Below, one piece after another: positions 1 through 51,137 of a stretch of DNA of 51,137 bases. The position numbers and the translations under genes were made by a program. Where the stretch lies: NCBI GenBank assembly GCA_020061705.1, contig JAGUXT010000024.1:1-51137 (forward strand), written 5' to 3'. Numbering within the stretch: position 1 is the first letter of the stretch; every line of letters starts with the position of its first letter. The notes below the pieces were generated by a model. The model was given only the letters and a program-made list of their open reading frames with translations, was not told the origin of the DNA and made no database searches. The stretch is from Halothiobacillus sp. (GTDB taxonomy: Bacteria > Pseudomonadota > Gammaproteobacteria > Halothiobacillales > Halothiobacillaceae).

Positions 1-829
1 GGCGCGTGGGCGCAGCACCGCTGGGTAGTGAACCGGATGGGCGCAGCGCGCCGCCGACAGGGGGACGGACACCACCAGATGCCGGAGGACGGCGTGTGTC
101 CTGGCCTGTGCCAGCGGGTGCTGACCTTGGTGCAGGGCGCGAGTCGGAGCGTCCTTCGGTGGTGGCCGGCCGAGTGTCACGGCGAACTTCAGGCTTGATT
201 TCAGCTTTAGGTTTAACTTCAGGATTAATCTCAGGTTTAGCCTCGGCTTTGTTGACCTGGACGTCGACTTGCACCGCCTCAGCCTTGGGTACAGCGACTT
301 TTTCCTGCTCGGATTGTTCCTGCGTAGGCGTACTCGGCTGCTGAATTACAGCGACAGCAGGTGCAGCTTCAAGCACCACAGGCGCGATTTTGTCAGTTTT
401 TACCGGCTCAGCAGCATGCTGTGCTGCTGCCTGCGCATGACGACGCGCCTCTTCCTCGGCACTCAAGCGTGCCGCGAGTTGCTCACTTTGTGAGAGCTGT
501 TCCTTGGCCGATTCATCAGTCGCCGCACGCTGCACGTAGGTGCGTTTCTTGCGATATTCAACATTAACCGTCGTTGATTTACCTGGCGCGCCAGCGGGAA
601 CCTTGAGTTCTTCCTGGCTGCGGCGCTTCAGGGTTATACGCTCAGGTTGAGCCCCCGTAGAACCTTTACCGTGCGAAGTTCTAAGAGCCGCAAGCAAACG
701 TTGCTTGTCAGCATCAGAAACCATGGAATCGGGGCCCGCCGCCTGAACACCGGCTTCACGCAGTTGTTCCAGCAGGCGATCGACCGGGGTGTGTACCTGT
801 TCGGCAAGTTGTTTAACGCTTTGGGACAT
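1..829 (-). CDS. infB: Translation initiation factor IF-2, N-terminal part (cut by window edge)
   Basis: IF-2 is the GTPase that brings fMet-tRNA to the 30S subunit. Only the first 276 codons are in the window; the GTPase domain lies beyond base 1. The start is the ATG at 829, preceded by GGGAGAA at a good distance. Residues 2-25 carry the IF-2 N-terminal helical domain (SVKQLAEQVHTPVDRLLEQL). A long low-complexity linker follows, rich in K, P, E, A and Q, with repeats of the KPE(I/V)NPEVKPKAE type, then a G/P/R-rich stretch. This is the usual domain order of long gammaproteobacterial IF-2. It sits 112 bases downstream of nusA on the same strand, as in the conserved rimP-nusA-infB operon. No internal stop was seen in frame. 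Confidence 0.93.
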   Translation of the reverse strand, partial: MSQSVKQLAEQVHTPVDRLLEQLREAGVQAAGPDSMVSDADKQRLLAALRTSHGKGSTGAQPERITLKRRSQEELKVPAGAPGKSTTVNVEYRKKRTYVQRAATDESAKEQLSQSEQLAARLSAEEEARRHAQAAAQHAAEPVKTDKIAPVVLEAAPAVAVIQQPSTPTQEQSEQEKVAVPKAEAVQVDVQVNKAEAKPEINPEVKPKAEIKPEVRRDTRPATTEGRSDSRPAPRSAPAGTGQDTRRPPASGGVRPPVGGALRPSGSLPSGAAPTR

Positions 830-941
830 ACAGTTCTCCCGCTGATATAGCGATGAGCAATAACAAAAATTCCGACCTAAATCGGACAATAAATCTTCAA
901 CATGACGCGCCTTTTAATGCGCCACGTACAGGTCTTGCGTC

Positions 942-2420
942 TTACTTAAACCAAGGCGCGCGCGCCTCAACAATCAAACGCCCGGCAGTTTCTTCATCCA
1001 GCGCAGCCAACTCAGCCAACTCGTCGGTGGCCATTTCGGCCAGGTCTTCGCTTGAATTAACACCGCCCGCACGCAGACGCGCTTCGATGTCCGGGGTCAT
1101 GCTTGCAAGATCAGCCAGTAATAACTCAGGTTCAGCCTCTTCACTTTCTTCCGAGGCAATTGCGTTGGTCAGCAAGGCATTTCGCGCACGCTGACGCAAC
1201 TCCTCAACCATACCCTCATCGAAACCTTCAATCTCCAGAAACTCAGCCACCGGCACATAGGCAATTTCTTCCAGACTGGAGAAGCCTTCGTTGACTAAAA
1301 CCTCAGCCATTTCCAAATCAATATCCAGCGCACTCACAAATACGTTGGCAATACGTGCGCCTTCACTCTGACTCTTCGCATCCGCCTCGGTTTGCGTCAT
1401 CACATTCAACTGCCAACCCGTCAGGTAACTGGCAAGACGCACGTTCTGACCACCGCGACCAATCGCCTGCGCGAGTTTTTCTTCTGTGACCGCCACGTCC
1501 ATGGTGTGCGTATCTTCATCAACCACCACTGACACCACATCGGCAGGCGACATGGCGTTAATCACAAACTGCACTGGATTATCATCAAACACCACAATGT
1601 CCACGCGCTCGCCAGCCAACTCATTGGTGACCGACTGCACACGCGAACCGCGCATACCAACACACGCACCAACCGGATCAAGGCGGTGATCCATGGCCTT
1701 GACCGCAATTTTGGCGCGTGAACCCGGGTCGCGTGCCGCGCCCTTGATTTGAATCATTCCTTGACCGACTTCGGGAATTTCCAGCTTAAACAATTCAATC
1801 AAAAACTCCGGCGCAGTGCGGCTACCGTAAAGCAAGGGGCCACGTGGCTCCATGCGCACATCCTTGAGCCAAGCACGCATACGATCACCTGGGCGCACAA
1901 TTTCACGCGGAATCATTTCCTCGCGCGCCACGAATACCTCGACATTCTCGCCCATGTCCAGCAAGACATTGCCACGCTCAACGCGCTTGACGATGCCCAT
2001 CACCAGACTGCCCTTGCGCTCGATATATTTATCGACAATTTGCTGACGCTCGGCTTCACGTACTTTTTGTACAATCACCTGCTTGGCTGACTGCGCCGCA
2101 ATGCGCCCGAATTCGACAGACTCAATCTCTTCCTCCACGAACTCACCCGGCATGATGTTCGGCTCATCCATGCGCGCCATGTCGACAATCATCTCGCGCT
2201 CGGGGTTTTCGCTGGTTTCGCCCTCGACCACCAACCAACGGCGGAAGGTCTGATAGCCACCCGTATTGCGGTCAATACTGACGCGCACATCAATATCACC
2301 ACCGTGGCGTTTGCGTGCCGCCGAGGCCAATGCCGCTTCAATGGCTTCAAAAATAACCGTTTTGGATACGCCTTTTTCATTCGAAACGGCATCAGCAACG
2401 TAAAGGATTTCTTTGTTCAT
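942..2420 (-). CDS. nusA: Transcription termination/antitermination factor NusA
   Basis: NusA binds RNA polymerase and nascent RNA and modulates pausing, intrinsic termination and antitermination. The 492-residue product has the full gammaproteobacterial architecture and length. An N-terminal RNAP-binding domain begins [17 protein letters not shown]. The S1 domain is at about residues 138-200 ([20 protein letters not shown]). KH1 has [10 protein letters not shown] at 251-260 and KH2 has [10 protein letters not shown] at 319-328. The C-terminal third is acidic and helical, matching the AR1/AR2 repeats that contact the RNAP alpha subunit and lambda N in E. coli. It lies 13 bases downstream of rimP and is almost certainly cotranscribed with it and with infB. 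Confidence 0.97.
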
Positions 2421-2433
2421 AGTAGCTACAGCC

Positions 2434-3012
2434 TCAAAGGGGCTTTAAATCAGGTTCAAGGTGCGCTTTGTCGATATCGGCAAAAGGCAGGCGTAGGGTG
2501 GTTTCAGCGTCGGTGGCAAGCAGAACATCGCGCCCGTCCACTCCCTGCAACGTCCCGCTAAAGTTGCGTTGCGGGCGCGCGCCGGGTACGGCTGGCTGGC
2601 TCCCCATCAGGGGACGATGTAGGCGAATGCGTGCAAATTCACCTGCAAAGCGGGCGAAGTCACTCAGCTTGAACAGGGGGCGATCAAATCCGGGTGAGGA
2701 TACTTCCAGGGTGTACTGACCCGGAATAGGATCCTCAACATCCAGCAAGGCGCTAATGGCGCGGCTCATACTGGCGCAATCGTCGACATTCACACCCACC
2801 AGCTCGCGGTCAATAAACACGCGCACGACGGCGTGTGAGCCGGAATGAAACTCGACACCCACCAGCTCCAAACCCATGCCTTGCGCCACCGGCGCAAACA
2901 AGGCGTTGAGATTAAACGGGTCGTGACGCGTGAGTACGGCATCGTCCTGCACGGCGACAGGCGTGCTCAATGCAGCATCCTGCGGATCAACTTGAGGGGT
3001 AGGCGTGTCCAT
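2434..3012 (-). CDS. rimP: Ribosome maturation factor RimP
   Basis: RimP assists 30S subunit maturation. Recognisable stretches are [59 protein letters not shown] and the C-terminal SH3-like part ending near residue 190. The reading frame is open to 3072, but its first possible start there is a TTG inside a terminator hairpin. The ATG at 3012 is therefore the better start and gives 192 residues. That is about 40 residues longer than typical RimP; the extra part is a polar N-terminal extension before the conserved [11 protein letters not shown] segment. No clear Shine-Dalgarno precedes 3012, so the start is uncertain. It is the first gene of the rimP-nusA-infB operon. Confidence 0.9.
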
Positions 3013-3042
3013 CGACAATGCGTATTTTCCAGAAAAAACCAA

Positions 3043-3066
3043 TAAAAAAGGCCCACTAGGGACCCG
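3043..3066 (-). terminator. Hairpin with U-tract just upstream of rimP
   Basis: On the minus strand the bases GGGTCC, CTAG and GGGCC form a G/C-rich hairpin (3050-3066, with G-U pairs) followed by six T and then a second T-run. It lies about 30 bases upstream of the rimP ATG. It could be an intrinsic terminator of an upstream transcript or an attenuator in the operon leader. Leaders of rimP-nusA-infB operons in gammaproteobacteria often carry such a site, which would allow autoregulation by NusA. Confidence 0.6.
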
Positions 3067-3075
3067 ATTCAAACG

Positions 3076-3091
3076 TGACTAAAGTGTCACT
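3076..3091. promoter_or_regulatory. Inverted repeat in the rimP leader
   Basis: GTGAC and GTCAC flank a 6-base centre (TAAAGT). The site lies just upstream of the rimP-leader hairpin and within the region that should hold the operon promoter. A second small stem (CCGCC...GGCGG, about 3123-3143) lies close by. These could be leader RNA hairpins or a protein-binding site; nothing in the sequence distinguishes them. Confidence 0.3.
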
Positions 3092-3176
3092 TCATTGACG
3101 CAACCGACCCGAATCAAGTCCGCCGCCTATCAAGAGTGGCGGCATTCTACTGGCTTGGGTGCTGCAAGGTCAATGT

Positions 3177-3201
3177 AAAAAAAGTGACGAGTCCTACTCG
3201 G
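3177..3201 (-). terminator. Possible weak terminator after the DUF2950 gene
   Basis: On the minus strand CGAGT, a 3-base loop and ACTCG are followed after four bases by seven T. The stem has only five pairs, so this is a weak candidate for the end of the DUF3300/DUF2950 transcript. Confidence 0.3.
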
Positions 3202-3206
3202 TTAAA

Positions 3207-4112
3207 TCATGGAGTAGATTGCACGGGCACCCAAGAAGCATCTGGATTAAAGCGTGTTACCGCCTTGGCTTGGGCAGCCGTGTTTTTCCCCAGCGACCGT
3301 TCATAGATCTGCCCATCCTGATTGACGATAAACGTCATCACGCCACTATCGCCGTAACGAATTGGCCAGGCAATCAAGGCAAAACCGTCGGTCATTTGGC
3401 CATTATTCAGATAATTGAGAGCACCACCCTTGGCTGCATCGCCCTGTGACTTCAATACCTTGAAGCGGTAGCCGTAATAGCCATCCCTAAGTCCGGTGGC
3501 ATCCATCAGCGGGTCGACCAGACCTACAAGTTCGCCATTTTCATTCACCCACAGAAGACCATCCTGTGTTCCCGGAGCGCTCACGATTTTTTGCGAATAT
3601 TCCATCACGCCATCGCCGTCATAATCCTGCGCTGCGTATTTTTTCTGTGCTTCAACATATTGATGCAGCGCGTCAATCACCGCCAACTCATTGCGACCAA
3701 TGCGTCGAGTCAGCAGTTCTTTTTGCGCCGCTTGCGTATCAAAACGCCAACCTGCCGCATCGTGAACCAAGGGAATGGGCAACACCCAGCCATTACTCAG
3801 TTCAAGTTGCGCCCGCTTATCGCCCTGCATCACGACTCGGTGGCCCTTGGCCCATGCTTCCAGAAATCCCATCATATCGTCGTGCGACAGGTCATCAAGG
3901 GGCAGCAACTGCTGGTAACCACCGCCGAGAATGGCGCGCATCAACTCCTTATCATTGACCGCCATACTGTCCACGAGTGACTCAACCGCCACTTCGGGAG
4001 AATTAAAGTGCGTTTGCGCGGCGACTACCCCCGGAACACTAATGGCCAGTATCAAGGCCAAGGCGACGACTTGCTTACGACCAAAAGCCAACTTTATTGC
4101 ATTTTGTTTCAT
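3207..4112 (-). CDS. DUF2950 family secreted protein
   Basis: I recognise this as a DUF2950 protein; its biochemical function is not known to me. The start at ATG 4112 is preferred over the in-frame ATG at 4124 because GGAG lies just upstream of 4112 and the protein then begins with a clean Sec signal peptide (MKQNAIKL..., cleavage near VVAAQT). The mature part contains YDGDGVMEYSQK and ends in the motif-rich segment DGYYGYRFKVLKSQG...GFALIAWPIRYGDSGVMTF, typical of the family. It lies immediately downstream of a DUF3300 gene; the upstream stop and the alternative start at 4124 overlap as TAATG, so the two are translationally linked. DUF3300 and DUF2950 genes are commonly neighbours, suggesting a joint envelope or periplasmic role. 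Confidence 0.85.
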   Translation of the reverse strand: MKQNAIKLAFGRKQVVALALILAISVPGVVAAQTHFNSPEVAVESLVDSMAVNDKELMRAILGGGYQQLLPLDDLSHDDMMGFLEAWAKGHRVVMQGDKRAQLELSNGWVLPIPLVHDAAGWRFDTQAAQKELLTRRIGRNELAVIDALHQYVEAQKKYAAQDYDGDGVMEYSQKIVSAPGTQDGLLWVNENGELVGLVDPLMDATGLRDGYYGYRFKVLKSQGDAAKGGALNYLNNGQMTDGFALIAWPIRYGDSGVMTFIVNQDGQIYERSLGKNTAAQAKAVTRFNPDASWVPVQSTP

Positions 4113-4123
4113 GACCCACTCCA

Positions 4124-5767
4124 TTACTGTCTTTGACGCCGTTCATTGACACGTTGCGCCGCTTGCGGGTTGTTCGCGACACGCTGCGCGGCCTGCGGGT
4201 TATTGGCAACCCGTTGACTTGCCGCACCACGATCAATCTGACGACTCGCCTGCGCATTGTTATTGGCACCACGCATTGCATTGTCGCGATTCACGCGCGC
4301 CGCCTGCTCTTGCCGCACTTGCGTCTGTGGGCGTGCATTGGTATTGGCGCGGGTCTGCGGCTGGCTGCGATTCACAGTGGCCGCACGATCACGCGCCTGG
4401 TCCCGATTCACGTTAGCCGCTCGGTTCTGCACTTGGGTACGGTCGATATTTGCAGCGCGATTTTGTACCTGACTACGATCGACATTGCCCGCACGATTCG
4501 GAGCCTGACTGCGATTAATGTTCGCGGCACGTTCTCGTGCCTGGTCACGGTTCACATTGGCCGCGCGACTTTGTACTTGGGTGCGATCAATATTTGCAGC
4601 ACGCTCTCGCGCCTGATCGCGATTCACATTGGCTGCGCGATTTTGTACTTGGGTACGATCGACATTCGCGGCGCGATTGCGTGCCTGATCGCGGTCAATG
4701 CTGCCGCCACGATTCGGTGCCTGATTACGATCAAGATTACGCAGGGCATCCCGATTCATATTTTCAGAGCCCACCCGGTTTGATAGTGTGTCGCGTGCCT
4801 GGTTGCGGCGCTCATCACTCACGCGATTGTTGTCGCGTTGCACGCGATTGCCCCGATCAGCCGCTGAGTTGCGCAGGCGCTCACGCGCCGCCGCATCCCG
4901 AACGGGAAGATCACGACGATGACGCGAATCATGCCGCCAATTGATATCGCGATTGTTCGAGGAAATGCGATTGTTGACGTTGATATTGTTCCAGTGATTG
5001 ACATTGATATTCACACTGTTGTTGCGCCAGTTCATATTGCCCCACAGCGCATGGGTGATGCCAATGCCCACACCCCACCAGATCGCCGAGCCCACTACAG
5101 AATGGCTGAACCCCCAATGCGGCGCAGGTGCGAAAAACAGCGGCGGTGCCCATGGATTCCACCACGGACCAAACACCAGATTGGGGTTGTAGACCGGGAC
5201 AAACACCACCTGCGGGTTGGCGGGTTCAATCACGATGACCTGAGTTGGCGGACGATGGGTCGAAACCACTACGGTTTGCGTGCGGGGCGGCGCAGCCTCC
5301 ACTTTGATGATCTGCTGCTCGTTGCTACGCAAATTACCCTCGGCCTGAGCCCTGGATCGCAGGAACTGCACAGAATCCATGACCCCCACTGGATCGGTCA
5401 GAAAGGCATCGCCCACGTCCATGACCCATTCGGGGTTATCTCCCATCATGGCCATCACTTGCGGAAAGGCCACTAACGATTGCACACTGGGGTCCCAATT
5501 ACGATCCTGCACTGCTCGCACGGCGGCATCCCCCTCCAGCGCACGATTGGCCAGTGTCCAATCCGCTGCTTCGGCTACTTCCTCGGGATAGGTTGATGCC
5601 ATGAGCACTTGCGACAATAGGGGATCAGGAAAAAGCGCAATGGGCGCTAGCATTTGATCGAGCTGATCGACCGTAAACAACGGCTCATCAGCGGCGTGTA
5701 CTGACGCCTGAAAAGCCATCAACAGCGTCAACAAAATGACAGAAAAGCGACCGAATAACGAGGTCAT
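4124..5767 (-). CDS. DUF3300 domain protein with C-terminal Asn/Arg-rich repeats
   Basis: Residues 1-25 are a signal peptide (cleavage near VHAADEP). Residues about 30-250 form the DUF3300 domain (LFTVDQLDQMLAPIALFPDP, YPEEVAEAADW, NPQVVFVPVYNP). A short W/N-rich and histidine-containing stretch follows (NMNWRNNSVNINVNHWNN), then a long polar tail made of imperfect 12-residue units such as RDQARNRAANVD and RTQVQNRAANVN. The tail ends with a duplicated RVANNPQAAQ. The tail is strongly basic and probably disordered. GGAGGG lies a few bases before the ATG at 5767. The gene forms a two-gene unit with DUF2950. Its function is unknown; export to the periplasm is inferred from the signal peptide. 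Confidence 0.87.
   Translation of the reverse strand: MTSLFGRFSVILLTLLMAFQASVHAADEPLFTVDQLDQMLAPIALFPDPLLSQVLMASTYPEEVAEAADWTLANRALEGDAAVRAVQDRNWDPSVQSLVAFPQVMAMMGDNPEWVMDVGDAFLTDPVGVMDSVQFLRSRAQAEGNLRSNEQQIIKVEAAPPRTQTVVVSTHRPPTQVIVIEPANPQVVFVPVYNPNLVFGPWWNPWAPPLFFAPAPHWGFSHSVVGSAIWWGVGIGITHALWGNMNWRNNSVNINVNHWNNINVNNRISSNNRDINWRHDSRHRRDLPVRDAAARERLRNSAADRGNRVQRDNNRVSDERRNQARDTLSNRVGSENMNRDALRNLDRNQAPNRGGSIDRDQARNRAANVDRTQVQNRAANVNRDQARERAANIDRTQVQSRAANVNRDQARERAANINRSQAPNRAGNVDRSQVQNRAANIDRTQVQNRAANVNRDQARDRAATVNRSQPQTRANTNARPQTQVRQEQAARVNRDNAMRGANNNAQASRQIDRGAASQRVANNPQAAQRVANNPQAAQRVNERRQRQ
4345..4735 (-). repeat. In-frame tandem repeats inside the DUF3300 gene
   Basis: About ten imperfect 36-bp units encode 12-residue repeats (consensus R-(D/T)-Q-(A/V)-(R/Q)-(N/E)-R-A-A-N-(V/I)-(N/D)). 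Units alternate between an RDQAR form and an RTQVQ form, so a higher-order 72-bp periodicity is also visible. The period keeps the frame, so unit gain or loss would only change tail length. Confidence 0.8.
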
Positions 5768-5823
5768 ACAACCCTCCGAAAATTAAAGCATCCGAGTAAC
5801 CCGAAATCGCGTCACCCTGACTT

Positions 5824-8571
5824 TTACGACCCATCAACACCTTGGCGACGTTGCAGCATGCGCACCACAAGTTTCTCCAGCTCAACGACCAGGAAAAACA
5901 CCAACCCCGCCACAAAAATCACCGGCCAGACCCACAACGGAACCGCTGCCGTAGCAAACAGAGCCTGAAACGGCGGCGCATAGGTAAACAGGATTTGTAA
6001 CACCAGTACCGCCAAAATCCCCACGGGAAGATATTTATTTCCCATCAAGGCTTTGGGCGTGATGGATGAGTCGAATTTAAAGCGGCTATTGATGAGATAC
6101 ACAACCTGCCCAAGCACAAGGGCATTCACCGCAACGGCGCGCGCCACTTCATCCGCCATATCAAGTGACTTCATCCAGAAGAACGCCCAAAGCGTTAATG
6201 CCAGCAGCCCCAGGCCGACAAAAACAATCCGCCACACGCCGAACAGATCAATCAAGGGTTGATTCGTCGCCCGCGGTTCGCGCAGCATCACCCCTGGTTC
6301 ATGCGACTCAAAGGCAATCACCAGACCGAGCGCCACCGAAGTCACCATATTCACCCACAAAATCTGCGGCGCGGTAATCGGAGCCACAAAACCAATCATT
6401 ACGGCGACCAAAATCACCAAACCCTGCGCGACGTTCGTGGGCATCATGAACAGCATGGCTTTTTCGATATTGTTGTAAACCGTGCGTCCTTCCTTAACTG
6501 CCGCTGTAATCGAGGCAAAATTGTCATCCAGCAGCACCATATCCGCGGACTCCTTCGTGACCTCGGTACCCTTGATGCCCATGGCCACACCAATGTCTGC
6601 CTTTTTCAATGAAGGCGCATCATTCACACCGTCTCCGGTCATGGCCACAATTTGCCCATTGGCCTGAATGGCTTCAACCAAGCACAATTTATGTTCCGGG
6701 CTCGCACGGGCGAATACATCGACATCCCGCACGGCCTCACGCAGGGTCGCGGTATCCATCTCCTCGATTTCGTGCCCGGTCACCGCTGTTTTGCCATCGC
6801 CTATGCCCAGCATTTTGGCCACAGCAGCGGCAGTAATGCGATGATCGCCGGTAATCATGGTCACGCGGATACCGCCTTCATGACACTCCTTGACCGCCTT
6901 GATCGCTTCTTTGCGTGGAGGATCAAGCAGACCAATCAGCCCCACCAAAATCAGATTCATGGGCAAATCTTCGGCACGCAAACTACCCGGCACCACCTCC
7001 GGAGCCTCCAGCCATGCCACCGCGAGCACTCGCTCGCCCTTTGCCGCCAGCGCATCGGCGGCTTGCATAAAATAGTCACGATCAAGCGCTTCACTCGTCT
7101 GCGCGTCGAGCGCCTGGCGATCGCAATGTTCAAGAATAACTTCGGGCGCTCCCTTAACAAACAAGAGCTGCCTGCCATCCTCCGCACGATGTAGCGTGGC
7201 CATGAATTTGTGTTCCGACTCAAACGGAATGCTGTCGATACGTGGGTAGGCGCTCCGCTCGGCTTCACGGGTAAAGCCCAATTTATTCGCAAACGGGTAC
7301 AGCGCACCCTCTGTTGGATCGCCTTGCACGCTCCACACCCCATCCTGCTGCAACACTTCAGCGTCATTACACAGCATTGAAATCCGCGCCATCAAGTCAA
7401 GTACTGGCGAGTCACCCGGCTTGATCGGCTTTTCCCCCAACAAAACCTCACCCTTTGGCGCATATCCGCTGCCGGTAATCATGTACTTGGCCTGTGAGCC
7501 CACAGCCGACATGACCATCATTTCCATCAAGGTCAGCGTGCCTGTTTTATCCGAACAAATGCGCGACACCGAGCCCAGGGTTTCTACCGCAGGCAGGCGA
7601 CGGATAATGGCATTGCGCGCTGCCATGCGTTGCACGCCAATGGCCAGGGTGACGGTAATCAGTGCAGGCAAACCTTCGGGAATTACGGATACCGCAATAC
7701 TCACCACCGCCTGGAAAATGGAGATGAAATCCATTTCCATAATCCAGCGGCCATAAGCAAACACCAAAACGCAGACCACGGCTATCACGGACGTAATTGT
7801 GAGGCCAAACGTGTGAATCTGGCGCAGCAAAGGTGTTTCCAGAGCGCTGACCGAAGCCATCATCTGATTGATACGCCCCAGCTCGGTCTCCGCGCCTGTG
7901 GCCACAACAACCCCGACCCCGCGCCCCGAGGACACTAGCGTACCGGAAAACGCCATGTTCTTGCGGTCACCAATAACTGCCTTCGCCGACACTGGGGTGA
8001 TCGACTTATCAATCGGCACTGATTCGCCGGTCAAAGTCGCCTCTTCGGTGCGCAGGTTTTTAACCTCTATAAGGCGTAAATCGGCTGGAATTTTGTCGCC
8101 CGACTCAAGCAGTACGATGTCGCCGGGCACCAAATCCTCTGCCGGGATCATGCGAATGGCACCCTCTCGCAGTGTTCTCGCCTCGGCAGAAAGCATATTC
8201 CGAATCGAATCCAGAGCCTTCTCGGCCTTACCTTCCTGTATAAATCCAAGTAGCGAATTCAGAATCACCACGCCGAAAATAATGCCGGCATCAAGCCACA
8301 AACCGACCATCAGCTTGATAAAACCTGCCGCCAGCAAAACGTAGACAAGTACATTATGAAATTGAAGCAAAAAGCGCATCCAGGCACTTTGCTTTTTTCC
8401 TTCGGGCAAACGATTGGAGCCAAACTCCTGCAAGCGCTGCGCCGTTATATCGGGCTCAAGACCCGTCTTCGCATCAACCTGCAAACGACCAAGTACCACA
8501 TCGGACTCTAGTGCGTGCCAATCCACTCTGGATTTTGTGGTTATAGCTCCATCACTCGCCGCCTTGCTCAT
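5824..8571 (-). CDS. P2-type cation-transporting ATPase, substrate uncertain
   Basis: This 915-residue protein is a full-length P-type ATPase. The N-terminal cation-ATPase domain spans about residues 15-80. The actuator motif TGES is at 181-184, the M4 motif PEGLP at 298-302 and the phosphorylated aspartate is D341 in DKTGTLT. MITGDH and MTGDGVND (hinge) follow, then a C-terminal block of membrane helices. The overall layout matches the Ca2+/PMR1/Na-K branch. Compared with SERCA, the M4 glutamate is kept, but the M5 and M6 positions read TNVAQG and NMVTSV, so the M5 glutamate and M6 aspartate ligands are replaced by Gln and Ser. Calcium specificity therefore cannot be assumed. GGGAG precedes the ATG. 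Confidence 0.88.
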   Translation of the reverse strand: MSKAASDGAITTKSRVDWHALESDVVLGRLQVDAKTGLEPDITAQRLQEFGSNRLPEGKKQSAWMRFLLQFHNVLVYVLLAAGFIKLMVGLWLDAGIIFGVVILNSLLGFIQEGKAEKALDSIRNMLSAEARTLREGAIRMIPAEDLVPGDIVLLESGDKIPADLRLIEVKNLRTEEATLTGESVPIDKSITPVSAKAVIGDRKNMAFSGTLVSSGRGVGVVVATGAETELGRINQMMASVSALETPLLRQIHTFGLTITSVIAVVCVLVFAYGRWIMEMDFISIFQAVVSIAVSVIPEGLPALITVTLAIGVQRMAARNAIIRRLPAVETLGSVSRICSDKTGTLTLMEMMVMSAVGSQAKYMITGSGYAPKGEVLLGEKPIKPGDSPVLDLMARISMLCNDAEVLQQDGVWSVQGDPTEGALYPFANKLGFTREAERSAYPRIDSIPFESEHKFMATLHRAEDGRQLLFVKGAPEVILEHCDRQALDAQTSEALDRDYFMQAADALAAKGERVLAVAWLEAPEVVPGSLRAEDLPMNLILVGLIGLLDPPRKEAIKAVKECHEGGIRVTMITGDHRITAAAVAKMLGIGDGKTAVTGHEIEEMDTATLREAVRDVDVFARASPEHKLCLVEAIQANGQIVAMTGDGVNDAPSLKKADIGVAMGIKGTEVTKESADMVLLDDNFASITAAVKEGRTVYNNIEKAMLFMMPTNVAQGLVILVAVMIGFVAPITAPQILWVNMVTSVALGLVIAFESHEPGVMLREPRATNQPLIDLFGVWRIVFVGLGLLALTLWAFFWMKSLDMADEVARAVAVNALVLGQVVYLINSRFKFDSSITPKALMGNKYLPVGILAVLVLQILFTYAPPFQALFATAAVPLWVWPVIFVAGLVFFLVVELEKLVVRMLQRRQGVDGS

Positions 8572-8636
8572 TGATTTGCTCCCGAAAGCCGAATTGCCGT
8601 CCTAATGTAGACCATTGGCAGATCAAACGTTATTTT

Positions 8637-9200
8637 TCATTCACCATCCACAAAAGCTGCGCGCAAGTAGCCCACCATCGACAGCAAGGTCAAAATTGCC
8701 GCGCCGTACAGCAAGACCAATCCGATTTCGTACGTCGGCAAGCCGAGCAGCGGCTGGTAATACAACAACGCAAAAATTGCACCTATTTGCAGTGAGGTTT
8801 TGAGCTTACCCAGCATGGATACCGCCACTTTGCTGCGCGTCCCCACTTCGGCCATCCATTCGCGCAAGGCGGAAATAGCAATTTCACGCCCGATGATAAT
8901 GATTGCTGGCAATGCCAGCACAAAACCGCCATGTTCAGAGACCAACATCACCAAGGCTGCCGCGACCAATAGTTTGTCAGCGACTGGATCGAGGAAAGCC
9001 CCGAAGCGCGATTCCTGTTTTAGTTTGCGCGCCAGATATCCATCGACAAAATCCGTTACGCCCGCCAAAGCAAAAATCAGCGCGGACAAGGGAAACGCCC
9101 ACGGATAGGGCAGGTAAAACACGGCGATAAACAGCGGAATCAAGCCGATGCGCAGCCAAGTCAAGATATTGGGCAAATTCAGGGTGGGCTGATGAGACAT
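8637..9200 (-). CDS. pgsA: CDP-diacylglycerol-glycerol-3-phosphate 3-phosphatidyltransferase
   Basis: PgsA makes phosphatidylglycerophosphate from CDP-diacylglycerol and glycerol-3-phosphate at the inner membrane, the first step to phosphatidylglycerol and cardiolipin. The CDP-alcohol phosphotransferase signature is complete: D53-G54-xx-A57-R58, G67, D71 and D75. About five membrane helices are evident. The frame is open further upstream, but the ATG at 9200 (MSHQPTLNLPNILTWLRI) gives 187 residues, the family norm, with the conserved NLPNxLTxxR start. The only ribosome-binding candidate (AGAAG) lies within the terminal part of a dispersed repeat that begins 3 bases upstream of the start codon. 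The gene lies downstream of uvrC, a common arrangement (uvrC-pgsA). Confidence 0.93.
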   Translation of the reverse strand: MSHQPTLNLPNILTWLRIGLIPLFIAVFYLPYPWAFPLSALIFALAGVTDFVDGYLARKLKQESRFGAFLDPVADKLLVAAALVMLVSEHGGFVLALPAIIIIGREIAISALREWMAEVGTRSKVAVSMLGKLKTSLQIGAIFALLYYQPLLGLPTYEIGLVLLYGAAILTLLSMVGYLRAAFVDGE

Positions 9201-9202
9201 AT

Positions 9203-9410
9203 GGGTACTTCTATAAATTCGATCAAGACAGTGATGGCAAGGCAAAATTACGGCGAAAAAGCTAAGCATACACACAGTATGTGAGCATTTTGAGCCGTAT
9301 TTTGGCGCAGCAAGATTCGAGCGCCTCTCCTGCGCAGCAGGCCTTGGGAAAGGATGCCCAAGGGGTGCGAGAACAGGACGCGCGGCTTCAGCGGATTTTT
9401 AGGAGTACCC
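9203..9410. repeat. Dispersed palindromic repeat, family A, copy 1 (long form)
   Basis: The element has inverted ends: GGGTACTTCTATAAATTCG at the left and, in reverse complement, GGGTACTCCTAAAAATCCG at the right. It fills the whole uvrC-pgsA gap. The core includes a segment (CATACACACAGTATGTGAGC) and CGGCTCAAAATGCTCACA in reverse complement, shared with copy 2. An extra internal block of about 60 bp (about 9310-9385) is absent from copy 2 but partly present in copy 3. It contains no ORF and looks like a MITE or REP-type element. Confidence 0.75.
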
Positions 9411-9414
9411 ATGA

Positions 9415-11271
9415 TTAGCCGTGAAAATGATCATAAATTCGCTGCGCCAGTGCCGTACTAATGCCGGGTACGCTGGCAATATCCTCCACACCGGCGCGCT
9501 GCAAGGCTTGAATACCGCCGAAGTGCTTGAGTAATTGTTGCCGTCGTTGGCTGCCAATGCCAGCAATACTTTCCAGAGACGAGGTTTCGCGGGTTTTGGC
9601 TCGCCGTGCACGGTGACCTGTAATGGCGAAACGATGCGCTTCATCGCGCACCTGCTGGATTAAATGCAGAGCGGGCGAATGCGCGGGCAGATCGAGAATT
9701 TGGGTTTGATGCCCGTGTTGTGCGGCAATCAGTAGCGTTTCCTCGCCGGCTCGGCGCTCAACACCCTTGGCTACCCCGACGATCATCACGCTCTCACTCA
9801 AGCCGAGTGCCTGCAAAACATCCTGCGCCCGTGCCACCTGCCCTACCCCGCCGTCGATCAGCAATACATCCGGCAAGGCGCCATCGTCAGCGACTGCCTT
9901 GGTAAAACGTCGCTCCAGGGCTTGCTGCATGGCAGCGTAGTCATCTCCCGGTGTAATACCCTCAATGTTGTAACGTCGATAGGCTTCCTTACGCGCCCCT
10001 TCGACTCCAAACACCACACACGATGCGACCGTGGATTCACCCAAGGTATGACTGATATCGAAACACTCGATACGTTGCGGTGGTGCATCCAAAGCCAGCG
10101 AAACGGCAAGCGCGTCCATGCGCGCCATTTGATTGCCGCGCGAGGCGAGGCGTTGCCCTAGCGCAAGCTCGGCATTGTGCCGTGCCATATCCACCCAGCG
10201 CGCACGCTCGCCACGTGGAGCCGACTGAATGCGCACCGTATGACCGGATGCAGTGCTCAACGCTTGCTCCAAAAGCTCGCGCTCATCGGGCGCATGACTA
10301 ACTAAAAGTTCGCGCGGCGTTTCGTGCTCCAAATACATTTGGCCAATAAATGCGCTCAGAATTTCCCCTTCGCTACGCTCGTCAGTATTTTTCGGAAAAT
10401 AAGCGCGCCCGCCCAGATTGCGCCCATCACGAATGGTTAAAACCTCGACGCAGGCCACACCACCCGCCTGGGCACAGGCCAGCACATCCACACTGCCGCC
10501 CTGGGTGCTGATGTATTGCTTTTCGCTCACGCCGCGCAACTGGCTAATACGATCACGCAAGATACCAGCCTCTTCAAAGGCCAATGTTTCTGCCGCGTGC
10601 TCCATTCGCGCCACCAAGGTATGAATCACCTGCTGGCTACGTCCCTCAAGAAAAGCCTGCGCATCTTTTACATCCTGCGCATAGTCTGCTTGTGCAATAA
10701 AGCCGACACAGGGTGCGGTGCAACGCTTGATTTGATACTGCATGCACGGGCGTGAGCGGTTTTGAAACTCACTATTGGCACAATCGCGTAGTCGGAAAAT
10801 CTTTTGTAAAAGATTGAGGGTTTCCTTAACCGCCAAAGCGCTTGGATACGGCCCGAAATAGCGTCCAAGCTGGCGATGTGGCCCACGGTGATAACCTAGC
10901 CGCGGATAAGCATGGTGTGTACCGAGGAATATTTCCGGGTAGCTTTTATCGTCACGCATCAGCACGTTGTAACGCGGATGGTGCTGTTTGATCAGATGAT
11001 TTTCGAGCAGCAATGCCTCGGTTTCGGTATGCGTGGCGGTGAGCTGAATATCGGCAACATGCCCCACCAGCGCCGCAGTTTTGGGTGCCAAACCACTGCT
11101 ACGAAAATAGCTCGCCAAACGCTTTTTTAAGTCTTTGGCCTTACCGACATAGAGAATTGTCCCCGTCGCATCCAACATGCGGTATACACCGGGCGACTCC
11201 GGGGCGCGTGCCAGAAATGCCTTGGCATCAAAGCGCGCAGACTCGGCAGCGGGCTCAGTAATCGCGCTCAT
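9415..11271 (-). CDS. uvrC: Excinuclease ABC subunit C
   Basis: UvrC makes both incisions in nucleotide excision repair after UvrA/UvrB damage recognition. At 618 residues it is of normal length. It has the GIY-YIG nuclease domain (about 25-105: GVYRML...ILYVGKAKDLKKRL), four cysteines in the middle part (RDCANSEF, RPCMQYQIKRCTAPCVG), a UVR/UvrB-binding motif (about 205-240), the RNase-H-like C-terminal nuclease (LLIDGGVGQV) and a terminal tandem helix-hairpin-helix (SIAGIGSQRRQQLLKHFGG, VPGISTALAQRIYDHF). The start overlaps the end of the upstream CYTH gene by 17 bases, which suggests translational coupling. Downstream comes repeat A and then pgsA. Confidence 0.97.
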   Translation of the reverse strand: MSAITEPAAESARFDAKAFLARAPESPGVYRMLDATGTILYVGKAKDLKKRLASYFRSSGLAPKTAALVGHVADIQLTATHTETEALLLENHLIKQHHPRYNVLMRDDKSYPEIFLGTHHAYPRLGYHRGPHRQLGRYFGPYPSALAVKETLNLLQKIFRLRDCANSEFQNRSRPCMQYQIKRCTAPCVGFIAQADYAQDVKDAQAFLEGRSQQVIHTLVARMEHAAETLAFEEAGILRDRISQLRGVSEKQYISTQGGSVDVLACAQAGGVACVEVLTIRDGRNLGGRAYFPKNTDERSEGEILSAFIGQMYLEHETPRELLVSHAPDERELLEQALSTASGHTVRIQSAPRGERARWVDMARHNAELALGQRLASRGNQMARMDALAVSLALDAPPQRIECFDISHTLGESTVASCVVFGVEGARKEAYRRYNIEGITPGDDYAAMQQALERRFTKAVADDGALPDVLLIDGGVGQVARAQDVLQALGLSESVMIVGVAKGVERRAGEETLLIAAQHGHQTQILDLPAHSPALHLIQQVRDEAHRFAITGHRARRAKTRETSSLESIAGIGSQRRQQLLKHFGGIQALQRAGVEDIASVPGISTALAQRIYDHFHG

Positions 11272-11770
11272 CCCATTCCGGCGCAGCCAGCTTGAACTCC
11301 CAAGTGTTATAGGGCTTGTTCACCAAGGCCACATTGTAATAACGCGCATCTTCGGTTACTTCACCGCCTAGCCACGACGGGCGCGCAAATGCCTCATCCA
11401 CAGCAGACAACTCAATTTCCGCCACGATCAAACCCGCATTGTCGCCATGAAATTCATCGATCTCCCACCGGTGCGCGCCAAACGGCACAAGATGGCGCGT
11501 TTTTTCTATGATTGAGCCGCAAAGCGTATCCAACATCTCATTCGCCTCTGCCAAGGGAATGCTGTACTCGTATTCGTGCCGCTCAGCTCCCAAACGGACA
11601 CTTTTGATATTCAAAAAACCACGCTGACCTTCAACACGAACTCGCACCGAGGCCTTGGCATCCTGCACGCTCGGCGTGAGATAGCCTTGACGAAAAAGCG
11701 TGCTTTGCGTCACGGCATCTCGCCAGGCTTCATCAATGAGTAAAAACTTACGCTCAATCTCTAATGCCAC
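11255..11770 (-). CDS. CYTH-domain (triphosphate tunnel) protein
   Basis: The 171-residue product carries the CYTH signature ExExK at its very N terminus (E4-I-E6-R-K8) followed by alternating acidic and basic strands (ASVRVRVEGQRGFLNIK, YEYSIPLAEANEML, HRWEIDEFHGDNAGLIVAEIEL). CYTH proteins form an eight-strand tunnel that binds triphosphates with divalent metal; bacterial members include inorganic triphosphatases and class IV adenylate cyclases. The short single-domain form resembles the inorganic triphosphatase/unknown branch, so I do not assign cyclase activity. The start is a GTG at 11770 with GGGGGA six bases upstream. It overlaps uvrC, so the two are likely one transcript. Confidence 0.88.
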   Translation of the reverse strand: MALEIERKFLLIDEAWRDAVTQSTLFRQGYLTPSVQDAKASVRVRVEGQRGFLNIKSVRLGAERHEYEYSIPLAEANEMLDTLCGSIIEKTRHLVPFGAHRWEIDEFHGDNAGLIVAEIELSAVDEAFARPSWLGGEVTEDARYYNVALVNKPYNTWEFKLAAPEWDERDY

Positions 11771-11861
11771 AATAAATCCCCCTGAATACTCGAGGGCATT
11801 ATCGCGCCGTCTTCAGCAAAAAACACCTGTTACGGCCGCTCAATTACCTACTCAAAGCGTA

Positions 11862-12830
11862 TCAGTAGCGAATCAGTGCCGAGCCCCAGGTAAAGCCGCC
11901 GCCAAAGGCTTCAAGCAACAAACGATCACCACGCTGAATGCGCCCATCACGAACAGCAACGTCAAGTGCCAATGGCACCGAAGCTGCTGAGGTATTTCCA
12001 TGCTTGGCTACCGTCAACACCACGCGCTCCATGGGCAGACCAAGTTTTTTCGCCGTGGCCGCGATAATGCGCGTATTGGCCTGATGCGGCACCAGCCAGT
12101 CGATATCCGCCTTTTCCAGACCTGCGGCCTCGAGAGTTTCATCCACAATGCGACCCAGTGTATTAACGGCGACCTTGAAGACCTCATTCCCCTTCATCTG
12201 GATAAACACCCCGCCCTGCTCACACAAGGCACGGTTTTTGGACACACCACAGGGCACACTCAACAAGTCACTGTGCGCGCCATCAGCATGCAAATGCACA
12301 GACAAAATGCCGGCTTCCTCAGATGCTTCCAGAACCACGGCGCCCGCACCATCACCAAACAATACGCAAGTGGTGCGATCTGTCCAATCGACTATGCGTG
12401 AAAGAGTTTCAGCACCAATCACCAGCGCACGCTTGGTACCACCTGCACGGATAAATTTTTCCGCAACTCCCAAGGCGTACACAAACCCGGTACACACCGC
12501 TTGCACATCAAACGCGGCGCAGCCATTGGCGCCAAGGCGGTGTTGCAACAGACAGGCCGTGCTGGGAAATACCAAATCCGGTGTAGTGGTCGCGACAATA
12601 ATCAAGTCGAGATCCTTACCTTCTACACCGGCCACCTCCATGGCACGGCGTGCGGCAATTTCTGCCAAATCCACCGTAGATTCGTTCTCACCCACAATAT
12701 GCCGTTGCTGAATGCCGGTACGCTCACGAATCCAGGCGTCATCGGTCTCCACCATGCGCTCAAGGTCAGCATTGGTCAGTATTTTTTCTGGCAGGTAACC
12801 ACCCGTGCCGGTAATGCGTGCGTAGATCAA
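11862..12830 (-). CDS. fabH: 3-oxoacyl-[ACP] synthase III
   Basis: FabH condenses acetyl-CoA with malonyl-ACP to start fatty acid synthesis. The catalytic triad is visible: C113 (AVCTGF), H249 (VPHQAN) and N279 ([10 protein letters not shown]). The length (322) is normal. The gene lies six bases after plsX and belongs to the conserved yceD-rpmF-plsX-fabH block. The usual next genes (fabD, fabG, acpP) do not follow; a CYTH gene does, so the fab cluster is split in this genome. Confidence 0.97.
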
Positions 12831-12836
12831 AACCCG

Positions 12837-13850
12837 TTACCTCTGTGCCAGCAAAGCTTCGAGCTGGCTATCAATGCGATTCGGTACATCCTGCTCGACT
12901 TCGTGAATCGCCGTATTAATCGCGTATCCAAACGAGTAAGCATCTGCACCACCGTGGCTCTTAACCACAATGCCTTGCAGACCAAGCAAACTTGCCCCGT
13001 TGTAACGACGCGGGTCAAAACGCTGTTTCAGCGAATTCAACACCGGCAGCGCAATCAGCGCAGCCAGCTTGGTGAACAGGTTACGCTTAAAACTCTCACG
13101 CATGTGGCCGGTAATCATCTTCGCAACACCCTCGCTCGCCTTGAGCGCGACATTGCCAACAAAGCCGTCACATACCACGACGTCAGCCACGCCCTTGTAG
13201 ATATCGTCGCCTTCCACATAGCCGATGTAGTTGATCGGCGAAGTTTCCAATAAACGTGCGGCAGCCTTTACCGTGTCATTGCCCTTGATGGCCTCCGCTC
13301 CCACATTCAGCAGTCCAACACGTGGATTGGGATTATTATCAACTGCGGATGCCAACACCGACCCCATCACCGCAAATTGCAGCAAATGCTCGGCACTGCA
13401 CTCCACATTTGCGCCCAAATCAAGCATATGCGTATGCCCTTGACTGGTGGGCAACATCGCGCAAATCGCCGGGCGATCAATACCAGGCAGGGTTTTCAGT
13501 ACAAACTTTGCCGTCGCCATCAAAGCACCGGTATTGCCCGCACTGATACATGCCTGTGCCGTGCCATCACGTACCAGATTAATGGCCACACGCATGGAGG
13601 AGTCTTTTTTGCCGCGCAAAGCCAGCGCTGGCGACTCATCCATAGCTACCACTTCGCTGGCATGATGAATGCGCAAACGCGGATCAGACGCTGCATTGCG
13701 GCGAGCCAACTCGTCGCGCAGCATGTCTTCATGTCCAACCAGAATTAAATTCAGCGCAGGGTGTTGTTGCAGTGCAGCCAGCGCCGCGTCAAGCACAATA
13801 CCTGGGGCACGGTCGCCCCCCATCGCGTCCAAAGCGAGAGTGATTGTCAT
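12837..13850 (-). CDS. plsX: Phosphate acyltransferase PlsX
   Basis: PlsX converts acyl-ACP to acyl-phosphate for phospholipid synthesis by PlsY. The N terminus ([20 protein letters not shown]) and the motifs [32 protein letters not shown] and [11 protein letters not shown] are characteristic. The length of 337 is normal. It is followed directly by fabH. Upstream, a terminator and repeat B separate it from rpmF, so plsX-fabH probably has its own promoter, although YceD-RpmF-PlsX are usually cotranscribed in related bacteria. Confidence 0.97.
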
Positions 13851-13878
13851 GGAGCCACTTTAGTCTAAATAGTTGGTC

Positions 13879-13981
13879 AGGACTTACGCAAAAGTGCTCC
13901 AGCAAGGCAAAGCGCCGAAGACAGTACACTTAAGTACGGTAAGGTGCTTGAACGCTGCTGGGGCGGTTTTGCGTAAGTCCT
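13879..13981. repeat. MITE-like repeat, family B, copy 1
   Basis: The 103-bp element has inverted ends AGGACTTACGCAAAA and TTTTGCGTAAGTCCT and a largely self-complementary interior (CCAGCAAGGC..., ...GCTTGAACGCTGCTGG). It lies between rpmF and plsX. Two further copies are at 17991-18096 (same orientation) and 40762-40865 (opposite). It has no ORF. Its position just upstream of plsX means it could alter plsX-fabH expression. Confidence 0.8.
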
Positions 13982-13987
13982 ATTGGT

Positions 13988-14026
13988 AAAAAAAAAGCGG
14001 CACGATGTCTACATCATCGTTACCGC
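13988..14026 (-). terminator. Intrinsic terminator after rpmF
   Basis: On the minus strand GCGG + ACGATG pairs with CATCGT + CCGC around a 7-base loop (14008-14014), with one small bulge, and is followed by nine T (13988-13996). It lies about 70 bases downstream of the rpmF stop and should end the yceD-rpmF transcript before plsX. Confidence 0.8.
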
Positions 14027-14093
14027 CTGTCAGGCATAAAACGACGCAGCGGCTGAAGTTTAACCCCATTGACCGCCATGCGTCCGCCTACAA

Positions 14094-14279
14094 TTACTCC
14101 TGCCCGGTTGCTGTCTCAATCACTTTGCGACCACGATAGAAACCATCAGCACTCACGTGGTGGCGCAAATGCGCTTCACCGCTGGTACGTTCGATGGAAA
14201 CAGTCGGCTTGGTCAAAAAGTCGTGTGCGCGACGCATGTCACGCTTGGAACGGCTCTTGCGGGTCTGTTGTACGGCCAT
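14094..14279 (-). CDS. rpmF: 50S ribosomal protein L32
   Basis: A 61-residue basic protein beginning [20 protein letters not shown], which is the conserved L32 start. It has no zinc-binding cysteines, as is usual for proteobacterial L32. It lies downstream of yceD and upstream of plsX-fabH, the classic neighbourhood, and is followed by an intrinsic terminator at 13988-14026. Confidence 0.97.
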
Positions 14280-14349
14280 GTTTCAAAACTCCAAAAAACT
14301 CAAAAAAATAAATCAACCTTCAACACCGAGGGAGGCAATGCCCTGCGGG

Positions 14350-14889
14350 TCAATGCGTAGAAGGCTTAACCAAACCACGCAAGGCCGCAAACGGATTTTC
14401 AACCACCTCGGCATCGTCGTACTCACGATGGGACGGCACACAAAGATGTGCGTGTCGTGGTACAACCGGCAACGCCAATAAAATCTCATCTTCAATCAAG
14501 TCAGCCAACCAAACCGGGCTTTCACCGAGTACCAGAGGCTCGGTCGATTCCGGCAACTTGTTCACATCCTGCTCGTTGTTCAACACACCAAGCATGACTT
14601 CGGCATGAATCTCCACCGCCACAGGTTCCAGGCAACGCTGACACGTCAGATCAACCACCGTGTCCACTGAACCTTCGATCAACCGGTGCCCCACTTCATT
14701 CCGGCTAAACCTGAACTCAAAGCGCACCAGCGGATCATTCAGCACCACGCCATCCAAACGCCCGGAGGCACGTGCCACCGAACCGTCCTTGATGGAAAGC
14801 ATTTCACTGACTCTAGCCTCACCTTGAAGAGTGACGCCCTTGCGAATCAGTGCAGGGATATCGAGCGGTTGCTGCCATTGATCGAACAT
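14350..14889 (-). CDS. yceD: YceD family protein (DUF177), 23S rRNA accumulation protein
   Basis: YceD homologues are encoded next to rpmF and are linked to 23S rRNA accumulation in E. coli and plants. The 179-residue product has the diagnostic VDLTCQRCLEPV strand-loop (residues about 78-89), a later HLCVPSH and the C-terminal NPFAALRGL motif. It is the first gene of the yceD-rpmF unit. A good sigma70 promoter lies so close upstream that the mRNA might have almost no leader, and no Shine-Dalgarno is evident before the ATG. Confidence 0.93.
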   Translation of the reverse strand: MFDQWQQPLDIPALIRKGVTLQGEARVSEMLSIKDGSVARASGRLDGVVLNDPLVRFEFRFSRNEVGHRLIEGSVDTVVDLTCQRCLEPVAVEIHAEVMLGVLNNEQDVNKLPESTEPLVLGESPVWLADLIEDEILLALPVVPRHAHLCVPSHREYDDAEVVENPFAALRGLVKPSTH

Positions 14890-14898
14890 AATCTTGCA

Positions 14899-14928
14899 AT
14901 TTTATTAACTTAACGCGATAACTGTCAA
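14899..14928 (-). promoter_or_regulatory. Sigma70-type promoter for yceD-rpmF
   Basis: On the minus strand TTGACA (14923-14928), an 18-base spacer and TAAAAT (14899-14904). A start site about seven bases on would fall at about 14892, only a few bases before the yceD ATG at 14889. That implies a leaderless or near-leaderless message, or that a different promoter is used. Confidence 0.55.
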
Positions 14929-14955
14929 AGCATTTCACTCAGGCAACGCCCAATC

Positions 14956-15543
14956 ATGTCTCAACCCACGCTTATTTTGGCCTCAACCTCACCCTATCGG
15001 CGTGCATTACTTGAACGCCTGCGCCTTCCTTTTAGCGTAAGCAAGCCCGGCGTGGATGAAGCCCGCTTACCCGATGAAACAGCAGAACAGATGGTATGCC
15101 GCCTGGCGCAAGCCAAAGCAGAGGCTGTGGCATGCGAACATCCCACGGCATGGGTGATCGGCTCTGACCAGTGCGCCGTGCTGGATGAGCACATTCTTGG
15201 CAAACCGGGCACTCATGCGCGAGCATTTGCACAACTCGAAGCCGCCTCGGGCAAACAGGTAACTTTTCACACCGGGCTGTGTTTAATGCAGCATACAAGC
15301 GGCTTCGAGCGTGTGGTGAACGTTCCGTTCAGCGTACATTTCCGCGAGCTGACCAGCCGCGAGATCGAACACTACCTGCAATGCGAACAACCTTATGATT
15401 GCGCGGGTAGCTTCAAATCCGAAGGACTGGGCATCACCCTGTTCCAATCCATGCAGGGAGACGACCCAAGCAGCCTGATTGGTCTGCCACTGATTGCACT
15501 ATGCACCATGCTACGCGAAGCCGATCTAGACCCGCTGGCCTAG
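14956..15543 (+). CDS. yceF: Maf-family nucleotide pyrophosphatase, YceF type
   Basis: Maf proteins hydrolyse non-canonical or modified NTPs. The N-terminal motif LILASTSPYRRALLERL and the GSDQ motif (residues 69-72, with the catalytic aspartate) in place of the GADT of classical Maf point to the YceF subfamily, known to prefer 7-methyl-GTP. DCAGSFKSEGLG and SLIGLPLIAL are also conserved. The length of 195 fits. The gene is divergent from yceD with a 66-base shared upstream region, a common arrangement. Confidence 0.92.
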   Translation: MSQPTLILASTSPYRRALLERLRLPFSVSKPGVDEARLPDETAEQMVCRLAQAKAEAVACEHPTAWVIGSDQCAVLDEHILGKPGTHARAFAQLEAASGKQVTFHTGLCLMQHTSGFERVVNVPFSVHFRELTSREIEHYLQCEQPYDCAGSFKSEGLGITLFQSMQGDDPSSLIGLPLIALCTMLREADLDPLA

Positions 15544-15657
15544 AACCTGCTCACGACCACTCACATTACAGGGAGTTTGCAAGCGCAAAAGGAAATCAAG
15601 ATTCGCCACCGCAGCCACAGATGAAGTGAAATTAATCCATTTCTGTAAGCTCTGCGG

Positions 15658-16848
15658 CTATAAATTTGTTTGCAATTTCGCTTCACGCCGCATCACCACC
15701 ATAATCAACGCCGCCCCGGCCAACACCATGGCCGCACTGATTAAAAAGCTCGCCAGAGAGCCGGCATATTGCCAAATCAGGCCAGCCAACCAAAAGCCCA
15801 GCACCCCACCCGCACCGTAACCAATTGACGACAGCAAAGCCTGGCCGCGCCCTTGTGTGCCTTGGGTAAAGTGTTGGCGGATAAATTCCACACTTACGGC
15901 ATGAGCCACGCCAAAACTGAAGGCGTGCAGTAATTGCGCCAGCACCAAGGCCAAAACACTGTCCGGCAGGCTGCCAATCACCACCCAGCGCACGCTGGTC
16001 AACAGCATCACCACCAGCATTAGCGGCAGCACGCCAAAGCGCGGCAACAGTCGATGCACCAACATGAAAATACCAACCTCTGCCAGCACACCCAAAGCCC
16101 ACAACGCACCAATCAGAGTATTGCTGTGCGCATGTGCCTCAAGATAGACGCTATAGAACGCGTAATATGTGCCATGACTGGCTTGCAGCAGCAGGCTGGC
16201 CGCAAGGAATAAATATACCTCGGGGCGTTTGAGAATCGGCCAGGCCTGCACTCGCTGTTTGCGTTCCTCGCCCGCATCAATGTGTGCCGGTTGGACTTTC
16301 ACCTCCGGCACGGCCAAGGCCATCAACAGCATGAAACCGTACATCGCCAGCACCGTCCACGGCAACACGCCCGCGCCGTAGCCATCAAGCAAAGGGCCGA
16401 TGCCAAAAGCCGTGAGCACAAAGCCCACCGAGCCCCAAACACGCACACGGGAATAGCGCTCGGGCTGAGCGCCCAAATAATGCAGCGTGACTGCTTCAAA
16501 CTGCGGCATGGCCGCATTCCAGGCCAGCGTGAACAGCAGCATGACCCCCATCATGCTCCACACGCCCTGCACGGCAAACACAAACGCGAACCCCAGCAAG
16601 GTCAACAAACTGGCCAGCCGCACCCAGCGCATTGGATGCCCGTAATGATCGGCCAGCCAGCCGACTAACGGCGGCCCGACCAACTTGGTCAGGCCAAACA
16701 GCCCCATCAAAAAACCAATCGCCGCCGGATCAAAGCCTTCATCTTTCAGATACAGCGGCCAAAACGGCAGAAAAATCCCCAGCGCAGCAAAATAGGCAAA
16801 GTAATAACCTGGAATGCGCCAGGTTAAAGCCTGTTTTGCAAATGGCAT
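15658..16848 (-). CDS. MFS transporter, phenylpropionate permease (HcaT)-like
   Basis: A 396-residue inner-membrane protein with 12 predicted helices. The N-terminal half (GYYFAYFAALGIFLPFWPLYL, GFLMGLFGLTKLVGPPLVGWLADHYG, YSRVRVWGSVGFV) resembles the MFS_1-like/HcaT group. The substrate cannot be read from sequence; the gene context (chorismate synthase) hints at an aromatic compound but proves nothing. Its ATG overlaps the aroC stop codon (TGATG), so it is probably translated from the aroC message. Confidence 0.85.
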   Translation of the reverse strand: MPFAKQALTWRIPGYYFAYFAALGIFLPFWPLYLKDEGFDPAAIGFLMGLFGLTKLVGPPLVGWLADHYGHPMRWVRLASLLTLLGFAFVFAVQGVWSMMGVMLLFTLAWNAAMPQFEAVTLHYLGAQPERYSRVRVWGSVGFVLTAFGIGPLLDGYGAGVLPWTVLAMYGFMLLMALAVPEVKVQPAHIDAGEERKQRVQAWPILKRPEVYLFLAASLLLQASHGTYYAFYSVYLEAHAHSNTLIGALWALGVLAEVGIFMLVHRLLPRFGVLPLMLVVMLLTSVRWVVIGSLPDSVLALVLAQLLHAFSFGVAHAVSVEFIRQHFTQGTQGRGQALLSSIGYGAGGVLGFWLAGLIWQYAGSLASFLISAAMVLAGAALIMVVMRREAKLQTNL

Positions 16849-17945
16849 CAGGCGTGCGAAGGAATCACTGGCGTGGCGCTGTGCACATCACCATTCTGCC
16901 CGCGATGTCGCAGCGCATGGTCGATCAGCACCAGTGCAAGCATTGCTTCGGCTATCGGCGTGGCGCGAATGCCGACACAGGGGTCATGCCGTCCGGTGGT
17001 GATCACTTCCGCCGCTTCGCCATGCAGATTCACACTCTGCCCCGGCAGGCGAATGCTGGAGGTCGGCTTGAGCGCGAGATGCGCAACTACGCTCTGACCG
17101 CTGGAAATGCCGCCCAGAATGCCGCCCGCGTGGTTGGATAAAAAGCCGTCAGGCGTGATTTCATCGCGGTAATCCGTGCCGCGCGCTTCAACGCAAGCGA
17201 AGCCATCACCGATTTCAACGCCCTTGACCGCATTGATACTCATCAAGGCATGGGCAATATCGGCATCCAGACGATCAAATACCGGCTCACCCCAACCCGG
17301 CTGCACACCTTCAGCCACCACGGTCAGCCGCGCGCCAATCGAGTCGCCGGACTTGCGCAGCGCATCCATGAAAGCTTCCATCTCGGCAACTTTGCTTGCA
17401 TCTGGACAGAAGAATGGGTTGCGCTCAACTTCATGCCAATCAACCTGTTCGATGCGAATCGGCCCCAATTGACTCAAATAGCCACGAATCTTGACACCAT
17501 AGCGCTCAAGCAACCATTTCTTGGCAATCGCCCCCGCCGCGACCCGCGCCGCTGTTTCACGTGCGCTTGAACGTCCGCCGCCACGATAATCACGGATACC
17601 GTATTTTTGCTGATAGCTGTAATCGGCATGTCCGGGGCGGAAACTTTGCGCAATGTCGGAGTAATCCTTCGAGCGCTGGTCAGTGTTTTCAATCAGCAAC
17701 GCAATCGGTGTACCGGTGGTTTTCCCCTCGAACACTCCAGAAAGAATACGCACACAATCATCCTCGCGGCGCTGCGTGGTATGGCGCGAGGTTCCCGGCT
17801 TGCGGCGATCAAGATCGGGCTGGAGATCGGCTTCAGACAGCGCCATGCCAGGCGGGCAACCGTCCACAATACAGCCAATGGCCACGCCGTGACTTTCGCC
17901 AAAAGTTGTTACCGTAAACAGAGTGCCAAAGGTATTGCCAGACAT
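16848..17945 (-). CDS. aroC: Chorismate synthase
   Basis: AroC converts 5-enolpyruvylshikimate-3-phosphate to chorismate, the last step of the shikimate pathway, using reduced FMN. The signatures [32 protein letters not shown] and the C-terminal [21 protein letters not shown] are present. The length of 365 residues is normal. The next gene on the strand is an MFS transporter with an overlapping start codon. Confidence 0.97.
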
Positions 17946-17990
17946 AGATTCGTAATTCGTGTCGTTAAAAGTGGTAACAATTCTATATCA

Positions 17991-18096
17991 TTAGGGCTTA
18001 CGCAAAAGTGTCCCGGCAAGGCCAAGCGCCGAAGACAGTGCACTTTGTACGGCGAAGCGCTTGAACGCCGCTGGGGTGGTTTTGCGTAAGTCCTAA
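17991..18096. repeat. MITE-like repeat, family B, copy 2
   Basis: Inverted ends TTAGGGCTTACGCAAAA and TTTTGCGTAAGTCCTAA. The interior is clearly homologous to copy 1 (GCGCCGAAGACAGT, GCTTGAACGC). It lies between the divergent aroC and acyl-CoA ligase genes, so it sits in their shared promoter region. Confidence 0.8.
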
Positions 18097-18135
18097 TCAT
18101 CATGGCTTCGCTACGCCGCTTTGAGCCCCTCGTAA

Positions 18136-19773
18136 ATGCCCTACCTTTTGCACCACCTCATTAGCTACCCCGCGCAAACGCAACCTGATGCGCCTGCACT
18201 TCGCCAAAACGATGGCCAACACATAGGCATCATGAGCTATGAAGAACTTGCGTACAACGTGCATAAACTGGCGCTGAACTTTGTCAATATGGGGCTTTAC
18301 GCGGGCGAACGTGTCGCACTCTGGCTACCCAAGCGTGCTGAAACCGTGCAAACCCTGTTTGCGGCCAGCGCTGCTGGTGGCGTGGTCGTGCCGATCAATC
18401 CCTTGCTTAAGCCTGAGCAGGTTGTGCACGTCCTGAGCGATAGCGGTGCGCGCATTCTCATTACCCAACGCGCGCGTTTACAAAGTCTGCGCCCATTTTT
18501 GGCGGGTCTGCACGATTTGCGCTGGGTGATTGTGGTCGATACGTTGGATGACGTGGAACGGATTCCAGGACTGGGGCTGCGCACTTTGAGCGAATTCAAT
18601 GCACCTGCCAGCGACCGCCTTACCCTCCCCAATCGGGTCGAGAATGATCTCGCGGCGCTGCTTTACACCTCAGGCAGTACAGGTTTGCCCAAGGGTGTGG
18701 CGCTGACGCATCGCAACCTGCTGGCAGGCACGGCCAGCGTCGTGCAATACCTGCGTCTTCAGCCTGCGGATCGTGTGCTCGCGGTCTTGCCTTTGAGTTT
18801 TGATTATGGCCTGTCGCAACTCACCACGGCATTTAAGGCAGGAGCGAGCATCGTACTCCTTGAGTATTTGTTGCCGCGTGACCTGTACAACGCCATATCG
18901 CAGCACGAAATAAGCGTTCTTGCAGGCGTGCCCACGCTGTGGCACCAACTCGCTGTGCAGGACTGGTTGGCCGAATTAAGCTCGCTGCGCATACTCACCA
19001 ATTCCGGCGGCCGATTGCCACGCCACATCGTTGACAACTTGCGCTCTCGCTTGCCCGAAGCCCAATTGTTTTTAATGTACGGACTGACCGAAGCCTTCCG
19101 CTCCACCTACTTGCCGCCGGATGAAATCGACCCGCGCCCGGACTCCATCGGCAAAGCCATACCTAATGCGCATATCAGTGTCCTGCGCCCCGATGGCTCA
19201 CCCTGCGCGCCGCATGAAATCGGTGAACTGGTACATCGCGGCCCCACTGTGGCGCGTGGCTACTGGAACGACCCGGAGCGCAGCGCCGAACGTTTCCGTC
19301 CCTGTCCCGCATTGGATGAGTGCCATAGCGGGCTCACACAACACGAACGCTGCGTCTGGTCAGGGGATCGCGTGCGCATGGATGAAGACGGCTATCTCTA
19401 CTTCATCAGCCGCAGCGACGACATGCTGAAAAGCTCCGGCTACCGCATCAGCCCCGCAGAAATCGAAGACGTACTCTACAGCTCAAACCTAGTGCGCGAA
19501 GCCGTCGCCCTAGGGTTGGACGATGAAATCCTGGGGCAACGCATCGAGGCGGTGGTGGTTGCCGAACATGAGAGCATCAACACCCAGGCCTTGCTCAATC
19601 ACTGTCGTAACGCCTTGCCTGCCTATATGGTTCCACAGCACATTCACGTCATGCAAACCCTGCCACTTAATCCCAACGGCAAAGTTGATCGCCCGCGCTT
19701 GCGTGATGAAATTGCCGGACTCAGTGAAATCGGCCCCAGTGAAGTCAAACTAGGGGACACTGAAAACGCATGA
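18136..19773 (+). CDS. Acyl-CoA ligase (AMP-forming), exosortase A system-associated type
   Basis: A 545-residue adenylate-forming enzyme that should activate a carboxylic acid as acyl-AMP and pass it to CoA or another thiol. Motifs: P-loop-like LLYTSGSTGLPKGVALTHRN (about residue 175), YGLTE, the hinge and A8 region SGDRVRMDEDGYLYFISRSDDMLKSSGYR and the catalytic lysine in NPNGKVDR. Its neighbour is a type III PLP decarboxylase overlapping by four bases (ATGA). This exact pair is a hallmark of the exosortase A/PEP-CTERM exopolysaccharide loci (families I remember as TIGR03098 and TIGR03099). No exosortase, EPS or other partner gene lies nearby. The substrate is unknown. Confidence 0.85.
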   Translation: MPYLLHHLISYPAQTQPDAPALRQNDGQHIGIMSYEELAYNVHKLALNFVNMGLYAGERVALWLPKRAETVQTLFAASAAGGVVVPINPLLKPEQVVHVLSDSGARILITQRARLQSLRPFLAGLHDLRWVIVVDTLDDVERIPGLGLRTLSEFNAPASDRLTLPNRVENDLAALLYTSGSTGLPKGVALTHRNLLAGTASVVQYLRLQPADRVLAVLPLSFDYGLSQLTTAFKAGASIVLLEYLLPRDLYNAISQHEISVLAGVPTLWHQLAVQDWLAELSSLRILTNSGGRLPRHIVDNLRSRLPEAQLFLMYGLTEAFRSTYLPPDEIDPRPDSIGKAIPNAHISVLRPDGSPCAPHEIGELVHRGPTVARGYWNDPERSAERFRPCPALDECHSGLTQHERCVWSGDRVRMDEDGYLYFISRSDDMLKSSGYRISPAEIEDVLYSSNLVREAVALGLDDEILGQRIEAVVVAEHESINTQALLNHCRNALPAYMVPQHIHVMQTLPLNPNGKVDRPRLRDEIAGLSEIGPSEVKLGDTENA

Positions 19774-21011
19774 ACGCGCCCCACGCCCCACTTCTTTTTT
19801 CCACCCGGAACGGCGAAATCATGCTCGGCGGCACCGCGGTAAGCCAACTCGCCGCCCGTCTCGGCACGCCGTTTTACGCCTACGATGCGAGCCTGATTCA
19901 CTCGCGTGTTGCGGAGCTTCGCGCCGTATTACCGTCCAGCATCCAACTGCACTATGCCATCAAAGCCAACCCCTACCCGCCGCTCTTACGCGACTTGGCT
20001 GACCTTGTGGATGGTGGCGACATTGCATCCAGTGGCGAGCTTGCCGCCGCATTGCAGGCCGGATTCAAGCCACAAACGATCAGCTTCGCCGGCCCCGGCA
20101 AGCGCGACGCTGAACTTGAGGCTGCGCTGCAGGCCGGTATCACCGTCAACCTCGAATCCGCTGGTGAACTTGAACGATTGCACACCCTTGGTCAAAGGCT
20201 TGGCATTCGTCCACGCATCGCCCTGCGCATCAACCCGGACTTTGAACTCAAGGGTGCTGGAATGCGCATGGGTGGCGGCACCAAGCCTTTCGGCATCGAC
20301 AGCGAACAAGCTCCAGGCATCCTGCACAAAATCAAAAGGATGGAGCTAGATTTTCAAGGTTTGCATATCTTTAGCGGCTCGCAAAGTCTGAATAGCGAAG
20401 CCATTATGCAAGCCCACAAAGCTGCCCTGCTGCTCGCGCATGACCTACTCAACGCAAGCGGATTGACCTGCCCCCACATCAATATCGGCGGCGGCCTCGG
20501 CATCCCCTACTTCCCCGGCGAGCAGCGCCTCGACCCAGCCCCCATCGGCACACATCTTCAACAATGTCTTGAGGAGCACTCGGTCCGGCTGAGCGGGACA
20601 AAACTCATTCTTGAACTTGGACGTTACCTGGTCGGCGAAGCCGGCATTTACGTCACACGGGTCGTCGATCGCAAAACCTCACGCGGTGAAACCTTCCTCA
20701 TCTGCGACGGCGGTATGCATCACCACCTCGCCCTCTCCGGTAATCTTGGTCAAGTCATCCGCAAAAACTACCCGGTTTACATCGCAGACCAAGCCGACAC
20801 CGCCGCGACAGAAATCGTCAACATCCATGGCCCGCTTTGCACCCCGCTGGATATTCTTGGTCACAAAATTGCCCTGCCACGCGCCAAAGTCGGCGACCTC
20901 ATCGTCGTCACCCAATCCGGCGCATATGGCTCAAGCGCCAGCCCTGTGAACTTCCTCAGCCACCCCAGACCTGCCGAGGTCCTATTACCCGCTTCATGCT
21001 GCGCCGATTAA
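19770..21011 (+). CDS. PLP-dependent decarboxylase, exosortase A system-associated type
   Basis: A 413-residue protein of the alanine-racemase-fold (type III) decarboxylase group, related to diaminopimelate and ornithine decarboxylases. The PLP lysine is K65 in HYAIKANPYP. INIGGGLGIPY is the phosphate-binding glycine loop, and GPLCTPLDILG contains the conserved C-terminal cysteine. It overlaps the acyl-CoA ligase by four bases and so is cotranslated with it. In exosortase A loci the pair is thought to make or attach a small modified amine or acyl group, but the reaction has not been established. The 3' side runs into a palindromic repeat. Confidence 0.85.
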   Translation: MNAPHAPLLFSTRNGEIMLGGTAVSQLAARLGTPFYAYDASLIHSRVAELRAVLPSSIQLHYAIKANPYPPLLRDLADLVDGGDIASSGELAAALQAGFKPQTISFAGPGKRDAELEAALQAGITVNLESAGELERLHTLGQRLGIRPRIALRINPDFELKGAGMRMGGGTKPFGIDSEQAPGILHKIKRMELDFQGLHIFSGSQSLNSEAIMQAHKAALLLAHDLLNASGLTCPHINIGGGLGIPYFPGEQRLDPAPIGTHLQQCLEEHSVRLSGTKLILELGRYLVGEAGIYVTRVVDRKTSRGETFLICDGGMHHHLALSGNLGQVIRKNYPVYIADQADTAATEIVNIHGPLCTPLDILGHKIALPRAKVGDLIVVTQSGAYGSSASPVNFLSHPRPAEVLLPASCCAD

Positions 21012-21079
21012 CTAGATGGTGTCGCCACAACGTAATACCGCATTTCAAATATCCGATGTTTTGTGTCGGAGCATGATTT

Positions 21080-21211
21080 TGTAGGAGCGGATTTATCCGC
21101 GACAGCAGCCTCACACAAACATAGACCCCGTGCCTTGGCTCAACTCACGCCAGGCAAGACAGGTTTGAGCCGTTTGTCAGGGCGGTGTCGGGTATAAATC
21201 CCCTCCTACAG
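21080..21211. repeat. REP-like inverted repeat pair (TGTAGGAG...CTCCTACA)
   Basis: TGTAGGAGCGGATTTAT at the left is mirrored by ATAAATCCCCTCCTACA at the right, about 100 bp apart. The left arm also has a small internal palindrome (GCGGATTTATCCGC). Elements starting TGTAGGAGCGG are widespread REP-type repeats in gammaproteobacteria. The site lies in the convergent gap between the decarboxylase and the large regulator. The rest of 21012-21262 holds nothing else I can call. Confidence 0.65.
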
Positions 21212-21262
21212 AACAACAACCACATAATTTCGAGCACAACTCCACGGTCGTGACGGCAGCAT

Positions 21263-24200
21263 CTAGGCATCAAAAATACTACTCGTGCCATGTCTATAAA
21301 ACGCCGCATCCAAGTCTCCTCTCCTTGCCAGCCAGCCCCTGGCCTTCATCCGTACCGCTTGATCTATGGCTTCATCCATCAGTTGCAAAGCGAGCAAAGA
21401 CTCCCCTCGTGCCCTGTGCGCTACCGCCCTTAACCAGAGAATGTCTGGCAGGCAATAGCTGTGCTCGCAGCGCTCGGCATCATCCATGGCACGGGCAGCC
21501 ACCTCGATAACACGATCCCATTGCTGTGCCGCTGCCCAGGCTTCGGTCATAAACCAGCGCACTGAATTAAGTCCGGCCCGGTAGGCCTGCTCGACACCGG
21601 CCTCACATGTGACGAGCCATTCATCGTGCAGAGGGCGACCTGCACACGCATCCAAAATTGCTACAAGCAGTCCAGTAATCATTGCCCAAAAGCCATAACC
21701 TTCGGCGAGCGCAATTTGGTGCGCTGCGCTTGCGTGCTCGGCAAATAATGCGTCCTCGCCCTCCTGCAAATAAATGATCGCGGCAAAGGCGCGCGCAATA
21801 CATTCATCCTGGCGCATGGGGCTGTGCAAGACTCGTTGCAGTGCGAATTCAAGCCGCTCGCGCCACGTCTCACGACCTAAAAACCACGCCAGCCAGGCGT
21901 GCTGCACGGAAGCAAATACAAGGGGATCGGAAGGCAGGTAGCGTGTACGCTGCGTGCTATCCAGCACATCATGCGCGGCGACTACGCGCTCGATAAAAGG
22001 CTCGGCGTCATTAAACTTGCCAAGAAAAAACAGGGTATTGCCGTGTGCCCAATCCGCGGCAAATTGCTGTGGCGCGCTTGAGGCCAGCGCGGCGAGTTTT
22101 CCTGCTTGTTCGATGCCCGCCTGCCTGGATTCGCCACCGATCATCAGATACAGCAAACCATGTGCCGAGAATAGCAATTCGCCCCTATCCGTTGCTGGCT
22201 CAGCTTCTGGCTCCGCAACGGACAGGTGTTCCAGTCCACTCAATACGTCCAGGGCCAGACGCCCCACGGAAGGGGAGCCATAGCCATCCTGCACGACCTG
22301 GGCACGGCCATGAAATATACGCGCCCACAGGCCTGCGTTCCCGCTGGGGTACACGATGCGTTCGAAGTGCGCAAAGTGTTCGCAGGCGGCGGCATAATCG
22401 TCACTTTCACAGGCCAGATGCCCAGCCTGCCACCAGCACAGGCGCGCATCTTCCATATCACCGCTCATTTCGAAGAGAACCGCCGCCTGCGTAGAGACAC
22501 TTGCACCCAGCTGTGGTTGCCGGGTCAGGGCATGCCCGGTCTGGCGAGCAAGTATCTTTTTACGTTCATCCGCCATACAGCGCAAAATTTCGTCACGCAC
22601 GACAGCATGCAAAAACTGCCAGTGCTGATCGCCGTGGATAGAGGTCACAAGCCCTGCCAAAGATGCCGCAGTCACCGCCTCATGTGCGCTGCTTGCGCCA
22701 ACAATGGCAGACAGTTGAAGCATGGAAAAATGCTCGCCCAGCAAGGCGGCGACACCGAGAGCTTCGGCATGATGCTGTACGCAATGGGCAATGATTGTAC
22801 GCATATCCGTGTCGCTGCCGGTCATACCGTGCTCAAGTGAAGATATCAGCGTGTAGACAGGCAGGCCGTGAGATCGAATCATCGCAGCACGCTGCTCAAG
22901 CGTCGTAAGCTGCGGCTGGCGAGCGGCGATCAAGGTCAGCATGGCCGTATCGCTTAGTGGCTGTATGTCAAGTTCAACACAGTCCGGCAAATGCAAGGCA
23001 GGCTCATGCGGGCTGCGGCAGGTGACTATCAAATGGATATTGGGTCGTGTGGCGATGATGTGCTGAATGAAGTCAACCGTGACCTTATCCAGCCATTGCA
23101 CGTCATCAACAATGACCGTGGCACCTTGCCACGCGCGCGATACCATTGCGCGCAGTGAGGCGCGCTCTCCCATAGGCACGAGGCGTTGTGCATTAAACGC
23201 GGATGCCATATCTGCACGCGCGCCGCCTTCCCTTGTGCGCTCATGACCCTTGGTTACGCCGCTATGTGTCGGCATGGTGCGCGTGCACCACTCGTGCAAC
23301 CCAGCCCACGGCGTATGGGCGCACTCGGCGCGTGCGGCTAACCAGTGTACTCGTCGGCCTGCGGCCATCTCCCGGCGCGCATGCTCCCATACAAGGCGGC
23401 TCTTGCCGACCCCGGATATCCCGTTAACCCGTGTCGCCGCAAAGCCATGGCGCGGACGGGCGAGCTGAGCCAGCTCATGTGCACGATTCACTATCGGGCT
23501 GTCCAGACCGGCCATTACAGGCAAGGACTCACTACACAACACGTTCAAGGGGAGCACAAAATACTCCACTGGCTTGGCAAAGCCCTGGAAGATGCATGAT
23601 TCAACGTTTTGGTTATCACGAAAGGGCAATACATCTCGAAAGCCACTTTCAATAGCAATGCCGTCTGCATTCGCCGCCCATGCCAACCGCTCCACCAAAA
23701 GCGGCAGATGACCATGTGGCATAAGTGCACCTCCCTTGTCGGTCAGCAACACACGGCCTGCGCAGACACCCATACGCGGCGGGCGGTGCCGAGGCAGTTG
23801 CTCAGCTACGGCACGCGCGGCACGCAGGCTTTGATAGCGAATACCCCATTGCGGTGTTGCCCCAAAAAGATAGGTCGCACCCGCATCATCCACGTCCACC
23901 CGACGACCACCATAGGCCGCAACCTCCGCAGTCATTGCGTCCACGGTTTTCCACCATGCACGCAGAACGTCAACACCGGACTCCTGTGTGATATCGATCA
24001 CATCAAACTGAACACGAAGCAACACCACAGTCTGTAAGGGTGCGGGAGGTAGCATGATGGGAGGAATAGCAAGTTGCGCGTGGCCTTTCGCACGCTTACT
24101 ACCCAAAGAAATCTCTTCGGCAAAAATCCGCTTCAGCCCCAAATCAAGGAGGCGACGCTCATCCTCCAGCCACGCCCTAAATACATCCCCCATGGGGATA

Positions 24201-24622
24201 TCCATATCAAACCAGCGTGTGTTACGCACAGCGGCAAGGCGTGAGCGACAGGCATCAAGACCGACAGCCTCGCCCAACAGCAGAATATCGAGCAGCCCCT
24301 GATCTGTTATCACGTCAGCAGCCGATTTGAATGTGACCCAGTCACGCTCAATACACAAGGCATCGCCAAGCGGGGGCGGAATTTTACGCAAATCATTCAA
24401 CAGGACGCGCAAATTGGCGCGCGCCAAATCCGGCTCCGCCTCCGGCCACAGAAGATCAAGCAAGGCCATGCGCGACATGGGTCGCCCTGGATGGGTAGAA
24501 ATAAAAGCCAGCAAAGCATGACTTTTGCGGTAACGCGCAGATAGAGGCATGGACACACCATCAGCCTGAATAATGCAGGGAGAACCTAGGTAGCTCAGCC
24601 AAATGAAGGATGGAGTCAGCAT
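21263..24622 (-). CDS. Large SARP-like transcriptional regulator with STAND ATPase and TPR-like tail
   Basis: A 1119-residue multidomain protein. Residues about 5-95 look like an OmpR/SARP winged-helix DNA-binding domain (RKSHALLAFISTHPGRPMSR, LLDLLWPEAEPDLARANLRV). Residues about 100-185 are helical and fit the bacterial transcriptional activation domain. Residues about 195-350 resemble a degenerate nucleotide-cyclase homology domain (TVVLLRVQFDVID, AAYGGRRVDVDDAGATYLFG), with no catalytic metal pattern I can confirm. A STAND-type AAA ATPase follows: Walker A GISGVGKS at 401-408 and Walker B VIVDDVQWLD near 503-512. The remaining 500 or so residues are helical, TPR-like. It is transcribed divergently from a lipoprotein and a secreted protease and is the obvious candidate regulator of them. 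The inducing signal is unknown. Confidence 0.83.
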   Translation of the reverse strand: MLTPSFIWLSYLGSPCIIQADGVSMPLSARYRKSHALLAFISTHPGRPMSRMALLDLLWPEAEPDLARANLRVLLNDLRKIPPPLGDALCIERDWVTFKSAADVITDQGLLDILLLGEAVGLDACRSRLAAVRNTRWFDMDIPMGDVFRAWLEDERRLLDLGLKRIFAEEISLGSKRAKGHAQLAIPPIMLPPAPLQTVVLLRVQFDVIDITQESGVDVLRAWWKTVDAMTAEVAAYGGRRVDVDDAGATYLFGATPQWGIRYQSLRAARAVAEQLPRHRPPRMGVCAGRVLLTDKGGALMPHGHLPLLVERLAWAANADGIAIESGFRDVLPFRDNQNVESCIFQGFAKPVEYFVLPLNVLCSESLPVMAGLDSPIVNRAHELAQLARPRHGFAATRVNGISGVGKSRLVWEHARREMAAGRRVHWLAARAECAHTPWAGLHEWCTRTMPTHSGVTKGHERTREGGARADMASAFNAQRLVPMGERASLRAMVSRAWQGATVIVDDVQWLDKVTVDFIQHIIATRPNIHLIVTCRSPHEPALHLPDCVELDIQPLSDTAMLTLIAARQPQLTTLEQRAAMIRSHGLPVYTLISSLEHGMTGSDTDMRTIIAHCVQHHAEALGVAALLGEHFSMLQLSAIVGASSAHEAVTAASLAGLVTSIHGDQHWQFLHAVVRDEILRCMADERKKILARQTGHALTRQPQLGASVSTQAAVLFEMSGDMEDARLCWWQAGHLACESDDYAAACEHFAHFERIVYPSGNAGLWARIFHGRAQVVQDGYGSPSVGRLALDVLSGLEHLSVAEPEAEPATDRGELLFSAHGLLYLMIGGESRQAGIEQAGKLAALASSAPQQFAADWAHGNTLFFLGKFNDAEPFIERVVAAHDVLDSTQRTRYLPSDPLVFASVQHAWLAWFLGRETWRERLEFALQRVLHSPMRQDECIARAFAAIIYLQEGEDALFAEHASAAHQIALAEGYGFWAMITGLLVAILDACAGRPLHDEWLVTCEAGVEQAYRAGLNSVRWFMTEAWAAAQQWDRVIEVAARAMDDAERCEHSYCLPDILWLRAVAHRARGESLLALQLMDEAIDQAVRMKARGWLARRGDLDAAFYRHGTSSIFDA

Positions 24623-24760
24623 GTTTGGCGGTGTCCTGGTAGCGAGAGCATGGAAATTATTTGGATCGAGTGGCTTGGCGAAAAATTATACGCACTAAAT
24701 ATAGGTGATAACGCTTTGCTTACGATCATTGCAGCTACGGTGTCTATGATGTTTTTAACT

Positions 24761-24836
24761 TGTGTGTCGCACACATGAAGTCTGCTTTCAAAGCGAGCTA
24801 GCGATGACAGCCGCATGAACGTGCTCAACAGCTAGC
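24761..24836. promoter_or_regulatory. Candidate operator region between regulator and lipoprotein genes
   Basis: TGTGTG-TCG-CACACA is a perfect 6+3+6 palindrome at 24761-24775. Two GCTAGC palindromes lie at 24797-24802 and 24831-24836, 34 bases apart. All sit in the 257-base gap between the divergent regulator and lipoprotein genes. No convincing sigma70 promoter with a good -35 is visible, as would be expected for an activator-dependent promoter. Binding is inferred only. Confidence 0.35.
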
Positions 24837-24879
24837 AATTCCGTCAGCGTTCCACCCATTTCTCTCAAGGATTAAACAC

Positions 24880-26178
24880 ATGAAAAAAACTATTCTGCTC
24901 TCATCAATGGCCATGGCACTTGCCGGCTGCGGTGGTGACAGCGTTATTCTTCCCGAACAAAATCCAAAACCCGAAGCGGGTGAACCACTATTTGTAACCA
25001 CCAAGGTTGATGGCAAGGAAGTTATCAAGGAAACCTACAAATATTACGCAGTTAATGATTCTGGGCGACTAATCGCTGAGCCCAAGCCAGAATATGAGAA
25101 TGCGCCGCATATTGCATTACTGGAATCACGCCAAATCACCCCGATGTCGGTGGTGAACATCCACGCAATGACCGTGCAAACAGACAACCTTGAGCCAATC
25201 AATATGGCCGAAACGCGGGTCTTCATTGAAGATCTTCTGGCCGCACTGCGTGTGCATTACCCAACCCTATCAATGCAGGATCTTGTACGTCAGTTGGGTG
25301 ATTTTGACCAATCGCTGGAAGCCATACGTTCTGAATATATGAAATCAGGCTTGGGATCCATACAGCAATTCGTCGATTTCTATGAAGCGATTGACTTAGG
25401 TGGTGAGAATGATGAGGCGGAGGCCGATCAGTTCCTCGAACAGTCTGGTTTAAATATCGCCCAGTTTTTGGATAAGCTTAAAGTAGCCGGTGTATCCTGG
25501 GACGCATTGCTTGCAGCCATGAAAAGCCAAAATATTGGCTTTACTGGCCTGTTCAATTCATATGCATCCTCACTGGAGTCACTTGAGGTATTCATCCCTA
25601 AATTTGTGCAGGGTAAAAAGGCCACTGTTTCCATGTTATTGGTTACGCCCCAGGCTGATCCGGCAACCGATGCAGCAAAAGTCGCCGTTGAGGCCGCCAA
25701 ACTGGGTTTGGATGTTGCAAAATTTGCATGGGAAATTATCAAGGATGCCCGTCCAAAAACGACTGCGGAAGGTGCATATACGTCTGTACTATCTGTCAAG
25801 GACAAGTCATATGAGAACTATGGCTATTCAATCCAGGGTTCATCCGCAGTTGTTGATTATGAAGGTAAAAACCTTTTCACCATGACCTTGTTCCATGCAA
25901 TATTCAAAGTCGATGGCTATTACAAGGCCACCAACCCAAATATCCCCGGTTATTGGCTACCAAGTATTGCCTTCAAGGTGGATGAGTCGTTTGCTGGACT
26001 GACATGGAACTTGAACGCTGGAGCGGCAATTACATCAGCCGCGAATATGGCAAGTGCAAGTGCTCCCGAGCCTGAAATCCAAGTTGTCGCCAACGTGCAA
26101 GCGAATGGTTGGTTCCAATCCTTTACCAATTCATTTACGTTTTATGCAAACGGGCGCACAGGATTCAGAAAGGAATAA
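24880..26178 (+). CDS. Predicted outer-membrane lipoprotein of unknown function
   Basis: I do not recognise the family. The 432-residue product starts with a lipoprotein signal peptide with lipobox LAGC (C17) followed by GGDS; the lack of Asp at +2 suggests sorting to the outer membrane. Residues about 110-270 are helical with short repeated motifs (LVRQLGDFDQSLEAIRSEY, FLDKLKVAGVSWDALLAAM). The last 140 residues look beta-rich and end in an F/N/Y-rich segment (WFQSFTNSFTFYANGRTGF). AAGGAT lies eight bases before the ATG. The gene is AT-richer than its neighbours upstream. It is followed after about 70 bases by a GlyGly-CTERM protease on the same strand and preceded by a divergent SARP-like regulator. 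Confidence 0.75.
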   Translation: MKKTILLSSMAMALAGCGGDSVILPEQNPKPEAGEPLFVTTKVDGKEVIKETYKYYAVNDSGRLIAEPKPEYENAPHIALLESRQITPMSVVNIHAMTVQTDNLEPINMAETRVFIEDLLAALRVHYPTLSMQDLVRQLGDFDQSLEAIRSEYMKSGLGSIQQFVDFYEAIDLGGENDEAEADQFLEQSGLNIAQFLDKLKVAGVSWDALLAAMKSQNIGFTGLFNSYASSLESLEVFIPKFVQGKKATVSMLLVTPQADPATDAAKVAVEAAKLGLDVAKFAWEIIKDARPKTTAEGAYTSVLSVKDKSYENYGYSIQGSSAVVDYEGKNLFTMTLFHAIFKVDGYYKATNPNIPGYWLPSIAFKVDESFAGLTWNLNAGAAITSAANMASASAPEPEIQVVANVQANGWFQSFTNSFTFYANGRTGFRKE

Positions 26179-26203
26179 AGTTTGCATATTTTCCCAACGA
26201 ATC

Positions 26204-26239
26204 GGTGCACACAATTTTATTGCGTGCACATAATTAAAT
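26204..26239 (+). promoter_or_regulatory. Direct repeats upstream of the protease gene
   Basis: GTGCACACAATTTTAT (from 26205) and GTGCACATAATTAAAT (from 26224) form direct repeats offset by 19 bases, each starting with the palindrome GTGCAC. They end 11 bases before the protease start codon. SARP-type activators are known to bind direct repeats next to promoters, although usually with 11- or 22-base spacing, so this is only a candidate binding site for the divergent regulator. Confidence 0.35.
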
Positions 26240-26250
26240 CGTAGATCAAG

Positions 26251-27834
26251 ATGCGCAGAGTAATGGACTTAAAGATAAATCATATAGTTTGGCTCGCAGC
26301 CGGTTTTAGCCTAGCGACACCATGTTTTGCCGGTGAGGAAATCATCTCGCAACTGATCGTACAACCCAAGGCATTTCATTTGGCACATGCCACGAGCATG
26401 AATGATGGTGAAATGGCTGGTCTGCGCCAAGCTTCCGGGATTGAGCTCAAGTATGTTCGGGCAATGTCAGGGCAGAGCCAGGTATTGCGTTTACCCAAAG
26501 TCATGACGCGCGACCAAGCCGAAAAAGTCGTCGCACGCCTTAATCAAAGCGGCCAAGTTCATTATGCTCAGATTGACCGCCGTATGTACCCACGCCTAAC
26601 GCCCGATGATCCACGTTTTGCAGAGCAGTGGCACTATCACGGAGTCACTCAGGGCAATACGCCTCCCGATAATAACTATGGCTTGAATCTTCCAGGTGCG
26701 TGGGACATTTCGACGGGCAAGGAATCTGTCATCGTCGCAGTTTTGGATTCCGGCCTGTTGCCGCACCATGATATTGATACCAATCTCATGGATGGCCTAG
26801 GTCGCGTCGTGGGTGGCTACGACTTTATTAGCGATGTTGATGCCGCGCGCGACGGAAATGCACGTGACCCCAACCCAATGGATCAGGGTGATTGGGTTGA
26901 CGCAGCCGATTCAGAGTGTGGCACAGGCGAACTGAAGCCAAGCAGCTGGCACGGCACCCACGTCGCAGGCACCATCGGTGCCTTGACCAACAATGGTGTC
27001 GGTGTCAGCGGTGTGGCCTGGAACTCCAGTCTGCTAGTAGTGCGCGTACTTGGAAAATGCGGTGGCATGACCTCCGACATTGTCGATGGCATGCGCTGGT
27101 CAGCGGGATTAAGTGTTCCTGAGGTTCCCAACAACCAACATCCAGCCCGCATCTTGAATATGAGCCTTGGTGGGGAGGGTGAATGCAGCCCCGCCGAGCA
27201 AGCGGCTATCGACGATATCAATAACGCCGGCGGCATTATTGTCGTTGCTGCTGGAAATGAAGAAACCAACCTCAACATCACGCCCTCCAGCCCCGCATCC
27301 TGCCAAGGTGTATTAACGATTGCGGCCACAGACAAACAAGGACAGCGCTCGTCCTACAGCAATTACGGTACCAAGGTCGATTTTGCCGCGCCGGGTGGCG
27401 AAGAGCCTTATGACACTGCAATCCTGTCAACTTACAACACCGGGCAAACCACCCCGGATGCCGATAGCTATCACAACGAGCAGGGAACGAGCATGGCAAC
27501 ACCACAAGTCAGTGGTGTGCTGGCGTTGATGCTATCGATCAAGCCTGACTTGGCTCGGAGCGAAGCACTGAGTCTGCTGCAACAATCCGTCACCCCATTT
27601 CCCGTTTACGAGCAAAATGCACAATTCAATTGCACGACAACCACCTGCGGCGCGGGCATTGTAAATGCACAGGCTGTTCTGGCGCTGATGCAGCCACCTG
27701 TGCCACCTACGCCTACGCCTACACCACCTGTGCCTAGCAGTGGCGGGGGTTCAATGGAATGGGTCGGCCTTCTCAGCCTGATTGGTTTGGCGGCTTGGCG
27801 AAAGCGCCGACGCGAGGACGTACAGCCTGCGTAA
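26251..27834 (+). CDS. Subtilisin-like (S8) serine protease with GlyGly-CTERM sorting tail
   Basis: A 527-residue secreted protease. A signal peptide covers about 1-27 (cleavage near CFAGEE), then an inhibitor-I9-like propeptide to about 115. The catalytic triad is D166 (AVLDSG), H234 (SSWHGTHVAG) and S414 (GTSMATP), with oxyanion Asn N336 (VAAGNEETN). After a Pro/Thr linker (PPTPTPTPPVP) the C terminus is SSGGGSMEW, a hydrophobic helix and a basic end (WRKRRRED). This is the GlyGly-CTERM pattern, which is cut by rhombosortase and linked to type II secretion. It is not PEP-CTERM. No rhombosortase gene is in the window. ATG 26263 is an alternative start. A strong terminator follows. Confidence 0.9.
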   Translation: MRRVMDLKINHIVWLAAGFSLATPCFAGEEIISQLIVQPKAFHLAHATSMNDGEMAGLRQASGIELKYVRAMSGQSQVLRLPKVMTRDQAEKVVARLNQSGQVHYAQIDRRMYPRLTPDDPRFAEQWHYHGVTQGNTPPDNNYGLNLPGAWDISTGKESVIVAVLDSGLLPHHDIDTNLMDGLGRVVGGYDFISDVDAARDGNARDPNPMDQGDWVDAADSECGTGELKPSSWHGTHVAGTIGALTNNGVGVSGVAWNSSLLVVRVLGKCGGMTSDIVDGMRWSAGLSVPEVPNNQHPARILNMSLGGEGECSPAEQAAIDDINNAGGIIVVAAGNEETNLNITPSSPASCQGVLTIAATDKQGQRSSYSNYGTKVDFAAPGGEEPYDTAILSTYNTGQTTPDADSYHNEQGTSMATPQVSGVLALMLSIKPDLARSEALSLLQQSVTPFPVYEQNAQFNCTTTTCGAGIVNAQAVLALMQPPVPPTPTPTPPVPSSGGGSMEWVGLLSLIGLAAWRKRRREDVQPA

Positions 27835-27871
27835 GTAACATCAGGGTCAGCTTATCCCTTCCGCAGGAATC

Positions 27872-27920
27872 AACCCAAACGGCGCAATACGCTTTAGCTA
27901 TTGCGCCGTTTGGGTTTTCG
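27872..27920. terminator. Strong bidirectional intrinsic terminator
   Basis: An 18-base perfect stem, with arms at 27872-27889 and about 27899-27916, closes a 9-base loop and is followed by TTTT on the plus strand, with a matching A-rich side for the minus strand. It lies between the convergent protease gene (+) and comF (-) and can end both. Confidence 0.85.
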
Positions 27921-27944
27921 CATTTCGAAAGCCTGGCCAAAAAC

Positions 27945-28658
27945 TCACACTGCCCTCGCCGCACACCAAACCTCCATCCGCTCACATCCGTGTTTGCGCA
28001 AAACCTTGGCCAGCTCGCGCACCGTCGCCCCGGTCGTGAGCACATCATCCACAATCGCCACATGCTTGGGCAATTTCACCCCCGTGTGCAACGCAAACAC
28101 CCCACGCACATTGGCTACTCGCTCATCTCCGGCAAGCTGATTTTGCGGCACGGTCGCACGCACTCGGCGCAAAGCATCGTGCAAGACGGCAACCCCCAAA
28201 GCCCGCCCCAAGGGTCGCGCCAACTCCAACGACTGATTAAACCCGCGTTCCGCCAAGCGTTGTGCATGAATCGGCACCGGGATTAAAGCCTCTGGCAACA
28301 ACTCATCCCGCGCACGCACGGCCTGCAACAAAACCTGCGCCAACGGCGCGCCGCAACTCAAACGCTGCTGATACTTGAACTGCGTCAATAGATAGCGCAC
28401 TGCGCCTGCATAGACCAAGGGAGCCAATGCAGCGGCATACGGCGGGGGATGCTGCAAACACGCCGCACACAACCCCGGTGTGACTATCGACGCGGCACAT
28501 TGCGGGCAGGCGATTGCCACACGCGGCAACTCGTTTTCGCATGCCACACACAGATGCGACACGCCAGCAGGCAAACCACACAGCAAGCAGCGGCGCGGCA
28601 GTAACCAATTCGTTATACTGCCCGACACATTCGCCACCCAGCCAGGTTTCTCGCTCAT
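27945..28658 (-). CDS. comF: ComF family phosphoribosyltransferase-like protein
   Basis: ComF/GntX proteins have an N-terminal zinc ribbon and a PRTase fold and are needed for DNA uptake in competent bacteria. Cysteine pairs are visible in RRCLLCG, LCVACEN, CPQCA and LCAACLQ. The PRTase signature is VAIVDDVLTTGATVREL near residue 205. LIPVPIHAQRLAERGFNQ is also typical. The ATG at 28658 has GGGAGG seven bases upstream and is preferred over an in-frame ATG at 28685. The start codon overlaps that of the divergent gene on the other strand by two bases. A comF gene next to bioB is common in gammaproteobacteria. Confidence 0.92.
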   Translation of the reverse strand: MSEKPGWVANVSGSITNWLLPRRCLLCGLPAGVSHLCVACENELPRVAIACPQCAASIVTPGLCAACLQHPPPYAAALAPLVYAGAVRYLLTQFKYQQRLSCGAPLAQVLLQAVRARDELLPEALIPVPIHAQRLAERGFNQSLELARPLGRALGVAVLHDALRRVRATVPQNQLAGDERVANVRGVFALHTGVKLPKHVAIVDDVLTTGATVRELAKVLRKHGCERMEVWCAARAV

Positions 28659-29115
28659 GTCATCGCCTCCCGCTGAAATTCTCACCGCCGCCAGCCAACG
28701 CCGCTCGGCCGCCTTGTTTAACTACATTAATATCGCCGTCATGGTGCTGGCCGGTATTCCGCTCATTATGGCGGGCAGCGCCAGCGGCAAAGGCATGATT
28801 CTGGCCACTGCCGCTGCCATCATCCCCATCGTGCTCTGGTTTGGCGGCTCCATGCTGCTGTATGCGCTCAACAAACACCACCCCAATCCCAAGGTCGGCC
28901 ACTACACCCAATGGGCGGCATACCGCTACTACGCCGTGACGGGCTCGCTGATTGTCATCGGCACATTTTTCCCTGCGGATGTGCGCTACTACCTCGCGTT
29001 CTGGGCATTTGCCGCCGGCATCCTGGTGCCATGGTCAATCTGGGAGATCATCAAAATCCAGCGTGACACCTGGGCGGACATGCCCATCCCCGAACCCCAT
29101 CATGAATTTCACTGA
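28657..29115 (+). CDS. Small membrane protein of unknown function upstream of bioB
   Basis: I do not recognise a family. The 152-residue product has four predicted membrane helices: about residues 22-43 ([19 protein letters not shown]), 48-73, 94-112 and 115-135, with a short cytosolic tail. Its ATG at 28657 shares CATG with the divergent comF start. The ribosome-binding site is weak. The gene ends about 17 bases before the bioB ATG and probably shares its transcript. An in-frame bioB start at 29102 would overlap it. Confidence 0.68.
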
Positions 29116-29131
29116 GACCCGATCACTGCCC

Positions 29132-30124
29132 ATGACCACAGAACTTCGCCACGACTGGACACGCCAGGACATTCTCGATCTGTTCGCACTACCGTTTAAT
29201 GACCTTCTGTTCCGCGCGCAAAGCCTGCACCGCGCCCATTTCGACCCCAACGCGGTGCAGGTATCCACCTTGCTGTCGATCAAAACCGGTGCCTGCCCGG
29301 AAGATTGCTCCTACTGCCCGCAAAGCGCCAAATATGACACCGGGCTCGAAAAGGAACGCCTGCTGGCGCTGGATGAAGTGCTGGCAGCCGCCAGGGACGC
29401 ACAGGCCAAAGGCTCCACCCGCTTTTGCATGGGTGCGGCTTGGCGCAATCCGACGGACAAGAATCTGGAATTTGTCGAAGCCATGGTGCGCGAAGTCAAG
29501 GCAATGGGCATGGAAACCTGCGTCACCCTCGGCATGTTGCGCGCCGAACAGGCACAGCGCCTGAAGGATGCCGGACTGGATTACTACAACCACAACCTCG
29601 ACACCTCGCCCGAGTTCTACGGCACCATCATCACCACCCGCACTTATGACGAGCGGCTGGACACGCTGAAAAACGTGCGTGAAGTCGGCATGAACGTCTG
29701 CTCCGGCGGCATTGTCGGCATGGGTGAATCGCGGCAAGATCGTGCCTCACTACTGCAACAACTCGCCAACATGCCCAAACATCCCGAATCCGTACCCATC
29801 AACAATCTGGTGCAGGTTGAAGGCACGCCGCTGCACGGCACGGCCAAACTCGACCCGTTCGAGTTCGTGCGCACCGTCGCCGTGGCACGCATTCTGATGC
29901 CGCAATCCTTTGTACGCCTATCTGCCGGGCGCACGGAAATGAGCGACGAAATGCAGGCACTGTGCTTCCATGCCGGAGCGAACTCGATTTTTTACGGCGG
30001 CAAACTGCTCACCACGGACAACCCCGACGAAGACCACGATCAGGCCTTGTTCGAGCGCCTGGGCATCCACAGCCTCGGCGCGCATGACACGGGCGGCTCC
30101 TGTTCAAGCTGTGGTTGTGTTTAG
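29132..30124 (+). CDS. bioB: Biotin synthase
   Basis: BioB is the radical-SAM enzyme that inserts sulfur into dethiobiotin in the final step of biotin synthesis. The CxxxCxxC cluster motif is C55-C59-C62 (ACPEDCSYC). [35 protein letters not shown] and [14 protein letters not shown] are conserved. The product has 330 residues from ATG 29132; ATG 29102 is possible but lacks a ribosome-binding site and overlaps the upstream gene. The C terminus ends CSSCGCV. bioF lies about 1 kb downstream with an ankyrin gene and a repeat between. Confidence 0.96.
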
Positions 30125-30177
30125 TTTTTAGCCACAGTGAACACAGATATAAGCTATTCGTCACTGACCGAGGATAG

Positions 30178-30277
30178 CTTCCCCCTTTACACAAAGGGGG
30201 ACTGAGGGGGATTTAAGGTCGTTGGAAAATGCTGCGGCCTTCAAATCCCCCCTTGCCCCCCTTTGAAAAGGGGGGAA
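30178..30277. repeat. Palindromic repeat of the CCCCCTTTG/CAAAGGGGG type
   Basis: The left arm (TTCCCCCTTTACACAAAGGG, then GGGGGATTT) and the right arm (AAATCCCCCCTTG, CCCCCCTTTGAAAAGGGG) are inverted relative to each other around a 27-base spacer; each arm is itself a small hairpin. Such elements are seen in many proteobacterial genomes. It lies between bioB and the ankyrin gene and could act as a transcription or mRNA-stability barrier. Confidence 0.65.
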
Positions 30278-30369
30278 TAAAAGCCATTGAACGAACGTAG
30301 ACAGGCTCCGTGAACTCTGTGACAAATTTTTGGATTGTGATTGAAGCTAAAATTCATAGGACACCGACC

Positions 30370-30981
30370 ATGCAAGTCACTCTGCGCACCATCATCTTCG
30401 CTTTACTCGCACTGCTTGCGTTGCCCCTCCACGCCGGCCCCAACGACTACAAGCTGCTCAATGCAGCCAAAACGGGCGACATCGCCCAAGTCAAGGCGCT
30501 GATGAGTGCGGGCGATGTCGACGCCAACGTCATCGACTCCTTCCAGAATTCGGCGCTGTTGATGGCCGTGGATAACAAGCACCTTGCCGTGGCGGAATTC
30601 CTGCTGCAACAAGGTGCCAACATCCACCTCGACAACAAATACGGCTACACCCCGCTGATGCAGGCGGTGATGCGCAACGACGCCAAAATGGTGAGCATGT
30701 TGCTCGACAAGGGCGCGAAAATTGACCAGAAAAACTTCTACACCGAACTCACCCCGCTGATGATGGCGGTGGATAACGGCTCGATGGAGATGGTTGAGTT
30801 GTTGCTTGTGCGTGGCGCCCAGTTGAATCTGCAAGACGAACGCGGACGCAGTGCGCTGATGCACGCCACCGCAGCACGCCAGCCCAAAATCGCCGAACGA
30901 CTGCTACGGGCAGGCGCGGACACCACGCTCAAGGACAAACAAGGCCGTACCGCCGACGACTTCAGCAAAAGTAACCTGTAA
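30370..30981 (+). CDS. Exported ankyrin-repeat protein
   Basis: A 203-residue protein with an N-terminal signal peptide (MQVTLRTIIFALLALLALPL, cleavage near HAGPND) and four to five ankyrin repeats. Repeat cores read NSALLMAVDNKHLAVAEFLL, GYTPLMQAVMRNDAKMVSML, LTPLMMAVDNGSMEMVELLL and GRSALMHATAARQPKIAERL. AGGA lies about eight bases before the ATG at 30370. Periplasmic ankyrin proteins are known in proteobacteria, for instance in oxidative-stress defence, but no function can be assigned here. Its place between bioB and bioF is unusual. Confidence 0.85.
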   Translation: MQVTLRTIIFALLALLALPLHAGPNDYKLLNAAKTGDIAQVKALMSAGDVDANVIDSFQNSALLMAVDNKHLAVAEFLLQQGANIHLDNKYGYTPLMQAVMRNDAKMVSMLLDKGAKIDQKNFYTELTPLMMAVDNGSMEMVELLLVRGAQLNLQDERGRSALMHATAARQPKIAERLLRAGADTTLKDKQGRTADDFSKSNL

Positions 30982-31104
30982 TCGCATGACATCGTTACAA
31001 CGCGCGCGATCTGATTGTGCATTTGGGTGTGCGAATTTATTCGCACACCCCACATTTACGACTCTCAATATCACTGCGGCCAATCGTTGCAGCCACCTCG
31101 CAGA

Positions 31105-32289
31105 ATGAAGCAAGCCCGCATCAAGCAACGCCTGATTGAACGCCATGCCAGCGGCCTGTACCGCACGCCGCGCATAGCCGAAGGCGCACAAACCCCGCGC
31201 CGCATTGTCAACGGCCAGCCCGTGCTGAGCTTTTGCAGCAACGATTACCTCGGCCTGGCCAACCATCCCGAGGTCATTGCCGCCTTCCAGCGCGGTGCGA
31301 ATGAATACGGCGTGGGCAGCGGTGCAGCGCACCTCATCAACGGCCACACCCGCGCCCATCAAGCGCTGGAAGACGCACTAGCCGCGTTTTGCGGTTACGA
31401 ACGTGCTCTGCTGTTCTCCACCGGCTACATGGCCAATCTGGGCGCAGTCGGCGCGCTGGTCGGACGCGGCGACGCGGTATTTGAAGACCGCCTCAACCAT
31501 GCTTCCCTGCTGGATGCCGGCCTGCTTTCCGGCGCTCATTTCAAACGCTATCCCCATAACGATTGCGCCGCACTCGCCCAACAACTCGCCGCCAGCAGCG
31601 CGCAGGAAAAACTCATCCTCACCGACGGCGTATTCAGCATGGACGGCGACCTTGCCCCCCTGCCCGAGCTGGCCGCCCTCGCACGCCAACACGATGCCTG
31701 GTTGATGGTGGATGATGCCCACGGCCTCGGCGTAATAGGCAAAAACGGGCGCGGCACCGTTGAACATTACGGCCTGAATGCGCATGACGTGCCGATCCTC
31801 ATGGGCACGCTCGGCAAGGCACTCGGCACGGCAGGCGCGTTTGTCGCGGGCTCCAATGATCTGATCGAATGGCTGACTCAAGCCGCCCGCCCCTACATCT
31901 ACACCACCGCCATGCCCGCCGCCCTCGCCGAAGCCACCCGCGCCAGCCTAGCTTTGGTGGACAACGAACCCTGGCGACGTGAACACCTGCGCGCCCTGAT
32001 CGCACACTTCAAAACCGGCGCACAGCAACTTGGCTTGAATCTGATGCCCTCGGATACGCCGATTCAACCGATCCTGATTGGCGAAGCCAGCGAAGCCACT
32101 CGCCTGAGCAATCAGCTCTTTGCCGCCGGTATTCACGTCACTGCCATCCGCCCGCCCACGGTTCCCCAAGGCAGCGCCCGCCTGCGCGTGACCTTCAGCG
32201 CTGCACACAGCCTGCACGATGTAGATGAGCTATTGCACCAGCTTGCGCGCATCTTGGAATCGTTTCCACGCTCCGGCATGGGAACGTAA
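31105..32289 (+). CDS. bioF: 8-amino-7-oxononanoate synthase
   Basis: BioF condenses pimeloyl-ACP/CoA with alanine in biotin synthesis and uses PLP. The 394-residue product has [35 protein letters not shown] and the PLP-lysine motif [13 protein letters not shown]. The start is ATG 31105 ([17 protein letters not shown]). The reading frame ends inside a family C repeat: the last residues SFPRSGMGT are encoded by the repeat palindrome rather than by typical bioF sequence. The other biotin genes bioC, bioD and bioH are not in the window. Confidence 0.95.
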
Positions 32290-32347
32290 CGCCTTGCCGC
32301 TCCAGCGGCGCGCTGAGACGGCGGAACGACGCATGAGCGTGGGAACG
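32261..32347. repeat. Palindromic repeat, family C, copy 1
   Basis: CGTTTCCACGCTCCGGCATG and GGGAACG (32261-32286) form the first palindrome. CATGAGCGTGGGAACG (32332-32347) closes the element, with a GC-rich hairpin in between (GCCGCTCCAGCGGCGC). It starts inside the bioF reading frame. Family C copies also occur at 35080 and 37436. Confidence 0.75.
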
Positions 32348-32370
32348 ATAAATATGCCAACAACAGACAT

Positions 32371-32414
32371 AAAAAAACCTCGGTCAGAACGTTTTACGGT
32401 TCCAACCGAGGTTT
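32371..32414 (-). terminator. Intrinsic terminator of the tRNA gene
   Basis: AAACCTCGGT (32375-32384) and ACCGAGGTTT (32405-32414) form a perfect 10-bp stem. On the minus strand the stem is followed by a run of seven T (32371-32377). It lies 8 bases past the tRNA 3' end. Confidence 0.88.
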
Positions 32415-32421
32415 AGAATGA

Positions 32422-32498
<77 letters not shown>

Positions 32499-32511
32499 AT
32501 CGATGTGGCGC

Positions 32512-32539
32512 ATTATAGGTAGTGTTGTTTTTTTGTCAA
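32512..32539 (-). promoter_or_regulatory. Consensus sigma70 promoter for tRNA-fMet
   Basis: On the minus strand TTGACA (32534-32539), 16-base spacer, TATAAT (32512-32517). Both boxes are perfect consensus. The discriminator after -10 is GC-rich (GCGCC), the pattern seen at stringently controlled stable-RNA promoters. The predicted start lies about six bases before the mature tRNA. The -35 box is embedded in a small palindrome (TTGTC-AA-GACAA, 32533-32544). Confidence 0.88.
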
Positions 32540-32603
32540 GACAAATCTGCATAATTCCTTAGCGTCAAACGTGCCAGTTTTTGTGTCGATATGGAGTAAA
32601 CCC

Positions 32604-34979
32604 ATGAACTTCGTCCGCTTCTTCGATAGCCTTAGCCTGAGCGATGTCCCCCTGGTCGGCGGTAAAAACGCCTCGCTGGGCGAAATGTTCCACACGCTGC
32701 AACCCAAGGGCGTGAATGTGCCCAACGGTTTCGCCACCACCGCCGAGGCGTATTGGGCGGTGCTCGACCACAACGACCTGCCGGATAAGATGTTCGCCCT
32801 GCTTGATACGCTCGACATCGAAGACGTAGTGCGTCTGGCCGAAGTCGGTCAGACGATTCGCGACTGGCTTGCCCATGCCGAACTGCCGCCCGCCCTGACT
32901 GCCGACATCACCCAAGCCTATCGCCAGTTGTGCGACGAAGCCGGCAGCATCGTCGAAGTCGCCGTGCGCAGTTCCGCCACCGCCGAAGACCTGCCCAACG
33001 CATCCTTCGCCGGGCAGCAGGAGACTTACCTCAACATTCGCGGCGAAGCCAGCCTGCTGGAAACCTGCAAGCGCGTGTACGCCTCGCTGTTCACCGACCG
33101 TGCCATTGCCTACCGCACCCATCAGGGCTTTGCGCATGACAAGGTCGCCCTGTCGATTGGCGTGCAGCGCATGGTGCGCTCGGACATGGCCTCCTCCGGC
33201 GTGATGTTCACCCTGGACACCGAATCCGGCTTTCGTGATGCCGTGCTGATTACCGCCGCCTGGGGTCTGGGGGAAAACGTGGTGCAAGGCGCGGTCAATC
33301 CGGATGAATTTCTGGTGTTCAAAACCACGCTGGAAAGCGCACCGCGCCCGATTATCAAGCGCCAGCTCGGCAGCAAGGCCATGCGCATGATCTACACCCG
33401 CGATGCGCAGGCCGGGCGCTCCACGCGCAATATCGAAGTGCCGCCGGAAGAACGCCAGCGCTTCTGCATCTCGGATGACGAAGTGCTCGCGCTGGCGCGT
33501 CAGGCGGTGATTATCGAAAACCACTATGGCCGCCCGATGGACATCGAATGGGCCAAAGACGGTCACAGCGGCGAGTTGTTCATCGTGCAGGCGCGTCCGG
33601 AAACCGTACAGGCGCGTGCCGACATCCACGTTTTCAAGCAATACATCCTTGAGCACACCGGCGAAGTTCTCGCCACTGGGCGCAGCGTGGGGCAGAAAAT
33701 CGCCAGCGGCACAGCGCGCGTCATCCTGCACGCCAAGGACATGCGCCAGCTCCAGCCCGGCGAAGTGCTGATTACCGACATCACCGACCCGGACTGGGAG
33801 CCGGTGATGAAACTCGCCTCCGCCATCGTCACCAATCGCGGCGGGCGCACCTGCCATGCGGCGATTATTGCGCGTGAACTGGGCATTCCGGCGGTTGTTG
33901 GCTGCGGCGATGCCACGCAAACGGTGCCGAATGGCACGGAAATTACCGTCTCCTGCGCCGAAGGCGACGAAGCGCATGTCTACCGTGGCCGCCTGCCCTT
34001 CCGCATTGATGAACAACACATCGACCCCAACGAAGCGCCAACCCGCACACATATTTATCTCAACGTCGCCCAGGCCGAATCCTCGTTTGAACTCGGTCGC
34101 CTACCCGCCGACGGTGTAGGACTGGCGCGATTGGAATTCATCATCATGCGCAGCATCCAGGCGCACCCCAACGCCCTGCTCAACCCGCACAAACTGGATG
34201 CCGCCACCAAGGCCGCCATCACCGAACTGACCCACGGCTACGCGGATGGACGCGACTTCTTCGTCAAACGCCTCTCCGAAGGCGTGGGGCAAATCGCCGC
34301 TGCCTTCTACCCGCGTCCGGTGATCGTGCGTTTTTCCGACTTCAAATCCAATGAATACGCCACCCTGCTCGGCGGGCGCGACTTCGAGCCGGTGGAAGAA
34401 AACCCCATGATCGGCCTGCGCGGCGCATCACGCTATCACCACGCCGACTACGCCGAAGGCTTCGCCCTCGAATGCGAAGCCCTGCGCCGCGTGCGCGAAG
34501 ACATGGGGCTGAGCAATGTCGCTCTGCTGCTGCCCTTCGTGCGCTCGGTCGGTGAAGCGCGCCAAGTGATCGAACTCATGGCGCAACAGGGCCTGCGTCG
34601 TGGCGAAAATGGCCTGAAGATCTACATCATGTGCGAAATCCCCGCCAACGCCCTGCTCGCGGATGCGTTCCTCGAACTGTGCGACGGTTTCTCGATAGGC
34701 TCGAATGATCTTACCCAACTCACCCTCGGCGTGGATCGCGACTCCGGCCTGCTCACCGAGTTCGACGAACGCGACCCCGCCGTGCTCAAACTGATCGAAA
34801 TGGCGATAACCCGCTGCAAGGCACAAGGCAAATACATCGGCATCTGCGGCCAGGCACCCTCCGACTTCCCGGAAATCACCCGCTTTTTGGTGGAACAAGG
34901 CATTGATAGTTTGTCACTGAATCCAGATAGCTTGTTGAGAATGCGGCAGGTGGTAAGGGGGCAGGAGAATGGGGAGTAG
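32604..34979 (+). CDS. ppsA: Phosphoenolpyruvate synthase
   Basis: PpsA makes PEP from pyruvate and ATP, releasing AMP and phosphate, for gluconeogenesis. The 791-residue product has the N-terminal ATP-grasp domain ([31 protein letters not shown]), the phosphohistidine domain with the catalytic H418 in [14 protein letters not shown], and the C-terminal PEP-binding TIM barrel ([51 protein letters not shown]). GGAG lies eight bases before the ATG at 32604. It is divergent from tRNA-fMet. The PpsA regulator gene ppsR is not in the window. Confidence 0.96.
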
Positions 34980-35079
34980 GAGCACTTCTTGATGGGGGCT
35001 GGTATGCTTTGGCTTGCCGGTTTGCTCAGTCACCGATTGAACCATGCTGGCGAAAAACTCGGGACGATGTAGTTCTTAT

Positions 35080-35105
35080 CGTTCCCACGCTCCAGCGAGA
35101 AACGA
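35080..35105. repeat. Palindromic repeat, family C, copy 2 (partial)
   Basis: CGTTCCCACGCTCCAGCG followed by AGAAACG gives an imperfect palindrome of the same type as the copies at 32261 and 37436, but only half-length. It marks the border between the GC-rich core chromosome and the AT-rich deaminase gene. Confidence 0.6.
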
Positions 35106-35130
35106 TCCCAATATATAAACTTTTTATCAA

Positions 35131-35160
35131 GAAACAGACACCTTGTCAGGTGTCTATTTC
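35131..35160 (+). promoter_or_regulatory. Strong hairpin in the leader of the AvcD-like gene, possible AvcI-type RNA
   Basis: AGACACC (35136-35142) and GGTGTCT (35149-35155) form a perfect 7-bp stem around TTGTCA. GAAA and TTTC extend it past one mismatch. It ends 27 bases before the ATG at 35188. In described AvcID systems an inhibitory small RNA (AvcI) is encoded directly upstream of avcD. The 208 bases between ppsA and this gene could hold such an RNA. The hairpin could also be a leader structure. No promoter is convincing here. Confidence 0.4.
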
Positions 35161-35187
35161 ACGTTATGCAAAAAAATGGAAATAACC

Positions 35188-36996
35188 ATGAGTGAAGATG
35201 TTTCAAATGCACTTAATCGCCTCTACAAGGAAACCAGTGATTTTTTGATTATTGGGCTAACTGGAAGAACCGGCTCAGGTTGTTCCACAGCAGCAAAAGT
35301 TCTTTCGTCAGAGCATCCAGAGTTGCCAGAGGTGTCGAAAATCTACGATACCGACAACGATAAAAGAAAATATCGAATTGTTCGCAACTATATAAGCAAG
35401 AATTGGAAGCCTTTCGTAGCCATTCAAATTCGATCAGTAATTACAAGAATCATTCTTAAACTGACTTTCGATGAATTCTGTACATTTGTTGCGGTTGCAT
35501 TGAAGAATGAAACGAATTACGTGAGCGACAGGTTAGCGGAATATAAAGAGAGCTACACCATAGCTCATGAGTACATAAATAAATACGATTTGCTTCCGGA
35601 GTCAACCCCAGAGGAGAAGGTAGCAAAGAAGGAAAGTGCTTGGGTTACTTACTTTGAGAAGTTACCTGACTTCTGTGAACAACTGAAAGCCGCATTACAA
35701 AATAATTTGGGTACAGACTCCTACACAATCACCTATCAGCAAGCTGGCGATAACATAAGAGCTTCTGGTTCCGCAAACAACACCGAATTTAATGCGGACA
35801 AAATTTTCACAATACCTAATATCATCAATAAGTTAATCAAGGCAATTAGATATAAGCGAAAAAGTGGCGCATTCATTGTAATTGATGCGATCCGAAACCC
35901 ATTTGAAGCCATCTACTTCCATCAGAGATATGCCGGCTTCTACTTGGTGTCAATAAACACCCCGAATTCCGAGCGCTTAAGCCACCTCAGGGAAACCCAT
36001 AAGTTCTCAGAAGAGCAAATAATTGCACTTGACAACAAAGAATATCCAAAGAAATTATCCGGCAAGAATATTTATATCTCTCAAAATATTCAAAAGTGCA
36101 TCGAAATTGCGGATATTCACATTAACAATCCAGACAGGCAGAAGTTCAACAACAATGAACTGAGTAGCCAGCTTCATTGGTACATTTCACTAATTTTGCA
36201 CCCTGGCCTTGTCACGCCAACTTCGATTGAACGCTGCATGCAGCTTGCATATTCAGCAAAACTTAATTCGGGCTGTATTTCCCGACAAGTAGGCGCGGTA
36301 ATCACTGACCAAAACTTCTCAATTAAGGCTGTCGGATGGAATAACTCTCCCCAAGGACAAACTCCTTGCGTATTGAGAAATGCCGAAGAACTTTTAAACG
36401 GTGGTGAAGAAGGTGTTTACAGCAAATATGAAAGAATGGATGAGAAGTTTCATAGAGTACTAAAGAACACTTACCACCCGATAAGAGGTAGCGACAGCCT
36501 TTCTGGTAGAAATCTTTCGTATTGCTTTAAAGACCTTCAAAACGAAGTCGAAGGTGAGAAAAATCAAGTTCATACCCGTTCTTTACATGCCGAGGAAAAT
36601 GCATTTTTGCAACTCGCTAAGTATGGAGGTCAACCAATACTGGGTGGCATATTGTTCTCTACCGCGAGCCCTTGTGAACTCTGTTCTAAAAAAGCCTACC
36701 AGCTCGGCATAAAAACGGTGGTGTATATCGATCCATATCCAGGAATTTCACGTGATCACATACTTGGCGCAGAAACTGAAATTCCAGAGCTAATATTGTT
36801 CAGAGGCGCTTTGGGGCGTGCTTATCATAGGCTTTACCAACCAATTATGCCTTTGAAAGACGAACTTCAAATGGCAACCGGTTACACAATCACTGGCGGT
36901 GATGTTAAGAACGAAGAAGAAATTAGGGTTCGAGAACTAGAGACCGAGGTAGCCAGGCTAAAACAACAAATCGAATTGATGGGCGGAAGCATGTAA
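35188..36996 (+). CDS. AvcD-like antiphage deoxycytidylate deaminase
   Basis: A 602-residue two-domain protein. The N-terminal half is a P-loop kinase-like domain with Walker A GLTGRTGSGCS at 23-33 and VIDAIRNPFE near 231-240. The C-terminal half is a zinc-dependent cytidine/dCMP-type deaminase with the HAE motif (H467-A-E469) and PCELC (C496, C499). A short coiled coil ends the protein. This kinase-deaminase fusion is the architecture of AvcD/dCTP-deaminase defence proteins, which deplete dC nucleotides on phage infection and are held inactive by the AvcI RNA. ATG 35188 is chosen because the only earlier start, a TTG at 35143, lies in a hairpin loop. The gene is clearly AT-richer than its neighbours (two sampled lines are 42-43% GC), indicating transfer. 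Confidence 0.83.
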   Translation: MSEDVSNALNRLYKETSDFLIIGLTGRTGSGCSTAAKVLSSEHPELPEVSKIYDTDNDKRKYRIVRNYISKNWKPFVAIQIRSVITRIILKLTFDEFCTFVAVALKNETNYVSDRLAEYKESYTIAHEYINKYDLLPESTPEEKVAKKESAWVTYFEKLPDFCEQLKAALQNNLGTDSYTITYQQAGDNIRASGSANNTEFNADKIFTIPNIINKLIKAIRYKRKSGAFIVIDAIRNPFEAIYFHQRYAGFYLVSINTPNSERLSHLRETHKFSEEQIIALDNKEYPKKLSGKNIYISQNIQKCIEIADIHINNPDRQKFNNNELSSQLHWYISLILHPGLVTPTSIERCMQLAYSAKLNSGCISRQVGAVITDQNFSIKAVGWNNSPQGQTPCVLRNAEELLNGGEEGVYSKYERMDEKFHRVLKNTYHPIRGSDSLSGRNLSYCFKDLQNEVEGEKNQVHTRSLHAEENAFLQLAKYGGQPILGGILFSTASPCELCSKKAYQLGIKTVVYIDPYPGISRDHILGAETEIPELILFRGALGRAYHRLYQPIMPLKDELQMATGYTITGGDVKNEEEIRVRELETEVARLKQQIELMGGSM

Positions 36997-37083
36997 CAAT
37001 GCTGGGGATCAATGTGGTCAAACTCGACCGAATTTCCATTGAATACACCATACCCAATCAACCTGAAAACAGACATTCACCCC

Positions 37084-37413
37084 ATGGCAACCTCCCAAAC
37101 CACCATGGATTACCTCCTCGACCAGCTTTCGGGCTTGGGGCAGGTCAGGGCGCGCAAGATGTTTGGTGAATACTGCCTGTATTTTGCCGACAAGCCGGTC
37201 GCGCTGGTTTGCGACGATCAGCTTTTTCTCAAGCCGACCCATGCAGGCCGTGGCATGATTGAACACCCCGTCGAAGGCAACCCCTACCCCGGCGCAAAGC
37301 CTCATCTGCTGATTAGCGCCGACCTCTGGGAAGATCGCGACTGGCTGGGCAGCCTGATTCAGGCCACCGCCCTTGAACTACCGCAACCCAAGGCTAAAAA
37401 GAAGCCCGCCTGA
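37084..37413 (+). CDS. TfoX N-terminal domain protein
   Basis: A 109-residue single-domain protein of the TfoX_N family (YLLDQLSGLGQVRARKMFGEYCLYFADKPVALVCDDQLFLK, read in parts; then LLISADLWEDRDWL). In TfoX/Sxy the N-terminal domain belongs to a competence regulator, but single-domain homologues are common and their role is not known. The C terminus is lysine-rich (PKAKKKPA). The start is ATG 37084; no strong ribosome-binding site is visible. A degenerate copy of its 3' end is present at 38441-38548. Confidence 0.85.
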   Translation: MATSQTTMDYLLDQLSGLGQVRARKMFGEYCLYFADKPVALVCDDQLFLKPTHAGRGMIEHPVEGNPYPGAKPHLLISADLWEDRDWLGSLIQATALELPQPKAKKKPA

Positions 37414-37435
37414 GCATCTGCCGATTCCACCCTAT

Positions 37436-37534
37436 CGTTCCCATGCTCCAGCGTGGGAATGCAGCCCCGGACGCTCCCGCGTCGTGCCGCTGAGGCGTCA
37501 AAGAATAGCGTTACCACGCTGGAGCATGGGAACG
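37436..37534. repeat. Palindromic repeat, family C, copy 3
   Basis: CGTTCCCATGCTCCAGCGTG at the left is mirrored by CACGCTGGAGCATGGGAACG at the right, almost perfectly inverted over 20 bases, with a GC-rich interior (GGACGCTCCCGCGTC). It directly abuts a remnant of a higB gene and appears to replace the missing 5' part of that gene. Confidence 0.82.
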
Positions 37535-37540
37535 ATCTTG

Positions 37541-37612
37541 ATGGCAACTGGCGCATGACGTTTGAGTTCAAGGACGGTAACGCTCACATGCTGGACTAAA
37601 AGGACTATCACT
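37541..37612 (+). pseudogene. Remnant of a higB toxin gene (3' end only)
   Basis: The 72 bases match the 3' end of the intact higB at 38827-38898 at about 64 positions when aligned by eye. The translation GNWRMTFEFKDGNAHMLD is followed by a stop codon where the intact gene has Tyr, so it is decayed. The 5' part is absent; a family C repeat lies in its place. The remnant ends exactly where the phosphatase gene on the other strand ends. Confidence 0.8.
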
Positions 37613-38277
37613 CATTCACGGCGCAGTATTTTGTCAACCAGCAGGTTGATCGAGGGAATGCTTTGGAAATGGGTGCGCATGGCCTGGTAGTCGTATTCCT
37701 CGCGGATCCAGTCATCCAGACTGATGCCGCTTTTGCGTTTGGCGGCAACGTAACTGTCGAAGAAGTGGTCGAGAATCCCGGTGCTGGCATATCGGTAGTG
37801 CCAGTAGGGCCACAATTTGAGCTGCTGGGTCTCTTCGATCGGAACGTTTTCGATCCAGTGCAGGTAGAGTGTCGCCATGAAGCCGGCGCGGTCAGCCCCC
37901 GACATGCAGTGAAACAGCACCGGGTATTCGATTTCCTGCAGCAGCCGTTTGGCTTCGAACAGAACCTCCGGGAGATGTGTGTCCCGCGAGTACATTTGCA
38001 GATCAATGTGCCGCACACCCTCTTCCGCGCAGATTTCGCGTTCCAGCGCCAACGCAGGTGTATCGGGGCTGCGCAGGTTGATCACCGTGCGCAAGCCGTG
38101 TCTGCGAATGCGTGAGGTCAGTATCCAGGGCGGCAATTGTCCCGAGCGATAGGCCTGTCGACCCACGGGGTGAAAATTGATGGTCAGCAGCAGTCGCACC
38201 CAGCCATGTTCGTTGAATATGGCGTGCTGATAGGCTCTGCGACGCTCTTTTGGGCTAAGCCTTGGGAATTCGGACAT
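37612..38277 (-). CDS. Dual-specificity/tyrosine phosphatase-like protein
   Basis: A 221-residue cytosolic protein with the phosphatase P-loop HCMSGADRAG (HCx5R: C124, R130), preceded by a strand-rich region (RTVINLRSPDT) that supplies the general-acid loop in this fold. This is the class I cysteine phosphatase (DSP/PTP) pattern. The substrate is unknown; bacterial members act on proteins, polysaccharide kinases or phosphoinositides. The gene is flanked by two imperfect copies of the same tfoX-3'/higB sequence, so it looks like a later arrival in this spot. Its ATG has AGAGG about ten bases upstream. Confidence 0.85.
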   Translation of the reverse strand: MSEFPRLSPKERRRAYQHAIFNEHGWVRLLLTINFHPVGRQAYRSGQLPPWILTSRIRRHGLRTVINLRSPDTPALALEREICAEEGVRHIDLQMYSRDTHLPEVLFEAKRLLQEIEYPVLFHCMSGADRAGFMATLYLHWIENVPIEETQQLKLWPYWHYRYASTGILDHFFDSYVAAKRKSGISLDDWIREEYDYQAMRTHFQSIPSINLLVDKILRRE

Positions 38278-38440
38278 CAGTCATGAGCCTCTGTGCGTTG
38301 TTCAATAGTGAGCAAAACTATACAGGAACAGAAAGAATGCGGGGTTGAGGCACATGCATTCGTTGATCGCTCACACGCTGAACGTGGGAATCAATGAAGT
38401 CTGACTCGATTGATTGCCCGCCCCCCCCTAGCAGTCTCAT
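38278..38440. other. Gene-free stretch upstream of the phosphatase
   Basis: This 163-base part of a 344-base gap should hold the phosphatase promoter. I see no ORF, no clear hairpin and no convincing promoter boxes. A run of nine C lies at about 38421-38429. The rest of the gap is a decayed copy of the TfoX-N gene 3' end and the higB upstream region. Confidence 0.5.
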
Positions 38441-38548
38441 TTACTGACTAGCCCCGACCTCTTGGAAAATCGTGACTGACTGGAAAGCCTGATTCAGGCC
38501 ACCGCGCATGAACTACCGCAACCCAAGCCTAAAAAGAAGCGCGCCTGA
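38441..38548 (+). pseudogene. Decayed copy of the 3' end of the TfoX-N gene
   Basis: The stretch aligns with 37307-37415 of the intact gene, sharing long blocks such as CCTGATTCAGGCCACCGC and AACTACCGCAACCCAAG. The Trp codon in DRDWLG is changed to TGA, so it is not translatable as TfoX. Similarity continues some 15 bases past the stop. The intact higB gene follows. The order tfoX 3' end then higB is therefore present twice. Confidence 0.82.
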
Positions 38549-38621
38549 ACATCTGTTGACTCTTGCTCTATTGCACGCTGTGCCTACTGTTGCACGATGC
38601 GCAACATGGTACGATTACGCC

Positions 38622-38900
38622 ATGATCACTTCATTTCGACACAAGGGGCTGCGTCAGTTTTTTGAGACGGGCAGCACCGCATGCGTTCAAGCCAACCACG
38701 CCAAACGGCTTAGGCTACAATTGGTCGCGTTGGATACCGCTCAAGTTATTGATGATATGGACATTCCGGGCTTCCGACTTCACCCACTGAAAGGCGAGAT
38801 GAAAGGCCGTTGGTCAATCACCGTCCATGGTAACTGGCGCATTACGTTTGAGTTCAAAGACGGTAACGCTAACGTACTGGACTACGAGGACTATCACTAA
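38622..38900 (+). CDS. higB: HigB-type (RelE superfamily) toxin
   Basis: A 92-residue mRNA-interferase-like toxin (MITSFRHKGLRQFFETG, LHPLKGEMKGRWSITVHGNW, ITFEFKDGNANVLDYEDYH), which matches the HigB/plasmid-maintenance killer family. The start is ATG 38622, in register with family length; a longer in-frame start at 38508 would read through the decayed TfoX copy. The stop overlaps the start of the antitoxin gene (TAATG), so the pair is translationally coupled. The toxin-before-antitoxin order is typical of higBA. Confidence 0.9.
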   Translation: MITSFRHKGLRQFFETGSTACVQANHAKRLRLQLVALDTAQVIDDMDIPGFRLHPLKGEMKGRWSITVHGNWRITFEFKDGNANVLDYEDYH

Positions 38901-39193
38901 TGAACATGCACAACCCACCCCACCCCGGCGAATTCATCACTGGCATTTATCTGGAGCCTAACAATATCAGTGGCCGGGTACTTGCCGAAAAGCTTGGCGT
39001 GGCAACCTCGACCTTAAGCCGCGTGCTCAATGGCACAAGTCGCGTGACACCGGAAATGGCGCTGCGCCTTTCCAAGGCACTCGGTCGTTCTGCAGAAAGT
39101 TGGCTTGCCATGCAGGATGCGCATGACCTTTGGGTTGCCAGGCAACACGTTGACTTGCAGGGTGTCAGCAAGCTGCACTTGGAAGTCGCTTAA
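38900..39193 (+). CDS. higA: HigA-type antitoxin (XRE family)
   Basis: A 97-residue protein with a helix-turn-helix (VLAEKLGVATSTLSRVLNGT) in a HigA frame (HPGEFITGIYLEPNNIS at the start, ALRLSKALGRSAESWLAMQ after the HTH). It should neutralise HigB and repress the operon. It overlaps higB by one base. Confidence 0.92.
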   Translation: MNMHNPPHPGEFITGIYLEPNNISGRVLAEKLGVATSTLSRVLNGTSRVTPEMALRLSKALGRSAESWLAMQDAHDLWVARQHVDLQGVSKLHLEVA

Positions 39194-39386
39194 AAGTCTA
39201 GCTCCGCCATGAGTAGGGGAAAACAGAGTCGCAAGCTCAATACGGCACCTTACTCATGAGCCACCACAACCCAAACCTAATATCAGACGCCTCTGACTGC
39301 GCATTCAGGCGGGTTTACGCCCTGTACACAGCGGGAATGAGGCTTTACGCTGCCCCAATGAGCCAACTCATTTGAAAGGCCGCCAC

Positions 39387-39761
39387 ATGCTCCGTATCGC
39401 CAAATCCACGCCCGAAGGTGCGCCGCTCGTGCCTGATAGGACACGCTGGTCTCAACAGGTCACGCAGGCTAGCAATGCCCTTGATCTGGAGCCTGGTGTG
39501 TTTACGTTGAGCGATCCGCAGGCGATTGCGCGTTCACTCAAGGCTTCCGCTGAACGCAGCACCCGGCGCAAGTCCACGCCCTACCGTTCGGCGATGTCGA
39601 TGCTCAATTTCTACATCAACCGCGCCGGGCAAAAGCTTGATTCCGAGCAACGCGCCCGCCTCGATGCCGCCAAGGACGAGCTGCGTGCCCTTTTTGGCCG
39701 CCCCCGCGCGCATCCGCTTCCGGGTTCATCCAAACATTCGCCCGACGACTCGCATGATTGA
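39387..39761 (+). CDS. DUF3175 family protein
   Basis: A 124-residue soluble protein of the DUF3175 family, recognised by the order RWSQQVTQASNALDLEPGVF, ARSLKASAERSTRRKSTPYR, SAMSMLNFYINRAGQ and LDAAKDELRALFGR. The function is not known. The start is ATG 39387 with AAAGG about nine bases upstream. Its last eight bases overlap the next gene, so the two are coupled. Confidence 0.85.
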   Translation: MLRIAKSTPEGAPLVPDRTRWSQQVTQASNALDLEPGVFTLSDPQAIARSLKASAERSTRRKSTPYRSAMSMLNFYINRAGQKLDSEQRARLDAAKDELRALFGRPRAHPLPGSSKHSPDDSHD

Positions 39762-40413
39762 TACTCCTACCCCTCGCCCGCTTGTGTTGATCCTTGCCCT
39801 GCTGCTGACGCTTGGCCTGCTCGCGCTCACCGGGGCTGCGCCCTACGACCGGGCGACTTGGCTGCTCGAAGTGCTGCCGGTGTTGATCGCCATTCCTGTT
39901 CTCTGGTTGACCCACCGCCGCTTTCCATTGACGACGCTGGTCTATGTGGGCATTTTCCTGCACGCCGTGGTGCTGATGATCGGCGGTGAATACACCTATG
40001 CCCGCGTACCGCTCGGTTTCCAGATTGCTGAGTTGTTTGGGCTGGAGCGCAACCCTTATGACAAGATCGGCCATTTTTTGCAGGGATTCGTTCCCGCGCT
40101 GATTGCCCGTGAAATTCTGATTCGCGGCGAGTTTGTGCGCGGACGGCGCATGCTGGCCTTTATCGTAATTTGCATCGTGCTGGCAATCAGCGCCAGTTAT
40201 GAGCTGATCGAATGGGGCGTGGCTCTGATGTTCGGACAGGGCGCCATTGAGTTTCTCGGCACGCAGGGCGACCCGTGGGATACTCAATCGGACATGTTTC
40301 TTGCACTGATTGGCGCCGTAAGCGCGCTGGCATTGCTGTCGCGGCTGCATGATCGTCAACTGGCGAGCCTTGAATCATCTGGCCGAAGCCTGCATACGCT
40401 TGAGCGTGGGTAA
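39754..40413 (+). CDS. YjdF/DUF2238 family membrane protein
   Basis: A 219-residue inner-membrane protein with about six helices. The conserved stretch GGEYTYARVPLGFQIAELFGLERNPYDKIGHFLQGFVPAL and SYELIEWGVALMFGQGAIEFLGTQGDPWDTQSDMF (read in parts) identify the YjdF (DUF2238) family. The conserved Asp, His and Glu in these loops suggest a membrane enzyme, but the activity is unknown. The start ATG 39754 overlaps the DUF3175 gene by eight bases. Confidence 0.87.
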   Translation: MIDTPTPRPLVLILALLLTLGLLALTGAAPYDRATWLLEVLPVLIAIPVLWLTHRRFPLTTLVYVGIFLHAVVLMIGGEYTYARVPLGFQIAELFGLERNPYDKIGHFLQGFVPALIAREILIRGEFVRGRRMLAFIVICIVLAISASYELIEWGVALMFGQGAIEFLGTQGDPWDTQSDMFLALIGAVSALALLSRLHDRQLASLESSGRSLHTLERG

Positions 40414-40446
40414 AATGCAAACGAAACATCCCAAATCCTGGCAGCC

Positions 40447-40761
40447 ATGAATCCAGATAACCGTATCGATGATTCCAACGACGTTCGGGCACCACGAATG
40501 CCCCGCGGATATACCCGCACTTCACTGACTTTCAGCGCGTTTGGGCTGCTGTGCGGATGGCTGGTTTATGGTTCCGGGCGAGGTGCGGGTTTTGAGGGAT
40601 GGTTCGGCATGGTTTTCGGAATTATTATCTTCGCGCTGGGGATGGCTATTGCACTCGGCTTTGCACTGGCAGGGCTGGTGCGCCGCGAACGCCCCGGATG
40701 GCTGGTGACGCTTGCCTTGGCAATTCCGGCAAGCGCGCTGATATTCCTGTTTGTTAAATGA
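40447..40761 (+). CDS. Small membrane protein of unknown function
   Basis: A 104-residue protein. The first 25 residues are polar (MNPDNRIDDSNDVRAPRMPR). Three helices follow: about 27-45, 52-75 and 82-102. I know no family. It starts 33 bases after the YjdF-like gene and probably shares its transcript. It ends exactly at the border of a family B repeat. Confidence 0.65.
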   Translation: MNPDNRIDDSNDVRAPRMPRGYTRTSLTFSAFGLLCGWLVYGSGRGAGFEGWFGMVFGIIIFALGMAIALGFALAGLVRRERPGWLVTLALAIPASALIFLFVK

Positions 40762-40865
40762 TTAGGACTTGCGCAAAACCGCCCCGGCGGCGTTCAAGCG
40801 CCTCGCCGTACTAAGTGTGCTGTCTTCGGCACCTTGCCTTGCTGGAACGTTTTTGAGCAAGTCCT
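40762..40865. repeat. MITE-like repeat, family B, copy 3 (inverted)
   Basis: Ends TTAGGACTTGCGCAAAA and TTGAGCAAGTCCT. The interior is the reverse complement of copies 1 and 2 (GGCGTTCAAGCG, GTGTGCTGTCTTCGGC). It abuts the stop codon of the gene before it. Compared with copies 1 and 2, the ends have a G for A change (TTGCGC for TTACGC). Confidence 0.8.
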
Positions 40866-40918
40866 GCTGCTAACACCCTATTTGTAAATGCAAAAATATA
40901 TTCAAACGCGGAGGTCGC

Positions 40919-41515
40919 ATGAACATTCCATGGCTTTGGGTTTTTATTGCGCTGATTATTTTTGGCGCATGGAATTTTTTCGATAATCGTTCAATCAAGG
41001 TTTCACCGGGTGCGTTGGTGCAGGAAAACCCTGTGCAAACCGATGTGCGCGGTAATGTCACCTATCCCCAGGGGAAATATACCCTGGAGGCCTTGGCCAA
41101 TTTCGAGATCAAGGCGCGTGTTTTGAGCAAGGAGCTTTACCACCTCGACCGTGGTGCCGATCTTGTGCCGGTCGATTTGGCCTTGGGTTGGGGCGTGATG
41201 TCGGATTCTGCCGTGCTGGAGAAATTATCCATCACCCAGGGCGGGCGTTTTTATCACTACCGCTGGGAGAATGAGCCGCCGATTCCGCCAAACGATATTG
41301 TGCGCCACAGCGCCAATATGCACCTGATTCCCACCACGCCCGAGATTGAGAGCCAGATCAAAAAGGTACGCCCCGGTCAGGTGGTGCATATCACCGGTCA
41401 ATTGGTCGAGGCGCGTGACGGCAGTGGCGGCTATTGGCGTTCGTCGCTCACCCGCGAGGATTCGGGCAATGGGGCGTGCGAATTGGTTCGGGTGGTCAAG
41501 TTTGAAGTGCGTTGA
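40919..41515 (+). CDS. Conserved membrane-anchored protein of unknown function
   Basis: A 198-residue protein with one N-terminal membrane helix (residues 4-20, WLWVFIALIIFGAWNFF) and a periplasmic domain. Distinctive stretches are FEIKARVLSKELYHLDRG, LVPVDLALGWGVMSDSAVL, GGRFYHYRWENEPPIP, IVRHSANMHLIPTTP and VVHITGQLVEARDGSGGYW. I have seen similar uncharacterised proteins but cannot name a function. GGAGG lies six bases before the ATG. Confidence 0.75.
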   Translation: MNIPWLWVFIALIIFGAWNFFDNRSIKVSPGALVQENPVQTDVRGNVTYPQGKYTLEALANFEIKARVLSKELYHLDRGADLVPVDLALGWGVMSDSAVLEKLSITQGGRFYHYRWENEPPIPPNDIVRHSANMHLIPTTPEIESQIKKVRPGQVVHITGQLVEARDGSGGYWRSSLTREDSGNGACELVRVVKFEVR

Positions 41516-41546
41516 TGATCTTTTGTGGAGTGCATGAATCCAAAAT

Positions 41547-41583
41547 AGCCCGCATAGGGCGGTTAGCGCAGCGTATTCCGCCA
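41547..41583. repeat. Fragment of a palindromic intergenic repeat
   Basis: CCCGCATAGGGCGGTTAGCG then CAGCGTATTCCGCC, with GGCGG and CCGCC as inverted arms. Elements of this kind (GGCGGATTACGC...) are common interspersed repeats in proteobacteria. The rest of the gap to the next gene (41584-41808) shows no gene or clear site. Confidence 0.45.
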
Positions 41584-41808
41584 AATGTATGGTCAACAAA
41601 GCCTGGACTGTACAGTTGCCAAAACCAGTGACCATCATTCAAGTGTTTCCGCCCCAATCAATGTTAACCTGACTGCAACGCTCCCCTTTTGGGCGCGTCG
41701 CCCACGAGCGCCTTTCCGGCTTGCATGTCGTCCTTCCAAGATGCGTTGTGCCCGTTTGATCGGAGTATTTCTGATGCACAACCGTATTTACGCTTGGAGT
41801 AGATAGTC

Positions 41809-42528
41809 ATGCCAGCTTGCCCTGAACTGTTTGCAGCCGCCGTCCCCGTAGCCGAGATCATCACCGACCGTGACAATGCGAGCTGGTTGCAATGCTGGCA
41901 TGATCGGCAGACCGGGTTTCATCAGGCGGCGATCAACCCGCTTCTGAGTCGCTTCTGGCCAGAGCTCGGGATGGATGCGGGCAGCCGGATCTTCGTCCCG
42001 CTGTGTGGCAAGAGTTTGGATATGCTCTGGCTGGCGCAGCAGGGGCACGAGGTGATCGGTGTCGAACTGAGCCCGCTCGCGGTGCGGGCTTTTTTCGAGG
42101 AAAATCATCTGCGCCCAACCCGGCGGCCTGCGGGCTTGCTCACGCTTTGGCGGGCTGGCCGTATCAGCATCCTGTGCGGCGACTATTTTGCCTTGACGGG
42201 GAACGAACTCGGTCAGATTGATGCGGTGTATGACCGTGCTGCGTTGACGGCCTTCCCCGAGGATGTGCGCCTGCTGTATGTGGCGCATTTGCAGGTGATT
42301 CTGCCGACATCCGGCAAGGTGTTTATCCTGACGACCGAAATGCCGGACGCAGACGCGCTACCGGCGCATACCCTTGAGGCGGATAGCGAAATCGTGAGCT
42401 TGTACGGTGCGGCCTTCAATATCGAACTGCTGCATGTTGAACAGGTATTCGAGGCTGACCCGGATGGGGACGACCAAGCGCACATAGCCATCGCACACAA
42501 GGTCTACCGGCTATCACCCAAGGGATGA
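41809..42528 (+). CDS. tpm: Thiopurine S-methyltransferase
   Basis: Tpm is a SAM-dependent methyltransferase; bacterial members are linked to detoxification of selenium and tellurium oxyanions and thiopurines. The family pattern is WHDRQTGFHQAAINPLL, then SAM-binding FVPLCGKSLDMLWLAQQGHEVIGVELS (in parts, residues about 62-88), CGDYFAL, YDRAALTAFPEDVR. The product is 239 residues, about 20 longer at the N terminus than usual; no good internal ATG exists, so the start at 41809 (GGAG nine bases upstream) stands. Confidence 0.92.
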   Translation: MPACPELFAAAVPVAEIITDRDNASWLQCWHDRQTGFHQAAINPLLSRFWPELGMDAGSRIFVPLCGKSLDMLWLAQQGHEVIGVELSPLAVRAFFEENHLRPTRRPAGLLTLWRAGRISILCGDYFALTGNELGQIDAVYDRAALTAFPEDVRLLYVAHLQVILPTSGKVFILTTEMPDADALPAHTLEADSEIVSLYGAAFNIELLHVEQVFEADPDGDDQAHIAIAHKVYRLSPKG

Positions 42529-42626
42529 AGTGCTAAATACCTGTTCAAAGTCTCACTGTGAAGCACACCCTGCGGCCTGGCGGACAATCAAGGAAACTGG
42601 CCGGATCAATAATTAACCCCACTATC

Positions 42627-42971
42627 TCACCCCTTCTTCACAAACTCCGACTTGAGCTGCATGGGGCCGATGCCGTCGATTTTGCAGTCGATATCGTGGT
42701 CACCTTCGATCAAACGAATATTTTTGACCTTGGTGCCGACCTTGACCACGAGCGAGGTGCCTTTGACCTTTAGATCCTTGATGACGGTAACGGTATCGCC
42801 GTCTTGCAGCAGGTTGCCGTTGGAGTCTTTGATCACTAATGCGTCGCTGGCTTCTTCGGCTACGGCGGCGGCTTGCGGCCATTCATGTCCACATTCGGGG
42901 CAGACGAACATCTCGCCATCTTCGTAGGTATATTCCGAAGCGCATTTCGGGCATGGGGGCAAAGCGGACAT
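42627..42971 (-). CDS. yjdM: PhnA/YjdM zinc-ribbon protein
   Basis: A 114-residue protein with an N-terminal zinc ribbon ([25 protein letters not shown] in parts: two CxxC pairs) and the PhnA C-terminal SH3-like domain ([56 protein letters not shown]). The family was once called alkylphosphonate-uptake protein PhnA, but it is not a phosphonate enzyme and its function is unclear. The start is ATG 42971 with GGAG upstream. Confidence 0.92.
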
Positions 42972-43066
42972 AGGCGGCTCCTTGTTCAATAAGAAAAATT
43001 GATGAATGGCGCACATTCTAACGCAAAAACTGATATCAACGCTGCGTTTAGACGCTGTGCCTAGCC

Positions 43067-45793
43067 TCAAAGTTTGATCGCCACATGCACCACATCATCA
43101 TCAAACGAGCTAGCCAATCGTTCAAACCCCATGCGCGCCGCGAGTTTCAACATGCCGCTGTTATGCGGCAGCACCTCGCCCATCAACACGCGCACCCCGC
43201 GCTGACGAGCGGCATCCATGACAGCTTCGAGCAGCAGGCTGCCAAGACCACAGCCCTGCCATGCATCGGCGATCACTACGGCAAATTCGGCACTTTCGCC
43301 ATCCGGCTGCAAGCTGTAACGCGCCACGCCGATTTCAACCGCCTGCTCGCCCTGCATGTAAATCGCTACAAAGGCCATTTCGCGGTCGTAGTCAATCTGG
43401 GTAAAGCGCATCAGCATTTCCGGTGTCAGCTCGTCCAGCGCGCGCATGAAGCGTAGATAACGGCTTTCCTCGGACAGATCATGCACAAATGCCTGCTCCA
43501 TTTCGGCATCTTCCGGGCGTATCGGGCGCAGGGTGATTTCCCGTCCATCGGCCAACACCACATGCCGCGCCAAGTGCGCCGGATAAGGATGAATCGCCAT
43601 GTGCGCATAACGCGGCAAGCCGGGGTGCATCTCGGCCAGCTCAATGCGCGCATCCACCGCCACCACACCCATTTCGCCAGCCATCAGCGGGTTAATGTCC
43701 AGTCCGGCAATCTCCGGCAGTTCGCACACCATCTCTGAAATGCGCAGCAATACTTGTTCCAAAGCGCCCACTGTCACAGGCAAGGCTCCGCGAAACGCGC
43801 CCAGCATTTTGGCGGCGCGTGTACGTTGCATCAGGCGCTCGGCCAACAAGGGGTTCAGCGGCGGCAAGGCCAAGGCGCGGTCACGCAGCACCTCCACCGC
43901 CACACCGCCCATGCCAAACGCAATCACCGGCCCGAACACCGGGTCACGGCTAACCCCGACCAGCAATTCCCGCGCATGGCCCACCTCGGCCATGCGTTCC
44001 AGCGTCACGCCTTCAACCGCCACATCGGGATGTTGCGCACGCACCTTGTCCAACATCTCCTGCACCTGATGGCGCACGCTCTGTGCGCTTTGCACATTCA
44101 GGCGCACGCCGCCAACATCGGTCTTGTGCGTAAGTGCCGGAGCGCTGATTTTGATTGCCAGTGGATAGCCCAAACTCTCGGCCACAATCATCGCCTCATT
44201 CGCATCGCGCGCCAGCAGGCTGGGATGATTCGGAATGCGGAATGCCGACAGAATGGCTTTCGATTCGCGCAGGCTCAAAACCTTGCGCCCTTCGCTGCGC
44301 GCGATCTGCATGATTAGCCGCGCGCCCTCAATATCCGCTGGCGCGTTTTCGCTCAGCGGGCTGGGCGCCTGCATCAACAAACTCTGGTTGCGCCGATAGT
44401 CGAGCAAATAGGCCAGCGCTTCGACGGCGGACTCTGGCGAGCGGAATTGCGGAATACCCGCTGCATCAAAACGTACGCGCGCCTCATTCACCAGGGTTTC
44501 GCCCATCCAGCACACCAGCACCGGCTTGCGCCGCCCGTGACCCTGCTGCTGCGCCTGTTGTATTACCGCCTCGGCACAGGCCAAGGGGTCAGTCATGGCC
44601 TGTGGCGTGAGCAGCACGACCATCGTATCCACGCCCGCATCGGCCAGACACAGACGCACCGCCTCGCCATAACGCTGTGCGTCAGCATCCCCCAGAATAT
44701 CCACCGGGTTGGCATGTGACCAATTTGCAGGTAAAAAATCGTCCAGTGCGTTCAGGGTTTCTGTGCTCAAAGCGGCTAAAGGCATGGCCAAATCCGCTGC
44801 CCGGTCGGTAGCCATCACCCCCGGCCCACCACCATTGGTCAGAATAAGTAACCGCCCCTCACGCATATTCATGCCCGAGCCCATGCCTTGACCACCCAAC
44901 TGCGCCAAAGTCTGCGCGGCAGAAAACCACTGCGTAATGCGTTCGACCCGCACCACACCGGCGCGCTCCAAGGCCGCATCAAACACATCATCCGCGCCCA
45001 TCAGGGCTCCGGTATGCGTCGCTGCCGCACGCAAACCCTCGGTATGGCGCGCCGATTTGAGCACAATCACTGGCTTGATGCGTGCCGCTGCACGCAGGCC
45101 GCTTAAAAAACTCCGCGCATGATGAATGCCCTCGACGTAGAGCAAAATCCCCTTGGTTTGCGGGTCAAGCGCCAGATAATCCAGCACATCGCCAAAATCC
45201 ACATCCGCCGCATCTCCAGTGGAAACAATCGCCGAAAAGCCCACTCCGTGCGCCTGTGCCCAATCCAATACCGCCGTTACCAACGCTCCAGACTGCGACA
45301 CCAAAGCCAGCTGCCCCTTTAGAGCCTGATTGTGGCTAAACGTGGCGTTCAGCCCGATGCTTGGGCGCATCAAGCCCAAACAATTCGGCCCGACCAGACG
45401 CATGGAAAAATGCTGGGAGATTTCCAGAATCTCGCTCTGCAACGCCTTCCCCGCCGCCCCAGCCTCGGCAAAACCGGCGGAAAGAATCACCGCCCCCTTG
45501 AAGCCCGCCTCGCCGCATTGGCGCAAGATTGCCGGAACGGTTGCTGCGGGTGTTGCAATCACCGCCAGATCAAGCTGATGCGCCAGGGCGGGCTCAACCT
45601 GTGTCAAATCCGGCCAACAACGCAAACCCTGAATCTGCATGTGTTTGGGGTTGATCGGCACAATCGCGCCCTTGAACCCCGCTGCAATCAGGTTGGCCAA
45701 CACTGTCGTGCCAACCGCACCCACGCGCTCACTGGCACCGAATACCGCGATGCCCTTGGGATTAAAAAGCTGCTCTAAGGTATGTGCGCCCAT
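43067..45793 (-). CDS. Pat-type protein: NDP-forming acyl-CoA synthetase domains fused to GNAT acetyltransferase
   Basis: A 908-residue fusion. Residues 1-130 are the CoA-binding domain ([18 protein letters not shown]). The succinyl-CoA-ligase-like domains to about 460 contain SQSGAL and ATHTGALMG, where the His matches the phosphohistidine of ADP-forming acetyl-CoA synthetases. An ATP-grasp domain covers about 480-700 ([20 protein letters not shown]). A GNAT domain covers about 740-908 ([37 protein letters not shown]). In Pat (YfiQ) of enterics this architecture acetylates lysines, for example of Acs; the retained His leaves synthetase activity possible. ackA and pta lie nearby. Confidence 0.9.
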
Positions 45794-45826
45794 GTTGGCC
45801 TCGTTGATTGGGGGGTGGAGTCTGCG

Positions 45827-45975
45827 TTAAGGGCACTTCCATAAATCCGCTGAAGCCGCGCTGACTGCACCAAAATACGGCTCAAAATGCTCACATACTG
45901 CGTGTATGCTGCGCTTTTTCACCACATTTTGGCTTGTCATCATCATCTTGATCGAATTTACGGAAGTGCCCTTAA
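45827..45975. repeat. Dispersed palindromic repeat, family A, copy 2 (short form)
   Basis: Perfect inverted ends TTAAGGGCACTTCC and GGAAGTGCCCTTAA. The interior shares AAAATACGGCTCAAAATGCT and GATCGAATTTA with copy 1 (reverse complement), but lacks its internal block of about 60 bp. The right end supplies the TAA stop of the GNAT gene at 45972. Confidence 0.82.
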
Positions 45976-46829
45976 CCTAACTCAAAACTTGTAATGCCGA
46001 AGATTTTGTCCAACGCCATGTTGGGGAAATCGCCCGTGTACATACGTGCCGTTTCAAACACAGGCTGCATGGCGTGGGTTTGCGCCAGATCACGCGCCTG
46101 AACGTTCGGTTCGGGCACATCCAGATAAATATCCGCCCCCAAGGGAAGCCCGCCGACCAGTGCATTAAACAATTCATGCGCCAAGTCGGGGCTCTCTGCG
46201 TTCAACGGGCCGATTTTGTAGCCTTGGCGACATGCCCTAATCACGCCATAACCCGCCAGCTTGCCGTTTTCGACAATACCCAGCGCATGCGTGTGTGGCT
46301 GATTGATCCAGGCCTTGAGAAAATCATCTCGCCTTGCCGGGAAAAAGCCTGCGTCGTAGGCCAGTAAAATCTCCATGCCAAGCGAAGTAAGCTCGACGAT
46401 ATTCGCTGCTACAGGTTTTTGTTGCTTGGATATTCCCGCGAATCGAATATTTCGATGAGCCAAGCGAAAGCCGGACTTTCTGTAGTTATCCTGTTGCGCG
46501 ACCACCCCATCCAGACCAATATTGCGCCCGAGCAAATGTTCAAGCGCCTTGTTCCATATCTGCAGGCCATACCCCTGATGGCGAAACGGCTCAGCCACGA
46601 TATACAAACCAATGAACCCGAATGAATTGCCGTATTTCACCGCCGAAATGGATGCAATCGGCTGGCCGTTAAGTTTCCCGATCAAGAAACCCTGACTATC
46701 CGCCGCATAAAAACTGGCTGGATCGTCCAAACCCGGGTTCCATCCTTCGGCACCTGCCCAGTCAACGGCTGTTTGCACTTCATCCTGTGACATGACTGAT
46801 ATTTGGTAGTCGTGTTGATGGAGTGACAT
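45972..46829 (-). CDS. GNAT family N-acetyltransferase with C-terminal YitH/HolE-like domain
   Basis: A 285-residue protein. The GNAT fold occupies residues about 5-130 (SISAVKYGNSFGFIGLYIV, EPFRHQGYGLQIWNKAL, the acetyl-CoA loop RHQGYG). The second half (DFLKAWINQPHTHALGIVENGKLAGYGVIRACRQGYKIGPL in parts) matches the Acetyltransf_18 domain. The substrate is unknown. The start is ATG 46829 with AGGAAT upstream. The stop codon lies within the end of a family A repeat, so the C terminus may have been set by that insertion. It is next to a Pat-type fusion on the same strand. Confidence 0.88.
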   Translation of the reverse strand: MSLHQHDYQISVMSQDEVQTAVDWAGAEGWNPGLDDPASFYAADSQGFLIGKLNGQPIASISAVKYGNSFGFIGLYIVAEPFRHQGYGLQIWNKALEHLLGRNIGLDGVVAQQDNYRKSGFRLAHRNIRFAGISKQQKPVAANIVELTSLGMEILLAYDAGFFPARRDDFLKAWINQPHTHALGIVENGKLAGYGVIRACRQGYKIGPLNAESPDLAHELFNALVGGLPLGADIYLDVPEPNVQARDLAQTHAMQPVFETARMYTGDFPNMALDKIFGITSFELG

Positions 46830-47055
46830 AAAATTCCTCAGCACCTTCTTACGATCATTTGGTGGCCATAGTAAGGATAACGCACAGGGCTATCCGGGCT
46901 ACACCTTGCCTCGCATGATTTCAGAGCCGAGTCAGCATAACGCAACACATTGAATGTAACGCTCAGTCAAAAAGTTTCTGGGTTAATTGCTTGCACAACG
47001 AGGATGCTGGCTCGCAGAATGCTCCAGAACAACACTCCAGAACAGGCTTTGACTC

Positions 47056-47562
47056 ATGAGAACATATTCATTCACCTTACTTACACTCGCAATGCTTAGT
47101 ACTTCTTTTCCAGCCATGGCGACAATTTACAAATGCCCAACACCAAGCGGTGTGTTTGAATATGGTTCGATTCCATGTGCCAACGGCTTTCGCAAGGAAG
47201 GCGGTCAGTGGATTGATATTGCCGCCGAACGAAATCAGAGAATCACCGACGCCGATGAGCGAAAAAAACGCATCAAGAATGAAAGTCCCCCTCAAGAGGC
47301 AACGAACAAAGAAAAATCTACCGCAGTTCTGCCAAATCCGAGCAACCCCGAAAGCAGCGTACCCACGAGTAACTCCAGTCCTTTCCGCTGTGATGGACGG
47401 ACACACTGCTCACAGATGACATCCTGTGACGAGGCCAAGTTTTTCCTCAAAAACTGCCCGAACTCGCAAATGGACGGCAATAACGATGGCATTCCATGCG
47501 AGAAACAGTGGTGTAACGGCATGTTCAATTCTTTCTCATCAAGCGGAAGGAGACGGCACTAA
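47056..47562 (+). CDS. Secreted protein with DUF4124 and Excalibur domains
   Basis: A 168-residue exported protein. The signal peptide (MRTYSFTLLTLAMLSTSFPA) is cleaved near AMATIY. Residues 23-50 resemble DUF4124 (TIYKCPTPSGVFEYGSIPC). A charged linker follows, then an Excalibur calcium-binding domain at about 118-160 (FRCDGRTHCSQMTSCDEAKF, NCPNSQMDGNNDGIPCEKQW), with the EF-hand-like DGNNDG loop and six or more cysteines. Excalibur domains occur in extracellular proteins, often with nucleases; no nuclease is fused here. It is convergent with pta. Confidence 0.87.
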   Translation: MRTYSFTLLTLAMLSTSFPAMATIYKCPTPSGVFEYGSIPCANGFRKEGGQWIDIAAERNQRITDADERKKRIKNESPPQEATNKEKSTAVLPNPSNPESSVPTSNSSPFRCDGRTHCSQMTSCDEAKFFLKNCPNSQMDGNNDGIPCEKQWCNGMFNSFSSSGRRRH

Positions 47563-47568
47563 AGTCGC

Positions 47569-49662
47569 TTAATCATTTTTCTGTGCCGCCTGAATCGCCG
47601 TCAGAGCAATCGTGTAAACAATATCTTCCACCAGCGCACCGCGTGATAAATCGTTCACCGGCTTGCGCAATCCTTGCAGCATCGGGCCGACGCTGACCAC
47701 GTTGGCGGCGCGCTGCACGGCCTTGTAGGTGGTGTTGCCGGTATTCAGATCGGGGAAGACAAACACGGTAGCCTGCCCGGCGACCGGGCTATTCGGCGCT
47801 TTTTGCTTGCCGACAGACTCAACGCTGGCAGCGTCGTATTGCAGCGGTCCGTCGATGATGATGTCCGGGCGTTTTTCGCGCACTAGTTGGGTCGCCGTAC
47901 GCACTTTCACTACGCCTTCGCCTTCACCGGATTCCCCAGTGGAATAAGAAATCATGGCGACACGTGGCGTAATGCCGAAAGATGCGGCTGAATCCGCCGA
48001 TTGAATCGCAATATCGGCCAACTCATCGGCATTGGGATCGGGATTGACCGCGCAATCGCCGTACACCAGCACCTGATCGGGCATGAGCATAAAGAACACA
48101 CTGGACACCAGCTTGGCTCCAGGCGCAGTTTTGATCAGTTGCAGAGCTGGGCGGATGGTGTTGGCCGTGGTGTGTACAGCGCCTGAAACAAGGCCGTCAA
48201 CATCCCCTTGCTGCAGCATCATCGTGCCAAGCACGACGTTGTCTTCGAGTTGCTGTTCGGCCATCGCCGGGCTGAGGCCCTTGTGTTTGCGCAGCTCGAC
48301 CATTGGCGCGACGTAGTGCGGACGCTCACGCTCCGGTTCCAAAATCTCCACGCCATCAGTCAGCGTAATATCGTGTGCTTCAGCAACGTGCAAAATCTCG
48401 TCACGATGCCCAAGCAGCACGCAGCGGGCGATGCCCTTTTGCGCGCAGATCACTGCCGCCTGAATGGTACGCGGCTCGTTGCCTTCGGGCAGGACGATAC
48501 GCTTGTTCAAACGGCGCGCTTTTTCAACCACCTGATAGCGGAAGGCAGGCGGTGTCATACGCAATTCACGCGGCAACGCCATGCCCTGCATCAGCGCGCT
48601 CAAGTCGAGCTTTTCCGCTATGTAGTCAATCACCTGCTCCATGCGCTGCAAATCGTCCGCCGGTACATGCGTACTCATATCGTTGAGCAGGCTCGCGGAT
48701 TCAAAGCTGTTATATGTAGTCAGCAAGACCGGCAAGTCACTCGAAAACGCCTTTTGGCAAAGCTGCTGGATGCTTGGATCCGGTTCGGCCTCCGATGTCA
48801 GCAACAAACCGGCCAGCGGAATACCATTCATGGTGGCCAGCGCGACCGCCATCATCACATCGTCCCGATCTCCGGGACTCATGATTAATGCACCGGGTTT
48901 GAGCAGGTACACGATATTCGGCACCGAGCGCGCGATAATCAGATTTTGGCGCACGCGCCGGGTGGCAATCTCGCCTGCGTGCAACACGCGCGCATTCAAC
49001 ACGTCCACAATATCCAGCGTGCGCGGATGCAAAAACTCCGGCTTGTGCGGAATCCCGCCCAGATAAGGCAAGGGGTGAGCTTGCAGTTGCAGGCTGCGTT
49101 CCACGGCCTCGCAACCGAAGCGGTAGGCATCCTGACCGGCGGGAATATGATTGATGATGTAACCAGCGATTGTGTTATGCGCACCGAAACTTGACACCGC
49201 CAGCTCGAATTGCTCGGTCAGCGCCTCATTATTTTGTTCACCGCCTTGATGACTGGCAGCGCCGACCAGAATCACCCCAGCCTGCAAATTCAGCGCCATG
49301 GTGCTGTTCAGAGAGGCGACAAAAGCATGTTGCGGATTGGGCACCATGCCTTCCACAATCATCACGTCCACGCCGTCCAGCGCCTGCTGGTACAGGCTGA
49401 CGATCTCCTCCATCAGCTGATCTTCCAGCCCCAGACTCAGCAAATGCTCGGCGCGCTCCATACTCAAAGGCTCAGGTGCGGGATGATGGTTGATCTGGCG
49501 GATGAAATGCGTGGTCAGCTCCGGCTCGCCGGGCGGGTCCTGGGAAATCGGTTTGACGAAACCGACTTTAAGACCCTTTTGCTCCAGTGCATGAACCAGG
49601 CCGAGGACAACCGTGGTCAAACCCACGCTGTAGCCGACGGGGGCAAGAAAATAAGTGTGCAT
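47569..49662 (-). CDS. pta: Phosphate acetyltransferase (long form)
   Basis: Pta interconverts acetyl-CoA and acetyl phosphate. The 697-residue product has the proteobacterial long form: an N-terminal dethiobiotin-synthetase-like P-loop domain (FLAPVGYSVGLTTVVLGL), a DRTGG regulatory domain and the C-terminal catalytic PTA_PTB domain from about 375 (IVLPEGNEPRTIQAA, VLGTMMLQQGDVDGLVSGA, SYSTGESGEG). The start ATG 49662 has GAGGA eight bases upstream. It follows ackA with an 11-base gap, so both are one operon. Confidence 0.96.
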   Translation of the reverse strand: MHTYFLAPVGYSVGLTTVVLGLVHALEQKGLKVGFVKPISQDPPGEPELTTHFIRQINHHPAPEPLSMERAEHLLSLGLEDQLMEEIVSLYQQALDGVDVMIVEGMVPNPQHAFVASLNSTMALNLQAGVILVGAASHQGGEQNNEALTEQFELAVSSFGAHNTIAGYIINHIPAGQDAYRFGCEAVERSLQLQAHPLPYLGGIPHKPEFLHPRTLDIVDVLNARVLHAGEIATRRVRQNLIIARSVPNIVYLLKPGALIMSPGDRDDVMMAVALATMNGIPLAGLLLTSEAEPDPSIQQLCQKAFSSDLPVLLTTYNSFESASLLNDMSTHVPADDLQRMEQVIDYIAEKLDLSALMQGMALPRELRMTPPAFRYQVVEKARRLNKRIVLPEGNEPRTIQAAVICAQKGIARCVLLGHRDEILHVAEAHDITLTDGVEILEPERERPHYVAPMVELRKHKGLSPAMAEQQLEDNVVLGTMMLQQGDVDGLVSGAVHTTANTIRPALQLIKTAPGAKLVSSVFFMLMPDQVLVYGDCAVNPDPNADELADIAIQSADSAASFGITPRVAMISYSTGESGEGEGVVKVRTATQLVREKRPDIIIDGPLQYDAASVESVGKQKAPNSPVAGQATVFVFPDLNTGNTTYKAVQRAANVVSVGPMLQGLRKPVNDLSRGALVEDIVYTIALTAIQAAQKND

Positions 49663-49673
49663 GGGTAGTGTCC

Positions 49674-50894
49674 TCAATCGGGTGTGGCTGGTTGCGTGCA
49701 GGTTTGCGCCAAGCCAGCAAGCTGGGCGGTATCCAGTGCAATCATCAGTTCTTCATTGGCGTTAATGACCAGCACAGGCTGGCTGCCGCTGGCATGAATA
49801 AAGCCGCTGCGCCCGCGTGTGCAATCCTGATTGGCCGTAGCGTCAAGCGCAAAGCCTAGCGGTGCGAGCCATTCGATGCTGCGCGCACGCACCCAGGCCG
49901 AATTCTCGCCGATGCCGCCGGTAAAGATCAGTGCATCAATTGCACCGGCAGCCACGAGTTGTCCGGCAAGATGCTTGGCGAGCTGGTAGCAGAATTTTTC
50001 CAACGCTCGCTTGGCTCCCTCATGCCCTCCAGCCGCCGCCTGCTCCAGCTCACGGCAGTCACTGGACAGGCCGGACAGCCCGAGCAGGCCGGATTGCTTG
50101 TTAAGCATGGCCGTGGTTTGCAAAGCACTCATGCCCATCTCGTCAGCAAGATGGTTGAACAGGCCGGGATCGACATCACCCGAGCGCGTGCCCATCACCA
50201 AGCCCTCCAGCGGGGTCAGTCCCATGCTGGTATCCACGCTCTGCCCCGCCCGAATCGCGGCCACGCTGGCGCCATTGCCCAAATGCGCGCACACCAGCGC
50301 AAGTTCAGCTTCAGGCTTGGCAAAAATGCGTGCAGCTTCGCGCAAGGCGTAACGGTAACTTGAACCGTGAAAGCCATAACGCCGTACGCCGTGTTGACGG
50401 TACAGCTCCATCGGCACGGCGTACAGGTAGGCGTGCTCGGGCATGGTCTGGTGAAAGGCGGTGTCGAAGGCCGCCACCTGCGGCAAGCCATGGAAATATT
50501 CCAGCGCATGATGAATGCCGATCAGATGCGCCGGATTGTGCAATGGCGCGAGGTGCACGCACTTTTCGATTTCTTCCAGCACCGCCTCATCAATCAGCGC
50601 CGATGCCTTGAACACTTCGCCGCCATGCACCACGCGGTGCCCGACGGCGGCGATGGATTCCATCAGGCCGCATTGGCGCAGATGATCGGTCATGGCCTGC
50701 ATGGCAGCACCATGATCGGGATGCAGCAAGGGGAAGCTTGTACGCTCGTCGCCTTGCTTGAAGGTGATAAAGGCATCGTCCAGACCGAGTTTTTCAGCCA
50801 GACCAACCAGCACAGGGCGCTGCGCGGCCATATCCATCACGGCAAATTTCAAAGAAGAACTGCCGCAATTGATGACCAGGACCATTGGATTCAT
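49674..50894 (-). CDS. ackA: Acetate kinase
   Basis: AckA makes acetate and ATP from acetyl phosphate. Motifs: VLVINCGSSSLKF at the start, GHRVVHGGEVF, FDTAFHQTMP, GFHGSSYRYAL, HLGNGASVAAI, DTSMGLTPLEGLVMGTRSGD and FTGGIGENSAWVR. The product is 406 residues from ATG 50894; ATG 50885 is also possible, and neither has a strong ribosome-binding site. It is the first gene of ackA-pta. Confidence 0.96.
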   Translation of the reverse strand: MNPMVLVINCGSSSLKFAVMDMAAQRPVLVGLAEKLGLDDAFITFKQGDERTSFPLLHPDHGAAMQAMTDHLRQCGLMESIAAVGHRVVHGGEVFKASALIDEAVLEEIEKCVHLAPLHNPAHLIGIHHALEYFHGLPQVAAFDTAFHQTMPEHAYLYAVPMELYRQHGVRRYGFHGSSYRYALREAARIFAKPEAELALVCAHLGNGASVAAIRAGQSVDTSMGLTPLEGLVMGTRSGDVDPGLFNHLADEMGMSALQTTAMLNKQSGLLGLSGLSSDCRELEQAAAGGHEGAKRALEKFCYQLAKHLAGQLVAAGAIDALIFTGGIGENSAWVRARSIEWLAPLGFALDATANQDCTRGRSGFIHASGSQPVLVINANEELMIALDTAQLAGLAQTCTQPATPD

Positions 50895-50965
50895 ACACAG
50901 ATTGTCCGGTATTTGAGTGAGCAAAATGTTAGATGTAGATAGTGACACAGCAGTGAAACGTTTGC

Positions 50966-51040
50966 GGGCACTTCTGTAAATCCACTAAAGCCGCGCGTCC
51001 CTAGTCTCCCACCTCTTGAGCATCCTTGCCCAAGACCTGC
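50966..51040. repeat. Dispersed palindromic repeat, family A, copy 3 (truncated)
   Basis: It starts GGGCACTTCTGTAAATCC and follows the long form of copy 1 (in reverse complement) through CCGCGCGTCC and GCATCCTTGCCCAAG to about 51040. The sequence then changes to that of an IS3-family end. The element is thus interrupted by the insertion sequence, or truncated by it. Confidence 0.75.
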
Positions 51041-51043
51041 GAC

Positions 51044-51137
51044 GTCCCCCCAATTTGAGTAGCACCTGAACTTAGAGTCCAATCCCACCCATGAAGGAGA
51101 TTGGACATGAAGAAGCGATTCAGCGAAGAACAGATTA
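51044..51137 (+). mobile_element. Left end of an IS3-family insertion sequence (cut by window edge)
   Basis: The stretch from about 51044 (CCCCCCAATTTGAGTAGCAC) leads into the start of an IS3-family orfA. GTCCAATC (51077-51084) and GATTGGAC (51099-51106) form a perfect 8-bp inverted repeat that encloses the AAGGAG ribosome-binding site just before the orfA ATG. The exact IS boundary cannot be set without the right end. Confidence 0.7.
51107..51137 (+). CDS. IS3-family transposase OrfA, first residues only
   Basis: The ATG at 51107 begins MKKRFSEEQI, which is the typical start of IS3-family OrfA (IS407-like group, MKKRF(S/T)EEQIIGFLREA). AAGGAG lies upstream. Only ten codons are in the window; OrfA carries the helix-turn-helix of the OrfAB transposase. 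Confidence 0.8.
   Translation, partial: MKKRFSEEQI

Follow-up and report, generated by a model that had tools for sequence, protein, structure and literature searches.

An anti-phage-family deaminase gene of Halothiobacillus, probably captured beside ppsA as an integron cassette at attI

Introduction

Does the structured DNA in front of a putative anti-phage deaminase gene in Halothiobacillus sp. encode an RNA antitoxin, or does it have another origin? The gene lies in a window of 51,137 nt (the whole stretch of DNA that was analysed), and a preliminary description of the locus had taken it for a defence module with an AvcI-like RNA in its leader. Among enzymes of this kind, AvcD of Vibrio was reportedly described by Hsueh et al. 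in 2022 and the dCTP deaminases of E. coli by Tal et al. in 2022. In Vibrio, AvcI is encoded directly upstream of avcD (PMC10511110, PMC12409362); a functional AvcI needs about 171 nt, its full length is just under 300 nt, and host transcription shut-off activates AvcD via the loss of AvcI (PMC10511110). That integrons store anti-phage genes is established both in Vibrio and for mobile integrons (PMC12409362). We consider it quite probable that the deaminase gene was captured as a cassette at an attI site beside ppsA, that the integrase gene (intI) and the attC site were later lost, and that the hairpin in the leader is attI and not an RNA antitoxin.

A divergent member of the anti-phage deaminase family

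35188..36996, + strand: deaminase with an N-terminal atypical P-loop domain, a C-terminal zinc deaminase domain and a coiled-coil tail (NF041025, PADLOC dCTPase, PF00383, alignments, model and fold search)

The reading frame of 602 amino acids bears out the proposed fusion of a P-loop domain at the N terminus to a zinc deaminase, with GLTGRTGSGCS at residues 23-33, HAE at 467-469 and PCELC (of the PCxxC type) at 495-499; H467, E469, C496 and C499 are the zinc-deaminase residues. Alternative in-frame starts occur at 35143 (TTG) and 35176 (ATG), and the ATG at 35188 agrees best with the homologues. The AT-richness first noted for the gene also holds, with a GC content of 0.411 against 0.613 in ppsA, 0.56 in the TfoX-like gene and 0.554 in the window; no other 1.8-kb stretch of the window is as poor in GC as the one that begins at 35101, in the deaminase region.

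The protein matches the full NCBIfam profile NF041025 ("anti-phage dCTP deaminase") at 401.7 bits, a marginal pass against a cut-off of 400, as well as the PADLOC dCTPase model (467.7 bits) and PF00383. Its subfamily relatives are 40-55% identical, come from Cyanobacteria, Bacteroidota, Bacillota and Gammaproteobacteria, and lie on plasmids, chromosomes and, often, prophage contigs. They have in common the motifs GLTGRTGSGC, NQVHTRxLHAEENAF and TASPCELCxKKAYQL. As a yardstick for the known type we used the small-plasmid homologues of E. coli and Klebsiella, which are about 25% identical to the window protein and score 479-483 bits on NF041025, against 373-433 bits for the subfamily relatives; on these grounds we place the subfamily on a divergent branch of the anti-phage family. 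The E. coli members are present (over most of the gene) in 20 of 5426 genomes, where they are annotated as anti-phage dCTP deaminase. A scan of a genome collection with the single protein gave one relative, in Algoriphagus (47%), and a class-wide profile search of 369 genomes gave no further member at E 1e-60 or better. On the Geminocystis plasmid pGM01 (L009, 2350-5872), a subfamily deaminase adjoins a divergently oriented deoxyguanosinetriphosphate triphosphohydrolase; both enzymes deplete nucleotides and are of types familiar from phage defence.

The AlphaFold2 model of the deaminase (pLDDT 78, pTM 0.76) gave dCMP deaminases as the closest folds for the deaminase half, among them the bifunctional dCMP/dCTP deaminase of PBCV-1; by sequence, too, the C-terminal half has its best PDB matches in dCMP deaminases. 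The N-terminal half of the model weakly resembles dephospho-CoA kinase in the fold search. These matches of the C-terminal half, with the marginal NF041025 score, would suit a housekeeping or metabolic dCMP deaminase that has no defence role, a reading to which we give next to no credence: it is opposed by the fused atypical P-loop domain, the whole-length match to anti-phage models, the AT-rich acquired context, the absence of the gene from the other genomes of the bacterial family searched, the occurrence of subfamily members on prophages and plasmids, and a score of only 36 of 219 bits on the ComEB model (TIGR02571). The family models and the conserved subfamily instead identify the protein as a divergent yet recognisable member of the anti-phage dCTP/dCMP deaminases, with a predicted activity. 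With the known members (NF041025, PADLOC dCTPase, Vibrio AvcD and the E. coli enzymes) it has the domain fusion and the catalytic motifs in common; it differs from them in a larger helical insert between the domains and in having Cys32 in the P-loop.

The leader hairpin as a predicted attI site

35129..35169, + strand: attI-type recombination site, consisting of the hairpin 35131-35160 and the core box GTTATGC (35163-35169), with the expected crossover at 35163/35164
35164..35187, + strand: probable leader of the cassette itself, 24 nt; attI copies cease to be alike past GTTA(G)

The strong hairpin already recognised in the 208-nt leader before the ATG is present, with arms at 35131-35143 and 35148-35160, and it recurs widely in relatives. 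Searching 27 genomes of the bacterial family with the hairpin and its tail, AGGTGTCTATTnCnCGTTA, gave 21 matches in nine genomes, which correspond to 19 distinct sites (two matches are the other strand of the palindrome); the reversed motif gave none in the same 27 genomes. The genes behind the copies are unrelated to one another. The motif AGGTGTCTATTnCnCGTTATG occurs twice in the window genome and four times in the relative G003, and what follows it differs at every site; identity between copies stops right after GTTA(G), where unrelated genes begin. The stem is 94% paired, and 9 of the 19 copies carry a two-sided G-C to T-A change, which tracks the genus split and may go back to a single event.

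What these copies have beside them points to an integron. In three relatives (G006, G014 and G022) a complete intI starts 90 nt upstream of the hairpin and runs in the opposite direction, its product scoring 487-490 bits on the integron integrase model TIGR02249 (cut-off 265). In the closed genome G006 the site stands at the head of an attC array with about 15 members; in shuffled sequence the same detector finds 1.7. In G003 one copy (contig C37) is followed by a cassette that starts with GTTATAGG and ends in an attC of 55 nt whose R'' box, CTATAAC, matches; on contig C3 a site laid out in the same way adjoins a fragmentary intI. Because the hairpin stands before unrelated genes, lies 90 nt from intI and opens an attC array in G006, we identify it, on comparative grounds, as the inverted repeat of attI, a DNA site for the integron integrase and not an AvcI-type RNA antitoxin. 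A profile built from the copies at other loci alone ranks the window site as the best of the 51 kb (E 9e-6); among the copies it is the weakest (21.9 bits) and lacks clear direct repeats, whereas fuller copies elsewhere have further direct repeats to the left. We also considered the hairpin itself as an attC and rejected this, because no R'' box stands to its left; attI suits it instead.

Further attI copies stand without an adjoining intact integrase (G003:C15, C37, C43, C54 and C55; G000:C42, in the window genome; G004:C43; G006:C1 at 338706 and 991561). Several occur per genome, each before a different gene and some with degraded intI 5' ends, and they may be multiple decayed integrons or attI spread by recombination.

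The leader and the question of an RNA antitoxin

34879..35055, + strand: ppsA 3' end and leader segment, recurring before unrelated genes at G000:C42 and G004:C43 (80-81% identical)
35077..35097, + strand: fragment of the dispersed palindromic repeat CGTTCCCACGCTCCAGCGTGGGAACG, with other copies at 32262, 37437 and 37510

The leader is structured, its folding beating 199 of 200 dinucleotide shuffles (z = -2.78), and it lies directly before an AvcD-family gene, the place that AvcI takes in Vibrio (PMC10511110, PMC12409362). From this one might suppose that it encodes an AvcI-like RNA unlike those described, making the locus a type III toxin-antitoxin module, a reading that we regard as highly improbable. 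Every structured piece of the leader also occurs at unrelated loci, as does most of its DNA outside the 24-nt cassette part; the segment 34879-35055, for example, recurs on contig 42 of the same genome before a different gene, where it is followed by the same hairpin. Only those 24 nt belong to the cassette, against the roughly 171 nt that a functional AvcI needs. Comparison of leaders across the subfamily found no common sequence or structure, and in the member on Picosynechococcus pAQ5 only 43 nt separate the deaminase gene from the preceding gene. Rfam, at gathering and at relaxed thresholds, assigned the leader to no RNA family, and a promoter scan of it gave nothing above chance.

We therefore reject an AvcI-like RNA: 24 nt leave no room for it, most of the rest of the leader is shared, and subfamily leaders are not conserved. 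Of the defence module first proposed, the anti-phage deaminase stands and the built-in RNA lacks support, its hairpin being better accounted for by the attI that lies beside intact intI in relatives. The likeness to AvcID thus comes down to a related deaminase with a structured stretch upstream; here that stretch is identified as attI, and we saw neither room for nor sign of an antitoxin RNA, some 171-300 nt long, that would belong specifically to the deaminase and lie directly upstream of it. An attI inverted repeat before a cassette gene resembles a structured leader RNA, and it is this tempting misreading that is corrected here.

In enterobacterial subfamily members (L020, L023, L024, L026, L029 and L030), tandem TGCCGCCA-like motifs lie about 100 nt before the start in leaders that have otherwise diverged; they might serve as an operator or as one arm of an attachment site, or be repeats of an RNA, and none occurs in the window.

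A likely cassette of a decayed integron

36989..36999, + strand: possible and weak attC R'' relic GCATgtAACAA at the stop codon (GCATAACAA is expected for a cassette starting G|TTATGC)

The attI site lies directly before the deaminase gene, the junction falls at the core box, and the ATG follows the expected crossover by 24 nt, as in a first cassette. On the right side no attC was detected directly after the gene, so it is from the left junction that we argue for a cassette. The possible R'' relic has a chance probability of about 0.002 to 0.14, depending on the tolerance allowed. An integron integrase is absent from the window genome, where the best TIGR02249 match reaches 78 bits (cut-off 265), and a profile search detected no intI remnant in the window leader; a degenerate intI 5' end there, plausible by eye, was discarded on that result. 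Among the subfamily members compared, no other was seen in an integron.

The missing attC, and the dispersed repeats that flank both sides, would also suit a gene that had never been a cassette and that ordinary recombination or transposition placed behind attI, in which case the hairpin would still be an attI relic and not an RNA. We think this unlikely, given a junction at the core box GTTATGC, which real attC ends in G006 have as well, a leader of cassette-typical length, the possible R'' relic at the stop codon, and genuine cassettes behind other attI copies of the genus. Cassette capture remains our preferred reading, and the deaminase gene is likely the first cassette of a decayed integron; we call it decayed, and not intact, because only a possible R'' relic is left of attC. 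With both integrase and cassette attC lost, the cassette is most likely immobilised.

In this the locus resembles integron cassettes that carry phage defence, which PMC12409362 reviews, citing Darracq 2025, Getz 2025 and Kieffer 2025: a defence gene with a short leader stands directly after attI. Relatives keep intI, attI and attC arrays, whereas here a single cassette without integrase or attC makes the site a fossil and not an active array. A gene of the dCTP-deaminase type would thereby join the defence genes apparently captured by integrons.

Proposed mode of action and regulation

A deoxycytidine-nucleotide deaminase gene would, as we see it, have been captured at attI beside ppsA and fixed in place once integrase and attC were gone. 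If it acts as the characterised members do, the enzyme would turn dCTP/dCMP into dUTP/dUMP when a phage disturbs the cell, and the depletion of deoxycytidine nucleotides would starve phage replication. Until then the deaminase would be kept silent without an upstream RNA, and it probably works without a dedicated one. If no AvcI exists here, activation through AvcI loss is impossible, since that route depends on AvcI.

The likeliest place for a switch is the protein itself, in its atypical P-loop domain, and not the leader. Cys32, nearly invariant across the subfamily, sits where the Walker A lysine is expected. The inactive control used for Vibrio AvcID is S49K+E376A, and S49 presumably is the P-loop position that corresponds to Cys32. 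We tentatively suggest, while thinking it somewhat less probable than its opposite, that the whole GLTGRTGSGC/LHAEENAF subfamily lacks an upstream RNA antitoxin, is switched by its lysine-less P-loop domain, and can hence move on its own, as a cassette that has a short leader; if so, an AvcI-dependent enzyme, unlike this subfamily, could not travel in that form. A divergent subfamily with no visible RNA antitoxin makes it testable whether every AvcD-like enzyme needs AvcI.

The ppsA-TfoX interval and its repeats

37007..37027, + strand: degenerate copy of the dispersed repeat ATCAATGGGGTCAGACTCGATTG, which in further integron relics of the genus likewise cuts off attC-like sequence

The nearest relative, G003, has the same ppsA-TfoX interval as window positions 34980-37006 with a different insert (L116 2603-4476, G003:C37), made up of a GmrSD_N (DUF262) gene and a HEPN gene. 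The PADLOC models matched by this pair are NsnA/PD-T4-2_A and PD-T4-2_B. As this second insert is also defence-like, the spot appears to collect such cargo and has the look of a small hotspot of defence genes. The insert in G003 likewise ends at the ATCAATGGGGTCAGACTCGATTG repeat. This repeat directly follows truncated attC-like sequence at G003:C3, C37 and C54 and ends a cassette pair on G000:C42; it may insert at attC hairpins and so lock cassettes in place. On G000:C61 it borders a RAYT-like (REP-associated transposase) reading frame.

Further along the window, the 3' end of the TfoX-like gene (37298-37420) is duplicated at 38433-38555 (87%), before a higBA pair at 38508-39193. A fragment of higB coding sequence lies at 37541-37581 (compare 38819-38867) and is also present in G003.
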